NCBI GenBank assembly: GCA_002729235.1
Contig: PBTY01000042.1
Location: 12,120 to 67,379 of the forward strand
Length of the DNA: 55,260 bases
Reading direction: 5' to 3'
Source: Rickettsiales bacterium
Lineage (GTDB): Bacteria > Bacteroidota > Bacteroidia > Cytophagales > Cyclobacteriaceae
In this document: positions 1 to 55,260 of the stretch, piece after piece
How positions within the stretch are numbered: the first letter of the stretch is position 1
How the letters are laid out: every line of letters begins with the position of its first letter
Translations under genes and position numbers: made by a program
Notes under the pieces: generated by a model
Told to the model about the DNA's origin: nothing
The model's database searches: none
Seen by the model: only the letters and a program-made list of their open reading frames with translations

Positions 1-108
1 TCTTTTTCCGGATTTATTCACCCCTTCTTTGGTCCTATGTCCAAGGAACAAATTGGTCAATATGTCTATAAACACACCGACCATCATTTGAGACAATTTG
101 GTATATAA
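1..108 (+). CDS. DUF1569 / DinB-like protein, C-terminal fragment
   Basis: The reading frame is open from the first base of the window to a TAA at 106-108, so only the last 35 residues are present. The fragment contains HPFFGPMSKEQIGQ followed by YKHTDHHLRQFG, a pattern I recognise from the C-terminus of DUF1569 proteins (DinB-like four-helix bundle, His-rich putative metal site). The enzymatic role of this family is not established. A hairpin with a T-tract follows directly. The family call rests on a short fragment. Confidence 0.6.
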   Translation, partial: SFSGFIHPFFGPMSKEQIGQYVYKHTDHHLRQFGI

Positions 109-118
109 CACATTTCAA

Positions 119-160
119 GAGGCCTTCTCAAAAGTAATTTGAGGGGCTTCCATTTTTTTT
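119..160 (+). terminator. Intrinsic terminator after the DUF1569 gene
   Basis: An imperfect stem is formed by CTTCTCAAA and TTTGAGGGG (125-133 and 138-146) and is followed by eight T residues at 153-160. It lies about 15 bases after the stop codon of the truncated gene. Confidence 0.55.
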
Positions 161-318
161 ATGGACAAGGATTCTCAAAGATCAGCCTAACAAAATGTTG
201 GATCTCTCCTAACAACATATGCACATTCTTGAAGTTTCACCATCTCAAAAAATCACCGTCAGATGCGTAATAAAAAAGGTGAAATCTTATAATTTGCTTG
301 ATACCTAAAACCCTGATG

Positions 319-1206
319 ATGAATAGACGTGACTTTGTTAAGAATACTGCCTTAGGAAGCTCAGCATTGCTATTACCCTTGCCACATTTTGCAGGAACCT
401 CAAAATACAAAATGGGACTGCAATTGTTCACGGTGAATGAGTATATGCTCAAAAACGCCCAACAAACATTGGCTCATGTAAAAGCACTTGGATATGAAGA
501 CTTTGAAATCTTCGGTTTTGAACCAACGAAGAATACCTTCTATGGCATTCCATCTCCTGATTTCAAGAGCCTATTGGATGATATGAATTTGACTGCATCC
601 TCGGGACATTTTGGATTTTCATCCTATCTAGATAAAAGCATGGAGGAACTGAAAACTTTTGTAGATCAATGTATTGTGGGAGCAAAAGATCTCAATCTGA
701 GCTATATCACCTGGCCATGGATTGCTCCTGAACAAAGAACTCAAGATAACTTCAAAAAAATGACAGAACGCCTCAATCTTATCGGCGAACAGGTTAACGC
801 AGCTGGACTTGGTTTTGCATACCACAATCACGGGTATGAGTTTGAAGACTATGACGGGGAAACGGGTTACGATATCATCCTTCAGGATACCGATACTGAA
901 CTGGTGAAATTACAAATGGACATGTATTGGGTGATGCACTCAGCCAACTTCACTCCTAAAGAACTTGTAGCAGACCAACCAGGCAGAGTGGTGATGTGGC
1001 ACATCAAAGACATGCACAAAACTTCACGAGACTATACAGAACTTGGCAATGGTAGCATCGATTACACCAAAATCTTACCTGATCCTGAACAGTCAGGACT
1101 TGAGTACTACTACATAGAGCAGGGCGGCAATTTTGCTGAGAATGCACTGAAAAGTGTGGAAACAAGTGCGATCTACTTCAAGAAAAACCTAAAGAAGTAT
1201 CTATAA
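319..1206 (+). CDS. Tat-exported sugar phosphate isomerase/epimerase-like TIM barrel
   Basis: A 295-residue protein. The N-terminus MNRRDFVKNTALGSSALLL is a twin-arginine signal (RRDF) with a hydrophobic stretch, so export of a folded protein is expected. The body matches the xylose-isomerase-like TIM barrel family (AP endonuclease family 2): FAYHNHGYEF, LQMDMYW, WHIKDMH and YYIEQGG supply the usual His/Glu/Asp metal-site residues. Such proteins isomerise or epimerise sugars, and exported homologues are common in Bacteroidota with polysaccharide metabolism. The frame is open from a TTG at 298; the ATGs at 316 and 319 fit the Tat motif better. Substrate cannot be told from sequence. Confidence 0.85.
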   Translation: MNRRDFVKNTALGSSALLLPLPHFAGTSKYKMGLQLFTVNEYMLKNAQQTLAHVKALGYEDFEIFGFEPTKNTFYGIPSPDFKSLLDDMNLTASSGHFGFSSYLDKSMEELKTFVDQCIVGAKDLNLSYITWPWIAPEQRTQDNFKKMTERLNLIGEQVNAAGLGFAYHNHGYEFEDYDGETGYDIILQDTDTELVKLQMDMYWVMHSANFTPKELVADQPGRVVMWHIKDMHKTSRDYTELGNGSIDYTKILPDPEQSGLEYYYIEQGGNFAENALKSVETSAIYFKKNLKKYL

Positions 1207-1210
1207 ATAA

Positions 1211-1246
1211 GCCGAGCTCATGAGAGCTCGGCAGTTCGCTCTTTTT
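1211..1246. terminator. Hairpin between convergent genes
   Basis: Perfect 9-bp stem GCCGAGCTC (1211-1219) / GAGCTCGGC (1224-1232) with loop ATGA. A five-T run at 1242-1246 comes about 9 bases after the stem, so it is a less than ideal intrinsic terminator for the plus-strand isomerase. Confidence 0.6.
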
Positions 1247-1251
1247 ATAAA

Positions 1252-1683
1252 CTAATTATAAAAGATCACTTCATTGAAACTCCCTGTAAGCTCATAAGCT
1301 GTTCCTTGATATTGTCCCCTCACGTGAAAGTTACCCCATATTTTACCTCCATCTTCATTTCTATTCAAACGGGTAATGTTCACTTCTATAACATAAGGAG
1401 ATACATCTTTATAGTAAGCGCCATCTTCTTCGGTATACGTCCCCTTCTCAATCAAACCATCTAAGTCCTGTATAAAAAGAGTCCCTACTCCGCCGGCTAC
1501 ACGAAAGTCTATAAAAATTTCCTCATACGTCTCACCATCTGACTCACTGCGCGGAGACGTAACTCTTGCACAAGTTTCACCTAGCTTCCCATTAAAGTCT
1601 TCTCCGCATTCGGGCTCCTTTTCACATGACCAGGCGGCTGCACCCAAAATCACGATTACTAGTAATTGTCTCAAATTCTTCAT
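1252..1683 (-). CDS. Small lipoprotein of unknown function
   Basis: A 143-residue protein with a lipoprotein signal: MKNLR, a hydrophobic core and lipobox AAWSC with Cys at residue 20. The mature part is acidic and beta-rich. It has two further Cys residues (in PECGE and ETCAR) and ends in an alternating hydrophobic stretch (GTAYELTGSFNEVIFYN), as in small Bacteroidota immunoglobulin-like lipoproteins. It is the last gene of a minus-strand block of five exported proteins, 5 nt from the Kelch gene. No family was recognised. Confidence 0.7.
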   Translation of the reverse strand: MKNLRQLLVIVILGAAAWSCEKEPECGEDFNGKLGETCARVTSPRSESDGETYEEIFIDFRVAGGVGTLFIQDLDGLIEKGTYTEEDGAYYKDVSPYVIEVNITRLNRNEDGGKIWGNFHVRGQYQGTAYELTGSFNEVIFYN

Positions 1684-1688
1684 TATCC

Positions 1689-2876
1689 TTATTTATCTAA
1701 ATAGTACATCCAGCTATTCTCATCATAACCCAGAACTCCCATCAACCGTGGAAACACAATGATATCACCAGTTACAGCGCCATTCCCATAGAGACCCGTT
1801 GGTGCAATGATCAGTTGAGTAGCGCCTCCTAAATCTACTTCAGTTACTTTTTCTCCATCAAACTGCACAGTTTTCCCTGCCAGTCCTCCATACATCACTC
1901 CATTGAAGGGAACAAAACCAGGAGAAAACCCCACATCCACGGAGAAGTCATCACCGCCTTTTTTCCAGGTATCTGTAGCGATATCATATTCATATTTACC
2001 TGCATAGATTTTACCCTTGTAGGCAAACGAATGATCTCCTATCTCACCTCGCTCTGGTCGATCTGTCAGCTGCTTCCATTCATTCGTTTCAGGATTGTAC
2101 TCGTAGAGATAATACATATTACCTATACCGAAATAACCTTTCCCACCTTCGGAGACTCCTAGAACCGGATAACTATAACTTTCTCGGTTATCAAAAGCCC
2201 CCAGATTAAGAATGGTAGACACCAATTGCGGCAATTGTCCCTTGTTAGTCCAACTATTGGAAGCAGGATCATACTCATAAAGAATGGAGTTATTTCCTAC
2301 CAGATATCCTTTCCCCTCAATTGAAAAGCCTGCAAATGCATTAAAGTCTATCAGGTTAGGGATGTTTGCCATCTCCTGCCAGCGGAATGAAACGGTATCC
2401 AATCGATACCAGCTATTGAAATTACCAAAACCACTGTATACATTTCCATTAATAGTCATGGTAACACCTAGCTTGGTTTTACCTCCAGGGAAGTCAACAT
2501 AATGTCTGGCCCAAACATGCTTGCGGTGTACAGTGATGTCTTTGCAAAGCCGTTCTGTTCTACGTCCTCCAGACTCTAGCTCTACGCACATAGTACCACT
2601 GGTAAGCAGTTCAAAGCCTTTTCTACCGACCATTTCATAGATTTCGCCGGAATAATCCCACACATATTCTGCAGAACCACCAAAACAGTCTCCTACAGTA
2701 TAATAAACATCACCACCAGAGTTGTTGTGATAGGCTACATTTTGATTAAGGGTATAGTCCTCATCTTCCAGCGGTTCAGCTGTAATCGGACAGTCCGCGT
2801 CACTATCATCTAGCAGCCCACAGCCTGATAACCAGACCAGAGACAAAAGCGTGAGTATTGATCGTAAATTCTTCAT
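1689..2876 (-). CDS. Kelch-repeat lipoprotein
   Basis: A 395-residue protein with lipobox LSGC (Cys about residue 19). Repeated units such as YRLDTVSFRWQEMANIP, YEYDPASNSWTNKGQLP, YEYNPETNEWKQLTDRP and YEYDIATDTWKKGGDD are Kelch blades (aromatic-x-W plus glycine turns), predicting a beta-propeller of about 5-6 blades over residues 130-390. Residues about 30-115 may form an Ig-like domain carrying Cys pairs. Such surface propellers usually bind protein or glycan; no catalytic motif of galactose oxidase is visible. It is flanked at 5 and 8 nt by other lipoprotein genes, indicating co-transcription. Confidence 0.8.
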   Translation of the reverse strand: MKNLRSILTLLSLVWLSGCGLLDDSDADCPITAEPLEDEDYTLNQNVAYHNNSGGDVYYTVGDCFGGSAEYVWDYSGEIYEMVGRKGFELLTSGTMCVELESGGRRTERLCKDITVHRKHVWARHYVDFPGGKTKLGVTMTINGNVYSGFGNFNSWYRLDTVSFRWQEMANIPNLIDFNAFAGFSIEGKGYLVGNNSILYEYDPASNSWTNKGQLPQLVSTILNLGAFDNRESYSYPVLGVSEGGKGYFGIGNMYYLYEYNPETNEWKQLTDRPERGEIGDHSFAYKGKIYAGKYEYDIATDTWKKGGDDFSVDVGFSPGFVPFNGVMYGGLAGKTVQFDGEKVTEVDLGGATQLIIAPTGLYGNGAVTGDIIVFPRLMGVLGYDENSWMYYLDK

Positions 2877-2884
2877 GATTTGGT

Positions 2885-3415
2885 TTAGTTAAACGGATTA
2901 CAGCCAGTATTTTCAGCATTGCCAAAGTCCGACTGAGAGACTGTGCCTCGATAATACACGAATCGACCATTGGTATAATCAAAAGTGGTAATGCCTCCAG
3001 ATTGAGACTTCAGGTTGAAAGTACCAGCAAAACATCCAGCCTTGCCTTGAGCTGGAGGATCTACAACTAGTAAAGTCAAGCTCCCTTCTGTAATAGGATC
3101 AGCCCCAAAAAATTCACCTTCCAGAAGTGGATAGGCTTTGTTGAGCTCGATTCCTTCAACAGGGATACTGAAAGTTGCAGAGATCTCAAATGGAGCGATC
3201 GATTCGTTTCCTGCAGTGATCCCTATTTTTGCGCTTTGGGTGTTGGCATTCCAGTAAGTCACTTCTACCTTACCCATGCAGTAATCTTCACCATTTTTGA
3301 TAGCAGTAGCCCACTCATTGTCATCACAAGGGTCTGATGGCTCTGGTATTTCTTCACATGAAATGGTGAATACTAAAAATAGAATTAGGCCAATTAAACA
3401 TTTATAATTTTTCAT
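2885..3415 (-). CDS. Lipoprotein of unknown function
   Basis: A 176-residue protein starting MKNYKCLIGL, with lipobox TISC (Cys 20). The mature part starts with an acidic Pro-rich linker (EEIPEPSDPCDD) and continues as a predicted beta-sandwich ending in FDYTNGRF and FVYYRGTV. It resembles the short lipoprotein at 1252-1683 in size and layout. The start is the ATG at 3415, whose codon overlaps the TGA of the upstream gene (ATGA), indicating translational coupling. The frame extends further upstream but that would lose the signal peptide. Function unknown. Confidence 0.7.
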   Translation of the reverse strand: MKNYKCLIGLILFLVFTISCEEIPEPSDPCDDNEWATAIKNGEDYCMGKVEVTYWNANTQSAKIGITAGNESIAPFEISATFSIPVEGIELNKAYPLLEGEFFGADPITEGSLTLLVVDPPAQGKAGCFAGTFNLKSQSGGITTFDYTNGRFVYYRGTVSQSDFGNAENTGCNPFN

Positions 3416-4140
3416 CTTATTAAGGAGTTGCATTCAAAAGGATCATGATAAAATCCGTATTTCGTAGGATTGTAGCCGGTCACTAAAACCAACCCGGTAC
3501 TTTGGCTGATAAACTTTGTGTAGTCTCCAAAAATCACAAGGTCTATCTCAACATGCATGGACGCTGTATTAGTCGGTCTCGCCGATGGCTCAATTCCAAA
3601 GTCCAGATAGACCAACTTCTGTGCAGCCGAAATCAGGCTCGTAGCAAACTGCCTGCTATCTCTTTCAAACTCTACAATCTCTCCAGACGCATAAAACATC
3701 AATTCATTGGGATACCGGCCTTCCTGCCTGGAGAATACTTCTGATCCATTGACATAATACACATTCTTAAAACCATTGTAAGTTGCTCGAAGAATTGGCT
3801 GATCTGGAGAAGCCACATAGGCTGAAGAAATGCTTATTTGAGGATCATAGGTAGCACGCCCCTCTATTCCTTCCCAGCTGAGATTTTCAATATCCACGGC
3901 CATTGCAATCTCTCCATCATTTACGTCAGGGGCTTGTCGCTGGATCAAACGGACATCTTTGGCAGTTTCAGGATTAGGTATATCTATTATTAATAGTCCA
4001 TTTTCTATATTGACAGTAGCCTCTGGATTATTAATCTCCACCTCCCATTTGCCACAGTCAGGAGTCATATCTTTCTCTTCTACACAAGAGTTTAGTAGCA
4101 TTACTCCTACTATTCCAATCACCATTTTGATCTTTTTCAT
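3412..4140 (-). CDS. Lipoprotein of unknown function
   Basis: A 242-residue protein with signal MKKIKMVIGIVGVMLL and lipobox LNSC (Cys 19). The mature protein opens with DCGKWEVEINNPEA and contains aromatic beta-strand patterns, resembling jelly-roll or lectin-like secreted domains, but I cannot assign a family. It overlaps the next gene by 4 nt (ATGA) and follows the barrel-like gene by 12 nt, so it belongs to the same minus-strand operon. Confidence 0.7.
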   Translation of the reverse strand: MKKIKMVIGIVGVMLLNSCVEEKDMTPDCGKWEVEINNPEATVNIENGLLIIDIPNPETAKDVRLIQRQAPDVNDGEIAMAVDIENLSWEGIEGRATYDPQISISSAYVASPDQPILRATYNGFKNVYYVNGSEVFSRQEGRYPNELMFYASGEIVEFERDSRQFATSLISAAQKLVYLDFGIEPSARPTNTASMHVEIDLVIFGDYTKFISQSTGLVLVTGYNPTKYGFYHDPFECNSLIR

Positions 4141-4152
4141 CTAAATCGATTT

Positions 4153-4890
4153 TTAAATAGAAATTCCAAATCCGAATTGCTGTCGCTTGATACGATTGCC
4201 CCAGTCATTCATACCATAGACGATCTCCGCTGTGACGAAAAGCTGTCTCCAGCGCACCTCAAAAGTCTGGTTGAGTATATCAGGTTTTACATCTAGAGAA
4301 TCCGGCTCTGGCTGACCTCCCCATAAGAAGGCATAAGCCCCTTCATAATGCACCCAAAAACCGGTGTTGCCAATAGCCACATCCGCCATCCATGCGGGGC
4401 CTGTAGCACCATAGTAGTAGCGGCTACCACTTGTATTTTGTTCTGATCGTTTGTGAATAGTTATAGGTTCTATGCCATACCAATAGTCGCCTGCATGAAG
4501 CCCCAGAGACAACTGTAGATAATCTGAGTGAAATGCGGAAAAGGCAAAATTGTGCCAACCAAATATGCTGGTAAGAATAGGCGTGCCTGCCGCTGGCTTC
4601 CCGGAAATTCCTGCACCAGAATACAACATTGATATCACATCACCAAAAATTTTGTAGCGGTGAGAATTTTGGTACTTTCCCCACCCAAACGTAGATCTGC
4701 TTTGACTCCAGTCAAATACCACCGTACTCGACTTTTCATCCTCTATTTTGCCTGACCATTCATTGGTGATCGCTCCATAGTACAGTGCAAACCTCATGGT
4801 CTTCTCTCCATCCAAAGGATAATCAGAGAGCTGTGCCTGACTTGAATAAGTCAGCAGTGTTAACATAATAATCGGAATAATCTTTTTCAT
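4153..4890 (-). CDS. Exported protein, possibly outer-membrane barrel-like
   Basis: A 245-residue protein. The ATG at 4890 gives a clean signal peptide (MKKIIPIIMLTLLTYSSQAQ, cleavage after AQA); the frame extends to 4938 but without a signal. The mature sequence is rich in aromatic residues in alternating patterns and ends in FGFGISI, a terminal strand typical of outer-membrane beta-barrels. It is the first gene of the five-gene block reading to 1252. A NarL-type box lies about 75 bp upstream. No family recognised. Confidence 0.65.
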   Translation of the reverse strand: MKKIIPIIMLTLLTYSSQAQLSDYPLDGEKTMRFALYYGAITNEWSGKIEDEKSSTVVFDWSQSRSTFGWGKYQNSHRYKIFGDVISMLYSGAGISGKPAAGTPILTSIFGWHNFAFSAFHSDYLQLSLGLHAGDYWYGIEPITIHKRSEQNTSGSRYYYGATGPAWMADVAIGNTGFWVHYEGAYAFLWGGQPEPDSLDVKPDILNQTFEVRWRQLFVTAEIVYGMNDWGNRIKRQQFGFGISI

Positions 4891-4963
4891 GCTTGAATAG
4901 TATATGGCAAATTTCTTCACCACACTCGCCGGTTTCAATCAACTAAACCGGGTAGATTTGGCA

Positions 4964-4979
4964 TACCTAGTGATAGGTA
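4964..4979. promoter_or_regulatory. NarL-type 7-2-7 inverted repeat, copy 1
   Basis: TACCTAG-TG-ATAGGTA is an inverted pair of heptamers separated by 2 bp, the geometry of NarL sites (TACYYMT inverted); the right half matches the consensus perfectly. It lies between the divergent minus-strand lipoprotein operon (start 4890) and the histidine kinase gene (start 5001). A second copy at 7965-7980 shares 14 of 16 bases of its core, and both are preceded by CTAAA(A)CCGGG. Binding by the neighbouring NarL-type regulator is inferred. Confidence 0.55.
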
Positions 4980-5000
4980 GACCGTAAACACTCAACTGTA

Positions 5001-7130
5001 TTGAAACAATTAACAGCTATAATCCTTCTATGGGCCATTATGCCCAATTTTCAATTATTTTCTCAAGACCTTATCTATTCAGATTCTTTAAAGCATGCCA
5101 TTTCTGAGCTATCTGAAGACGAACAGGTCAATTTACTGTGGACCTTGGCTCGAGAGTATGCTTTTAATGACTCGATTGAAACAACTAACATCCTACAACA
5201 TTTAGAAAGCGTAACCTCTAATCCGACGCGATTCCAAACATTACAATTAGCAATAATTGCCAACCAACTTGACGCAGCGAACAAGACCATAGAAGCGAAA
5301 AGCACCTATCAAAAAGCGCATAAACAATTAGCTCAATTGGGAGAAGACAAGAAAGCGGCGCAAGTTCTCAATGACTTATCAACTTTCTATGGACTACATG
5401 GTCAGTTTGATTCTTTGAAATATTACGCGAAAGAAGCAGTAAAAATTTTTATCAACCAAAAGGATACAATGGGCTTGATCGCCAATTATTCCAACATTGG
5501 GAGGGCCTTTCAACTAAAGGGGCAATTCGATTCGGCAATGATTAATTTGTATAAGGCCATAGAACTAATTGAAGCATATACCCCCACCCCTATGTTTCAA
5601 AAGACTTATTTAAGGTATCAAGGCAACGTCTACAATAATCTTGGAATTGCCTACGTAGAACATGGAGATCTAGTCAACGGCATTAAGTTCTATCGGAAAG
5701 CAACCGAAAGAAAAGCAGCACTAGGAGACCTTACAGAGGTTGGCAACATCATGATCAACATTGGTGGAGTGAAGTTTGATGAAGGAAATCCAATCGCAGC
5801 CAGAGCTTATCTGGACAGTGCAGCTTTCTATTATGAAAAGACGAATCATTCGCTAGGGCTTTTGATGTGTAAAACCAATTCTGCTGCTGTTTCCAATATG
5901 GTTGGTGAATTTTCAAAAGGCATTACTTATGCCAATGAAGGAGCTCAAATAGCTAAACTACTAGATGATCAAACCAATGTAGCCCTCAACTATATTCATT
6001 TGGGCACCGCGTATTGGAGGCTGGGAAACAAAGAGCTTTCCTATACCTACCTGGATTCAGCAGCCATGGTTAGTCGAGCTATTGACTCCAAGCGGGTGAT
6101 GAATGAAGTCCAAAACCTGCGCTATGAATTTGCGCTGGAAGCTAAAGACTTTGAACAAGCTCTGAATTATCGCAATGAATTCTTTGCCACTAAAGACTCC
6201 ATGTATCAGACTAAAAAGTCACGAGAAATTTCAGAGCTAGAGACACAGTACAAGACAGTAGAGAAGGAACAAGAAATTGCCTTTTTGGCCAAAGAAAATG
6301 AGCTAAAAGAAGCTACCATACAACGAAACACATTACTCATGCTTGGCCTGGTGATTCTAATCATTTTACTGATTGTTATCTTCTACTTTGTTCGATACAA
6401 AACCAGGCAACAGCATCAGGCTGTACTTCAAGAGCAAAAAATAAGAATGCGTGAAAGCCAGATGCAAGCCGTCATTGATTCTCAGGAAACAGAACGAAAG
6501 CGCTTTGCCACGGATCTTCATGATGGCATGGGTCAACTAATATCCGCACTCAACCTGAACATTCAATCCATGAATGAATCGGCTGGGAACAAAGACAAAC
6601 GTGATCAACTATATAACAACTCCACAACCTTATTGAAAGACATTCATACCGAAATCAGAAATATCGCCTTCAACCTGATGCCTCAAACCTTAATGAAAGC
6701 AGGGTTAATCGACGGATTGGAGGAGCTCATTCATCGAATCAATAAGACGGAGAAGATAAAAGTACATCTTTCCGTTTTTGATCTGGAAGAACGATTGCCC
6801 GAAGTGGTAGAAGTGTCTATGTACCGTATTGTACAGGAGTTCCTTTCCAATATTATGAAATATAGCCAGGCTGATAACGTCTACATAGGCATTACCAATC
6901 ACGAAGACGAACTGGTACTAACCATCGAAGATGATGGAATGGGTTATGATATCGAGAAGTTCAAGGTTAGCGAAGGCAACGGCTGGCGCAACATCAACTC
7001 CAGAATAAACCTGATCAAAGGAGAACTGGATATCGACACTAAAGAGGGTCGCAAAGGAAGCTCAGTTGTGATCAATATTGAGACTAAGCATATTGAGAAG
7101 GTTAGAAGTATGGAGGTAGTAACCAGGTAA
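5001..7130 (+). CDS. TPR-containing sensor histidine kinase (HisKA_3 / NarX-like)
   Basis: A 709-residue protein. The TTG at 5001 yields a signal peptide (residues 1-21, ending LFSQ). Residues about 60-400 are tetratricopeptide repeats, e.g. YSNIGRAFQLKGQFDSAM and YNNLGIAYVEHGDLVNGI. A coiled coil and one membrane segment (about 443-464) follow. The dimerisation motif ETERKRFATDLHDGMGQL places the phospho-acceptor His at 507, and the C-terminal HATPase has EFLSNIMKYS and DDGMGYD. This is the standard Bacteroidota TPR kinase that pairs with NarL-type regulators; the partner is very likely the convergent gene at 7219-7836. The signal sensed by the periplasmic TPR domain is unknown. Confidence 0.9.
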   Translation: MKQLTAIILLWAIMPNFQLFSQDLIYSDSLKHAISELSEDEQVNLLWTLAREYAFNDSIETTNILQHLESVTSNPTRFQTLQLAIIANQLDAANKTIEAKSTYQKAHKQLAQLGEDKKAAQVLNDLSTFYGLHGQFDSLKYYAKEAVKIFINQKDTMGLIANYSNIGRAFQLKGQFDSAMINLYKAIELIEAYTPTPMFQKTYLRYQGNVYNNLGIAYVEHGDLVNGIKFYRKATERKAALGDLTEVGNIMINIGGVKFDEGNPIAARAYLDSAAFYYEKTNHSLGLLMCKTNSAAVSNMVGEFSKGITYANEGAQIAKLLDDQTNVALNYIHLGTAYWRLGNKELSYTYLDSAAMVSRAIDSKRVMNEVQNLRYEFALEAKDFEQALNYRNEFFATKDSMYQTKKSREISELETQYKTVEKEQEIAFLAKENELKEATIQRNTLLMLGLVILIILLIVIFYFVRYKTRQQHQAVLQEQKIRMRESQMQAVIDSQETERKRFATDLHDGMGQLISALNLNIQSMNESAGNKDKRDQLYNNSTTLLKDIHTEIRNIAFNLMPQTLMKAGLIDGLEELIHRINKTEKIKVHLSVFDLEERLPEVVEVSMYRIVQEFLSNIMKYSQADNVYIGITNHEDELVLTIEDDGMGYDIEKFKVSEGNGWRNINSRINLIKGELDIDTKEGRKGSSVVINIETKHIEKVRSMEVVTR

Positions 7131-7218
7131 AGATGCTTCCAGGAGTAGTGATTATCTTGATCCTATTTAGGAATAGACATGGAACTAAAGTCTAACATCT
7201 ATCATCTAACATCTTTTT

Positions 7219-7836
7219 TTACGCCAATCCATGCTTAAACGCATACTTGGTCAACCCTACCAGGTTGGTCGTTTCCGTTTTCTTAAGAATGTTCTTGCGA
7301 TGGGTCTCCACGGTCTTCTCACTGATGAATAGAATCTCAGCAATCTGTTTGGTGCTGTATTCTTTCACAATCAACTTCACAATCTCCTGCTCGCGAGGTG
7401 TGAGGGAACTGGAATTTGATTTATCAGTATGATGAATAAGCATCTGGGAAATACTCTGACTCAAATAAATTTTACCTTCTTCTACCCGTTTTAGAGCTTC
7501 AAAAATATCCTGATGCGAATCACTCTTTAAAACGAACCCATTCAGTCCCAATTTAAGCAATTCCTTCACCACGGCAGGCTCATCATGCATGCTTAATACA
7601 ATAGTTCGAAGATCAGGATTGATGGTTTTCGCAATTTGTATCAGCTCCATTCCAGTCATTCCGGGCATTTCATAATCCGTGATTAATACATCATAATCGT
7701 TCTGTTTGAGCAATTCCAGAGCCTCCTCTACAGAACTTGCAATGTCCTTTACCCGGTATTTATCAGAAGTCGATTCAATGATTGTTTTGGTACCTTCCAG
7801 CAAGATACGATGATCGTCTACGAGTAAAATCTCCAT
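7219..7836 (-). CDS. NarL/LuxR-family response regulator
   Basis: A 205-residue protein from the ATG at 7836 (MEILLVDDHR); the frame runs on to 7887 but the receiver fold starts at this Met. Receiver domain residues 1-120 with acidic pocket DD7-8 and phospho-acceptor Asp54 in LITDYEMPG. C-terminal LuxR helix-turn-helix at about 145-205 (LTPREQEIVKLI, then ISEKTVETHRKNI). It converges on the TPR kinase gene, its expected cognate. A NarL-type box lies 129-144 bp upstream of its start, suggesting autoregulation, and an equivalent box fronts the lipoprotein operon. Confidence 0.92.
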   Translation of the reverse strand: MEILLVDDHRILLEGTKTIIESTSDKYRVKDIASSVEEALELLKQNDYDVLITDYEMPGMTGMELIQIAKTINPDLRTIVLSMHDEPAVVKELLKLGLNGFVLKSDSHQDIFEALKRVEEGKIYLSQSISQMLIHHTDKSNSSSLTPREQEIVKLIVKEYSTKQIAEILFISEKTVETHRKNILKKTETTNLVGLTKYAFKHGLA

Positions 7837-7964
7837 TGTACTTTGTTGCTTGTTGGTTGCGGAATATAGTTTATCAAAAATCTTCACCGAATATCTGTTT
7901 GTATTTGGTAAAGGTCATGCGCTAAGATATGTATTTCCATCAGCTAAAACCGGGATTATGCACC

Positions 7965-7980
7965 TACCTGATGATAGGTA
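7965..7980. promoter_or_regulatory. NarL-type 7-2-7 inverted repeat, copy 2
   Basis: TACCTGA-TG-ATAGGTA, with the same spacing and the same perfect right half-site as 4964-4979, again preceded by CTAAAACCGGG. It lies in the divergent region between the response regulator (minus, start 7836) and the TetR gene (plus, start 8093). A short direct repeat (TTATGCACCTA at 7957 and TTATTGCACCTA at 7987) brackets it. Confidence 0.5.
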
Positions 7981-8028
7981 GTAGTTATTGCACCTAAAAG
8001 GTTGAACTAATAAAATGAATCTTTTTTT

Positions 8029-8048
8029 TCTAAACAACTATGTTTAAT
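8029..8048. promoter_or_regulatory. TetR operator-like palindrome, distal copy
   Basis: TCTAAACA-ACTA-TGTTTAAT: 8-bp arms with one imperfect position. Its arms repeat those of the palindrome at 8072-8091, and the two centres are 43 bp apart, about four helical turns, so bound dimers would sit on the same DNA face. Confidence 0.6.
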
Positions 8049-8071
8049 AAATAAAATTCGTCAATTTTGTT

Positions 8072-8091
8072 TCTAAACAATACTGTTTAGA
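8072..8091. promoter_or_regulatory. TetR operator-like palindrome, proximal copy
   Basis: TCTAAACA-ATAC-TGTTTAGA: perfect 8-bp arms around a 4-bp spacer. It ends one base before the TetR start codon at 8093, so bound repressor would block the transcription and translation start. Autorepression is inferred from position and symmetry. Confidence 0.65.
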
Positions 8092-8092
8092 T

Positions 8093-8644
8093 ATGCCGAA
8101 AATTGTTGCCCAGAAGCTTGATTGGATAAAGTATGGATTTGAACTTTTTGCAAGTCAGGGCGAATCTGCACTTATAGTCGACAAAATGTCGCAATATCTC
8201 AAGTGCAATCGCTCTAGTTTTTACTGGCATTTCGGTTCTAAAAAAAAATTTATTGATGAAATAATTAACTACTGGATAGAATTAGATACCAACCAAATAA
8301 TCCAGTTAGTCCAAGAAGCCGAGAGTCCTCAAGACAAATTCTTTATACTAGTAAAACAGGCGTTCAAAGCTGATTCCAATTTAGATTTTGTCTTATATCT
8401 CAAACGCTATGCTACTCACCATGAAGAAGTGAAGATGATTATTGAATCAATCGATCAACAGCGAATAGAATTTGTTGCATCCATACTTACTGAAATAGGC
8501 TATACGAAAACTGAATCTTCAGAAAAAGCCATGATCTTTTATAAATATCTGATAGGACATCATGAAATGAATAGAAACATTAAGCAAGAACAGAACTACG
8601 TAAATAAAATTTATAAGGAATTAAAGCATTTTATCGACCTATGA
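8093..8644 (+). CDS. TetR/AcrR-family transcriptional regulator
   Basis: A 183-residue protein. The N-terminal 50 residues carry the TetR helix-turn-helix: WIKYGFELFASQGESALIV, then LKCNRSSFYWHFGSKKKF (the YWHF/GSK signature). The C-terminal ligand-binding domain is divergent, as usual. Two matched palindromes lie directly upstream. The gene overlaps the SRPBCC gene by 4 nt (ATGA), so the two form a translationally coupled operon that the regulator probably controls. The inducer is unknown. Confidence 0.88.
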   Translation: MPKIVAQKLDWIKYGFELFASQGESALIVDKMSQYLKCNRSSFYWHFGSKKKFIDEIINYWIELDTNQIIQLVQEAESPQDKFFILVKQAFKADSNLDFVLYLKRYATHHEEVKMIIESIDQQRIEFVASILTEIGYTKTESSEKAMIFYKYLIGHHEMNRNIKQEQNYVNKIYKELKHFIDL

Positions 8645-9147
8645 TCTTCTCCAAATCCTTTGCATCCATTTTACTCTTCACCTTTACATTGATCATGCAC
8701 ACTAAAATTAAAGCTCAGAATAAGTACACTATTGAGGTAAATCTAAATGCCTCCTCCTCACAAGTTTGGGATACCATAACAGACTTCACCTCCTACCAAA
8801 AATGGAATACTGTTTTAATAATGAAGAATAACGAAGACCTGGAAGTTGGAAAAAAGTTCAATGTTACGATTATCAATGAAAATGGAAAATCGTCGAAATT
8901 CAAAGCACTAACAATGAACAAAATTCCTTACAAAGAATTTTCTGCAAGACAGAAAATCCTGGGAAAGTGGTTTTTCTCGGCAACTCATTATTTCAAAGTA
9001 ATAGCACTAACAGATTCACAATGTACTTTCATCCAAACTTGGGAGTTTACAGGCTTACTTTTCAAGCCGATGAGAAAAACCATATTTAATCAACTCAAAA
9101 GGTTCGATCAAATGAATCGTGATTTAAAGGTTCATCTGGAGGGATAA
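8641..9147 (+). CDS. Exported SRPBCC (START-like) domain protein
   Basis: A 168-residue protein with a signal peptide (about residues 1-25, ending KIKAQ) followed by one SRPBCC/polyketide-cyclase-like domain: YTIEVNLNASSSQVWDTITDF, YQKWNTVL, GKKFNVTI and TWEFTGLLF are characteristic. The fold is a hydrophobic-ligand binding pocket. Export is less usual, as most homologues are cytoplasmic. It overlaps the TetR stop codon by 4 nt. The ligand is unknown; a lipid-like or aromatic effector shared with the TetR protein is a reasonable guess only. Confidence 0.75.
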   Translation: MIFSKSFASILLFTFTLIMHTKIKAQNKYTIEVNLNASSSQVWDTITDFTSYQKWNTVLIMKNNEDLEVGKKFNVTIINENGKSSKFKALTMNKIPYKEFSARQKILGKWFFSATHYFKVIALTDSQCTFIQTWEFTGLLFKPMRKTIFNQLKRFDQMNRDLKVHLEG

Positions 9148-9174
9148 TTTCTTCTTTAGAGAAACTTATCCTTA

Positions 9175-9186
9175 ACTGAGCTCAGT
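9175..9186. repeat. 12-bp perfect palindrome upstream of the glycosidase gene
   Basis: ACTGAGCTCAGT lies in the 147-base gap before the GH39-like gene. It could be an operator half or chance; no second copy was found. Confidence 0.3.
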
Positions 9187-9294
9187 CCCAACAAAGACAA
9201 GGGGAATGCATTGAATTATCATTGAATCCATTCAAATACATCTCTTCACCAAATAATGTGTATTTTTCCTGTGGAGTAATTCATCAGGCAGCCA

Positions 9295-11223
9295 TTGAAA
9301 ACTATCACATCTCAAGTCATTATTATTCTGTTAGTGATTGGATTTCCCTTTAACTCATTTGGGCAAACTGCTATTACCGTATACCCAGACTCCATCCAGG
9401 AATCGAATAAAAGTTATGATTATGGTGTCTTTTACGTTCCTAAAACTCAGGCTGCACAGGATGACTTTTTGAATAATGGTGATCATCTGAACAGCATTCG
9501 ACTGCATATCATAGAGAGTGCGCTTAACAACTCCTCCAACCTCAGTGAAACACTTGCTATCCTTGATGATGTAAGCGCCATCCTGAAACAAATAGCTGCA
9601 AAAACGGATAAGCTACTATTCATCATCGAGAAAATGCCTCCATGGCTAAGCAGCTCAAGTGACGGCTCTCCCGCGCAAACAACAGGATGGTCTATTCTAA
9701 ATACGAGGCCTCCTAAAGACTATGAGCAGTGGAACACGGTCGTGCAGTCAATTACGAGTAGGATTAATACTGATTACGGAATTGATAACGCTTATTTTGA
9801 AATATGGAACGAACCAGACTTAGGCTCTTGGACCGGTACACAAGCTGAGTTTTTTGAATTGTACCGAAAGACACGTGAGGCCATAAAAAGTGTTGATTCT
9901 TCCATACCAGTAGGTGGCCCGGCTACCAATCACTGGGCAAACAACATTACCTATTTAGCCCCTTTTGGCTATATCTCACAGACAGAGGGGGAACTGTCCT
10001 TAATTAGCCATTTGATTGATTCAACCCATCATTGGAATGCTCCCATGGATTTTATCTCGTGGCACAACTTCAATCTCTCAACTCAAACCTATCAGAATGC
10101 AATAGATTTCATCTATCAAAAATACGAGAACCTCGGTGCTACTGTTCCTGAACTGCTCGTTAGTGAGTGGAATGCTCCATCAGCAGTCAGAGATACGGAT
10201 ATCCACTATGCATTTGCGGCAAAAAATACACTTTCCATCCAGAAAACAATGATCAATGCCAATATGATCGCAGCCTGGCAAGATTTTGAGTCATCTGCTC
10301 AGGAGTTTCACGCCGACTATGGGTTACTCACTTATGGAGCTATCCGAAAACCTGTTTATAATGTAATTCATCTCATTTCTCAGCTAAAAGGTGATCGCGT
10401 AAAAATGGAATCCTCAGCACCACTAATCACTGAATCTACCATCAACAATGGCAGCCTAGATGTTTTAATCACCAACTATGCTCCGCCCCCAGTAGTAGAG
10501 GCACTCAATCATACGTTATTCGAAGGAAAACACTCGATTAATGCACTTATTGAGGCTGGTTACATTGACTTGACCTCAGGTGATTATTCGAAATTGGAGG
10601 ACATTTATCAAGAGAAAACACAAATACCCAACTCCAGCGAACTGAATATCGCTATCAACAACTCCATTCCTGTTTATAGCTACTATGACATCTTGCAGTC
10701 TGTAGATCATTCCATTTCCCTCACACTTCCTGATTATGATTCTGAAGAGTATGCAGGTGAAATGTATGTAGTGGACCATCAAACCAATAATGGGCAATAC
10801 ACTTATGATTCATTGGTCGCTAAGGGATTTAGCCAATCAGAAGCAATCAATGAAATAGTAGGTTATCAATCATTGAAAAGTAAGTCTATCTCACTGAATA
10901 ATGGCACGCTGGCCTTATCCATGAAACCGAATAGCGTTGCACTGATTAAAATTCAATTGTTCCCTGGAGTAACAGCCATTCAAGACACTCAACCAGATCA
11001 GATAAGTGTTTATCCGAACCCATCGAGCGAAATAGTGAACATTTATCACCCAGGTTCATCGCTAGGCAACTTTCAACTGATGGATTTATCTGGTAAGACG
11101 CTTAAAACATATTCAACTCAATCCAAGCAAATGCAGTTGGATCTGACGGGTTTGAAACCAGGGGTTTACCTGCTCCAATTTGAAAAGCATACTAAAACTG
11201 TGCGAATCCAGGTGAATAATTAA
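9295..11223 (+). CDS. Secreted GH39-like glycoside hydrolase with T9SS sorting domain
   Basis: A 642-residue protein from a TTG start that gives a signal peptide ending SFGQ (about residue 23). Residues about 40-380 resemble clan GH-A family 39: acid/base Glu173 in EIWNEPDLGSW, GGPATN, and probable nucleophile Glu291 in LLVSEWNAP. The last 75 residues are a type A T9SS C-terminal domain (VYPNPSS, FQLMDLSGKTL, LKPGVYLLQ), so it is exported by type IX secretion and anchored or released. GH39 members cleave beta-xylosides or alpha-iduronosides; marine relatives act on algal polysaccharides. Substrate not determined; no other polysaccharide-utilisation genes adjoin. Confidence 0.85.
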   Translation: MKTITSQVIIILLVIGFPFNSFGQTAITVYPDSIQESNKSYDYGVFYVPKTQAAQDDFLNNGDHLNSIRLHIIESALNNSSNLSETLAILDDVSAILKQIAAKTDKLLFIIEKMPPWLSSSSDGSPAQTTGWSILNTRPPKDYEQWNTVVQSITSRINTDYGIDNAYFEIWNEPDLGSWTGTQAEFFELYRKTREAIKSVDSSIPVGGPATNHWANNITYLAPFGYISQTEGELSLISHLIDSTHHWNAPMDFISWHNFNLSTQTYQNAIDFIYQKYENLGATVPELLVSEWNAPSAVRDTDIHYAFAAKNTLSIQKTMINANMIAAWQDFESSAQEFHADYGLLTYGAIRKPVYNVIHLISQLKGDRVKMESSAPLITESTINNGSLDVLITNYAPPPVVEALNHTLFEGKHSINALIEAGYIDLTSGDYSKLEDIYQEKTQIPNSSELNIAINNSIPVYSYYDILQSVDHSISLTLPDYDSEEYAGEMYVVDHQTNNGQYTYDSLVAKGFSQSEAINEIVGYQSLKSKSISLNNGTLALSMKPNSVALIKIQLFPGVTAIQDTQPDQISVYPNPSSEIVNIYHPGSSLGNFQLMDLSGKTLKTYSTQSKQMQLDLTGLKPGVYLLQFEKHTKTVRIQVNN

Positions 11224-11380
11224 AAGGCTCTAGCGTCAGATTCAGTTATAAATCAAGTATTTTCCATTATTTTGGAGTATTGAAATGGCCAAACATCCAT
11301 CAAAAGAGCATAGGACATTTCATATATAAATAATATGACCAATCATGTTATTACGATGTTAGCGGTAAAAGAACAAACTT

Positions 11381-12163
11381 ATGCACCCTTTAGATCGAAT
11401 TGCAGTTAATGCTCAAAATAAAGAAGAGTCATATATTGATGATATGACAGAATCAAGGGATTTCTATGCAATGAGGCCTGCCTGTGACACTGAAGAAACT
11501 GGACCTAATTATCCTCAAATAAAAGATATTACTGGTGGAAACTGGGATATAAAAGATCCAAAATCTATGTACAGTCAGTTCACATTTTATTCGACACCTG
11601 CAGATACCACCCCAGATTTCGGAGTTTTTAATTTGTATAGCAGTTCAAAACTTACTGACTTAGTTAGTAATGGTGTATTAGGAACATTTAGTTTGATAAT
11701 TACAGAAAAATTTAAAAATACCCTAACGGATTTTAATTTAGGTACTCATTGGTTTTTTCCTATATACCTTAAACATAAATCTGATACATTAAAGTATTTT
11801 GTCCTCCATTTGAATAATGATTTGAGTGATAGAATTATTTATGAGCAATCTATCTTCTATACTCAAGAGGGTCTCATCGGCACAAACAAAAGAGATATAG
11901 TTTTTGACAATGATGAGCATTACTTGAAGTACAGAGAGGAACTAAAGAATGAATCCCCAAACAGTATTATGTCAAAAACAAGTATCAAGGCTAAGAAAAT
12001 AGTGATTGACAATTCTCTAGATATTGATATCGTAACGTCAAAGAGAACGGGGATAGATATATTCATCTCAAGTAAATTAGCTAACAAAATTCTAGAACGT
12101 AGCCTGACAGGTATCGACCTGAAGAAGACCAAAAAGCTGCATAAGAATACCGCTAACAAGTGA
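11381..12163 (+). CDS. Imm11-family (MXAN_0049-type) immunity protein
   Basis: A 260-residue soluble protein without signal peptide. The pattern FYAMRPACDTEE ... PNYPQIKDI, then KLTDLVSNG, LIITEKFKNTLTDFNLG, a FVLHL stretch and a second half ending IFISSKLANKILERSLTGID matches the Imm11 (DUF1629) layout, with two repeats of the ISEKLKNxLE type. Imm11 proteins neutralise polymorphic toxins. No toxin gene is adjacent, so this is an orphan immunity gene, a common state in Bacteroidota. It sits between nested inverted repeats in an AT-rich patch with other accessory features. The family call is from pattern memory. Confidence 0.65.
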   Translation: MHPLDRIAVNAQNKEESYIDDMTESRDFYAMRPACDTEETGPNYPQIKDITGGNWDIKDPKSMYSQFTFYSTPADTTPDFGVFNLYSSSKLTDLVSNGVLGTFSLIITEKFKNTLTDFNLGTHWFFPIYLKHKSDTLKYFVLHLNNDLSDRIIYEQSIFYTQEGLIGTNKRDIVFDNDEHYLKYREELKNESPNSIMSKTSIKAKKIVIDNSLDIDIVTSKRTGIDIFISSKLANKILERSLTGIDLKKTKKLHKNTANK

Positions 12164-12165
12164 TA

Positions 12166-12187
12166 TTGTTGGAGTTGTCTCCAACAA
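12166..12187. repeat. Perfect hairpin after the immunity gene
   Basis: TTGTTGGAG (12166-12174), loop TTGT, CTCCAACAA (12179-12187). There is no T-tract, so it is not a classical terminator. The flanking CTAAC (12153-12157) and GTTAG (12206-12210) could extend it into a longer two-part cruciform about 58 bp long. Confidence 0.5.
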
Positions 12188-12248
12188 GCCGTATGACGCT
12201 AGATAGTTAGGAATTATAATGGGCATCATGCTGGCTAGCTGTATCATT

Positions 12249-12293
12249 TCTGTTGGTGGACACCTGTCCTACCTCTAGCGGAACACCAACAGA
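12249..12293. repeat. 10-bp inverted repeat in the noncoding stretch 12164-12633
   Basis: TCTGTTGGTG (12249-12258) and CACCAACAGA (12284-12293), exact arms around a 25-base loop. It is the third structured element within 150 bp after the immunity gene. The 470-base stretch 12164-12633 contains no convincing gene: only these hairpins, the 21-bp repeat array and a promoter-like region. Confidence 0.5.
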
Positions 12294-12318
12294 GGCGGAG
12301 GGATAGCAAAATCATCTG

Positions 12319-12465
12319 TCCGTATCTGGCAATGGTTCTTCCGCTCTGGGAAATGACTCGTCCGCAGAGGAAAATGAGTTATCCGCATCCAGCAATCACA
12401 TAAACGCATCCGGCAATCATTCATCCGCGCTCGACAATCATTCGTCCGCAGGTAATATTAATCCT
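12319..12465 (+). repeat. Degenerate 21-bp tandem repeat, seven units
   Basis: Seven consecutive units of exactly 21 bp start at 12319, 12340, 12361, 12382, 12403, 12424 and 12445, around a consensus TCCGCATCCGGCAATCATTCA, with a decayed partial unit at 12298-12318. In one frame the units read as a heptapeptide of the type S-A-x-x-N-H-S, closed by TGA at 12475-12477 and opened by a TAG inside the partial unit. No start codon is available, so I treat it as noncoding or the remnant of a repeat protein. Confidence 0.65.
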
Positions 12466-12633
12466 AAAGCAGGTTGACAGGTTATAAATGCATTCCAATT
12501 CAAATACATGGCATTTCAAGGACGTTTAAATGTGAAATTCCGTTATTTTGGAGGAATGAAAGATTATTCCTAATTGACACACGCTAATCATTTAAGGAAA
12601 TATGATAGCTGAAAAAAGTTCAGTTACACAATA

Positions 12634-12873
12634 ATGAAGGTTGTGTTTTATTTACTTTCTACATTTTACAATATGATTTCAAACTTTAAAGCACTGAACC
12701 TAGGTATCAGGAGAATACTAATTGTAGGAACAATCCCTGGAGCCTTAATTATTGGATCCATCATTGATTCAAAAGAATTTATTCTCGCAGGTCTGCTTTT
12801 TGGAATTCCTGTTTATTGGTTAACAATTTTTATCATTCTTTGGGTAGTTGATGGATTTAAAAAAGAAGCATAA
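12634..12873 (+). CDS. Small membrane protein of unknown function
   Basis: Up to 79 residues with two predicted membrane segments (about 29-46 and 50-72) and a basic tail (DGFKKEA). An internal Met at 12673 (MISNFKAL) is an equally plausible start. Its stop codon shares one base with the next start (TAATG), so the two genes are probably translated together. Small two-helix proteins ending in W-x-x-x-GFKK occur widely in Bacteroidota with no known function. Confidence 0.55.
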   Translation: MKVVFYLLSTFYNMISNFKALNLGIRRILIVGTIPGALIIGSIIDSKEFILAGLLFGIPVYWLTIFIILWVVDGFKKEA

Positions 12874-13166
12874 TGAAAGAAATATCAGAAAAACTTATCC
12901 AACAAGAATTTGGTGACGCTATTATAAAGTTGTTTCAACTCAACAATCAAGAGATCTTTTGTGGTCTGGTTCAAGATAAGGATTCAGCTCAATATGCAAT
13001 TGTAGAGCAAAATTCTTCTGATCTAATTGTTGCCATTGAAGAACAGGGAAAACAGAAACCATATCTCATAATTGAAAACATAACGGAGTTTCAAATCATT
13101 CAATTTTACAAAAAACTGCAATCCATTATCCCAATCGAAAGATTGAATCAACTTGACAAAGAATGA
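12873..13166 (+). CDS. Small protein of unknown function
   Basis: A 97-residue soluble, acidic protein, mixed alpha/beta by pattern, with no motif I recognise. Its start overlaps the stop of the small membrane protein by one base, implying a two-gene operon. A role such as antitoxin or immunity partner is possible from context but nothing in the sequence demonstrates it. The following 236 bases to 13402 hold no gene. Confidence 0.55.
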   Translation: MKEISEKLIQQEFGDAIIKLFQLNNQEIFCGLVQDKDSAQYAIVEQNSSDLIVAIEEQGKQKPYLIIENITEFQIIQFYKKLQSIIPIERLNQLDKE

Positions 13167-13402
13167 TAGAAACTAAATATGTTTAGAATGTATTTAAACT
13201 TTCACTTTAGAAACTTCTGATCAACTCATGAACTTTCCACAGGGACACTGAATCCATTCTATTAAGCACATCTCTCAGAATTTGCCATCTTTCTGAACGT
13301 AGAGCCATCATCATACTTGGGAAGCACTAGTAGATTCATTACTTTACCTAAACTAACCAAGCAATGGGCGTTTTTCTAGCTTAGTTAAAGCCTCTATTCA
13401 GC

Positions 13403-14164
13403 ATGACAAAAGCAGCTTTTTTCAGAGAACTTGATCAGGCTTACACTCTTTTCAACGAAAACTTCCTACAGATTATGAATCTGGAATATGACGTAATTAA
13501 GGGGCTGGAAATGTATAAAAATGAAAAACAGGCTATACTTGAAGTGTATGAAATTCTTGAAGAGAAAGTGCACACTATTGACCATTTTAAATCTCATATA
13601 GAGCGAATCGAAAGAAGTCCTGATATTATTCAATCAATGTCAATAGTGTATTTAGTAGCTCACTTTGAAGTCTACTTTTCAACTATAATAGAACTTCTTC
13701 TCTCATTTTTCTGGGAATCTTTAAAGAGCAAAGAGAAGTCAATTTCTTATCAAGAAGCCCTTTCATTCAATTCAACCAAAGAACTAAGAGATCATATAAT
13801 AAAAAAAGAAATTTATAAAGTCTCTTTCGGAGGCATCAAAGAACGTATAATGTTCTTGGAGAAGAGACTCGGTCTAACCTTTGAATACAATAGATTGAAA
13901 GGTGTAAAAAACAACTGGAATTCGGTTGAATTAGAATCGTTGGTAGAAGTTCATTCAACTCGAAACGTGATAGTTCATAACAATGGAAAAATTGACAAGA
14001 GATACTTACAAGAGAATAGAAACTGCGAATTAAAAATTGGTGAACACCGAGATATTTCCAAGAAATACGTTTTGGATAGCAGCGGGGTACTATTCCGAGT
14101 TTGCAACTCATTATATCAAGTAGCTAGAAAAAAGGTATCTGAAAAACGAAAAACAATAAAATGA
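13403..14164 (+). CDS. HEPN-domain protein (putative RNase-fold, orphan)
   Basis: A 253-residue, mostly helical protein. Near the C-terminal third it carries STRNVIVHNNGKID, i.e. the R-x4-H signature of HEPN domains (Arg and His of RNVIVH), preceded by a long helix that includes IVYLVAHFEVYFS. HEPN proteins with this motif are commonly metal-independent RNases in toxin-antitoxin, abortive-infection or CRISPR-associated systems, although some are only scaffolds. No MNT antitoxin or other partner is adjacent. It lies at the end of the accessory patch that starts with the Imm11 gene. Motif clear; activity inferred. Confidence 0.65.
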   Translation: MTKAAFFRELDQAYTLFNENFLQIMNLEYDVIKGLEMYKNEKQAILEVYEILEEKVHTIDHFKSHIERIERSPDIIQSMSIVYLVAHFEVYFSTIIELLLSFFWESLKSKEKSISYQEALSFNSTKELRDHIIKKEIYKVSFGGIKERIMFLEKRLGLTFEYNRLKGVKNNWNSVELESLVEVHSTRNVIVHNNGKIDKRYLQENRNCELKIGEHRDISKKYVLDSSGVLFRVCNSLYQVARKKVSEKRKTIK

Positions 14165-14200
14165 TTCAGAGGATCAAATCTTTCAACCACATTCCTTGTC

Positions 14201-14224
14201 GTTGTAGGTCTTGTCACCTACAAC
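14201..14224. terminator. Hairpin between convergent HEPN and GNAT genes
   Basis: Perfect 9-bp stem GTTGTAGGT / ACCTACAAC with a 6-base loop, located between two convergent stop codons. No T-tract on either side, so terminator function is uncertain. Confidence 0.4.
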
Positions 14225-14225
14225 C

Positions 14226-14630
14226 TTATATCACCCTCTCCATCACCACATAGTCCTTCCCTCCTTTTTGGAAAGTTTCATCTGTTTTTACCATCCCAAA
14301 TCGCTCGTAGAAACCACACTTCTCGATTCGGGCATTGCACCAGATTCTAGATACTCCTTGTTCACCTAGCCACTCAAAAAGATATTGCAATAGCTGAGTC
14401 CCATAACCTTTGCCCTGATGAGCTTCAAGGGTTGCAAACTTCCTAAACTGTGCCTCCTTACCATTTTCGAAAGCAGAAACCACAGAAACCAACTTTCCCT
14501 CCACATACAATCCAAAGTGAACTCCTTCATCATCTTCGGGTAACTTCACATAGTCCAGCTCTCTATCCGGCCACATCACCTCATGCCTGATGCGCCAGGT
14601 TTGATGCGGGGCTATTTGTTCAATTCTCAT
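14226..14630 (-). CDS. GNAT-family N-acetyltransferase
   Basis: A 134-residue protein from the ATG at 14630 (a GTG at 14636 is also in frame). The acetyl-CoA binding motif A is clear: FATLEAHQGKGYGTQLLQYL (Q/R-x-x-G-x-G/A). The C-terminal NARIEKCGFYERFGMVKTDE is typical of the ElaA/YitI-like subgroup. Substrate unknown. It is the last gene of the minus-strand greA-HIT-GNAT series, but a terminator sits only 7 bases before its start, so expression may be partly uncoupled. Confidence 0.85.
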   Translation of the reverse strand: MRIEQIAPHQTWRIRHEVMWPDRELDYVKLPEDDEGVHFGLYVEGKLVSVVSAFENGKEAQFRKFATLEAHQGKGYGTQLLQYLFEWLGEQGVSRIWCNARIEKCGFYERFGMVKTDETFQKGGKDYVVMERVI

Positions 14631-14636
14631 AGGCAC

Positions 14637-14666
14637 AAAAAAAGTGAGCTCCTCGCGAAACTCACT
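14637..14666 (-). terminator. Intrinsic terminator between HIT and GNAT genes
   Basis: On the minus strand, AGTGAG (14666-14661) pairs with CTCACT (14648-14643), followed by a run of seven T (14643-14637). It ends the greA-HIT transcript. The T-run abuts the GNAT start. Confidence 0.7.
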
Positions 14667-14690
14667 CTTGCTTAATTTCTTGTATTCATT

Positions 14691-15086
14691 TTAGCCAATG
14701 GCATTTCTGACCTTATCTGCTATGGCAACCATTTCCTCTGAAGTCATGGAAAGCTTGGATTGAGCAAAGTTCATATCATTCACTCCATTGATCGGAATCA
14801 AATGAACATGCGCATGTGGAACTTCCAGTCCTATCACCGTTACACCAATGCGCTCACACTCTACTACGGACTCAATTCCTTTTGCCACTTTTTTCGCAAA
14901 CACATGCAAGCCAGCCAAGGTCTCATCATCCAAATCATAGATGTAGTCCACTTCCTTTTTAGGAATGACTAATGTATGTCCCTGAGCCAACGGATTGATA
15001 TCCAAAAAAGCCAGGTACTGATCATTCTCAGCTACAATGTGCGCTGGAATCTCACGAGCTATGATTCTGGAAAAAATAGAAGCCAT
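14691..15086 (-). CDS. HIT-family hydrolase
   Basis: A 131-residue histidine-triad protein: PHAHVHLIP gives His91, His93 and His95, with the catalytic His in the centre. The N-terminal half has IFSRIIAREIPAHIV and AFLDINPLAQGHTLVIPK, standard for the HINT/Hit branch acting on nucleoside phosphoramidates or dinucleoside polyphosphates. Its start codon overlaps the greA stop by one base, showing coupling. A terminator follows. Confidence 0.93.
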   Translation of the reverse strand: MASIFSRIIAREIPAHIVAENDQYLAFLDINPLAQGHTLVIPKKEVDYIYDLDDETLAGLHVFAKKVAKGIESVVECERIGVTVIGLEVPHAHVHLIPINGVNDMNFAQSKLSMTSEEMVAIADKVRNAIG

Positions 15087-15559
15087 TAGTAAGCGATGTT
15101 TACAATTTCAAATTCCATTTCCCCCGCAGGTACTTTGATCTTCGCTGTATCTCCTTCTTTCAAACCTAACAATCCACTCCCAATTGGTGATTTAATAGAG
15201 ATTTTATTCTGCTTCAAATCAGCTTCTTCTTCCGCTACCAACATGTACTTCACCTGCATCCCATTCTTCTTGTTCTTAATGGTCACGGTTGACAAAATTC
15301 CAACTTTGGAAGTATCTAAACTAGATTCATCTATCACTCTAGCATTACCAACAACTGCTTCAAGTTTAGAGATTTTAAGCTCCAACAAACCTTGAGCATC
15401 TTTAGCAGCATCATACTCAGCGTTCTCACTCAAATCTCCCTTATCTCTTGCTTCAGCTATTTGCTTAGCCATATCCGATCTCCCTTTGGTCTTTAGGTGA
15501 GCCAACTCATCCTTCAGCTTCTGCAAACCTTCCTTGGTATAATAATTAACTGCTGACAT
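15086..15559 (-). CDS. greA: Transcription elongation factor GreA
   Basis: A 157-residue protein from the ATG at 15559 (MSAVNYYTKEGLQKL). The N-terminal coiled coil spans about residues 1-75 with tip acidic residues in ARDKGDLSENAEYDAAKDAQG, the GreA signature needed to activate RNA polymerase's intrinsic transcript cleavage. The C-terminal FKBP-like domain ends SPIGSGLLGLKEGD and KVPAGEMEFEIVNI. It rescues arrested elongation complexes. Length is normal. It heads a two- or three-gene minus-strand operon. Confidence 0.95.
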   Translation of the reverse strand: MSAVNYYTKEGLQKLKDELAHLKTKGRSDMAKQIAEARDKGDLSENAEYDAAKDAQGLLELKISKLEAVVGNARVIDESSLDTSKVGILSTVTIKNKKNGMQVKYMLVAEEEADLKQNKISIKSPIGSGLLGLKEGDTAKIKVPAGEMEFEIVNIAY

Positions 15560-15584
15560 AAAATTTTCTTTAACTGTGTAAAAC

Positions 15585-15616
15585 AAAAAAGAACGGCCCT
15601 AAAGGACCGCCTTCTT
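15585..15616 (-). terminator. Intrinsic terminator after the dehydrogenase gene
   Basis: On the minus strand AAGAAGGCGGTCC-TTT-AGGGCCGTTCTT folds with one mismatch and is followed by six T (15590-15585). It ends the rsmA-mgtE-dehydrogenase transcript just upstream of greA. Confidence 0.75.
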
Positions 15617-15684
15617 TTATATAGTATCTCTTAATTCTTAAATCGTAAGGAGGCAAATATAAGCCTTTTGTGATTGATTTACAA

Positions 15685-16641
15685 TTACCTGACCTGTGCC
15701 AGTCCCTCTTTAACTAACTTAGAAACCAGCACTTCATTGATTCGTTCGTAAGACTCAAAGGTCCATCCCGCAACGTGTGGAGATAGCATTACCTGCAGGT
15801 TATTAGCCAGTTTATCAAACTCCAATTGTTCCTCAGGACTCAGCTTGTTGATCTTCTCATTTTCCAACACATCGAGCGCTGCACCTATCAAGGTTCCATC
15901 CTCCAAAAGAGCATTGACCGCACTTAGTTTTAATACCTCACCCCTACTAGAATTTATTATCAGTCTCAGGTTTTTAAAACGTTTCAAATAGTCCAAATCG
16001 AAAAGAAACTTCGTTTCTGATGTCAATGGCACATGAATGCTTAATATCTCCGTCTCTTCAAAAAAAGTATCTAAATCAACCTTTTCTACCCAATCCAAAT
16101 CCACCTCGGATTTGTACTTGTCATAAGCAATCACTCTGCAGTCAAAACCTTGTAGTTTTCGAGCGACAGATCGCCCCATAAAGCCATAGCCAAAGATCCC
16201 TACGGTCTTACCTCGAAGCTCCATTCCGCGGTTGCCTTCTCGATCCCATTTGCCATGTTTCACCTCACGGTTACCTCTATTCAGGTTATGAAATAGGGAC
16301 AACAACATTCCGATCACATGCTCCCCAACCGCATCTCGGTTTCCTTCAGGTGCATTGACCAGTTTGATTCCTTTTTCTGTTAAATAAGGATAATCCACTT
16401 TGTCAATTCCTGCTCCTGCTCTTGCGACAAACTTCAGATTTACGGCCTTATCTAACAGCTCCTTATTCATCTCCAATTTGCTTCGAACGATGATCCCATC
16501 ATATTCAGCAATGATTTCATGAACCTCCTGTGGAGTAATATCAGGCCTGTAATCAGGTATAAATCCAGCATCCTCAAGCATTTTAGAAATGCTTTGATGC
16601 ATCAAATCAACAATTAATATTTTTTGGCTGGCAGTGTTCAT
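15685..16641 (-). CDS. D-3-phosphoglycerate dehydrogenase-like 2-hydroxyacid dehydrogenase
   Basis: A 318-residue member of the D-isomer-specific 2-hydroxyacid dehydrogenases. The NAD-binding motif is GIFGYGFMGRSVA (GxGxxG). Catalytic residues fit NSSRGEVL (Arg region), the Glu in LENEKIN and His in LSPHVAGWT. Lacks the C-terminal ACT domain of long SerA forms. Either short-form phosphoglycerate dehydrogenase (serine synthesis) or another 2-hydroxyacid dehydrogenase. The ATG overlaps the mgtE stop by 4 nt, so it is co-translated with a magnesium transporter. Confidence 0.85.
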   Translation of the reverse strand: MNTASQKILIVDLMHQSISKMLEDAGFIPDYRPDITPQEVHEIIAEYDGIIVRSKLEMNKELLDKAVNLKFVARAGAGIDKVDYPYLTEKGIKLVNAPEGNRDAVGEHVIGMLLSLFHNLNRGNREVKHGKWDREGNRGMELRGKTVGIFGYGFMGRSVARKLQGFDCRVIAYDKYKSEVDLDWVEKVDLDTFFEETEILSIHVPLTSETKFLFDLDYLKRFKNLRLIINSSRGEVLKLSAVNALLEDGTLIGAALDVLENEKINKLSPEEQLEFDKLANNLQVMLSPHVAGWTFESYERINEVLVSKLVKEGLAQVR

Positions 16642-18005
16642 AAATTATAGAGCATGTGAGCTACGGAGAAGTAAACGGCTAATCCTAACAAATCGTTCGC
16701 TGTGGTAATAAACGGACCTGAGGCCAAAGCCGGATTTATTCCGAATTTATCTAGTATCAAAGGAGTAATGGTACCCATAAATGAAGCAAGTAGCACCACA
16801 CTAAATAGTGCAATCGATACGGTAGCTGCGAGGGGTTGATTTTGATTGAATAGCATGATCACTCCAAACACCATTAACGCAAGTATCACTCCATTAACAA
16901 CTGCTACAAACAAGACCTTTAGTAACCGTTGAAATAAAGTGCCTGCAAACACATTTGGATTGGCCAAACTCTGAACAACAAGAGAAGATGATTGAATACC
17001 AACATTTCCTCCAGTCGCAGTAATTAAAGGTATGAATAATGCTAACGCAGGGACTATCGCAATATCTCCCTCAAACAGTCCCATAAACTGAGCTCCGAGA
17101 AGTCCACCAACCATCCCAATAACTAGCCATGGCAGTCTTGCTTTAGACAACATCCATACGGTATCGGCTTCTTCCACATCCGCACTAATACCGGCCATCA
17201 TCTGACGTTCTTCCTCGGCCATCTCGGTGATTACATCCACGATATCATCAATGGTAATTCTACCTACAAGCTTTCCACGAGCATTCACGACAGGTACTGC
17301 TTCCAAATCGTACTTCTGCATGATTTGCGCAACCTCTTCTTCGTCCATATAGGTCTCTACTGACACAACTGTATCGTCATAGATATCCGCAATCTTTGCC
17401 TTATCTCCTGCAAGAATGAGCCGCTTCAGCGAAACTTTACCCACAAGCTTTCCGAGATCGTCCACCACATATACAGAGTACATCTTCTGTACATTCTCAG
17501 CTTGCTTTCTGATTTCTTCTATACACTGAACTATTGACCAGTTGATATTGGCTTTGATTAGCTCTTTAGCCATTAGACCACCTGCCACATCTTCATCGTA
17601 GCGAAGCAAGTCCATGATGTGAGCCGCCTTCTCCTCGTTATCAATAAACTTAATGACTTCCTCACGCTTCTTAATGGACATCTGGTACAGAATATCCGCA
17701 CAATCATCCGAATCCAGAAACTCTAAAAATTGAGCGAGTTCTTCTGGTGTGAATTCTGAAATGAAGTTTTCTCTGACATCATCCTCCAGATCATTGAGAA
17801 TAGCCGCATCAATATCCTTCGGTAGAATCGTGAATACGTACCGACATTCTTCAGAGTCAAACTCATATAGTAATGCAGTGATGTCAGCAGGATTGATCCC
17901 TTCCAATGAAGATGTGATGAAGGCATCATCTTGTTCATCGAGTGCTTGCTGAAACCGCTCGAGATACTCCTTACTTAATTCAAACTCCATTACCGCCTCA
18001 CTCAT
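16638..18005 (-). CDS. mgtE: Magnesium transporter MgtE
   Basis: A 455-residue protein with the full MgtE architecture: N-terminal superhelical domain (about 20-130), two CBS domains (about 135-255, with VVDDLGKLVGKVSL and VVNARGKLVGRITIDDIVDVI), connecting helix and five membrane segments (about 290-455). The selectivity motif region PLITATGGNVGIQSSSLVV is the conserved MgtE pore signature. Gating by cytosolic Mg2+ on the N-terminal and CBS domains is known for the family. It overlaps rsmA and the dehydrogenase by 4 nt each. Confidence 0.95.
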   Translation of the reverse strand: MSEAVMEFELSKEYLERFQQALDEQDDAFITSSLEGINPADITALLYEFDSEECRYVFTILPKDIDAAILNDLEDDVRENFISEFTPEELAQFLEFLDSDDCADILYQMSIKKREEVIKFIDNEEKAAHIMDLLRYDEDVAGGLMAKELIKANINWSIVQCIEEIRKQAENVQKMYSVYVVDDLGKLVGKVSLKRLILAGDKAKIADIYDDTVVSVETYMDEEEVAQIMQKYDLEAVPVVNARGKLVGRITIDDIVDVITEMAEEERQMMAGISADVEEADTVWMLSKARLPWLVIGMVGGLLGAQFMGLFEGDIAIVPALALFIPLITATGGNVGIQSSSLVVQSLANPNVFAGTLFQRLLKVLFVAVVNGVILALMVFGVIMLFNQNQPLAATVSIALFSVVLLASFMGTITPLILDKFGINPALASGPFITTANDLLGLAVYFSVAHMLYNL

Positions 18006-18760
18006 GAAGAAATATGATTGGTCAATTGGACAAAATCTGCTACTGTCAGCTGCTCAGCACGCTGATTGAATACTTCAGAATCTGTAGCAAACTCCAAATT
18101 TAGATCTTTTAATGCGTTGCGCAATGTCTTTCTGCGTTTTCCAAATCCAGCTTTTACTACACGTTTAAACAACTGCTCATCACAGCCTAATGTTTCCACG
18201 TCATTCCGTGTAAGACGAATCACAGCAGACTGTACTTTGGGTGGAGGATTGAAAACTTGAGGTGGTACAGTAAAGAGATATTCTATTTTATAAAATGCCT
18301 GCAATAGCACACTCAGAATCCCATAGGTCTTATTCCCCTCCTTTGCAGCAATGCGATCAGCCACTTCTTTCTGAATCATACACACCACCTCAGTTACATC
18401 ATTTCGGTGATCCCATATTCTGAAAAACAATTGGCTGGATATGTTATACGGAAAGTTTCCAATCACAGAAATTGGTTTAGCCAAAGAGTCCAAATCGTAT
18501 TTCAAAAAATCCTGAAGCATGAACTTATCAGCATGTTCTGGGTATGACTCTTTTAGATATTCCACAGATTCACCATCCACGTCAAAAGCAACAAAACCTT
18601 TCTGCTCTAATAAATATTTTGTCAATACTCCAGTACCCGGACCAACCTCCAATATTGTTTCAGGGTTTGGCTGTTGCAATCCTTCCACAATCTTTCTTGC
18701 AATGTTCTCATCTTTGAGAAAGTGCTGTCCTAAATGCTTTTTTGGGGAAACCTGTTTCAA
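18002..18760 (-). CDS. rsmA: 16S rRNA dimethyladenosine transferase RsmA (KsgA)
   Basis: A 252-residue protein that dimethylates the two adjacent adenosines near the 3' end of 16S rRNA. It starts PKKHLGQHFLKDENIA, has SAM motif I LEVGPGTGVLT and the catalytic NFPYNIS motif, and ends with the RsmA C-terminal domain (GKRRKTLRNAL). The start codon is TTG at 18760; no better start is present because the signature KKHLGQHFL begins only seven residues in. First gene of the minus-strand operon, divergent from pdxA 54 bp away. Confidence 0.95.
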   Translation of the reverse strand: MKQVSPKKHLGQHFLKDENIARKIVEGLQQPNPETILEVGPGTGVLTKYLLEQKGFVAFDVDGESVEYLKESYPEHADKFMLQDFLKYDLDSLAKPISVIGNFPYNISSQLFFRIWDHRNDVTEVVCMIQKEVADRIAAKEGNKTYGILSVLLQAFYKIEYLFTVPPQVFNPPPKVQSAVIRLTRNDVETLGCDEQLFKRVVKAGFGKRRKTLRNALKDLNLEFATDSEVFNQRAEQLTVADFVQLTNHISS

Positions 18761-18814
18761 ACTATCCGTTTACGTTAAAATGATTTAAATTTCGGCGCTG
18801 TAAAGTTGATAAAT

Positions 18815-19840
18815 ATGGAGGATTCTTCTCAAAAGAAAGAGCATAAACCTGTAATTGGCATCTCAATAGGAGATATTAATGGCATTGGACCAGAAGTGGT
18901 GATCAAAGCATTGAATGACAATCGCATTTTAAGACACCTTACACCAGTGATCTATGCCGATGGTCGAATTATCTCTTTCTATAGAAAACAGTTAAACCTT
19001 CAGAACTTCAACTATAACCAAACAAAGTCGATTGACAAGATCCAGGATCGCAAGGTTAATGTGATCAATCTGAATGAGCAAAACGTGGAGGTTACACCCG
19101 GAAAAGGAACCAAAGAAGGTGGAGATTATGCTCTTCTATCTCTGCGCAAATGTCTTGAAGATTTGAAAGGCGGTAAAATTCAGGCGATGGTAACCGCACC
19201 ACTTAGCAAGGAACTAGTTCAATCTGAAGAGTTTAATTTTCCCGGACACACAGAATTTCTCACCCAAGAAGATGGGGCTAAAGATAGCTTGATGTTTTTG
19301 GTAGCTGAGGAACTTCGAGTTGGAGTAGTCACAGGACATATCCCATTGAAGGATGTTTCAAAAAAGCTAACAGACAAACTCCTCAGGCAGAAACTAGAAT
19401 TGATGATCAAATCACTCAAAAAAGATTTTGGCATTAAAAAACCAAGGGTAGCAATAATGGGGTTAAACCCGCATGCGGGTGAGAATGGCTTATTAGGCGA
19501 TGAGGAGGAGAAAGTAATCATTCCGGTTTTGAACGATCTTCGAAACAAAGGCAATCTGGTGTTTGGTCCGTTCCCTTCTGATGGATTCTTTGGTAGCAAC
19601 CAATATCGTAGTTATGATGGAATTTTAGCGATGTATCATGATCAAGGCTTAATTCCATTTAAAAACATTGCTTTCAGTAATGGGGTAAACTTTACAGCTG
19701 GATTGTCATTTATCCGAACTTCACCAGATCATGGCACTGCTTTTAATTTAGCTGGAAAAAATGAAGCTGACGAGACTTCTTTACGTAGCGCTATCTACTG
19801 TGCAGCCGATATTATTAAGCATCGAGAAGAAATTCAGTAA
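18815..19840 (+). CDS. pdxA: 4-hydroxythreonine-4-phosphate dehydrogenase PdxA
   Basis: A 341-residue enzyme of pyridoxal 5'-phosphate synthesis (DXP-dependent route). Conserved features: GISIGDINGIGPEVV at the N-terminus, metal ligand His in FPGHTEF, MGLNPHAGENG, and MYHDQGLIPFK with a second metal His. The ATG at 18815 is preferred; an in-frame TTG at 18806 exists. Divergent from rsmA. In many bacteria pdxA and ksgA are adjacent, so the pairing is a familiar one. Confidence 0.95.
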   Translation: MEDSSQKKEHKPVIGISIGDINGIGPEVVIKALNDNRILRHLTPVIYADGRIISFYRKQLNLQNFNYNQTKSIDKIQDRKVNVINLNEQNVEVTPGKGTKEGGDYALLSLRKCLEDLKGGKIQAMVTAPLSKELVQSEEFNFPGHTEFLTQEDGAKDSLMFLVAEELRVGVVTGHIPLKDVSKKLTDKLLRQKLELMIKSLKKDFGIKKPRVAIMGLNPHAGENGLLGDEEEKVIIPVLNDLRNKGNLVFGPFPSDGFFGSNQYRSYDGILAMYHDQGLIPFKNIAFSNGVNFTAGLSFIRTSPDHGTAFNLAGKNEADETSLRSAIYCAADIIKHREEIQ

Positions 19841-19881
19841 ATCAAGCAGTTAAATAAGTTTTTTTATATCTGGTTTATTCC

Positions 19882-19889
19882 TAAATTTG
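19882..19889 (+). promoter_or_regulatory. Bacteroidota -7 element (TAAATTTG) upstream of yceD
   Basis: TAAATTTG followed by C matches the Bacteroidota housekeeping -7 consensus TAnnTTTG and lies 33 bp before the yceD start. No clear TTTG -33 box is seen at the expected distance, only T-rich sequence. Confidence 0.5.
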
Positions 19890-19921
19890 CGGTTCTTTAG
19901 GCGGGTAGAAGAAATTTACGC

Positions 19922-20452
19922 ATGAAAGGATTGAGGGATTTTCAGATTGATATCTTCAGTTTAAGCCACAAACTGCACGAGTTTGAGTTTAACATTGATG
20001 ATCGTTTGTTCTCCCAGTTTGAGCACAGCATTGTAGACCATGGTAAGGGAAAGTGTTATCTGGAACTGACCAAATCGGAAACAATGATGACGCTGAACTT
20101 TCAAATAGATGCTTCTGTTGAGCTAATTTGCGACAGAAGTCTTGATAGCTTCGACTACCCGATAAAGATTGATGAGAAAGTCATCATTAAATTTGGTGAA
20201 GATAATTACTCACTCAGTGAAGATGTGATTGTGATCAAACAAGACACAGCAAGCATCAACATTGGGGAGTTTATTTATGAATTCATTACTCTGGCAGTTC
20301 CTTTGAAAAAATTGCATCCACGATTTGAGGATGAGTTGGAAGAAGATGACGAACCAGAGATGATTTATACTTCTCAGGATGAAGAGGAAACTGACGACAG
20401 TCAGGAAACCGATCCACGATGGGAAGCATTAAAAAAGTTGAAAGGAAAATAA
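19922..20452 (+). CDS. yceD: YceD/DUF177-family protein
   Basis: A 176-residue acidic protein. The pattern CYLELTKSETMMTLNFQIDASVELICDRSLD, then EFIYEFITLAVPLKKLHP matches DUF177 (YceD), almost always encoded just before rpmF. Bacterial YceD has been linked to 23S rRNA accumulation. The Cys of VELICDRSL is retained while the usual second Cys is missing. The C-terminal 50 residues are strongly acidic. First gene of the run to accC. Confidence 0.88.
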   Translation: MKGLRDFQIDIFSLSHKLHEFEFNIDDRLFSQFEHSIVDHGKGKCYLELTKSETMMTLNFQIDASVELICDRSLDSFDYPIKIDEKVIIKFGEDNYSLSEDVIVIKQDTASINIGEFIYEFITLAVPLKKLHPRFEDELEEDDEPEMIYTSQDEEETDDSQETDPRWEALKKLKGK

Positions 20453-20466
20453 TAGATTAGAATAAA

Positions 20467-20658
20467 ATGGCGCATCCTAAGAGAAAAATTTCGAGGACTA
20501 GAAGGGACAAGAGAAGAACTCACGTGAAAGCAAACCCTAAAAATTACGTGATTTGCCAAACAACAGGTGAAGCTCACCTTCCACACAGAGCCTTCTGGCA
20601 CGAAGGAAAACTTTACTATAAAGGTAAAGTTGTGATGGAAAAAGAAGTTTTGGCTTAA
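20467..20658 (+). CDS. rpmF: 50S ribosomal protein L32
   Basis: A 63-residue basic protein starting [19 protein letters not shown], the universal L32 N-terminus (AVPKRKTSKSRRDMRRSH type), with [14 protein letters not shown] in the centre. Only one Cys remains, so this is the zinc-free (C-minus) form. 14 nt after yceD and 23 nt before fabH. Confidence 0.97.
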
Positions 20659-20681
20659 GTTAGCCGAACAAAACAAACATT

Positions 20682-21680
20682 ATGGCAAAAATCCGAGCGG
20701 CAATCACAGGAGTTCAAGGTTACGTTCCTGACTATGTCTTAACCAATCAGGAGCTTGAAACCATGGTCGACACAAACGACGAATGGATTCAATCGAGAAC
20801 TGGAATCGTAGAAAGAAGAATTCTAAAAGGTGAAAATCAAGGTACTTCAGTAATAGGTGCCGAAGCAGTAAAAGGTCTATTAGAAAAGACTGGAACTGAC
20901 CCTTTAGAAATAGACATGATCATCTGCGCAACTGTGACACCCGACATGCCATTTCCCGCTACAGCGAATATTGTCGCGGATATGGTTGGTGCTAAGAACT
21001 CATTCGGTTACGATTTGAGTGCTGCCTGTTCAGGATTCCTATATGGTCTCGCTACCGGTGCTTCTTTTATTGAGTCCGGAGCTGCTAAAAAAGTTATCGT
21101 AATTGGTGCGGACAAAATGTCCTCTATCATCGATTACACAGACAGAACCACCTGTATCATCTTTGGTGATGGAGGTGGTGCTGTTTTATTGGAGCCTACC
21201 GAAGAAGAAGTAGGTGTTATGGACTCTATCCTCAAATCTGATGGATCTGGAGCTCCATATCTTCATATGAAAGCTGGAGGTAGCCGCAAGCCGGCCACTC
21301 CTGAAACTGTAGCCGCACGTGAGCACTATGCTTACCAGGAAGGCTCTACAGTTTTCAAATTTGCTGTTACAAACATGGCCGATGTGGCTGCGGAAGTAAT
21401 GGAAAGAAACAATCTCTCCGGAGATGACATTGCCTGGTTAGTACCACATCAGGCTAACAAACGCATTATCGACGCGACAGCTCGTCGCATGAATGTAGGT
21501 GATGACAAAGTCATGCTCAACATTCAGCGATATGGAAACACTACCGCAGGAACACTACCTTTATGTCTATGGGACTATGAGTCTCAGTTGAAAAAAGGAG
21601 ACAACATTATTCTTGCCGCATTTGGTGGTGGCTTCACCTGGGGTGCAACCTGGCTGAAGTGGGCATACGATCCTAAATAA
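20682..21680 (+). CDS. fabH: 3-oxoacyl-ACP synthase III FabH
   Basis: A 332-residue enzyme that starts fatty acid elongation by condensing acyl-CoA with malonyl-ACP. Catalytic triad: Cys in [13 protein letters not shown], His in [11 protein letters not shown], and Asn in [13 protein letters not shown]-terminal [14 protein letters not shown] is the FabH signature. Full length. Clustered with rpmF upstream and efp/accBC downstream, the usual Bacteroidota arrangement that joins translation and fatty acid synthesis genes. Confidence 0.97.
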
Positions 21681-21695
21681 ACCTCTTTATAAATC

Positions 21696-22259
21696 ATGGC
21701 AACAACTGCAGATTTTAGAAACGGTCTTGTGATTGAGTTCAACCATGACCTTTTCACAATTGTGGAGTTTCAACATGTGAAACCAGGAAAAGGTCCTGCT
21801 TTCGTAAGAACCAAACTCAAAAGTCTTACTACAGGTAGAGTAATCGACAACACTTTTTCAGCTGGTCACAAAGTGAACACTGCAAGAGTAGAAAGAAGAG
21901 CTTACCAATTCCTGTATAAAGACGATTTGGGCTATCACTTTATGGATAGCAACACATTCGAACAATTCCCTGTACAAGAACATTTAATTAATGCTCCTGA
22001 ATTCTTAAAAGATGGTCAGGATGTGGAAGTAATTGTTCATGCAGAAGAAGAAAAAATCTTAGGAGTAGAACTTCCTCAGCATGTGGTGATGCAGGTAGTA
22101 TACACAGAACCCGGACTAAAGGGTGATACAGCTACAAATGCAACAAAACCGGCTGAATTGGAAACTGGTGCTACAATTCAGGTTCCTCTATTCATTGACC
22201 AGGATGAGATCATCAAGGTGAATACAGAGACCAAATCTTACGTAGAGCGAGTAAAATAA
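21696..22259 (+). CDS. efp: Elongation factor P
   Basis: A 187-residue, three-domain EF-P. The loop HVKPGKGPAFVRTKLKSL carries the tip Lys (between PG and GP) that reaches the peptidyl-transferase centre to relieve stalls at proline runs. The C-terminal OB domain ends AEEEKILGVELPQHVVMQVVYTEPGLKGD. The next gene, accB, itself encodes a Pro/Ala-rich linker that may need EF-P. No modifying enzyme is nearby. Confidence 0.96.
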   Translation: MATTADFRNGLVIEFNHDLFTIVEFQHVKPGKGPAFVRTKLKSLTTGRVIDNTFSAGHKVNTARVERRAYQFLYKDDLGYHFMDSNTFEQFPVQEHLINAPEFLKDGQDVEVIVHAEEEKILGVELPQHVVMQVVYTEPGLKGDTATNATKPAELETGATIQVPLFIDQDEIIKVNTETKSYVERVK

Positions 22260-22328
22260 AATAATTACCTTTATTTGAATATATAAGGCCGCTCACTGCC
22301 TTATAATAGACAACAAAAAAGCTAAAGC

Positions 22329-22805
22329 ATGAAAGCAAAAGAAATTCGTGATTTAATAGATTTTATTTCAGGTTCTGGACTTGATGAAGTAAACATTGAG
22401 ACTGAAGAATTTAAGATCAGTGTAAAAAGAGCATCACAGCAAGTAACTGTAAGTGCTCCTGCACCTGCAGCATCAACTCCTGCTCCAGCTCCTACCCCAG
22501 CGGCGGCACCTGCTCCAGCAGCAGCTCCTCCGGCGGCAGCTCCAGCAGCATCTAACGATGCCAACCTGATCACTATTAAATCTCCAATGATTGGAACATT
22601 CTATAGATCATCCAATCCTGAGTCAGCTCCATTCGCTAGCGTAGGTGATTCTATCAGCAAAGGAGATGCCGTATGTATTATTGAAGCAATGAAACTTTTC
22701 AACGAAATCGAATCTGAAGTTTCAGGAAAAATCGTAAAAGTATTGGTGGAAAACGCTCAACCTGTTGAGTATGACCAACCTTTATTTTTAGTTGATCCAT
22801 CTTAA
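22329..22805 (+). CDS. accB: Biotin carboxyl carrier protein AccB
   Basis: A 158-residue carrier. N-terminal helix ([13 protein letters not shown]), an Ala/Pro-rich flexible linker at about residues 40-75, and the biotinyl domain with the biotinylated Lys in [11 protein letters not shown] and the thumb-like segment [17 protein letters not shown]. It carries CO2 between AccC and carboxyltransferase in acetyl-CoA carboxylase. 13 nt before accC. Confidence 0.96.
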
Positions 22806-22818
22806 ATAATCATACATC

Positions 22819-24162
22819 GTGTTTAAAAAAATACTCATAGCAAACAGAGGTGAAATTGCTTTACGTATCATTCGTACGTGTAGAGAAATGGGTATCAAGA
22901 CTGTCGCAGTATATTCTACTGCCGATGCTGATAGCCTACACGTAAGATTTGCGGATGAAGCAGTTTGTATAGGACCTCCTGCAAGTAAAGATTCATATCT
23001 AAAGATTCCTCAAATTATCTCTGCAGCTGAAATTACCAATGCAGATGCGATTCATCCAGGATATGGTTTCCTGGCAGAAAACGCAGAATTCTCAAAGGTA
23101 TGTGAAGAATATGGCATTAAGTTCATCGGTGCAAGCGCTGACATGATCAATGCCATGGGAGATAAAGCTACTGCAAAGGCAACTATGCAAGCGGCAGGCG
23201 TACCTACAATACCTGGTTCTGATGGATTATTGGATACTATGGAGCAAGGCATGAAGCTTGCCAAAGAAGCTGGTTACCCGATCATGCTAAAAGCTACTGC
23301 CGGTGGTGGTGGAAAAGGTATGCGTTTGGTAAATGACGAAAGTGGTTTCAAAAAAGCCTGGGATGATGCGAGGCAAGAAGCTGGTGCTGCCTTTGGTAAC
23401 GATGGCCTTTATCTTGAGAAATTCGTAGAGGAGCCTCGTCACATCGAAATTCAAATAGTAGGTGATAGTCGTGGACGCGCATGCCATCTTTCTGAAAGAG
23501 ACTGCTCTATTCAAAGAAGGCACCAGAAACTTGTTGAAGAAACGCCATCTCCAATCGTTTCTCAGGAACTTCGTGAGAAAATGGGTCAGGCAGCTATCAA
23601 AGGCGCCGAGGCAATCAAATATGAAGGTGCAGGAACTGTAGAGTTCCTTGTAGATAAGCATGGTGACTTCTTCTTTATGGAGATGAACACTCGTATCCAG
23701 GTAGAACACCCAATCACCGAGGAAGTAACTGATTTTGATTTGATCAAAGAACAAATCAAAGTTGCAGCTGGTGTGGAAGTGTCTGGAAGAAACTATTACC
23801 CACAACTGCATTCAATAGAGTGTAGAATCAATGCGGAAGATCCTGCTAATGGTTTCAGACCAAGCCCGGGTAAAATCACTAACCTTCACCTTCCAGGAGG
23901 TCATGGTGTAAGAGTGGATAGCCATGTATATGCTGGCTACGTCATTCCTCCATTCTATGACTCCATGATCGCTAAGTTAATTGTGAGTGGTCAGACCAGG
24001 GAAGAAGCAATTGTGAGAATGAAACGCGCATTACAAGAGATGGTGATTGAAGGTATTAAAACAACGATTCCATTCCATATCAAATTAATGGATGATCCAA
24101 CATTTAGATCTGGTCATTTCACGACCAAATTCCTGGATACATTCGATTTTTCTGATTTGTAA
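22819..24162 (+). CDS. accC: Biotin carboxylase AccC
   Basis: A 447-residue ATP-grasp enzyme that carboxylates biotin on AccB. Features in order: [28 protein letters not shown], the ATP-binding glycine loop [38 protein letters not shown] and the C-terminal domain RPSPGKI. Start codon is GTG at 22819. Last gene of the yceD-accC run, with a strong terminator after it. Confidence 0.97.
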
Positions 24163-24184
24163 TAGATAAAATAACTATTAATCG

Positions 24185-24217
24185 AAAAGGTCTTTGTATT
24201 GAACAAAGACCTTTTTT
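24185..24217 (+). terminator. Strong intrinsic terminator after accC
   Basis: 13-bp perfect stem AAAAGGTCTTTGT (24185-24197) / ACAAAGACCTTTT (24203-24215), loop ATTGA, then further T. Confidence 0.92.
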
Positions 24218-24259
24218 ATTTCGTTTTAAGATGAGTGCAAAGAAGCTCCATAGTATAGT

Positions 24260-24268
24260 ATCTTTGCG
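24260..24268 (+). promoter_or_regulatory. Bacteroidota -7 element (TATCTTTGC) before the CheC-like gene
   Basis: TATCTTTG plus C matches TAnnTTTG and lies 30 bp before the TTG start at 24298. No convincing -33 TTTG was found. Confidence 0.5.
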
Positions 24269-24297
24269 TTATTTAAGAAAAAGAGCAATCAAAGCAA

Positions 24298-24918
24298 TTG
24301 TCGACCACATTTAATAACAGACTTACAGAGGAACAATATGAACTAGTTTCAGAACTAGTGAATAATGCTTTGGCCAAAGCAGTCGACTCAATGGCTAAAA
24401 TGCTCAAAATTAGGGTAGATGCTTCGCATATCGATTTCAACACTGGAGATGTAGATACGATCCATGATTTGGATTTGCTTGGTCGATTCAAAGCCCATTT
24501 GGTAAAGCTTGTTTTCAGTGGTGATATTAGGGGTGCATTTTACTTTGTGATCCTCGACCATGAGGTAGATCTGATCAACTCGGTGTGCTTACCTGCTGAA
24601 TTTAAATCAGATAAGAGAACGGAGAATAAATTAATGAAGCATGGCTTCATGTCTGAGATAGAAAATGTCATTGCGGCATTATCTATGAAGGAGATTTCAG
24701 AATATCTGGGTGTACAACTGGAGCTGAAAGTGCCACAGATTCAGATCATTCCATGTAACCAAATCAATGAGTATTTTGAGAAGGAGAACAAGATTTACAA
24801 AACCGCTTTCCATGTCACCTCAGTGCTCAAAGGTGTGGCGGTAAATGTATCTCCTTACTTTATCTGGATTTTAGATCAGAATTTCCTGGATATCCTTCGG
24901 TTGAATACAACTGAATAG
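24298..24918 (+). CDS. CheC-like CheY-P phosphatase family protein
   Basis: A 206-residue soluble protein from a TTG start. It contains MSEIENVIAALSMKEISEYLG; the spacing E-x2-N-x22-P is that of the CheC/CheX phosphatase half-site. Residues about 85-115 (DLINSVCLPAEFKSDK) fit the CheC fold. It is paralogous to the protein at 29561-30160 (same length, MSMAKK/LAKAVDSMAKML start, same E-x2-N block). Only one complete half-site is seen, unlike classical CheC with two. The role is inferred: dephosphorylation of CheY-like partners or regulation of adaptation. It converges on the minus-strand chemotaxis block. Confidence 0.65.
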   Translation: MSTTFNNRLTEEQYELVSELVNNALAKAVDSMAKMLKIRVDASHIDFNTGDVDTIHDLDLLGRFKAHLVKLVFSGDIRGAFYFVILDHEVDLINSVCLPAEFKSDKRTENKLMKHGFMSEIENVIAALSMKEISEYLGVQLELKVPQIQIIPCNQINEYFEKENKIYKTAFHVTSVLKGVAVNVSPYFIWILDQNFLDILRLNTTE

Positions 24919-24922
24919 GATT

Positions 24923-25702
24923 TTATAGGGCACAGCCTACAATAAGCACATCATCTATCAGCATGTGGGAGCCACTCCATTCCTTCATAAACAGAAGGAC
25001 GTCTTCTTTTTGCTCCATCATACTTTTGCCGTATTGGCTCTCGATGATTTCATTCATTTGTTTCTTACCAAGTTTTTTACCCTCTGGACCTCCCATAAGG
25101 TCTTTGAAGCCATCACTTGATAAATAGAAGTTAGATTTTACGCCATCCATTAGAGGCACATTACGTGTATTGTAATGATGAGGATATTCCCACATCTCCC
25201 CAATCTGCATACGATCAGCTTTGATCACTTCAAGATTTCCGTCCTGAACATGAAAAAGATCGGTCTTTGCTCCTGCGTACTCTATTTTCCTTACAGCAAG
25301 ATTAATTTTTAATACTCCGACATCAGCACCAGTACCTACCTGCAAATTTTCACGCTTCTTGAATTTTACACCAATTTTATGATGCAGGTATCTTAATATA
25401 GTCCCTGGATCCTTGATATCTTCTTCCTGAACAATCTTCTGCAGCGATTGGGTATAAACTCTCGTCATCATACTTGCAAGGTGCCCATGCCCCATACAAT
25501 CAAAAAGAACAATGTATAGATGCTCTTCATCCTGATGTACCCAGAACCCATCACCACCCGCTTTGCCAATCATTGGCTTGTTGATAACGAATGATTCGAT
25601 TACACTGGCCATTAGTTCCTCGGGAAACAAAGAGAAATAGTTTCTCTGTGTTTCGTCCTCTCCTAATCCCAGGTTAAAATATGTAGGTTCTTGTGGTTTC
25701 AT
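24923..25702 (-). CDS. SpoIIE/PP2C-type serine phosphatase
   Basis: A 259-residue single-domain PPM phosphatase: GKAGGDGFWVHQDEEHL, the metal-binding LFDCMGHGHLASMM (D-x-x-GHG) and YLSSDGFKDLMGG are the SpoIIE-family metal motifs. Bacterial members dephosphorylate Ser/Thr in partner-switch proteins such as anti-anti-sigma factors or SiaC. A SiaC-like protein is encoded at 36388-36789 in the same locus and is a candidate substrate. 3 nt after the CheX-like gene, so part of its operon. No sensor domain, so control probably comes from partners. Confidence 0.82.
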   Translation of the reverse strand: MKPQEPTYFNLGLGEDETQRNYFSLFPEELMASVIESFVINKPMIGKAGGDGFWVHQDEEHLYIVLFDCMGHGHLASMMTRVYTQSLQKIVQEEDIKDPGTILRYLHHKIGVKFKKRENLQVGTGADVGVLKINLAVRKIEYAGAKTDLFHVQDGNLEVIKADRMQIGEMWEYPHHYNTRNVPLMDGVKSNFYLSSDGFKDLMGGPEGKKLGKKQMNEIIESQYGKSMMEQKEDVLLFMKEWSGSHMLIDDVLIVGCAL

Positions 25703-25705
25703 AGT

Positions 25706-26173
25706 CTATTGCAACCCTATAACAACATATGCCTCATGATTATTCCAAACAATCGGAATAACATAAATGGACACGTCATTAGGGATTTTTAATTGTGACG
25801 GCATGCCTTGAAAAACAACCGGTACAGAAATCATAAAATTCGCCCCTAAATTGGCTCTAACATTTCCAGCCACAACATTGGAGATTTCCCCAGCCATGTC
25901 CAGAATATCTTCATCAGAAGGATCATCAATACCAATGAAAATTTTAATCAAATCTTCATACATGTGACGGTCCGCAGAAATATAAACAAAGCCTTTTCTG
26001 TTACCCGAGATACCAATCATACCAGTATAATCCTTCAAGACTAGTCCTTCGGATTGTTTAATATACGGCACATTTAGTTCAGAATCAATCTCAGTAAGGT
26101 GTCTAAAGTAATTATTTACTGAGTTGATGAACAAACTACAGGTCGCATCAAATTCCGCTTTACTTGTTTTCAT
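25706..26173 (-). CDS. CheX-like chemotaxis phosphatase domain protein
   Basis: A 155-residue protein matching CheX in size and in the motif DMAGEISNVVAGNVRANLG (E-x2-N). CheX proteins hydrolyse CheY-P. Ends ...IPIVWNNHEAYVVIGLQ. It overlaps the downstream end of the CheY-like gene at 26160-26531 by 14 nt, so a response regulator and its probable phosphatase are translationally coupled. Confidence 0.75.
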   Translation of the reverse strand: MKTSKAEFDATCSLFINSVNNYFRHLTEIDSELNVPYIKQSEGLVLKDYTGMIGISGNRKGFVYISADRHMYEDLIKIFIGIDDPSDEDILDMAGEISNVVAGNVRANLGANFMISVPVVFQGMPSQLKIPNDVSIYVIPIVWNNHEAYVVIGLQ

Positions 26174-26531
26174 TTCGTTTCAATAATCGGTCAAATGCGT
26201 TTGCTAAATCATCAGCATTTACTGGTTTGTACAAGAAACCTCTTGCACCTTTATCCAAAGCACGAAGCCCCGTCAACTTATCAGAGAGCGCTGTAATGAT
26301 CATTACTTTAGCCTTTGGATGAACCACCATAATCTCATCGAGACAAGATAAGCCGTCCATTCCAGGCATGGTAATGTCCAAAGTAATCACATCCGGTTTC
26401 TTCTCTTTTACAATTTCTAACGCCTTGTGACCATCTGGAGCCGTACCAATAATCTCAATATCGTAATCTTTGAGATTCTTTTCAATAATTCGCCTCATTA
26501 TGGACGAGTCATCAACTATCAGTAGTCTCAT
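26160..26531 (-). CDS. CheY-like single-domain response regulator
   Basis: A 123-residue receiver: acidic pocket DD7-8, phospho-acceptor Asp52 in VITLDITMPGMDG, Thr in ITALSD and Lys in LYKPVNADDL. No output domain. Overlaps both neighbours: 20 nt with the membrane kinase upstream and 14 nt with the CheX-like gene downstream. The tight order kinase-receiver-CheX-phosphatase suggests one signalling module. Confidence 0.9.
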   Translation of the reverse strand: MRLLIVDDSSIMRRIIEKNLKDYDIEIIGTAPDGHKALEIVKEKKPDVITLDITMPGMDGLSCLDEIMVVHPKAKVMIITALSDKLTGLRALDKGARGFLYKPVNADDLANAFDRLLKRNENK

Positions 26532-29139
26532 CTAATTCTGGTTCTTCTTTCATGCTACCATTTACAGGCAGCTTAATTGTCATCTGAAAATACTTTCCAA
26601 CCTCAAAACTGGTTTCGAAAGTTCCTGTCATCCCCTCTATCAAATTCTTTACAAGATTCATCCCCTGACCTCTACCAGCATGCTCATCTACTTCCTCGGC
26701 CGTGGAGAATCCTTCTTTGTAAATCAAATCTATAATTCCTTGCTCATCTAACTTCCCTGCCTCAAACTCACTAATAATGTCTACTTCAATCGCATGTTTT
26801 TTAATCGCTTCAACATCTAAGCCCTGACCATCATCCTTGTAGGTGACTTCCAGGGTAGTATCATCCGGTTGATTCAAATCAATAGTAATACTACCTCTAC
26901 CCATCTTGCCTTCTTCTGTTCGCACTGCTTTATCCTCAATGCCATGTTTAATGGAATTGCGAATTAGTTGAATCATGATATCTCTAAACGAATCGATCTT
27001 TTCATTAGGCAGAACGAGGTTACCATCATTCTTAAAGAAGAAGTCAACTGGTTTCTCCATTTTCTCTGAGATCACTTTTACAGCTCTCTCCAATGAGTCA
27101 ATCAACATGATATTGGAAACAACATGACCTCCAGAAGGGTACTTTCTATAAATGTCAGCAACCTTTCTGAGCATGGAACTCATGTCGTCGATCATTTTAT
27201 CTGCATCGTCAATCTCATAGAGTATTGTCAGGAAGTCTTTTCCATTAATGTCCTTTTCCTTCAATTGATCAATACTTTCTTCTACGTCGTGGAATTTCTG
27301 GCTCATGATATCCAAACCAATTACCACCGCATTTCCTTTTAAGTTGTGAATGGTCTCGAAAGTAAATTGTAATAACTCTTTGAAATTGCCATCTCTATCT
27401 GTTTCGTAACGCTCAGAAATACTCCGAAGAGTACGCTTCGCATTGTGAAGGAAACCTCTAATAAGTGATGGATCAATCTTAAGAATGCTAAGTACTTGTT
27501 CTGTTTCTTGTTTCTTTTTCTTCTCTGCTTCTTCAAGGTGTTTTTGAAGTAAAATCGCCTCTGTTTCATCAGATACAGTCACCATGATATTGGCGATCTT
27601 ATCTTTTCTCCAAATCCGAGTAAAATTAACTCGAATGTATTTAGTAGTTACAAGCCCTTCCTTCTCGCTATAGATCTTAACCTGCTCAATTGGATTTAAT
27701 TGATTCACCACATCTTCATCCATATCCTCATTGAAGAGATGCCTCATAAACATCTCAAGAGCTTCCAGATCTCTAGGGATAATCAGTGGGCGCATGAAAT
27801 TGGAGAAATTCTCACCAGCTATTTTACTCACTCCAAAGATCTTTTCCATCGACTTGGAGTATAGCTTACTCATTTTTTGATTTCTATCTAACAAGAAAAT
27901 CCCCTGATGGATATTTTGGAATACCATCATGGCTACCCGATAGATGTTGTTGTAGAGAAATTTAGCTTTATCTCTCTCTTTTCTTAGAATGTTATGAGAT
28001 TTCACAATCTCACCTGCCATCACATTGAAGGTATGAGCATAATGGCCAATTTCATCTTTTGTTGGAATAGTTACACGTTTAGAAAAATCTCCTTTGGAAA
28101 ATCTCACTGCATACTCTTCCAAAAGCCTCACATTGCCAAGAAGGTTCTTCACAATAATGGACATTAACCACAATGCCAGAACTCCGATAATGATATCCAA
28201 GACAATAAATGTCCAGAACTTTCTAAGGGCACCTCCAGCAAGCGAAGAAGTGGTAACTAATAATCGATTAGATATACTATCCTCTACTTTCTTTAAGGCA
28301 TTGATCTTATTGGTAGTCATCTCATACCAATAGTTCGGATCTACTTCAAAATTTGTTCGTGTATGCAAGACTCCCCTCAAGCGCTCAACCTCATCTACAT
28401 CATGTCCTGCAACCAATCTTGAGTAAGTATCTCTCGAATCCTCATCTGCAATAACGATGAAAGCATCTGTATATGACGACTGCTCTGCAACGAGCGAAGT
28501 AAACGTAGAATAGAGCTCATCATCCATCGTTTTGAGGGAGAAAGCCTGGGTGCCAATTGCTCGCTCAATACTTGCACGCTCTTTACCTTTCAAAAAGTAA
28601 ATCAATGCATGAACCTGCTGAGCAATGTCTTTATCTCTAGTTTCATTGATTAGCTGATCAACGGTATTAAGAGCAACATCATTAATATCTGAGAAATATT
28701 TGAGAACCTGATAAGGATCAAGAGACATCTTGTCGACTCTACGCCTGATATCATCAATCCCATCAAAACTAGTCTTCAGGAGTTCTATATCATTGGTATG
28801 CTTGAAGAGAACTTCGGACAGCTCAGGATTCTGCAGCTCCTTATAAAATCGATTTAAGGTACTATCGGTTACATCACGTTGTCTGGAAATCTCCTCATCA
28901 AACTGATATCCATTACTGGTTATATATCCAATAGCAATACTTCGTTCCTTCTGGAGCTCATGTACTACATGATTGATCTCAATACCAAGATTGATGGTCT
29001 TATTCAACCTATCAGAATCCTCATAATCAAGATAATTATGTTGGATTTGAAAGTAGTCAAAACACAATATGATGACAATCAGTGGTATTAATACCACTGC
29101 AAACTTGATACGAATCGGCAGATCGTAAAGTATTTTCAT
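26512..29139 (-). CDS. Membrane CheA-like kinase: NIT, HAMP, PAS, Hpt, HATPase
   Basis: An 875-residue protein. Membrane segment about 11-28; periplasmic domain about 45-300 with HELQKERSIAIGYI, typical of NIT (nitrate/nitrite sensing) domains; second membrane segment 308-330; HAMP 330-383 (KGDFSKRV, KDEIGHYAHTFN); PAS about 400-530; Hpt-like helix TIHNLKGNAVVIGLD with His598; then a CheA-type ATPase (QLIRNSIKHGIED, DDGQGLD, HAGRGQGMNLV). The ATPase N-box resembles CheA rather than classical kinases, but the CheW-like P5 domain is absent. It looks like a receptor and a CheA core fused in one chain. Ligand nitrate is family knowledge, not shown here. Confidence 0.82.
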   Translation of the reverse strand: MKILYDLPIRIKFAVVLIPLIVIILCFDYFQIQHNYLDYEDSDRLNKTINLGIEINHVVHELQKERSIAIGYITSNGYQFDEEISRQRDVTDSTLNRFYKELQNPELSEVLFKHTNDIELLKTSFDGIDDIRRRVDKMSLDPYQVLKYFSDINDVALNTVDQLINETRDKDIAQQVHALIYFLKGKERASIERAIGTQAFSLKTMDDELYSTFTSLVAEQSSYTDAFIVIADEDSRDTYSRLVAGHDVDEVERLRGVLHTRTNFEVDPNYWYEMTTNKINALKKVEDSISNRLLVTTSSLAGGALRKFWTFIVLDIIIGVLALWLMSIIVKNLLGNVRLLEEYAVRFSKGDFSKRVTIPTKDEIGHYAHTFNVMAGEIVKSHNILRKERDKAKFLYNNIYRVAMMVFQNIHQGIFLLDRNQKMSKLYSKSMEKIFGVSKIAGENFSNFMRPLIIPRDLEALEMFMRHLFNEDMDEDVVNQLNPIEQVKIYSEKEGLVTTKYIRVNFTRIWRKDKIANIMVTVSDETEAILLQKHLEEAEKKKKQETEQVLSILKIDPSLIRGFLHNAKRTLRSISERYETDRDGNFKELLQFTFETIHNLKGNAVVIGLDIMSQKFHDVEESIDQLKEKDINGKDFLTILYEIDDADKMIDDMSSMLRKVADIYRKYPSGGHVVSNIMLIDSLERAVKVISEKMEKPVDFFFKNDGNLVLPNEKIDSFRDIMIQLIRNSIKHGIEDKAVRTEEGKMGRGSITIDLNQPDDTTLEVTYKDDGQGLDVEAIKKHAIEVDIISEFEAGKLDEQGIIDLIYKEGFSTAEEVDEHAGRGQGMNLVKNLIEGMTGTFETSFEVGKYFQMTIKLPVNGSMKEEPELDETTDS

Positions 29140-29169
29140 ACTTTATTGGAGTTAGGTGGTGCTTGTAAT

Positions 29170-29529
29170 TTACATTACTCTGTTTACTACCTCTATCAAC
29201 GCTTCTGAGGTAAAAGGTTTCACAATGTACTCAGAAGCTCCGAGTTCCTTGCCCTTATTCACAACAGTTTGCTGCCCAACGGCGCTGATCATGATCACTT
29301 TAGATTCTAACCCCTGATCTCTAAGGACCTTAAGGATTTCGAAGCCCATCATGTCTGGTAATATATTATCCAAAGTAATTAAGTCAGGCTGAGTGTCAAG
29401 AGCCAAGTCAATGGCTGTTTCACCATCCTTTGCCTCACCTACTACTTCAAGGCCTGCTTCCTCTAGTGCACTTCTGATAAGTGATCTCATGTAGATCGAA
29501 TCATCAACTATTAGAACTTTCTTACTCAT
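29170..29529 (-). CDS. CheY-like response regulator
   Basis: A 119-residue receiver with DD9-10, Asp54 in ITLDNILPDMMG, a Ser in MISAVG and Lys in IVKPFTSEAL. Highly similar to the receiver at 30305-30670 (both have TLDNILPDM and MISAVGQQ), so the two are recent paralogues flanking a CheC-like gene. 30 nt upstream of the membrane kinase start. Confidence 0.92.
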   Translation of the reverse strand: MSKKVLIVDDSIYMRSLIRSALEEAGLEVVGEAKDGETAIDLALDTQPDLITLDNILPDMMGFEILKVLRDQGLESKVIMISAVGQQTVVNKGKELGASEYIVKPFTSEALIEVVNRVM

Positions 29530-29560
29530 ATTCTTATATCAATTTTTTCAAGTTAATCTT

Positions 29561-30160
29561 TTAAACCAAATCTTTAATTTTTTCTACGAACTCCTCCTGG
29601 AAAATCCAGATAAAGTCGGGGGAAATATCTAATTCTTTACCATGAAAATTTGCTTTGAAGTGAACAACTGCATCAAACTCTCCTACTTCCTTATCAATAA
29701 AAGAATTTAATTCTGAACCTTTCACTACTTCAAGCGATGGAACATGTCCATAAATTTCAAGTCCTAAAAAATTAGAAAACTCAGTAATAACAGCGGCAGC
29801 CATCATATTATCCATTTCTGTCAGAAAGCCCATTTTCATCATTTTGCTTTCTGGAGAATCGGAGCTCACAATGTTACCCGGTAAGCAAGCATTTAATACT
29901 TTAGTTACTTCATCTTCACTAAAAATCAAATGACTTGTCCCTTTAAGCTCTCCGATCAAGTTTGTTCGTATTACATGAACGCTCTGATCGCCATCATCCT
30001 TGTATTTTGGAAAAATTACATCATCATGACTCCAGTCGATCTTCTCCATGGTGATGGGGCTTTGGAGAATCATTTCCATGGATTTTTTAGCCATAGACAT
30101 ACCATCAAAGACTAGCTTTGATGCTATTTCCAATTCGTTTTCATTTAACTTATCAAGCAT
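29561..30160 (-). CDS. CheC-like phosphatase family protein
   Basis: A 199-residue protein paralogous to 24298-24918. Shows FLTEMDNMMAAAVITEFSNFLG with E-x2-N-x22-P spacing of CheC-type CheY-P phosphatases; LNACLPGNIVSSDSPE precedes it. Classical Ser/Asp four residues before Glu is Gly here, so activity is uncertain. It sits between two nearly identical CheY-like genes, suggesting it acts on one or both. 144 bases without a gene separate it from the next receiver. Confidence 0.68.
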   Translation of the reverse strand: MLDKLNENELEIASKLVFDGMSMAKKSMEMILQSPITMEKIDWSHDDVIFPKYKDDGDQSVHVIRTNLIGELKGTSHLIFSEDEVTKVLNACLPGNIVSSDSPESKMMKMGFLTEMDNMMAAAVITEFSNFLGLEIYGHVPSLEVVKGSELNSFIDKEVGEFDAVVHFKANFHGKELDISPDFIWIFQEEFVEKIKDLV

Positions 30161-30304
30161 AGGTTATTCCGGTTACTACAATGCAATCTCTTAAAAATGT
30201 TTTTTTTATCAATATTTAGTCGATCAAAAGGACGTTTAATCTGTTGGATGGAGTAATTTCTTGGGTCAACCCGTTTTAGCCTAAGTGGAAAAAACGGAAT
30301 ACCA

Positions 30305-30670
30305 CTATTGAGCCAAAGAAGCCTGAACTTCCTCCAATACCTTTTCTTTCGTAAATGGTTTTATAATATACGCATTTGCTCCTAAACCAAGACCTTCTTC
30401 TATTGCAGATTGTTGTCCTACTGCACTGATCATGATCACTTTGCATTTAATATTTTGTTCTCTCATGACTCTTAGGATTTCTATCCCAGACATATCAGGA
30501 AGTATGTTGTCAAGAGTAATGAGATCTGGTTTCAACTCAACAATTAAATCAAGTGCCTCAGCTCCATTTTTAGCCTCGCCAATCACATTGTAACCTGACT
30601 CAGTCAACATAGCTCTGATTGTTGCTCTTGAGTACCCAGAATCATCCACAATTAGTATGTTATGGTTCAT
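30305..30670 (-). CDS. cheY: CheY-like response regulator
   Basis: A 121-residue receiver with DD9-10, Asp54 in ITLDNILPDMSG, Ser in MISAVG and Lys in IIKPFTKEKV. 13 nt downstream of cheR, so this is the receiver most likely phosphorylated by the CheA of this operon. Output target unknown: no flagellar genes are present, so gliding or a non-motility output is possible. Confidence 0.92.
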   Translation of the reverse strand: MNHNILIVDDSGYSRATIRAMLTESGYNVIGEAKNGAEALDLIVELKPDLITLDNILPDMSGIEILRVMREQNIKCKVIMISAVGQQSAIEEGLGLGANAYIIKPFTKEKVLEEVQASLAQ

Positions 30671-30683
30671 GTCGTTAAAACAA

Positions 30684-31553
30684 TTACTTAGTTTCTAGCT
30701 CTTTTTTTCTATAAATCCTCGTTTTAATATCATCCACTTTAAACAAGCTCTTTCCAGAATCTGGCATGATATCATAATATCCGATTATCAAATACCCATT
30801 CGGCTTTAAACATTGATGCAATAGGTTTAGCACCTTTAATTTAAGCTGATCATCAAAATAGATCATAACGTTTCTACAAAAAACAATATCGTACTTTCCA
30901 CTCACTGAGTCATGGACCAAATTGTGCCTGCTAAAATTGATACTTTGCTTGTATCTAGGCTTGATCTCGGCATACTTCTCAGTAAACATGAAATAATCTT
31001 CGATCTGTTTGTTGGGGAAAAATTTTAAAAATGGGTTTAAATATTGTTTGATTATATCCAATGAATATTGTCCACTCTTTGCTTTCGCTAAAGCCTTGGA
31101 GCTCAGATCTGAAGCATCCAATCGTGCGCGGCTAAGCAGATTCTTTTCATCTAATACAATACTCATAGTATATACTTCCTCACCTGTAGAACAGCCGGCG
31201 TGCCAGATATTCAAAGATTGTCCTTTGAACTGGTCCAGAATCTCATCTCTTAGTTTAATCCAAACATCCGGATTCCTAAAGAGCTCTGTTAGATTCACTA
31301 GCAGGTCATCAATGGAGCTCATAAAGAAGTCATAATCCTTCAAAACTCTACTCCATAGATCCAATGATGATTCCATATTATGTTTCATCATTAATCTGGT
31401 AACACCTCGTTTTAATGATGTTTTTTCATAATTAGTAAAGTCCAGGCCATAACGATTTCTGATTGCCGTCATCAGGGCATTCATCTCCTCATCTGTGATT
31501 AACTCAGCTGGCGATTTAAAATCTTGCATAAATATGGTCCCGGTACTCTTCAT
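30684..31553 (-). CDS. cheR: Chemotaxis methyltransferase CheR
   Basis: A 289-residue protein that methylates MCP glutamates using SAM. The N-terminal helical domain is followed by a SAM-binding fold: IWHAGCSTGEEVYTMSIVL (motif I), DLSSKALAKAKSGQY, YDIVFCRNVMIYF. The ATG at 31553 lies 1 nt after the cheA stop; an internal Met at 31529 is an alternative. Together with CheB it gives reversible adaptation for the two MCPs. Confidence 0.95.
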   Translation of the reverse strand: MKSTGTIFMQDFKSPAELITDEEMNALMTAIRNRYGLDFTNYEKTSLKRGVTRLMMKHNMESSLDLWSRVLKDYDFFMSSIDDLLVNLTELFRNPDVWIKLRDEILDQFKGQSLNIWHAGCSTGEEVYTMSIVLDEKNLLSRARLDASDLSSKALAKAKSGQYSLDIIKQYLNPFLKFFPNKQIEDYFMFTEKYAEIKPRYKQSINFSRHNLVHDSVSGKYDIVFCRNVMIYFDDQLKLKVLNLLHQCLKPNGYLIIGYYDIMPDSGKSLFKVDDIKTRIYRKKELETK

Positions 31554-31554
31554 C

Positions 31555-33270
31555 CTAATTTTCCATTTGAGCTTGCAATGTATGTCTGTGAATCAAGTCG
31601 GTCACTACCGCTATATCCACCACAGGACAAACATTTCCATTTCCCAATATCGTTGTTCCACTTAACAATTTCGTTTTATCAATCGGTTTGGTAAGCGGCT
31701 TCTCTATAATTTCTTTTTGTTGAATTACTTTATCAACAACCATTCCTGTGGTCTTACCATCGTACGAAACGATGATCACATCAAATACAGCATCTTCTGG
31801 TGCTTCATCAAAGGTTTTGTGCAAAATACCTTTATTGGAGATATCGGATAGTGACCTCATCGAAAGGATATCTTTCAAGAAAATCAATGAAATGGCATCT
31901 CCCTGAAAGGTACTCATGAGTCCGCCACTTAGTTTCTTCACATCTTTTTTCTCCGTAGATACTACTGCCTCAGTAAATGATAAAGCCAACGCATATTCTT
32001 GTCCTCCAACGTCAAATAGCAGAGAACCTTTCAAAGCTAAGGAAGCGGGCACTTGTAGGTTCATCGTTGTTCCTTTGCCTACCTCAGTTTCTATCTTCAC
32101 CTGACCACCAATAGACTCCACAGCTTTTTTTACCACATCCATTCCAACTCCACGTCCTGATAACTCGGTGACTTGCGCTGCATTGGAAAATCCAGACTCA
32201 AAAATGTAGGACAGCACTTCATCTTTACCCATGACCTTAGCCATTTCTGGTGTCGCCAGCCCTTTCTCTACAATTTTTCGCCTGATCACTTCATGATCTA
32301 TCCCTGCACCATCATCCTTTACCTGAATAACCACTCTATCTCTTTCATAATGGGCATCCAAAGTAATTTGACCTTCCGCAGGCTTCTTGAGCTGTTTTCG
32401 AGCATCTTCGGACTCAATTCCGTGACTCACAGCATTTCGAACCAGATGAACCATAGCATCGCTCATCAGTTTCAGAATGTTTCTATCTATCTCCGTTTCG
32501 GTACCTTTCAGAATCAAATTGGCTTTCTTACCTTCAATCGATGCAGCATCTCTCAATACCCGATGAAACTTGTTAAACAAAAAGCCTACCTGCACCATCC
32601 GTGCATTCATAATGCTGTACTGAAGGTTGGAACTAATCCGCTGAAGCCTATCGAATTCGCCAGACTTAATTCCAAGTTCTTGACTATATGCTATTAAACG
32701 ATCTCGCTCAATTATCAACTGACCAACCTCGCTGAGTAGGTCATCCATTTTCTTCACGGGAATCTGAATAACATCAGAGAAAGATATCTGAGAAGTATTC
32801 TCTTCCTCCTCCACGACATCTTGTTCCTCTTCTGCAACCTCATCAGTAGTCTGTTCTGAAGATTTCTCTTCTCCTTCCTCGTGTTCCTTGGCAAGTTCAT
32901 TCTTTAGAAAAATTGCCAAACTAGTCTTGATTCCAAGAAAATTAACCTTTTCATCAGTCTCCATGGCACTGATCAAGGCTCCTAATTTATCGTTTGCTCT
33001 AAAGAGTAATTTGAATAACTCATCGTTCAACTGAACCTGATTGCTCTTAATGGCAATCATTACATCTTCCATCACGTGGGAGAGATCGGCTATGGAGTCA
33101 ATACCCAGCCCCATTGCATTGCCTTTCAGCGTATGAGTAATACGGAAAATCGCATTAATTGCATTTTGGTTGCCATGATCCTTTTCCAGATCAACAAACA
33201 GTTTATCCAACTGCTCTATGTTGTCTTTTGCCTCTACGAGGAACAGTTCTTTGTATTCTGATTCTTTCAA
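31555..33270 (-). CDS. cheA: Chemotaxis histidine kinase CheA
   Basis: A 571-residue kinase, short for CheA because the P2 (CheY-binding) domain is missing. P1 Hpt with phospho-His46 in RITHTLKGNAMGLG; acidic linker about 133-162 (many Glu); P3 dimerisation about 165-240; P4 ATPase about 245-420 (HLVRNAVSHGIES, DDGAGID, GRGVGMDVV); P5 CheW-like about 425-560. 2 nt from cheB and 1 nt from cheR, so one operon. Confidence 0.96.
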   Translation of the reverse strand: MKESEYKELFLVEAKDNIEQLDKLFVDLEKDHGNQNAINAIFRITHTLKGNAMGLGIDSIADLSHVMEDVMIAIKSNQVQLNDELFKLLFRANDKLGALISAMETDEKVNFLGIKTSLAIFLKNELAKEHEEGEEKSSEQTTDEVAEEEQDVVEEEENTSQISFSDVIQIPVKKMDDLLSEVGQLIIERDRLIAYSQELGIKSGEFDRLQRISSNLQYSIMNARMVQVGFLFNKFHRVLRDAASIEGKKANLILKGTETEIDRNILKLMSDAMVHLVRNAVSHGIESEDARKQLKKPAEGQITLDAHYERDRVVIQVKDDGAGIDHEVIRRKIVEKGLATPEMAKVMGKDEVLSYIFESGFSNAAQVTELSGRGVGMDVVKKAVESIGGQVKIETEVGKGTTMNLQVPASLALKGSLLFDVGGQEYALALSFTEAVVSTEKKDVKKLSGGLMSTFQGDAISLIFLKDILSMRSLSDISNKGILHKTFDEAPEDAVFDVIIVSYDGKTTGMVVDKVIQQKEIIEKPLTKPIDKTKLLSGTTILGNGNVCPVVDIAVVTDLIHRHTLQAQMEN

Positions 33271-33272
33271 CG

Positions 33273-34310
33273 CTATAAACAGTTTACCAAATAACCACCA
33301 ATTTCCCTTATATCAAGTACTGTATCAGCAGCACCAGTTTCAAATGCTATTTTGGGCATCCCATAAATAACACTTGACGATTCATCCTGAGCAATAGTTC
33401 TGCCACCACTATCTTTTATGGCCTGCATGCCCTTCACTCCATCTTTACCCATTCCTGTAAGCAACACTCCTATTGCCTTATCAGCATAAGCTGAAGCCGC
33501 AGAAGTCATCAATGCATTGATAGATGGGTTATTATATTCACGATACACCTCATCAGAAAAAGCAATTTTGGGTGTATCATTTTTGTCTTTAACTACGATC
33601 ATATTGGTATCCCCAGGGGCAATGATAACCATCCCTGCTTTTGGGATCATTCCCTTTTTACCTACCACCACTTTTAATGGACTTAAAAAATCAAGCCGTG
33701 CAGCAAATGACTTAATGAAGTTGGGTGGCATGTGCTGTCCCAGCAGAACTGGCACGTTCAAGTTGGCAGGGAAAGAGGTAATTACCTTTTCGACAGCAGT
33801 AGGTCCACCTGTAGATGCACCTATCACGATCACATGATAATTGGCCTTGGTATCAAAGGTATGAGACAGCTTATTGAGTCCATCCTTCTCAATTTTAGTC
33901 GCCTTTGGCTTTGCTCTAGCTACCCTTTTAACAGTTGCCACGAGTTGTGACCCAATCTCTCGGACCTTAGATCCTCCTTTCTGAGGTTTATTGATGTAAT
34001 CAACAGCACCAAGCTCTAAAGCATCAAATATGGGATCTAAGTTACTATTGCCTACAGAACTCAGAATCAATATGGGTACAGGATGCACCTTCATGATCCG
34101 CTCTACTGCATATAGGCCATCATACTCACCCATATTCATATCCAAGAGTACGACATCAGGACGACATTCCTTCACAAGCTGTACGGCTTCTTTTCCGTCC
34201 ACAGCACTACCAACTACATTGAGTTCATCATCTTTGGATAATAAATCGGTCAGGAGCAACCTCATAAATGCCGAATCATCGACAACAAGTATGTTTATCT
34301 TTTTACTCAC
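33273..34310 (-). CDS. cheB: Chemotaxis glutamate methylesterase CheB
   Basis: A 345-residue protein: receiver domain with Asp57 in VVLLDMNMGEYDG, linker about 125-155, and methylesterase domain with catalytic Ser in VIGASTGGPTAV, His in LLGQHMP and Asp in GMGKDGVKG. Removes methyl groups from (or deamidates) MCPs; phosphorylated by CheA. In the operon order parA-cheW-cheB-cheA-cheR-cheY. Confidence 0.96.
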   Translation of the reverse strand: MSKKINILVVDDSAFMRLLLTDLLSKDDELNVVGSAVDGKEAVQLVKECRPDVVLLDMNMGEYDGLYAVERIMKVHPVPILILSSVGNSNLDPIFDALELGAVDYINKPQKGGSKVREIGSQLVATVKRVARAKPKATKIEKDGLNKLSHTFDTKANYHVIVIGASTGGPTAVEKVITSFPANLNVPVLLGQHMPPNFIKSFAARLDFLSPLKVVVGKKGMIPKAGMVIIAPGDTNMIVVKDKNDTPKIAFSDEVYREYNNPSINALMTSAASAYADKAIGVLLTGMGKDGVKGMQAIKDSGGRTIAQDESSSVIYGMPKIAFETGAADTVLDIREIGGYLVNCL

Positions 34311-34313
34311 AGT

Positions 34314-35153
34314 TTATTCTACTAATCTGGATTTTAGACGATCACCCTCAATCATTTCGTCGATATCGATAAAGAAGACCATTCCATCTTCATTTCGTAT
34401 CAATCCTTTGATATAGGTCTCATCCAATGAGGTTTCAGAGACATTATCATCTGCAGGTTGGATTTTTTTGCCCAGAATAATCTGACTAACAGGCACTTCA
34501 GGCACCAAGACTCCAACGGTAAATCGCTCCGTTTTAATGACTATAGTATATTCTGATCTACCTTTTAGGTCATCACTATTTTCTACAAACCCAAGTTTGT
34601 AAGCCAAGTCCAGTGTGACCACACCTTTTCCTCTGATGGTAGCAATACCAGGAATGTATTTAGGTGCTTGTGGCATGCGGGTGATTTCAGGTGTTAGTAC
34701 TACCTCGTTAACCTTACTTATCTCAATAGCGAAGTATTCTTTCTCTACCCGAAATACAATCAGATGGACTTGTTGATCTTTTAGTTGTTTTATTTCCGTA
34801 GAGAACTTTTCGTGAAGCTTCTGACGTCTATCAAACTCTAATTTGCTCACCAGCCCTTGACGTTGCTGAGGCTTTTCCGCAGGAGCAGCTTCAAGAAAAA
34901 TCTGCTCAATCTTAGGGGCTGCAACCTTTGTTTTAACCGTAGTTCTTGTAGACTTTTTAGCCGCTGGTTTCTTTGCAGTGGCTTTCTTCGCTACAGGTTT
35001 CTTATCTACACTTTTAGCTGCTACAGCTTTCTTCGCTACCGTTTTCTTTGCTACTGTTTTTTTAACCGGTTTCTTTTCAGACTCTTCCTTCTTAGCTGGC
35101 TTTTCGGCAGAAGGCAATAAACTCTTCTTCTTTAAATTTCCCCCTAACGCCAT
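34314..35153 (-). CDS. cheW: CheW with long Lys/Ala-rich N-terminal extension
   Basis: A 279-residue protein from the ATG at 35153 (MALGGNLKKK); an in-frame TTG at 35162 would overlap parA. Residues about 20-75 form a very basic, low-complexity tail of repeated KK-x-VAKK / AKKPAAKK units, like histone H1-type bacterial tails. After a linker and a helix (about 105-125), residues 130-275 are the CheW domain (LIVFRVEKEYFAIEI, GIATIRGKGVVTLDL). CheW couples MCPs to CheA. The tail could contact DNA or the neighbouring ParA. Normal CheW is about 160 residues. Confidence 0.9.
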   Translation of the reverse strand: MALGGNLKKKSLLPSAEKPAKKEESEKKPVKKTVAKKTVAKKAVAAKSVDKKPVAKKATAKKPAAKKSTRTTVKTKVAAPKIEQIFLEAAPAEKPQQRQGLVSKLEFDRRQKLHEKFSTEIKQLKDQQVHLIVFRVEKEYFAIEISKVNEVVLTPEITRMPQAPKYIPGIATIRGKGVVTLDLAYKLGFVENSDDLKGRSEYTIVIKTERFTVGVLVPEVPVSQIILGKKIQPADDNVSETSLDETYIKGLIRNEDGMVFFIDIDEMIEGDRLKSRLVE

Positions 35154-35154
35154 A

Positions 35155-35895
35155 TCAAACAAGTTTTAATATTTCTTCGCATAACTCCATATAATCATTG
35201 GCACTATTAGAAGTAGGTGCATAACTAATGACACTTTGGCCAAATGACGGTGCTTCTGATGCTCGTACATTTGGTCGTATTTGAGTTTCAAACATTCTGA
35301 AGTCATAGTTACTATTGATATGTTCATAGACTTCAGATGATAGCTTTCTTCTTCTATCCACCATTACAGGCAATATACCTAGAACACTCAACTCCGGGTT
35401 CACAGATTGCTTGATTTTTTGCAATGTTTCTGATATCAAATCCAATCCTTGCAAGCTCAACACTTCCATCAACATCGGCACGATTACGTATTTACTTACA
35501 GCTAACGCATTAATAGTTAAAAGAGATAAGGAAGGAGGGCAATCAATAATAACAAAATCATATCCGTCTACTTTCTCTAATAAATATTTTAACCTGTATT
35601 CTCTGTCTTCTACATCTACCAGGGAGAGCTCCACATCAGCCAAACTAATGGATGCAGGAATTACATCCATACCTTCCCTTTCCACAATAACTTCCAACAA
35701 ATCAGCATCTCCGTACAACACATCCGCAATGCTTTTGTCGATATCTACCACACCCAAAGAATAAGTTAAGCTACCTTGAGGATCCATGTCTATCAACAGG
35801 ATTCTCTTTCCATGTAGCTCCAGAGCTTTTGCCAGGTTGATGGTACTTGTGGTTTTTCCCGTTCCTCCTTTTTGATTCACTACGGAAACAATCAT
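35155..35895 (-). CDS. ParA/Soj-family ATPase
   Basis: A 246-residue Walker ATPase: deviant Walker A QKGGTGKTTSTINLA with the signature Lys, LLIDMDPQGSLT, and DFVIIDCPPSLSLLT. Full ParA fold, but no ParB is nearby. First gene of the cheW-cheB-cheA operon (one base before the cheW ATG), which points to partitioning or positioning of chemoreceptor arrays, as with ParC in Vibrio and PpfA in Rhodobacter. A chromosome-partition role is less likely in this context. Confidence 0.88.
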   Translation of the reverse strand: MIVSVVNQKGGTGKTTSTINLAKALELHGKRILLIDMDPQGSLTYSLGVVDIDKSIADVLYGDADLLEVIVEREGMDVIPASISLADVELSLVDVEDREYRLKYLLEKVDGYDFVIIDCPPSLSLLTINALAVSKYVIVPMLMEVLSLQGLDLISETLQKIKQSVNPELSVLGILPVMVDRRRKLSSEVYEHINSNYDFRMFETQIRPNVRASEAPSFGQSVISYAPTSNSANDYMELCEEILKLV

Positions 35896-36115
35896 AACTG
35901 GTATTTTAGGTCTAGGTTTTATTGGTTAATGATCTCTCTAAATATCATTGATAAAGAATCACTCAGAAGTTATGAATTTCTATCAATGAATTTAAACTAG
36001 TGCTTGATAAACATACCAACAAAATGTCTGTATACCCTAATAGATTCGTCCAATCATGAAAAAATCTGGATAGACAGGTAGGATTGATTATAGACCAATC
36101 CAGAGGTTTGTAATA

Positions 36116-36141
36116 AAAAAAGGTCTCCATAAATAGAGACC
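36116..36141 (-). terminator. Intrinsic terminator after the 57-residue ORF
   Basis: On the minus strand GGTCTC (36141-36136), an 8-base loop, GAGACC (36127-36122), then six T (36121-36116). It separates the small gene from parA. The gap 35896-36115 contains no gene. Confidence 0.72.
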
Positions 36142-36170
36142 CTTCCTTCTGTATTGTTCAACGACAAATT

Positions 36171-36344
36171 TTAGTTGAAAAGTTGAGTTGATTTTCTAGA
36201 AGCTACGTGAACTTTAAAAAACTTCTCACACTCTTCATGTGATCCTACAAAGACCACAGTATTTCCTTTCTTCACAAGGTACTGTTCTAGAGATTCGTCG
36301 TAGGCTAATCTCACAGCAAACCTATTCTTCAACGACTTTAACAT
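36171..36344 (-). CDS. Small 57-residue protein of unknown function
   Basis: An ATG at 36344 opens a 57-codon frame to TAA at 36171: MLKSLKNRFAVRLAYDES at the N-terminus, GNTVVFVGSHEECEKFF in the centre, and a basic C-terminus (RKSTQLFN). The mixed strand/helix pattern and the following terminator make it look like a real gene. It lies between parA and the SiaC-like gene, 43 nt from the latter's stop. Function unknown. Confidence 0.6.
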   Translation of the reverse strand: MLKSLKNRFAVRLAYDESLEQYLVKKGNTVVFVGSHEECEKFFKVHVASRKSTQLFN

Positions 36345-36387
36345 TTATCTAATAATGGATTGTATAGTGAATTCTAATATTGGATAC

Positions 36388-36789
36388 TTAAGAGGCCTGA
36401 GCTACACTATTTGAATAAGTAGCGAAACCAGGGATAAAATTGAATTTAGCATCTAATAGATCTTGAAAATCTTCTCCGCACTCTAGCATATCATCATCGT
36501 CCTCCTCGTAGTGCCAGTTAATAACAATTCTCAATCCTTGCTCTTCCATAGCCTTCAATCTCTTGAGTATATCGAAGATGCATTTAGCAGAACTAGTATT
36601 AAACATCGTCATTTTAAAGTCAGCTTTGATACCTCCTCTTGTTGCTTTGATTGAGTTCAATATTTTCATCAGAGGTTGATAAAAAGCAACGCTATTATCT
36701 GGACTGGACATGCCTGATAATACCAATCGACCTTTTCTTGGGTCGAATATTATCTCTGGCGTAAGATGGGTTTTTCTGATAAATAACAT
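36388..36789 (-). CDS. SiaC-like (DUF1987) regulatory phosphoprotein
   Basis: A 133-residue protein with the DUF1987 pattern: HLTPEIIFDPRKGRLVLSGM, VAFYQPLM, FKMTMFNTSSAKCIFDIL and INWHYEEDDDDMLECGEDF. In Pseudomonas SiaC the phosphorylated Thr lies in the NTSS-type segment, preserved here. SiaC cycles between phosphorylated and free forms under SiaB kinase and SiaA (SpoIIE-type) phosphatase to control diguanylate cyclases. A SpoIIE phosphatase is encoded at 24923-25702; no SiaB or cyclase is present in the window. Confidence 0.75.
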   Translation of the reverse strand: MLFIRKTHLTPEIIFDPRKGRLVLSGMSSPDNSVAFYQPLMKILNSIKATRGGIKADFKMTMFNTSSAKCIFDILKRLKAMEEQGLRIVINWHYEEDDDDMLECGEDFQDLLDAKFNFIPGFATYSNSVAQAS

Positions 36790-36912
36790 AAACGATGATC
36801 TAAATAGCTAAATTCTATAATGCAAGGATACGAATGTTAGCAAAGGTTGTCATCTTACTTTCGTTGAATGGGCACATTTACTTGATGAGCGAGGCTAATA
36901 AACCTTAAAGGC

Positions 36913-39570
36913 CTATATATCAACTGCTAATTGCGGATATTTCTTTTTCAAGTCATCCACAAGTCCCTTTTCCTCAATCTGATAGCCTTCTACTCTTCGC
37001 TGAATTCCAAGTAAACCGTAATCTTCAAACTCAGGAATGTATATAGGCAACTTCCTAATGAACCAATAAGTATCCTGTCCTTTAAGTAATACTTTTTCGA
37101 GACTAATAGACTGCTGCTTTTGCTTAATTAACTCATTTTCAATACTCCAGTATTTCTCTGCAGTCGTCCTGTCAAAGAAATCAAATGAATCTTTTCCAAT
37201 AATGTCTTTAATCTCTGCACCATAACTATCGGCAGCAACATTATTGATCAGATACAACTTACCATCCGGTCTTTTCACTTCCACCTTTTCTTCTAGCTGA
37301 TTGATAATGTCTACAAACAACTCATTCTGCTTATTGATGGCATCAAGATTCTGCTCAATGATTTGTTCCTTTTCTTTCAGCATATCGGCACGTTGTGTCG
37401 ATTTCAACTCAGCTTGTTTCAGATCTGTGATATCACGCGTAATTCCGAAGGTCCCAATAATCTCTCCGTTAATATTTTTAAAGGGCAGCTTGGTAGTAGA
37501 CACATAAGCAATGGTTCCATCATTTCTATCTTCCTTTTCTACCAGATTTACCAAAGGTTTACCTGTTTTTATAATTTCTTGCTCGTCATTCAATGCCTTT
37601 TTGGCATGTTCTCCAAAGAAATCAAAATCTGATTTACCTAAAATATCCTGAGCGCCATTTTTCTTATGCAGCTTGACAAGTGAATCACTAACCCTGGTGA
37701 ACTTACTATTGATGTCTTTGAAATAGATAAGGTCAGGCAAGTTCTGAAGCAGAGCATCTAAAAAGGCCTTTTCCTTTTCAAATTTCTCACGCATATTGTA
37801 CAATGCACTATTTCCTTCCTGGCCACTTAACTTCACCATGGAGATCCCTTCTCTGAACTCTTCTGCTACATTGGCTAGAAATGCGGTGCGCTCACCAAAA
37901 TTGGTCATTCCAGAAGATAGCTCCGTCGCAGAACTGGCCACCTCCTCGGTACCTGCCGCTGTTTGTTCTGCAATGACAACTATACTCTCTGTGATAGCAA
38001 CCACTTCATTGATACTAGTTATCTGAGAATTTGCAGCTACCAAAATCTCCTCCGAATGATGAAGCGTATTGTTTGAAGACTCAAACATTTCTTTAAACGA
38101 TTCCGATGCCTGCAATGAAGTTCCTTCACCTTCTTTTACAAGGTCTCGCATTTGGGTGATGACAGAAGCTGCCTCAGTGGTGTCAGTCTGAACACTTTTC
38201 ACCAATTCTTCAATCTCTTTTGCTGACCTGCGAGAGTCTTCTGCCAGCTTTCTAATCTCCTCTGCCACCACAGCAAAACCGCGACCGGCATCACCGGCCT
38301 GAGCAGCTTCAATTGCCGCATTGAGTGCTAACAAGTTTGTCTGTGAGGCTATCTCGGTAATAACGCCAAGTACCCTGGTAATTTCTTTTGATCGCTCAGT
38401 CAATATTTGCATAGAGCCATCGGTTTTTTCTGAATGTGTAGAGATCTCTCTCATGCTACGAACCATCTCCTCCACAATGCCTATTCCTCTTTCACTAAGT
38501 TCAGCTCCTCTTTTTGCTGTGCTATTAATAGCCTCAGACTTCTCAACCATGCCTTTGGATGCTTTCAATATTCCCTCTACGAGATTGGAAGACTCATCTA
38601 CTTTAGCTAGCTGACTTTGAGCTCCATGACTCATTTCACCAATAGCAGAAGCGATCTCATTGGTATTATTCCTCATCTCCTCACCTGTAACTTCCATTTC
38701 TGATGCTGAGTCATCAATTGTATTGACATTACGGGCAATCGTATTGAGTAAAGAATCCAGATTATTTAAAGCTAAATTGAGATTATCAGTAATCATCTTA
38801 ATATCTCCATGAGCTTCATCTTCATACCTTAATGTAAGATCACCTTTAGCCATTGCTCCTAGAATATTATTGATCGAGAAAAATGGTTGCGAAACACTCT
38901 CGAGCAAATCATTGATGGATTCCGAAAGCCTCAACCATGCCCCAGATTTATCAGTGCTATTAACCCTTGCTTTTAGATTACCTTCTTCACCAGCTACTTT
39001 CACCACAAAATTGGTTTCGCCGATGATCTGACTCAGGTTTTCCTTCATTTCAATCAGAGATTGCCCCAGGACATCATTTTCATTTTTCACCTCGAAATCC
39101 TCATCAAAATTCCCACTTTTGATATTATCTGCTAACTGGGACATTCTGCGAAGAAAACCTAAATGGGACATCAATGCGCGAGTGATACTACCAATCTCAT
39201 CTGAACGATGATCTGTTTTCAACTCACCAAAATCCACTTTAACATCACCAAGAGCCATCAGTTTAATCCTCTTAATCATTCGATAGAGCGGATGATGTAC
39301 TTTGTGATAGGTCCAGTGCATCCCCAAATAAAACTGTGCTATAATAAAAGGTGAAGCATAAACAAAATAGATGAATCCAAATTTACCTGCAGCAAAGGAT
39401 ACTACGGATAGTTCGGCCGCTATGACGGTAAGGATCATACATATTCTGAAAAGAAATGATCCTTTGAAGTTTTTATAAATTATAGATAGGCTTACTATGG
39501 TAATAAGAATAACATAGCCTGTGATTTTAAGAATATCAATCACATCAGCGGAAAGAAAATCATCATTCAT
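36913..39570 (-). CDS. Methyl-accepting chemotaxis protein with poly-HAMP and C-terminal PAS domains
   Basis: An 885-residue protein from the ATG at 39570 (a TTG at 39594 is in frame). Three hydrophobic segments occur within the first 90 residues with no large periplasmic domain. Several HAMP-like units follow at about 95-285 ([27 protein letters not shown]). The signalling hairpin tip is [28 protein letters not shown] (about residues 408-435, quoted part only the core). After the signalling domain come two PAS domains, about 600-720 and 745-865. PAS modules placed after the hairpin are unusual and suggest cytoplasmic sensing. Confidence 0.9.
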
Positions 39571-39635
39571 AACATTGTAATCATATGTACCCAATTGAAT
39601 CAGAGGGGTTCATTCAATTGGGAGGTTAACTGCTA

Positions 39636-40166
39636 TTAATTCTCGATCATTTCTAATATATCTATCAAAATGATCATGTCTCCATCTACTTTCACAATAC
39701 CTTTGATAAACTGATCTGTAGCCGAGAGATTCTTGATGACTGCAGCAGAAGTATTGATCTGGGATTTGTTCACCACAATAGTATCTGGAACCTGAGCTAC
39801 TACCATTCCAGCATAAACAAGTGAATCCTTTAGTACAATAACAAATGAGGCGTCCAGGTCTATATCCGACTTATAATCCAGATTCAATCGCTTGGCAAGA
39901 TCGGTAATAGCTATTACATTCCCTCTTATATTGCCAACACCAAGAATGTAATCTGCAGATTGAGGAATTGGCGCTATCGGAGGAAGTTTTACAACTTCTT
40001 TTACCTTCTCAATTGAGATGGCATACTTCTCTTTTCCCAAAGGGAAAACCACAAGAACTTCTCGCTCTTCGATTTCTCGTTTGTCATCAATCTCTTGATT
40101 TAAGGCGGCCAACTCCGCCTTCTCTACCCAACTAGATTCAGGATTGATTTTTTGCTCAGTTTGCAT
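39636..40166 (-). CDS. cheW: Chemotaxis coupling protein CheW
   Basis: A 176-residue CheW without the basic tail of its paralogue. Key pattern: LVVFPLGKEKYAISIEKVKEVV, DYILGVGNIRGNVIAITDL, VVAQVPDTIVV, KGIVKVDGDMIILIDI. An N-terminal 35-residue acidic helix precedes the domain. It sits between two MCP genes (17 nt after one), so it may serve these receptors. Confidence 0.94.
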   Translation of the reverse strand: MQTEQKINPESSWVEKAELAALNQEIDDKREIEEREVLVVFPLGKEKYAISIEKVKEVVKLPPIAPIPQSADYILGVGNIRGNVIAITDLAKRLNLDYKSDIDLDASFVIVLKDSLVYAGMVVAQVPDTIVVNKSQINTSAAVIKNLSATDQFIKGIVKVDGDMIILIDILEMIEN

Positions 40167-40182
40167 GTATCCAGGTCGTGTG

Positions 40183-42699
40183 TTACTTCAATCTAAATTT
40201 ACTTAATCTTTCTATTAGCTCATTGGCTACATCCGATAGACTTTGAGAGCGATCCACATAATTATCCATACCCGCAGACAACTCTGTTGCAGAACTAGCT
40301 ATTTGCTCTGTTCCTGCGGCTGTTTCTTCTGCAATAACAACCACTGATTCAGTGATGGTCACAACATTCTTAATGGAATCTATTTGTTGTTGTACTCTCT
40401 TTCTGATTTCTTCAGTCATCAATAGTGTTTTAGACGATGACTCAGTGATTTCTGTGAAGGCTTCTGAAGCAAAATTGGTAGCGTCTTCTCCACTCTTCAC
40501 ACTGTTTTTCATCATATCGATTGCTGTAGCGGCTGTGCTCACATCATTTTGAACATCGCTAACAAGTTGTTCAATATCCTTAGCTGATCGCTTACTATCC
40601 TCAGCCAACTTTCTAATTTCCTCAGCGACTACCGCAAAACCACGTCCGGCATCACCTGCCTGAGCTGCCTCAATTGCGGCATTCAGTGCTAAAAGGTTCG
40701 TTTGAGAAGCAATCTCTGTAATGACACCTAGGGCTTTCGAAATCTCATTCGAACGCTTGGTCAATACCTGTATGGAGTCGAAAGTATCCGATGAAAACGC
40801 TGCAATATCTCGCATACTAAACCCAACCTTTTTCACAAGGCTCAAACCTTGTTCACTACTTGCCACCCCTGCTTCTGCAGCACTGTTAATGCTGTCTGAT
40901 TGCTCACCCATCTCATTAGATGATCTCAATATACCTTCCACTAATGAAGAAGACTCATCTACTTTCACCACCTGGTTTTGTGCCCCATTAGACATTTCAG
41001 AGATGGACGAAGCTATTTCCCTGGTGTTAATAGTCATCTCTTCACTGACTGCCAACATCTCCTGAGAGGATTCAGCCACTGTCATAGCAACACCAAGAAT
41101 ACTCTCAATTAATTCATTGATATTGTCCAATGCCTTGTTAAAACTAGTGGCCATTACCTGCACATCACCTTTAGCGTTGGCATCGTATCGTATGGTCAAA
41201 TCTCCTTCAGACATGGCATTCACCATCGCATTGATTTTACTAAAAGGAGTTGAAACTGTATCCAATAAGTTGTTGATGGACTCACTCAGATCTCTCCATG
41301 CTCCTTCTTCCCAGTCTCCTTCCATGCGAGCGCTCATGATCTCACCATTTTCACCTGCTTTTTCGATCACACTTCTAGTTTCTTTGCTGAGAAGCTGTAG
41401 GTTTTCTCGCATCGTAATCAAGGAGTAACCTAGCATGTCATTATCACCGGAGATATTGAACTCAGAATTGAGATTACCTTTACCTATTTCATAGGAGAAA
41501 TTCGCTTTTCTAATCAGATCATCCATCAACTTATTTGCGGATTCGGCAAGCTCTCCCAATTCATCTTTAGACTGTATTTTTAACCTATTATTACCAGAAA
41601 GATCTCCTTCTGCCAACTTAGTCAATAAGAAACTAGCTTTTTCCAATGAGTGAGCCAATCCTGAAGATATCCAATAGGTAACTCCTAATAGCAAAGCCAA
41701 ACCGATGAATCCAAAAATGAGTGTATTTAAAAACGCTGAATTAAAATCAGCCGTAATTTCAGATACAGGAACTACAAAACCAGCCGACCAAGGGAAACTC
41801 GATTTACCAACTGGAATAGAGGCAAATGAGACGTAAACGTCTTCTCCCATATCCTCATCATATACTGTGTAGGAAAAAGATTCTCCGTTTTTAATTTTCG
41901 CATGAACATCATATTCACTCTTCTTAACAATACTCAAAGAATCCATCGATTGACTGAACAACTCATGTTTTTTGTGAGCAATGATTACTCCCTCGTTTGA
42001 CAACAAAAAGGCAAAACCAGTTTCATAAAAATCCACCTCAGAGATTCCTTTAAAATCATCCACAGTCATATCCGTCCCTACAACACCCGCAAATTTTCCA
42101 TCGAGCTCTATGGTCATAGTTGGAGACACACCAAGTAAAGAATCGGTAGAACCAGATTCATAATCATAGTCCTCATACCAATAGGGCTCAGATAGCTTTT
42201 CTGAATGCTCTCTGAAATTTTTCAAAAACCAGTAAATCCCAGAGGTAGGATCACCATTTAAATTGGCTGTCTCCTCAGAAGACCTGACCTGACCATCCCT
42301 TAAATAAGTATTGTATCTCTCACGACCGTACTCTTTGGTATATCCCTCTTCAATAGCCCAGAGCTGCCAACTCATCCAGGCGGCATCATATTTTGGATAT
42401 TCTTTAACGATATTCTTAAAAAACTCTCCTCTTATTTTATCTCGCAGAGGTTTATCTAGAGTTGTTAAAACTTCAACTGCATTCTTCATACTACGAGCCA
42501 CTGCCATATCAGCATCAAGCAACGCTTTAATCTCATTTGCTTTTTGGTGGGCATATGAGTCAGCAAGTTTTTCAGCTTCCTTTATAGCATTAGATCGTAA
42601 GTTATAACTGATGTACCCTATAGAAACGACGTATATTAGTACCGTCAGTCCCACCACCAGATACATCATTTTTTGTCTAATAGTCAGGTTGTAATTCAT
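40183..42699 (-). CDS. Methyl-accepting chemotaxis protein with dCache domain
   Basis: An 838-residue receptor. Membrane segment about 10-30, periplasmic double Cache domain about 35-320 ([44 protein letters not shown]), second membrane segment about 328-348, then HAMP and further HAMP-like repeats ([28 protein letters not shown]) and the signalling domain with tip [19 protein letters not shown]. Cache domains bind small metabolites such as amino or organic acids; the ligand is unknown. First gene of the MCP-cheW-MCP block. Gap 42700-42883 holds no gene. Confidence 0.93.
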
Positions 42700-42883
42700 A
42701 ATTGGTTGTGATTAAGAGTGTTCTCAAAATCATTTCTGGGTCGTATAATCCCCTAAATAACAGCATTCTATCCACATCAACATAGCGATTCGATCTAAGG
42801 GGTATAATCTTCTACTGAGTGTGGTTGTTAGATGTTAAATGGTAATCATACAAATCTTGGCTAATAAAGTTATTAATACTAAC

Positions 42884-43465
42884 TCATGCCTCCGGGGTAT
42901 CCTCACCTTTTTCGATTAACGCACACAATTTGTCATACCAATCTTGTCCAAAGCGCCTAATAAGAGCACCTTCAAGGAACTTATATACCGGTACGGCCAA
43001 TTCTGCTCCAAGATCACATGCAGGAGAACAGATATCCCATCGATCATAATTCAGCGCTAGAAATTCATGAAGTTTAGCGACTCTTATTGGGTATAAATGG
43101 CATGAGATTGGCTTCTGAAAATCAGTCTTCCCATCCTTCCAGGCTTGCTCAATTCCACACTTCAATATTTTCTGTTCGTCATAATATGCGAAAGCACATT
43201 CTTTGTTGTCTATGGTAGTTGTACTAAAATCACCTTCTTCATCTAACAAGTATGGACCATGTTGCTCCAAAGCAGCTATTGCCTCTTTAGATAAGTAAGG
43301 TTTCACCACTTCAACTACTTCTTCTATTAAAGGAAGTTCATCCTTTTCTAAAGGAGCTCCAAGATCACCCTCCACACAACAAGCTCCCTTGCATTTATCA
43401 AGATTACAAACAAAGAAGCGCTCCTTGATCTCACTGGAAACCAATGTATTATCCAACTGTATCAT
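42884..43465 (-). CDS. DUF3109-family cysteine-rich protein
   Basis: A 193-residue protein. CNLDKCKGACCVEGDLGAPL, then ECAFAYYD, LKCGIEQAWKDGKTDFQKPISCHLYPIR and DICSPAC give at least eight conserved Cys in the DUF3109 arrangement (related to the YkgJ zinc/iron-chelating group). Expected to bind metal ions or an iron-sulfur cluster. Single-gene unit, divergent from yceI. Function in vivo is not established. Confidence 0.85.
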   Translation of the reverse strand: MIQLDNTLVSSEIKERFFVCNLDKCKGACCVEGDLGAPLEKDELPLIEEVVEVVKPYLSKEAIAALEQHGPYLLDEEGDFSTTTIDNKECAFAYYDEQKILKCGIEQAWKDGKTDFQKPISCHLYPIRVAKLHEFLALNYDRWDICSPACDLGAELAVPVYKFLEGALIRRFGQDWYDKLCALIEKGEDTPEA

Positions 43466-43588
43466 AATAAATCCTAATCTAATCGAATCACAAAGTTATT
43501 TGAAACAAGACGAGAACAGGAAAGAATATTTTTTTTCAAAAAAAAAGAAACCCTTTTCTTAGAAATGCGTTAACCTTGCAACAACATA

Positions 43589-43598
43589 TATGTACATA
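43589..43598. repeat. 10-bp palindrome TATGTACATA before yceI
   Basis: A perfect palindrome inside an alternating purine-pyrimidine stretch 35-44 bp before the yceI start. Possible operator; chance is not excluded. Confidence 0.3.
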
Positions 43599-43632
43599 CA
43601 TATAAACAACTTTGAAATAACGAAAAAAGACT

Positions 43633-44211
43633 ATGTTACAATCATTATTAATTTCATTATCCCTAATGGTTTCTTCTGGTGAAGGAATTAAGGCAGCTTA
43701 CACAGTAGATACAGAAAAGAGCACCGTAGAGTGGTTTGCAGAAAAAGTTACTGGAGAGCACAATGGTACTGTTACTTTGAAAAGTGGTGAATTTGCTTTC
43801 GCTGATGGTAAATTGACTGGAGGTTCATTCATCGTAGACATGACTACTATTGATAACACTGACCTTGAAGGTGAGTGGAAAGACAAATTAGTAGGTCACT
43901 TAAAGTCTGATGACTTCTTTGGTGTTGAGACGTATCCTACAGCTACTTTCACTATGAAAAGCGCTAAGAAACAAGGTGGTAACAAGTACCTGGTATCAGG
44001 AGACATGACTATCAAAGGAATTACTAAATCTATTGAATTCCCAGCTGAGGTTGTTGTTGCCGGTGATCAGGTAATCGCTACTGCTACTTTGACAATCGAT
44101 AGATCAAAATACAATGTAAAATATGGTTCTGGTAGCTTCTTTGAAAACTTAGGCGACAAGACCATTTATGATAACTTCGATCTTAAAATCAAAATCGTAA
44201 GTTCTAAGTAA
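43633..44211 (+). CDS. YceI-family periplasmic protein
   Basis: A 192-residue protein with a signal peptide (about 1-21) and one YceI lipocalin-like domain: YTVDTEKSTVEWFAEKV, GGSFIVDMTTIDNTD, LKSDDFFGVETYPTATF and TIKGITKSIEFPA. The fold is an eight-strand barrel that binds isoprenoid lipids. Role in vivo uncertain. Followed by a good terminator shared with thiL. Confidence 0.94.
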   Translation: MLQSLLISLSLMVSSGEGIKAAYTVDTEKSTVEWFAEKVTGEHNGTVTLKSGEFAFADGKLTGGSFIVDMTTIDNTDLEGEWKDKLVGHLKSDDFFGVETYPTATFTMKSAKKQGGNKYLVSGDMTIKGITKSIEFPAEVVVAGDQVIATATLTIDRSKYNVKYGSGSFFENLGDKTIYDNFDLKIKIVSSK

Positions 44212-44241
44212 TTAGTTAAAAATCAGGTAAATAGGTTAGGA

Positions 44242-44280
44242 AAAGCCGTTCGCTGAAAAGTGAACGGCTTTATTATTTTT
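44242..44280 (+). terminator. Terminator after yceI, between convergent genes
   Basis: 10-bp stem AAAGCCGTTC (44242-44251) / GAACGGCTTT (44262-44271), then TATTATTTTT. The A-run on the other side makes it usable for thiL too. Confidence 0.85.
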
Positions 44281-44281
44281 A

Positions 44282-45313
44282 TCAGAAATGTTTCCATCCT
44301 TGAGCCTGTAAAGCAACAGTATTTCCCCCTCGGGTTACCATTACTCTACCCTTATCTGCACTGTGCATGTACCCTATGGTGTGGATATCTGAATGATTTT
44401 TTATCTTCTCAAAATCTTCCTGCTTCAAGGTGAAAAGCAGCTCATAATCTTCTCCTCCATTTAACGCACAAGTATTCGGATCAATGGAGAACTCCGCTGC
44501 AGTTTCATAAGTCTCCTTATCAATAGGAAGCTTATCCTCATAAACTGCAGCTCCAAGACCAGAATGCTTGCACAAATGAAATATCTCTGAAGCTAAGCCA
44601 TCAGATACATCCATCATGGACGTTGGGACGATACCAAGATCAGCAAATTCATGAATGATGTTCATTCGAGCTACAGGCTTCAATTGACGTCCTACCACAT
44701 AAGGGTAATTATCTAGTTTTGGTTGCATATTTGGATTTCCCAGAAACTCTTGCTTCTCTCGTTCAAGAATTTGTAACCCAATATAAGCTCCTCCCAGATC
44801 TCCAGTTACACAGAGGATGTCATTTTCATTTGCCCCGGATCTATAGGTAATCTTGTCTTTTGCTACCGTACCTAATGCTGTCACTGAAATGACTATACCA
44901 CTTCTAGAAGCAGTGGTGTCACCACCTACAAAATCAACACGATAATCTTCACAAGCTTGTTTGATTCCTTCATACAAAACCTCCAATGCTTCTACAGAAA
45001 ATCGGTTACTCAAGGCTAGACTTACTGTAACTTGCTGTGGTGTAGCATTCATTGCAGCAATATCAGACACATTCACGGCTATCGCCTTGTATCCTAAATG
45101 CTTCAATGGAATATAGCTTAGATCAAAGTGAATACCCTCCACCAACATATCGGTAGTAGTTACCAGATATTCGTCTCCCAGGTCCATCACAGCCGCATCG
45201 TCACCTACTCCTTTTACCGTCTTTTCGTTGTAAAACTTGATCTCCTTTGTCAAATGGTCTATCAAACCAAATTCCCCTAACTCTCCTACTTCTGTTCTCT
45301 TTTCGTCACTCAT
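44282..45313 (-). CDS. thiL: Thiamine-monophosphate kinase ThiL
   Basis: A 343-residue PurM-like kinase forming thiamine diphosphate from the monophosphate. Starts GEFGLIDHLT; contains GVGDDAAVMD, DMLVEGIHFD, AVNVSDIAAMNA, VGGDTTASR, MMDVSDGLASEI and ALNGGEDYELLFTL, all ThiL signatures for ATP and magnesium. Full length. 3 nt after the epimerase gene, so co-transcribed. Confidence 0.96.
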   Translation of the reverse strand: MSDEKRTEVGELGEFGLIDHLTKEIKFYNEKTVKGVGDDAAVMDLGDEYLVTTTDMLVEGIHFDLSYIPLKHLGYKAIAVNVSDIAAMNATPQQVTVSLALSNRFSVEALEVLYEGIKQACEDYRVDFVGGDTTASRSGIVISVTALGTVAKDKITYRSGANENDILCVTGDLGGAYIGLQILEREKQEFLGNPNMQPKLDNYPYVVGRQLKPVARMNIIHEFADLGIVPTSMMDVSDGLASEIFHLCKHSGLGAAVYEDKLPIDKETYETAAEFSIDPNTCALNGGEDYELLFTLKQEDFEKIKNHSDIHTIGYMHSADKGRVMVTRGGNTVALQAQGWKHF

Positions 45314-45316
45314 TTT

Positions 45317-45721
45317 TTATGATTTGAATTCCTGACACAATTCTACCAAAACACCATTAGTCGTTTTGGGGTGAAGGAAGCACACCAACTTATTGTCTGC
45401 ACCTTTTTTAGGAGTTTCATTCAGCAGTTGAAAACCTTCACCTGCCAAACGTTTCATCTCCGCTTCAATATCATCCACCTCAAAAGCAATATGATGAATG
45501 CCCTCTCCACGTTTATCAACATATTTTGCAATAGCGCTATCCGGGGAACTCGCCTCCAGAAGCTCTATTTTGTTGGGACCAACCTTAAAAAATGAGGTAG
45601 TCACATGTTCGCTTTCTACGCCTTCTTCCTTGTATTGCTGCTCGCCAAACAACCTGGTAAATAATTCATTGGCTTTGTCCAATTCTTTTACAGCTATGCC
45701 GATGTGCTCAATTCTGACCAT
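45317..45721 (-). CDS. mce: Methylmalonyl-CoA epimerase
   Basis: A 134-residue vicinal-oxygen-chelate protein: IEHIGIAVKELDKA, FKVGPNKIELLEASSPDS, GIHHIAFEVDDIEAEM, FLHPKTTNGVLVELCQ. The His and Glu positions bind the divalent metal for racemising methylmalonyl-CoA in propionate/succinate interconversion. Length fits the family (about 135). Pairs with thiL in a two-gene operon and is divergent from 45822. Confidence 0.92.
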   Translation of the reverse strand: MVRIEHIGIAVKELDKANELFTRLFGEQQYKEEGVESEHVTTSFFKVGPNKIELLEASSPDSAIAKYVDKRGEGIHHIAFEVDDIEAEMKRLAGEGFQLLNETPKKGADNKLVCFLHPKTTNGVLVELCQEFKS

Positions 45722-45821
45722 GATCTATCGATTATGTATTAATTTCGCAAAAATGAGGAAACTTTTACAGGATTTGAAAGGTTTCCAGAGTTGTTGTATT
45801 TTTAAGTAAACTCAACATTTT

Positions 45822-46229
45822 ATGGAGTATAGGACAGATGTCCATGTGGAGGCCGCCAGGATTCAGAATGAAATAATCAATTTCCTGGGATTGAAAAGCA
45901 GTGAATTGGTGTTTGAATTTACAAGCACTGAAGGTAAAGTGAAATTGGACCTGATTACTGTCAATCCAAGGCACAACCAATCATTCTTGTTTAAATCCAT
46001 CACTGGATTCGATAAGACTGATGTGCTCAATAAAATGTTGGACTATGTGAAGACACACAAGGAGAAAGAAAGCTCTTACACGATCCAATGGACTACCAAA
46101 GGAATGGGTGAGCTTCAGACCTCTTATTTTAGAGCCAAGAACATCTATGATGCATTGGACAAACTCTATTATGGAAGAGACATGAATAACCTGACTGTGT
46201 TTAGCGTAGTATTAAACCCAATTGCATAA
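45822..46229 (+). CDS. Conserved hypothetical protein
   Basis: A 135-residue soluble protein with mixed alpha/beta pattern, rich in charged residues, no signal peptide and no motif I can name (MEYRTDVHVEAARIQ start). It is immediately followed by the IscA-like gene whose ATG comes 4 nt after its stop, so it may act with iron-sulfur assembly or simply share the transcript. Confidence 0.65.
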   Translation: MEYRTDVHVEAARIQNEIINFLGLKSSELVFEFTSTEGKVKLDLITVNPRHNQSFLFKSITGFDKTDVLNKMLDYVKTHKEKESSYTIQWTTKGMGELQTSYFRAKNIYDALDKLYYGRDMNNLTVFSVVLNPIA

Positions 46230-46233
46230 AACC

Positions 46234-46560
46234 ATGATCAACGTAACAGATAAAGCCAAAGAGCGCATAGCTGAATTAAGAAATGAAGAAGGACATTCTC
46301 CTAGTCACAACATTCGAGTGGCTGTAAAAGGAGGTGGATGTTCTGGACTGATGTATGACTTGTTGTTTGATGACAAGCTTACAGATACTGACGAAGTATT
46401 TGAAGACAAAGGGGTGAAAGTAATCGTGGATAAGAAAAGTATCCTATACTTATTAGGTACTACGCTTGACTTTTCTGATGGATTGAATGGAAAAGGATTT
46501 CAATTCATTAACCCAAATGCTACAAGAACTTGCGGATGTGGAGAGAGCTTCTCCATCTAA
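46234..46560 (+). CDS. HesB/IscA-family iron-sulfur cluster carrier
   Basis: A 108-residue A-type carrier from the ATG at 46234. The three ligand cysteines are present: Cys in KGGGCSGLMYDL and the pair CGCGE near the C-terminus (TRTCGCGESFSI). Carries [2Fe-2S] or [4Fe-4S] clusters from a scaffold to apo-proteins. IscA, SufA and ErpA cannot be told apart here. Terminator follows. Confidence 0.94.
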   Translation: MINVTDKAKERIAELRNEEGHSPSHNIRVAVKGGGCSGLMYDLLFDDKLTDTDEVFEDKGVKVIVDKKSILYLLGTTLDFSDGLNGKGFQFINPNATRTCGCGESFSI

Positions 46561-46583
46561 GGAAAAGGCAAATCAGGAAATTG

Positions 46584-46613
46584 AGCCCATCGCAAATGTG
46601 ATGGGCTTTTTTT
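46584..46613 (+). terminator. Intrinsic terminator after the IscA-like gene
   Basis: 8-bp stem AGCCCATC (46584-46591) / GATGGGCT (46600-46607), then a run of T to 46613. Confidence 0.9.
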
Positions 46614-46665
46614 ATTTTACGCACATTCTTTTGTAGATTCAGTGCAAACAAACCTGGTTAACCAA

Positions 46666-46878
46666 ATGAAAATTCAAACTTACTTCGTTGCCATGGCAAC
46701 TATCATGATCATGTCATGTGGAGGAGGCGCCTCCTCTGAGAAAACTGCTGAATCCGAAATAGATGAAGCTGCGGTAGTTGACTCCATAAGTGTTGCTGTT
46801 GATGAAATGAAAACGGATCTCAGCAAAGAGACTGAGGCCACTGTTGAAGAAATTGACTCACTTTTAAGCGACATTTAA
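46666..46878 (+). CDS. Small acidic lipoprotein
   Basis: A 70-residue protein from the ATG at 46666 (MKIQTYFVAMATIMIM) with lipobox MSC at Cys 18. The frame runs back to a GTG at 46642, which would lengthen the signal unusually. The mature part is acidic (SEIDEAAVVDSI, TEATVEEIDSLLSDI). It resembles the lipoprotein at 47617-47826, with a coiled-coil gene between. Function unknown. Confidence 0.65.
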   Translation: MKIQTYFVAMATIMIMSCGGGASSEKTAESEIDEAAVVDSISVAVDEMKTDLSKETEATVEEIDSLLSDI

Positions 46879-46880
46879 TC

Positions 46881-47476
46881 ATGAGAAAACTATCACTATT
46901 AACATTATTCGCGGCTATTATGCTGATGATTTCTCCAATTCCTGGAACTTCCCAGGGACAGGGTAAAGGCAAAGAGAAAAGCGAGCAGGCCAAAGAGAAA
47001 AAAGGTAATAAACCTGAAAAAGAAAAGTCTGAAAAAGAGGATGAAGAAAGTGAAGAGGATGAGGTTAAAGACAAGATGAAGGAGAAAGGAGCCAAAACCG
47101 ACTCCATGAAAAAAGAGAAGAAAGAAAAGGAGATTAAAGCCATGCCCGACTCTGCAGAGGGTAATGCATACGGGAGAAGCAAGGGTGAACTCTCCGGAAA
47201 GGAATTCGGAAAATTAAGATCAGAAGAAGCGAAAGAAAAGCTGCGGCTAAACGTGCAGAATTGGAGTCTGAAATTGAAAAAAGCGAAGCTGCTGTTAAAT
47301 CATCAGAGGAGAAAATTGCTCAGGCTGAAGTGAAATTAGAAGAGGCAAAATCGAAAGGAGATATTGCTGCAGAAGAAATTAAAAAGAAGGAAGAAGCCAT
47401 TGCGAAAGCCAAGCAGAAAATAGAGGAGTTAAAGGAAAAAATCAAGACTCAAAAGACCGCTATTGGCAAGGAATAA
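46881..47476 (+). pseudogene. Exported Lys/Glu-rich coiled-coil protein, frame interrupted
   Basis: Two overlapping frames belong together. The first (46881 on) has a signal peptide (MRKLSLLTLFAAIML...GTSQGQ) and a Lys/Glu-rich region up to LRSEEAKEK at 47240. From 47240 the -1 frame continues as AAAKRAELESEIEKSEAAV and a heptad coiled coil to the stop at 47474-47476. Restoring one A in the run at 47236-47239 would give one 198-residue protein. Staying in frame 0 gives a 150-residue product with an odd basic tail. Sequencing error, real mutation or programmed shift are all possible. Starts 2 nt after the lipoprotein stop. Confidence 0.7.
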
Positions 47477-47616
47477 AGGATTATTCACGATAAAAATAAT
47501 TAGCGAATCACAAGCTTAGAATTATCTAACTAAATATTACATTCGCACAAAATTAGGAATCATCTAATATAAACTTTAAATTGATAAGATATTCCTAACT
47601 ATTTATCTATTTTATC

Positions 47617-47826
47617 ATGAAATCAAAAATTTACCTAGCGGTACTTGCCCTTGCAATGTTTGCTTGTGGTGGTGAAACAAAATCTACTGAAGAAACAACT
47701 GAGGCTGTTGCTGACACAGTAGCCATGGAAATGGACACGGTAGTAGCAGAAGTTGACACGCTTTTGACTGCAGCTGTTGACAGCCTTGATGCGGAGATAG
47801 ACAGTGTAACATCTGAAGCTCCTTGA
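47617..47826 (+). CDS. Small acidic lipoprotein
   Basis: A 69-residue protein with signal MKSKIYLAVLALAMF and lipobox FAC (Cys 17) followed by GGE. Mature part of T, E, D, V and A with heptad-like spacing (TLLTAAVDSLDAEID). Similar in size, lipobox and composition to 46666-46878. Own transcript likely: 140 bp of AT-rich DNA upstream and a strong terminator after. Function unknown. Confidence 0.7.
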   Translation: MKSKIYLAVLALAMFACGGETKSTEETTEAVADTVAMEMDTVVAEVDTLLTAAVDSLDAEIDSVTSEAP

Positions 47827-47847
47827 TAGAAAGGTTTTGATCCAACG

Positions 47848-47873
47848 AAAAAGGCTCCGATTGGAGCCTTTTT
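47848..47873. terminator. Bidirectional intrinsic terminator
   Basis: 11-bp perfect stem AAAAAGGCTCC (47848-47858) / GGAGCCTTTTT (47863-47873), loop GATT. It lies between the plus-strand lipoprotein and the minus-strand permease stop at 47888 and can serve both. Confidence 0.93.
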
Positions 47874-47887
47874 CATTTAAATGAATT

Positions 47888-50329
47888 CTATTCTGTCCTT
47901 AACGCTTTTACAGGATTGGAGAGCGCAGCCTTAAGTGCCTGATAACTTATAGTGGCAAGCATAAGGATGATCGTAATCACAGCAGCCAATATGAAACTCA
48001 TAGGTGAAATATCAATACGATAAGAAAAATCCTCTAGCCAGGAAGACGCAGCCCAAATGGTGATCGGAATAGCAAAAAGCATGGAAACTCCAGCAAGAAT
48101 TAAAAATTGACGGGACAGAAGAAATACCAATCCAGCAACAGAAGCACCTAAAACTTTTCGAATTCCAACCTCTTTCATTTTTCCTGTTGCGATAAACATG
48201 ATCAATCCATACGATCCCAAACATGAGATTAAAATGGCAAGGAAAGCAAAGTAGCCCACCGTGCGACCTAGTCGTTCCTGAGCTGCATAGTTTTGATCTA
48301 ATGATTCATCTAAGAAATTGTAATCGAATGTCTCCTCTGGGAAGAATTCATTCCAAACAGAGGCCACTTGATCCAGAGTGGTAGGAATATTTCGATTTTC
48401 TAACTTGATTGAAAAAACCGAGAACTGGCCAACCGAAATATCCATAACCAATGGATTCATGGGCTGGGATAATGAGAGGAAATTAAAGTCTTCTACCACA
48501 CCGATGACTTGTCCTTCTTTTCCTTCTATATTGATTTTCTTTCCTAACGATTCTTCCGGCGACCCAAACTCAAACTCATTCACTGCAAAACGATTGATAA
48601 TAAAAGAAGAAAGATGGTCCGTTCCATACTCTTCTGAGAAAGTTCTACCAGCCACCATTTCAATATCATAAACATCTATGAAATCATAGTCCACAGAGTA
48701 TACTGGAGCTATTAAAGGATTCTCCGCAGTTCTACCTTCTGGAATGACATTTCTGTTAACCATTCCAAATCCAGGAACATTCGACGAAACTGTACTTCCC
48801 AACACTCCTGGCAGCTGTTTCAATTCATTTTCAAAGGCATTCATCTTCTGTCGCTTTTCAGCATCTACTCCTCCAAATACATTATTGAAGTTTTGACTCT
48901 GAACTGGAACATTAATAATATGATCCGTCTGAAATCCAAGAGGTCTATTTCGCATCATGTCCAATTGATCAAATACAATCAGTGTACTTGCTATTAACAC
49001 GACAGATATTGCAAATTGAACAACTATAAGGCCTTTCCTAAAAGATAAACCACCTTGAGAGTTTTTAGAAACCAGACCTTTCAAACTATATATCGGAGAG
49101 ACTTTAGTGACAAAAAATGCAGGATAAAGTCCCGCTAACAAACTCGCCAATATTGCCAATGAAACAAACCCTCCAATAATATATGGATCCATTAACACTT
49201 CTCCAGATAATTCTTTACCTGTCAACTCATTGAGCTGAGGAATAAGCACAGTAGTAAGTCCAAAAGCCAGCAAAGCAGCTATGAATGTAGTAATGAAAGA
49301 TTCACCCAAGAACTGCGCAACCAGATTTGACTTCCAGGCTCCTAGCACCTTTCTCATCCCAATTTCTTTGGCTCTTTGTAATGATCTAGCAGTAGAAAGA
49401 TTAATGTAATTGATACACGCAATGGCCAGTGTAAGCACTCCCACAGCGATAAAAATATAGATAAACATCATACTTCCTGGAGATTCAGACTGTGCTTGCA
49501 CATCGTCATTCAGATGAATATCCAATAGTGGTTGGAGCTTATAAACCTGTTCTCTTTGTTGCTGTTGAGGTATTTTTTCTGCTACAAACTGCACCAGCTT
49601 GGTATTAACAATCTCTGGATTAGCTCCTGGCTCCAGGAGCACATATGTCGGTGAATGTGAAACCATCCAGTTTTGCTTAAAATTCTGGCGAATACCTGCT
49701 GCCAATTCATCTGGCTCCAAATCATACATATTATCATAAGGCACCATCATATCAAAATGAACATGCGAGTTTGAGGGAAAATCCTTCACAACTCCAACAA
49801 CCTTAAAACTATGCTGACCTTCCATCAGAATAGACTGACCAACAGGATTTTGCACACCAAAATATTTCCTGGCAATCTCCTCATTCAAAACAACTGTAAA
49901 GGGCTGATCCAAAACCTGATCAAAATCACCAGCCACTCTTTCGAAAGAAAAAATATTGAAAATACCAGGATCAACAAAATTCACATTAGGCTCCTCAAAA
50001 CGTTCGGTTTGTGCTCCCTCTCCCACCTGTACGCTGACACTTCGCGAGAACATTCGAGCAACTTCCTCTGCTTCAGAAAAGTACTCCTTGATTTCAGGTC
50101 CCATTACTGGAGGAATGCGTGCGATATCAAAATTTGATATCAGGTACTCCATGCGATAAATACGATCCTTTTTTGAGTGGAATTGGTCGAAACTAAACTC
50201 ATCAACCACGAAGAGCAAAATCAGCAGCGAACATGTAAGCCCACCTGTTAGACCCAAAATATTGATGAAGCTAAATGAACGATGACGCATTAAGCTTCGT
50301 ATGGCAGTTTTGAAATAGTTTTTGATCAT
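47888..50329 (-). CDS. ABC transporter permease, FtsX/MacB type
   Basis: An 813-residue permease with duplicated layout: membrane segment about 19-41, MacB-type periplasmic domain about 45-245, FtsX-type three-helix domain about 285-410, a linker, a further membrane segment about 428-448, second periplasmic domain about 450-660 and the final three-helix FtsX domain about 680-805 (GKMKEVGIRKVLGAS). The N-terminal MIKNYFKTAIRSLMRHRSFSF is diagnostic of the large Bacteroidota family. No ATPase gene adjoins, so the partner must be elsewhere. Substrate unknown (peptide or antimicrobial efflux, or lipoprotein handling). Confidence 0.9.
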   Translation of the reverse strand: MIKNYFKTAIRSLMRHRSFSFINILGLTGGLTCSLLILLFVVDEFSFDQFHSKKDRIYRMEYLISNFDIARIPPVMGPEIKEYFSEAEEVARMFSRSVSVQVGEGAQTERFEEPNVNFVDPGIFNIFSFERVAGDFDQVLDQPFTVVLNEEIARKYFGVQNPVGQSILMEGQHSFKVVGVVKDFPSNSHVHFDMMVPYDNMYDLEPDELAAGIRQNFKQNWMVSHSPTYVLLEPGANPEIVNTKLVQFVAEKIPQQQQREQVYKLQPLLDIHLNDDVQAQSESPGSMMFIYIFIAVGVLTLAIACINYINLSTARSLQRAKEIGMRKVLGAWKSNLVAQFLGESFITTFIAALLAFGLTTVLIPQLNELTGKELSGEVLMDPYIIGGFVSLAILASLLAGLYPAFFVTKVSPIYSLKGLVSKNSQGGLSFRKGLIVVQFAISVVLIASTLIVFDQLDMMRNRPLGFQTDHIINVPVQSQNFNNVFGGVDAEKRQKMNAFENELKQLPGVLGSTVSSNVPGFGMVNRNVIPEGRTAENPLIAPVYSVDYDFIDVYDIEMVAGRTFSEEYGTDHLSSFIINRFAVNEFEFGSPEESLGKKINIEGKEGQVIGVVEDFNFLSLSQPMNPLVMDISVGQFSVFSIKLENRNIPTTLDQVASVWNEFFPEETFDYNFLDESLDQNYAAQERLGRTVGYFAFLAILISCLGSYGLIMFIATGKMKEVGIRKVLGASVAGLVFLLSRQFLILAGVSMLFAIPITIWAASSWLEDFSYRIDISPMSFILAAVITIILMLATISYQALKAALSNPVKALRTE

Positions 50330-50408
50330 AGTTCTATTTACGAACTATCAATCAATTGGATATCAACAAATTTGATAAACGGTTTTCAGCCTGCTAAACT
50401 CCTTTAAA

Positions 50409-51068
50409 TCAAACATGCAATCCACATTCCGTTTTTTCCTGGCCTTGCCATCTTCCCTCACGGCCCTTTCCTTTCTTGGTGCAGTGCACACATCCTATAG
50501 AACCATAACCCTCATATTGCAAAGGATGAGTAGGCAGTTCATAAATGGTACGATATAGGTTTAAATCTTCCGGTCCCATATCAATGATTGGATGAAACTT
50601 CAATAAGCCTTTAGACTTTTCGAATATTTGCTTGTCAGCTCTATTCGCATTTTGAAAACGAAGCAATCCTGAGATCCAAACGTCTTTACCTTTTTTCAGC
50701 TCGGCCATTGGCTCTACCTTATTGATGAAGCAGCAAAAATCTGTATCATTATTCCAGACCTGATATTTGGCAGTAAAATCATGAGAACTCTTTCGTGGCT
50801 GCACATCCACAATGTTCAGATCAAACTGATCCATCAAGTACTCTTTGTAAGCATGCGTTTCTTTGAATAGATATCCTGTATCGATCAGATGAATAGGATG
50901 TCTTGGCGCTACTTTATTGATCAAGTGCAGTAGCACGATAGAACTACCTCCCATCGAAGTAGTCACTAATATTTTATCTGGATCAAACTCATCAAACAAC
51001 GCCTTGAGTCTGTCCAGATAAGTCAGATTTTCGTATTTATTATTTAAATCAATCAGGTTTTGATTCAT
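50409..51068 (-). CDS. cysH: Phosphoadenylyl/adenylyl-sulfate reductase CysH (APS-type)
   Basis: A 219-residue PAPS/APS reductase family enzyme, reducing activated sulfate to sulfite with thioredoxin. Nucleotide-binding loop TTSMGGSSIVLL; Cys pair in TDFCCFINKVEPM and CxxC in GSIGCVHCTKKGKGREGRW form the four-Cys [4Fe-4S] site of APS reductases; C-terminal ECGLHV carries the catalytic Cys. So APS is the likelier substrate. The ATG at 51068 is chosen; the frame extends to 51128 inside the upstream gene. It overlaps that gene by 20 nt. Last gene of the sulfite operon. Confidence 0.92.
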   Translation of the reverse strand: MNQNLIDLNNKYENLTYLDRLKALFDEFDPDKILVTTSMGGSSIVLLHLINKVAPRHPIHLIDTGYLFKETHAYKEYLMDQFDLNIVDVQPRKSSHDFTAKYQVWNNDTDFCCFINKVEPMAELKKGKDVWISGLLRFQNANRADKQIFEKSKGLLKFHPIIDMGPEDLNLYRTIYELPTHPLQYEGYGSIGCVHCTKKGKGREGRWQGQEKTECGLHV

Positions 51069-51663
51069 TTTCATTGCCCTTTTCCACGAGTACTGAAGTG
51101 ATTTCATTGAGTTTTTGAACCTTGTCATTGAAATCGCCCTTCAGTCTATCTCTGATTGTTTTTAATTGATCTAATAAGTCTTGTGTATTGTCTGGCAGAA
51201 TCTCCTCAAGCATTTGTCTGAATCTTTTGGCAAAAGTTGGGGACTTACCATTGGTACTAATACCAATTTTCAAATCTCCTTTTTTCACGGTAGATCCCAG
51301 ATAAAAGTCGCAAAGGTCAGGGGTGTCAGCTACATTCGTTAGCAATCTCAACTTCTCAGCCTTTTTCTTCATGCGCACATGAAGCCCGTAATTATCAGTA
51401 GCGAGTATCAAAATATCAGCTGATTTGAGATCACGTCCCCTGACCTTGCGATTAATGAGCTTAATGCTATCAGACTCTTTTGCAAGAGTTTTTAGTTCAC
51501 CTTTAATTATTGGTGCCACGATGGTAATGTTAGCATCCGGATCGTTTTTCAATAGCGCTTCTACCTTTTCCAATCCTACATTTCCCCCACCCACTACCAA
51601 AGTCTGTACTTTGTGTAGTTTGATAAAAACAGGAAATAAAACATTACCTTCTGACTTATTCAT
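51049..51663 (-). CDS. Precorrin-2 dehydrogenase / sirohydrochlorin ferrochelatase-like (CysG N-terminal type)
   Basis: A 204-residue protein corresponding to the N-terminal part of CysG. NAD-binding VVGGGNVGLEKVEALL, DILILATDNYGLH, then TNVADTPDLCDFYLGSTVKKGDLKIGISTNGKSP, typical of Met8/CysG-B. Oxidises precorrin-2 to sirohydrochlorin and may insert iron, giving siroheme for the sulfite reductase of the same operon. 3 nt after cobA and overlapping cysH. Confidence 0.93.
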   Translation of the reverse strand: MNKSEGNVLFPVFIKLHKVQTLVVGGGNVGLEKVEALLKNDPDANITIVAPIIKGELKTLAKESDSIKLINRKVRGRDLKSADILILATDNYGLHVRMKKKAEKLRLLTNVADTPDLCDFYLGSTVKKGDLKIGISTNGKSPTFAKRFRQMLEEILPDNTQDLLDQLKTIRDRLKGDFNDKVQKLNEITSVLVEKGNENESKPD

Positions 51664-51666
51664 ATG

Positions 51667-52434
51667 TTATGCAACTTCGGTTTTAGCAGCTTCCCACCAT
51701 TGATTGACTTGCTGTTCATTGGTTGCCAAAGCAGCTCCCTCTCCAAATATCAGAAGAGCTGGTGCCTCTGGCTTCTTCTCTTTAGCAATAGCCACAATAT
51801 CCGAAACTTTCCCTTTGATCACATCTCCATCTGCGTGAGACCCCTTACTTATAATCGCAACAGGCAGGTCGTTTCGTCCATTAGCAGCATACGCCTCAGC
51901 AATTAGGTCTAATTTACCCAATCCCATGAAGTAAAGTGTGGTTGGAGAAAAAGCAGCTGTATTTAACACTTCTTCGCTAAGTGTTCCATCTTTAGTGGTA
52001 GCTGTCACCACGCTAAAACTTTGGTTTACACCCCTACATGTCAACGGAATTCCGAAATAGCCTGGAAGCATCACACTGCTGATACCTAGCACCACATCTA
52101 CTTGCAGTCCGTGTTTTTCAGCATACGCTTTTTCTTCAAACCCTCTTCCAAAAACAAATGAGTCTCCACCTTTCAAACGAACTACATGCCCCATTTCCTT
52201 GGCATACTGCACAATCAAATGATTGATCGTATCCTGCGACACAGAAGATTTTCCTGCACGCTTGCCTACCGGAATATGTAATGCATTTGGCGCATACTGT
52301 AATACTTCAGGATCAACCAACGCATCATAAAGCACAACATCTGCAGTTTGAAGAGCTTTTACCCCCTTGATCGTCATTAGTTCAGGATCCCCAGGACCTG
52401 CACCTACCAATGTTACTCTTGAGATCTTAGACAT
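51667..52434 (-). CDS. cobA: Uroporphyrinogen-III C-methyltransferase (SUMT)
   Basis: A 255-residue SAM-dependent methylase. VTLVGAGPGDPELMTIKGV is the family N-terminal motif, with DVVLYDALVDPEVL, VVRLKGGDSFVFGRG and GISSVMLPGYFGIPLTCRGV also diagnostic. It converts uroporphyrinogen III to precorrin-2, the first step of siroheme synthesis. It consumes SAM, which matches the SAM riboswitch in the operon leader. 5 nt after the reductase. Confidence 0.95.
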   Translation of the reverse strand: MSKISRVTLVGAGPGDPELMTIKGVKALQTADVVLYDALVDPEVLQYAPNALHIPVGKRAGKSSVSQDTINHLIVQYAKEMGHVVRLKGGDSFVFGRGFEEKAYAEKHGLQVDVVLGISSVMLPGYFGIPLTCRGVNQSFSVVTATTKDGTLSEEVLNTAAFSPTTLYFMGLGKLDLIAEAYAANGRNDLPVAIISKGSHADGDVIKGKVSDIVAIAKEKKPEAPALLIFGEGAALATNEQQVNQWWEAAKTEVA

Positions 52435-52439
52435 GATGA

Positions 52440-54557
52440 TTAAGCTTTATAAAATTCGTTGATCACTAATTTGTCTCCTTCGCCGTTTCTCAGTGCATTG
52501 ATGCCCTCAAAGAAAGCGTCTGCCTGAGCAATGTAAGACTCAGCAAATTCTTTGGTTGGTTCATATTTATTAATTTGAAGAACTAACTCAGAGAAATCGC
52601 TAATAGCTGCCAATTCACCTTTCTCAACTACATGAGCTTGGAAGTCTTCGATAATTCCTTGATGTGTGTTACACTGAATGTCCTTGTGAAGCAAAATTGC
52701 CTTAGCACCAATCACCAACGTGTTGTAAGCATAGTAAATCGCATTGGCCCACTTTTCTTCAGTCAATGCTTTCTTTCCGCTTTCCAATCGATCTTTCGCA
52801 TCGTTAATGATCGTTCCAACTAGATCCAACATCACACCAGCACACTCTCCCACTCCGATCTCCGGAACGAAATCAGCTACTTTACCCCAATCCTGGTAAT
52901 CCACATCGGCCAATGTTTTCACATCACCGAGATGTTTCAACAAATCATAGAAATAGATTTTACCTTGTCTACGGAAGTATGCATTGAAGTATTCTCCTTC
53001 TACACTGTTTTCCTCGTAGTTATTCAGAATAAGCCTTACGGTCTCTGGAATTCTCTTGGTAGGGATTTTGACAACCTTCTCAGCGATATTTCCCTTACCA
53101 TCTGGATCAACTCCTCCACCAAGCACTACCTGCATAGCTGGAGCTACTTTATTTCCATTCTTAATACTAGAACCATGGAATCCGATGTTTGCAACCATGT
53201 GCTGACCACATGAATTCATACATCCACTGATTTTGATTTTGATCAATTCTTCATCCACCAAATGAGGAAACTCATCTCTCACCAGGTTTTCCAACTCCAA
53301 AGCCAAAGCTGTACTATTGGTCACACCAAGGTTACAAGTATCCGTACCAGGACAAGCAGTTACATCGGCAAGCGTATCAAAACCAGGTGCTGCAAAACCA
53401 AGCTCCTTTAGTTCCGCATATACTGCAGGGATGTTTTCCAGTCTAACAAACTTGTAAATCAATCCTTGATTTAGTGTAAACCGAATATCATCAGCCGCAT
53501 AATTTCTAGCGATCTCCGCTAAAACTCTTGCTTTTGGTGCTTTGATATCTCCTAATGGAATTCGAACCTTCACTGCATAGAAACCTTCTTGCTTTTGCTC
53601 GAACACATTGGTTTTAAACCACTCATCGTACGCCGCATCAGTCTCCACATTAGAGACAGTAAGGATTGAGCTATCCTCAGGAATCTTGGTGATTACTTTT
53701 TTGGTATTGATCTTATAGGTTTGATAAGGCAATGACTTACGCTCCTCCTCAATCAATTTCAAGTAACCATCTAGTCCAATTCCTTTTTTCGGGTCTATCA
53801 AAAACTTCAAACGCGCTTTGTGTCTTCTTTCGCGCTCACCGTAGCGATCAAACACTCTCAAACCAGCTTCGATGAATGGAATCAACTCATCCTGAGGCAG
53901 GAATTCGTAGGCTAACTGTCCCATGAAGGCTTGAGCACCAAGGCCTCCACCAACAATCACCTCGAATCCATAGGCCCCATCTTTGATTTTAGGAATGAAC
54001 CCAAAATCATGAATGTATGTAAATGCTGAATCAGATCGAGAAGATGAAAATGCAATCTTAATCTTCCGTCCCATCTCCTGACATACAGGATTTCTTAAAA
54101 AATATTCAAATACTCCATATGCGTACGGAGCCACATCAAATGGCTCATTAGGATCAATCCCTGCAAAAGGAGATGCAGTTACGTTTCTAACCGTATTCCC
54201 ACAAGCTTCTTTGGAGGTAACCCCCACTTTTTCTAACTCTTCCCAAATAGCTGGAGAATCCTCCAACTTCACATAGTGCAACTGAATGTTTTGACGAGTT
54301 GTCAAATGCAAATTGCTATTGGTATACTGCTCAGATAGGTTTGCACATGTTTCTATTTGATCCGCAGTGATCTTACCAAACGGCAGTTTTAATCGAAACA
54401 TCTGTACGCCTTGCTGACGCTGACCATAAACTCCTCTGGCCAACCGGAATGCTTTAAATCGCTCTTCTGGAATTTGTCCAAGCTTAAAGCTTTGGATCTT
54501 ATCCTTCAGCTCTTGAATGTCTGCTTGCGCTTCTTGTGAAATAGTTTTGGTGCTCAT
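52440..54557 (-). CDS. Siroheme-dependent sulfite (nitrite) reductase with C-terminal HEPN-like domain
   Basis: A 705-residue protein. Duplicated ferrodoxin-like and siroheme domains cover about 1-555. Cluster-binding cysteines: C-x5-C in TACPGTDTCNLG and C-x3-C in SGCMNSCGQH. LHLTTRQNIQLH and RNVTASPFAGID are substrate/siroheme-site motifs. Residues about 565-700 are an added helical domain (AKDRLESGKKALTEEKWANA, YNTLVIGAKAILLHKD) resembling HEPN. The family reduces sulfite or nitrite with ferredoxin; the cysH and cobA neighbours favour sulfite. First gene of the operon; the 430-nt leader upstream carries a SAM riboswitch, two Cys-rich leader ORFs and a terminator. Confidence 0.93.
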   Translation of the reverse strand: MSTKTISQEAQADIQELKDKIQSFKLGQIPEERFKAFRLARGVYGQRQQGVQMFRLKLPFGKITADQIETCANLSEQYTNSNLHLTTRQNIQLHYVKLEDSPAIWEELEKVGVTSKEACGNTVRNVTASPFAGIDPNEPFDVAPYAYGVFEYFLRNPVCQEMGRKIKIAFSSSRSDSAFTYIHDFGFIPKIKDGAYGFEVIVGGGLGAQAFMGQLAYEFLPQDELIPFIEAGLRVFDRYGERERRHKARLKFLIDPKKGIGLDGYLKLIEEERKSLPYQTYKINTKKVITKIPEDSSILTVSNVETDAAYDEWFKTNVFEQKQEGFYAVKVRIPLGDIKAPKARVLAEIARNYAADDIRFTLNQGLIYKFVRLENIPAVYAELKELGFAAPGFDTLADVTACPGTDTCNLGVTNSTALALELENLVRDEFPHLVDEELIKIKISGCMNSCGQHMVANIGFHGSSIKNGNKVAPAMQVVLGGGVDPDGKGNIAEKVVKIPTKRIPETVRLILNNYEENSVEGEYFNAYFRRQGKIYFYDLLKHLGDVKTLADVDYQDWGKVADFVPEIGVGECAGVMLDLVGTIINDAKDRLESGKKALTEEKWANAIYYAYNTLVIGAKAILLHKDIQCNTHQGIIEDFQAHVVEKGELAAISDFSELVLQINKYEPTKEFAESYIAQADAFFEGINALRNGEGDKLVINEFYKA

Positions 54558-54576
54558 TGTATTGTTGGTTTTGCAT

Positions 54577-54611
54577 AAAAAAACCCCGAGATCTGTTCGT
54601 TCCCGGGGTTT
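54577..54611 (-). terminator. Intrinsic terminator/attenuator before the sulfite reductase gene
   Basis: On the minus strand AAACCCCGGGA (54611-54601) pairs with TCTCGGGGTTT (54591-54581) over 11 bp with one G-T pair, loop of 9, followed directly by a seven-T run (54583-54577). It lies 20 bases before the reductase ATG, so it can stop transcription of the whole operon. Its 5' arm is also complementary to a segment inside the second leader ORF (see findings). Confidence 0.9.
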
Positions 54612-54635
54612 CGTTAAAGTCTTATATTGTTTTGC

Positions 54636-54740
54636 TTATAACTGAATCCGGGAAAATATTGTACAACAACATGCACAGCACATCTTGCATGTACAACTGA
54701 TTGAAATAAGAAGATTTTGATTGTTTAGTCTTAGAGACAT
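54636..54740 (-). CDS. Cysteine-rich leader peptide 2 (34 codons)
   Basis: The ATG at 54740 opens MSLRLNNQNLLISIS, then SCTCKMCCACCCT (7 Cys at residues 16, 18, 21, 22, 24, 25, 26) and ends TIFSRIQL with TAA at 54636. Cys codons are TGT or TGC. It stops 24 nt before the terminator stem. A hairpin over the Cys codons (ACATGCA 54669-54675 with TGCATGT 54686-54692) and the TTCCCGG segment (54648-54654, codons 29-31), complementary to the terminator 5' arm, fit an attenuator leader. A start at the internal Met20 would leave five Cys. Expression is inferred. Confidence 0.65.
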   Translation of the reverse strand: MSLRLNNQNLLISISCTCKMCCACCCTIFSRIQL

Positions 54741-54788
54741 AGTTCTATGTTTGTTGGATGAAAAGTAACTCTGATTAATTCTGACGAA

Positions 54789-54872
54789 TTAACAGCAGCA
54801 ACAACAACAACATAGTTCACCTGTTTGGTGAATTTGTCTGGTAAGTCTAAAATTAAGTTCTAAAGTTTTCAT
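54789..54872 (-). CDS. Polycysteine leader peptide 1 (27 codons)
   Basis: The ATG at 54872 opens MKTLELNFRLTRQIHQTGEL followed by seven consecutive Cys codons (54812-54792) and TAA (54791-54789). The mixed TGT/TGC codons argue against a simple nucleotide repeat. Its start lies 3 nt after the closing stem of the SAM riboswitch. A 7-bp hairpin (TTAATTC/GAATTAA, 54775-54792) covers its stop codon. It resembles the polycysteine leader ORFs known as cysteine-responsive attenuators in mycobacteria; no such system is known to me in Bacteroidota. Confidence 0.75.
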   Translation of the reverse strand: MKTLELNFRLTRQIHQTGELCCCCCCC

Positions 54873-54875
54873 TTC

Positions 54876-54994
54876 AATTAATTCATATTCTCCAAACCCC
54901 ATTGTCTGGATCAGGAATTAGCACCTTAAATTTTGCTTTTAGGTTGCTAGCGTTTCACAGAGCCTGTCTCTCCACGCTTCTTTATAAATCAATT
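54876..54994 (-). ncRNA. SAM-I (S-box) riboswitch
   Basis: In transcript order the S-box core signatures are present: GTGGAGAGACAGGCTC, TGTGAAACGCTAGCAACC, AAGGTGCTAATTCC, then CCAGACAATGGGGTTTGGAGAATATGA. The closing P1 stem is AATTGATTTATA (54994-54983) with TATGAATTAATT (54887-54876), 12 bp with two G-T pairs. S-boxes normally control methionine, cysteine or sulfate-assimilation genes. No terminator directly follows; instead the start of the polycysteine ORF abuts P1, so the readout may be translation of that ORF. Confidence 0.88.
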
Positions 54995-55012
54995 ACATAA
55001 GAATTGATATGA

Positions 55013-55043
55013 CAAAGGTGTAACAGAATTTCGAACTTTCAAA
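55013..55043 (-). promoter_or_regulatory. Probable promoter of the sulfite operon leader
   Basis: On the minus strand TTTG (55043-55040), 19-nt spacer, then CACCTTTG (55020-55013), one mismatch from the Bacteroidota -7 consensus TAnnTTTG. The predicted start near 55005 would place the 5' end about 10 nt before the riboswitch. The interval 55044-55155 has nothing else recognisable. Confidence 0.5.
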
Positions 55044-55155
55044 ATCCATTACACCTCTTCAGAAGAATTTATTTCGATTTTTACACTTTCCCCAAATAAA
55101 AGGAAGTCAAATCAAATATTTTCAAAATAATTAAAGCTAAATCCAAGATTCATAA

Positions 55156-55260
55156 TTAGAGTGCTGCCAAATACTGATCTAATCCACCAGCAACAACCAT
55201 CACGGACACGCTTCTATTTTTCTTTCTGTTCTCTATACTCGTATTTGGTACTATAGGGTC
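55156..55260 (-). CDS. OmpA/MotB-like protein, C-terminal fragment
   Basis: An open frame enters from the right edge on the minus strand and ends with TAA at 55156. The 34 residues read DPIVPNTSIENRKKNRSVSV, then MVVAGGLDQYLAAL. The P-N-T-x-E-N-R-x-K-N-R pattern is the C-terminal peptidoglycan-binding end of OmpA/MotB domains, with a short tail. The rest lies outside the window. Family call is from a short piece. Confidence 0.5.
   Translation of the reverse strand, partial: DPIVPNTSIENRKKNRSVSVMVVAGGLDQYLAAL

Follow-up and report, generated by a model that had tools for sequence, protein, structure and literature searches.

A SAM-I riboswitch and two cysteine-rich leader ORFs ahead of a nitrite/sulfite reductase-family operon in Bacteroidota: a putative serial controller

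Ribosome-mediated transcription attenuators of the trp/his type are known from Proteobacteria. The aptamer of RF01704 is followed by a short ORF, in which we know of no regulatory codon run, and short polycysteine ORFs of mycobacteria—leaderless according to the title—were reportedly described by Canestrari et al. in 2020. RF01704 is the glutamine-binding 'downstream-peptide' motif (PMC6316151). For cysteine, the uORFC-8-2 motif upstream of cysS in Rhodobacterales is a predicted ribosome-mediated attenuator (PMC8632094), and leader peptides with Cys runs have been predicted for cys/cbs operons of Actinobacteria, with Rho suggested (PMC1262725). SAM-I elements with a ribosome-binding site in the 3′ side of P1 have been described (PMC2258182). 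Leader-peptide attenuation has been suggested for amino-acid operons of F. psychrophilum (PMC9723704), and short ORFs in long leaders of B. thetaiotaomicron are reminiscent of attenuation (PMC7366714). According to a 2013 survey, Rfam at that time contained attenuator motifs for no amino acids other than His, Leu, Thr, and Trp (PMC3766115). All of these citations, here and below, refer to excerpts of their sources. Among the open-licence literature matches listed, none describes a cysteine attenuator in Bacteroidota—an earlier note on the present DNA also knew of none—and the predicted ones lie elsewhere (PMC1262725, PMC8632094); likewise, none of the matches listed reports a Cys leader ORF under the control of a SAM riboswitch.

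The window, that is, the whole stretch of DNA analysed here, is 55,260 nucleotides long, and all features described below lie on its minus strand. The regulated operon starts with a gene of the nitrite/sulfite reductase family (NIR_SIR, 52440..54557), which reaches no NCBIfam cut-off and is read as an assimilatory sulfite reductase on the basis of its gene context. It is followed by genes for a uroporphyrinogen-III C-methyltransferase (cobA, 51667..52434), a siroheme synthase N-terminal domain protein (51049..51663), and a phosphoadenylyl-sulfate reductase (cysH, 50409..51128). This gene set fits the pathway logic put forward earlier, namely that reduction of sulfite to sulfide leads to cysteine and that cysteine control would close the circle.

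The gene-proximal half of the leader features a 34-codon ORF, ORF2 (54636..54740), which has counterparts in relatives and encodes the peptide MSLRLNNQNLLISISCTCKMCCACCCTIFSRIQL with seven Cys residues at codons 16, 18, 21, 22, 24, 25, and 26. Its codons 29–31 contain the antiterminator segment TTCCCGG (54648..54654), the partner of which, CCGGGAA (54606-54600), lies in an intrinsic terminator hairpin (54581..54611) of 11 bp, one of them G-U, with −17.2 kcal/mol. The T7 of this terminator ends at 54577 and has three of its T's inside the stem. The earlier note had located all of these elements correctly and had called the leader a complete attenuator; the parts are indeed there, but the note had overlooked what lies directly upstream, namely another Cys-rich ORF and, before it, a SAM-I riboswitch. 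The hairpin over the Cys codons, described as one of 7 bp, is present as well but larger: 16 pairs (54658..54697) in both the MFE and the centroid fold. This predicted structure is possibly a pause or protector hairpin. The fold of the whole region 54740-54576 contains the terminator together with the 16-pair hairpin at an MFE of −38.1 (z −2.64), equally good in 3/200 shuffles. The antiterminator pairing in the window has a p of 0.007 (300 shuffles) and ranks at 0.035 against the terminator arms of other loci; the pattern TTCCCGG-N30-60-CCGGGAA occurs a single time in the window and in 0/100 shuffles. A simple terminator scan did not list the terminator, probably because its 9-nt loop exceeds the 3–8 nt allowed in the scan. 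Right after the T-run, an ATG at 54576 opens a 25-codon ORF in a frame other than that of the reductase start at 54557.

For comparison, stretches upstream of reductase genes were taken from relatives and from named genome contigs, for which the best 80 of 302 matches were used. The 192 stretches comprise 151 loci after 41 were dropped (37 duplicates and four shorter than 200 nt); related species were thinned only where thinning is stated. An ORF with at least three Cys lies within 260 nt of the reductase gene in 107/151 loci, compared with 81/1510 shuffles; the stricter form, five or more Cys among nine residues, occurs in 66/151 loci, compared with 2/1510. Within 420 nt, 36 of the 41 non-duplicate named contigs—many labelled Saprospiraceae or Chitinophagales—carry an ORF with at least three Cys. 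The 44 loci lacking a Cys ORF within 260 nt divide into 15 in which the reductase closely follows another open frame and 29 in which it does not. In 110/151 loci there is a terminator with an energy of −8 kcal/mol or below, and its presence goes along with the Cys ORF: 102/107 loci with it have a terminator, compared with 8/44 without (Fisher 1e-21).

The 101 loci with both terminator and Cys ORF were used for the antiterminator pairing. Pairing of the segment after the Cys cluster with the 5′ arm of the terminator beats shuffles at p ≤ 0.05 in 64/101 loci and at p ≤ 0.01 in 38/101, with a combined p of 9e-60 in which loci are treated as independent, though many are related; the remaining 37/101 fall short of 0.05. 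In an arm-swap control, own arms pair with −14.1 kcal/mol on average and foreign arms with −9.5; the mean rank is 0.146 (n = 101), and 49/101 loci are in the best 5%, or 31/60 after thinning to 60 distinct arms. The own arm is thus preferred over foreign ones, and therefore the antiterminator segment and the terminator arm change together. These comparisons establish the parts of the leader, their conservation, and the specificity of the pairing. The expectation that relatives keep the Cys codons and the pairing is borne out for 107/151 and 64/101 loci, respectively, but not for 44/151 and 37/101, the latter including two members of the window's own genus (L007 and L057). The comparison supports the proposed transcription attenuator, ribosome-mediated and working through Cys codons.

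All six genomes of the window's genus have a terminator at the ORF2 position, and the arm-swap rank is between 0.035 and 0.065 in five of the loci. L007 possesses the Cys ORFs and the terminator, with the pairing unsupported (p 0.52, rank 0.465), and L057 reaches only p 0.073 against shuffles. Between the window's locus (L003) and its closest relative (L004), ORF2 differs by eight substitutions, at codon positions 1, 3, 3, 1, 1, 3, 2, and 3. Marinoscillum sp. MHG1-6 (L037), placed in another genus, has neither Cys leader nor terminator. There, as in L008 and L035, the reductase follows another open frame by 40 nt or less, and all three loci are without Cys leader and terminator, which is expected if control sits at the head of the operon.

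A leader peptide with the motif N.K..A..R.ACW.WCC is shared by 13 relatives, among which its Asn, Lys, Ala, Arg, and Cys codons change synonymously; such changes at kept residues speak for translation of the leader peptide in those 13 loci. The residues R, A, C, W, W, C, and C of the motif are fixed or nearly so by the search pattern, whereas the preceding N, K, and A are not. The loci sharing this motif around RCACWFWCC are L020, L022, L024, L089–L092, L094, L096–L098, L100, and L101. Such a peptide might act by sequence-specific arrest, or it might sense Trp together with Cys.

Ten loci outside the genus were picked by eye for two Cys ORFs. In eight of them (L021, L160, L169, L173, L174, L176, L178, and L193), each Cys ORF is followed by a strong terminator of −12 or better, and judged by their sequences these loci look like tandem cysteine attenuators upstream of the reductase—a candidate form of cysteine control in other lineages. 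L149 and L041, with two Cys ORFs each, have one strong terminator.

The upstream half of the window's leader consists of a SAM-I (S-box) riboswitch aptamer (RF00162, 54880..54990; cmscan 78.9 bits at a gathering threshold of 44.4, E 5.7e-17) and a second leader ORF, ORF1 (54789..54872), the ATG of which lies 7 nt past the aptamer. ORF1 has 27 codons, encodes MKTLELNFRLTRQIHQTGELCCCCCCC, and ends in CCCCCCC, seven Cys codons that abut the stop codon. Preceded by a 111-nt aptamer, it is not leaderless if one transcript spans both. ORF2 starts 48 nt past the ORF1 stop, and the spacer in between (54741..54788) contains no GC-rich terminator. SAM-I covariance-model matches are found in 5/5 genus loci scanned (the window and L004–L007), and the sixth locus, L057, has the SAM-I core motif; an ORF1 equivalent is present in 6/6 genomes. 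Hairpins before T's in the spacer are limited to a weak one of −10.3 that overlaps the end of ORF1 in the window and one of −8.2 in L007; L004, L005, L006, and L057 have none of −7 or better. Because the attenuator sits behind a SAM-I riboswitch and a second polycysteine ORF—the latter lacking a strong terminator of its own—cysteine is probably not its sole input.

SAM-I was found in 145/148 sampled genomes of the family. From 119 SAM-I loci, 116 were used after L263, L290, and L293 were dropped for lack of the core motif; 80 places had been selected manually, for the most part in the order listed; some were known to lie near a reductase, and none was chosen by its uORF. Nine of the 116 were pre-chosen, having already been seen, and results are given with and without them. 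A uORF was defined by an ATG 15–90 nt past the aptamer core and at least three Cys in the last 10 residues. By this definition, 37/116 loci have a Cys uORF after SAM-I (28/107 without the pre-chosen ones), compared with 4/2320 shuffles; thinning at 60% positional identity leaves 32 of the 37 peptides. Cys is the final residue in 22/37, an excess that is in part by construction, as the definition demands C-terminal Cys. The uORF ATG lies at a median of 40 nt past the core (IQR 38–43.5) within the 15–90 nt searched, while in the 79 loci without uORF the gene itself starts at a median of 102 nt. Chance origin of the Cys ORFs, of the pairing, and of the uORF unit is ruled out by the shuffles.

The unit is specific for the gene downstream. 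It occurs in 34/46 metY/ferredoxin/sir loci and in 0/55 metH/hom/metX loci (Fisher 4e-17), or in 25/37 and 0/55, respectively, with the pre-chosen loci removed (8e-14). By type, a uORF is present before 23 metY-type genes and missing before 12; it precedes all seven reductase and all four ferredoxin genes, and two metZ/metB-type genes with eight lacking it. None stands before metH (0 of 44 of the N-terminal and 0 of 3 of the C-terminal type), hom (0 of 5), or metX (0 of 3), and loci with an unassigned downstream gene comprise one with and four without. The gene labels are based on short typed motifs; profile searches agreed with them for eight representatives and, in L305, for both the ferredoxin gene and the sulfhydrylase gene. 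Specificity for genes is thereby established within the family. In the wider class, a uORF follows in 0/26 readable SAM-I loci (the 30 best-scoring places from 198 genomes, four of them without core motif).

The window's own genome contains a second SAM-I copy (G000:C106, L002) upstream of an O-acetylhomoserine sulfhydrylase-type gene (metY), and the ORF after it ends in CCMCCMS and the stop codon. The pairing GTATGTGT/ACACATAC before a T-run was noticed in this leader by eye; its overall pairing is not above shuffles (p 0.51). A search of the genome for five consecutive Cys codons yielded nine overlapping matches, three of them in ORF1, five on contig C104, and one without leader context by eye. 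This search is a weak probe for a wider regulon, as ORF2 itself has no such run. Contig C104 (L201, L203) is rich in CAG/CAA repeats, unlike the rest by eye, and may be a contaminant; 4.64% contamination is listed for the assembly.

The leader as a whole likely acts on the sulfite/PAPS-reduction operon as a serial controller with two metabolites as input. We read it as a pair of cysteine sensors placed one after the other, the first being SAM-gated; with it, the cell can probably adjust sulfur assimilation to the supply of both methionine and cysteine. In the second sensor, ribosomes short of Cys-tRNA would stall in the Cys codons of ORF2 and leave TTCCCGG free to pair with CCGGGAA, the terminator could not form, and the operon would be transcribed; with ample Cys-tRNA, the ribosome at the ORF2 stop would cover TTCCCGG and the terminator would form. 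In the first, the aptamer ends 7 nt before the start of ORF1, and therefore SAM binding probably blocks initiation; a ribosome translating ORF1 would report Cys-tRNA, as the Cys run sits at the stop codon. Stalling, switching, and the response to SAM are what we infer from this arrangement of parts. For the family at large, about even chances are given to the reading that the SAM-I riboswitch targets a cysteine-sensing leader ORF instead of an enzyme, that one RNA thereby computes on both SAM and Cys-tRNA, and that the SAM-I/Cys-ORF unit is used on genes producing or using sulfide and not on metH, hom, or metX—in the window's genus in series with a terminator-type attenuator.

As to the output of ORF1, intrinsic terminators were rejected for the SAM-linked uORFs, with one of −8 or better in only 4/28 intervals. 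Our best guess is that a translating or stalled ORF1 ribosome would shield the spacer from Rho, as in tnaC. In 31/37 spacers after the uORF stop, C exceeds G, compared with 56/79 in the better-matched control (p 0.17); the difference is 2e-7 against the other control, which is less well matched. As the C-rich spacer is not distinct from the matched control, Rho is a guess. The predicted pairing of P1 into the ORF1 start comes from duplex energies, for which no null model was used, and differs from locus to locus.

Alternatively, ORF1 might exert translational control, with stalling in its Cys run opening a structure in which the ORF2 start—or that of metY—is hidden. This is unlikely. Its Cys codons do pair strongly with downstream sequence in L006 (−30.7, p 0.007), L005 (p 0.01), and L246 (p 0.003), the combined p over 36 loci is 0.0018, and mycobacterial cysteine genes have been called translation-attenuated (PMC13236596); but p ≤ 0.05 is reached only in these 3/36 loci, by which such pairing was rejected as a general switch, the window's own locus has a p of 0.69, and there is little structure in the leader intervals (mean z −1.0, 6/28 below −2).

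Doubtful, too, is a reading in which cysteine starvation represses through the SAM-I/uORF unit and thus saves sulfide for cysteine over homocysteine. The pathway would lend itself to such a logic, since 23/37 uORF loci are of the metY type, that is, they encode enzymes that turn sulfide into homocysteine (two of them profile-checked). The same unit, however, also stands before ferredoxin-led operons near sir and before sir itself, where starvation should activate.

That the plain cysteine attenuator, ORF2 with its terminator, alone matters and that SAM-I/ORF1 is an effectless remnant appears quite unlikely. The SAM-I/uORF unit belongs to other genes in relatives and could hence be a leftover, and ORF1 is followed by neither a strong terminator nor a consistent switch. 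Against this, 6/6 genus genomes and L041 retain both SAM-I and an ORF1 that ends in a Cys run, with reductase proteins across the genus down to 78% identical, and in the closest pair ORF1 differs in length by two extra in-frame codons in L004. Highly implausible is the view that the Cys-rich ORFs encode functional small metal- or redox-binding peptides and that the hairpin is an ordinary terminator: their Cys content is high and one clade keeps a peptide motif, but outside this clade of 13 loci the listed leader peptides share Cys content and place and not sequence, and the terminator pairing is locus-specific.

How the two modules of the serial controller came together is suggested by relatives in which genes stand between them. 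In genome G020, SAM-I is followed by a polycysteine uORF, a ferredoxin gene, and an O-succinylhomoserine sulfhydrylase-type gene (L305), and beyond these, on the same contig and in the same direction, by the reductase with a Cys leader and terminator of its own (L009); the gene order at L237 begins likewise. In G128 (L276, L035), the reductase lies closely behind the sulfhydrylase-type gene and has no Cys leader or terminator of its own. The window's genus has no gene between the SAM-I/ORF1 module and the attenuator module. The two-module leader may have arisen once intervening sulfhydrylase (and ferredoxin) genes no longer separated the modules; gene loss in the window's genus, and with it the direction of evolution, we infer from these gene orders.

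The leader makes a testable proposal for how Bacteroidota regulate sulfur assimilation. Cysteine attenuation by ribosomes, predicted here from leaders with locus-specific covariation, is thereby extended to another phylum. If the proposed reading is true, the SAM-I/polycysteine-uORF unit is a riboswitch controlling a leader peptide that senses a second metabolite, at the branch of cysteine and methionine.

Compared with attenuators of the trp/his type, the window's leader has in common the ORF rich in codons of the product, the antiterminator overlapping the end of this ORF, and the U-tract terminator before the first gene. It differs by being a cysteine leader, by its occurrence in Bacteroidota, and by its position behind a SAM-I riboswitch and a second Cys ORF. 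ORF1 resembles the mycobacterial polycysteine ORFs in having its Cys run at the end of a short ORF. With RF01704, SAM-I/ORF1 shares the order of aptamer and short ORF; ligand and phylum are different. The uORFC-8-2 motif likewise combines an intrinsic terminator with Cys codons located in the first stem, but it features two conserved Cys codons, precedes a tRNA synthetase gene, and belongs to Alphaproteobacteria, and the excerpt mentions no riboswitch (PMC8632094). Like ORF1, the actinobacterial leaders are short ORFs that carry their Cys run close to the stop and have no conserved terminator hairpin; unlike for ORF1, the excerpt mentions no SAM aptamer for them (PMC1262725). The candidates from F. 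psychrophilum and B. thetaiotaomicron differ from the window in that cysteine is not named as the attenuated pathway in the excerpts (PMC9723704, PMC7366714). ORF1 adjoins P1, which suggests SAM-gated initiation as in the SAM-I elements with a ribosome-binding site in P1; unlike in those elements as excerpted, the ORF beside P1 here is a polycysteine leader ORF and not an enzyme gene (PMC2258182). Taken by itself, the attenuator hence looks like a known type in a new phylum, and the proposed SAM-gated Cys ORF appears to be a new arrangement.
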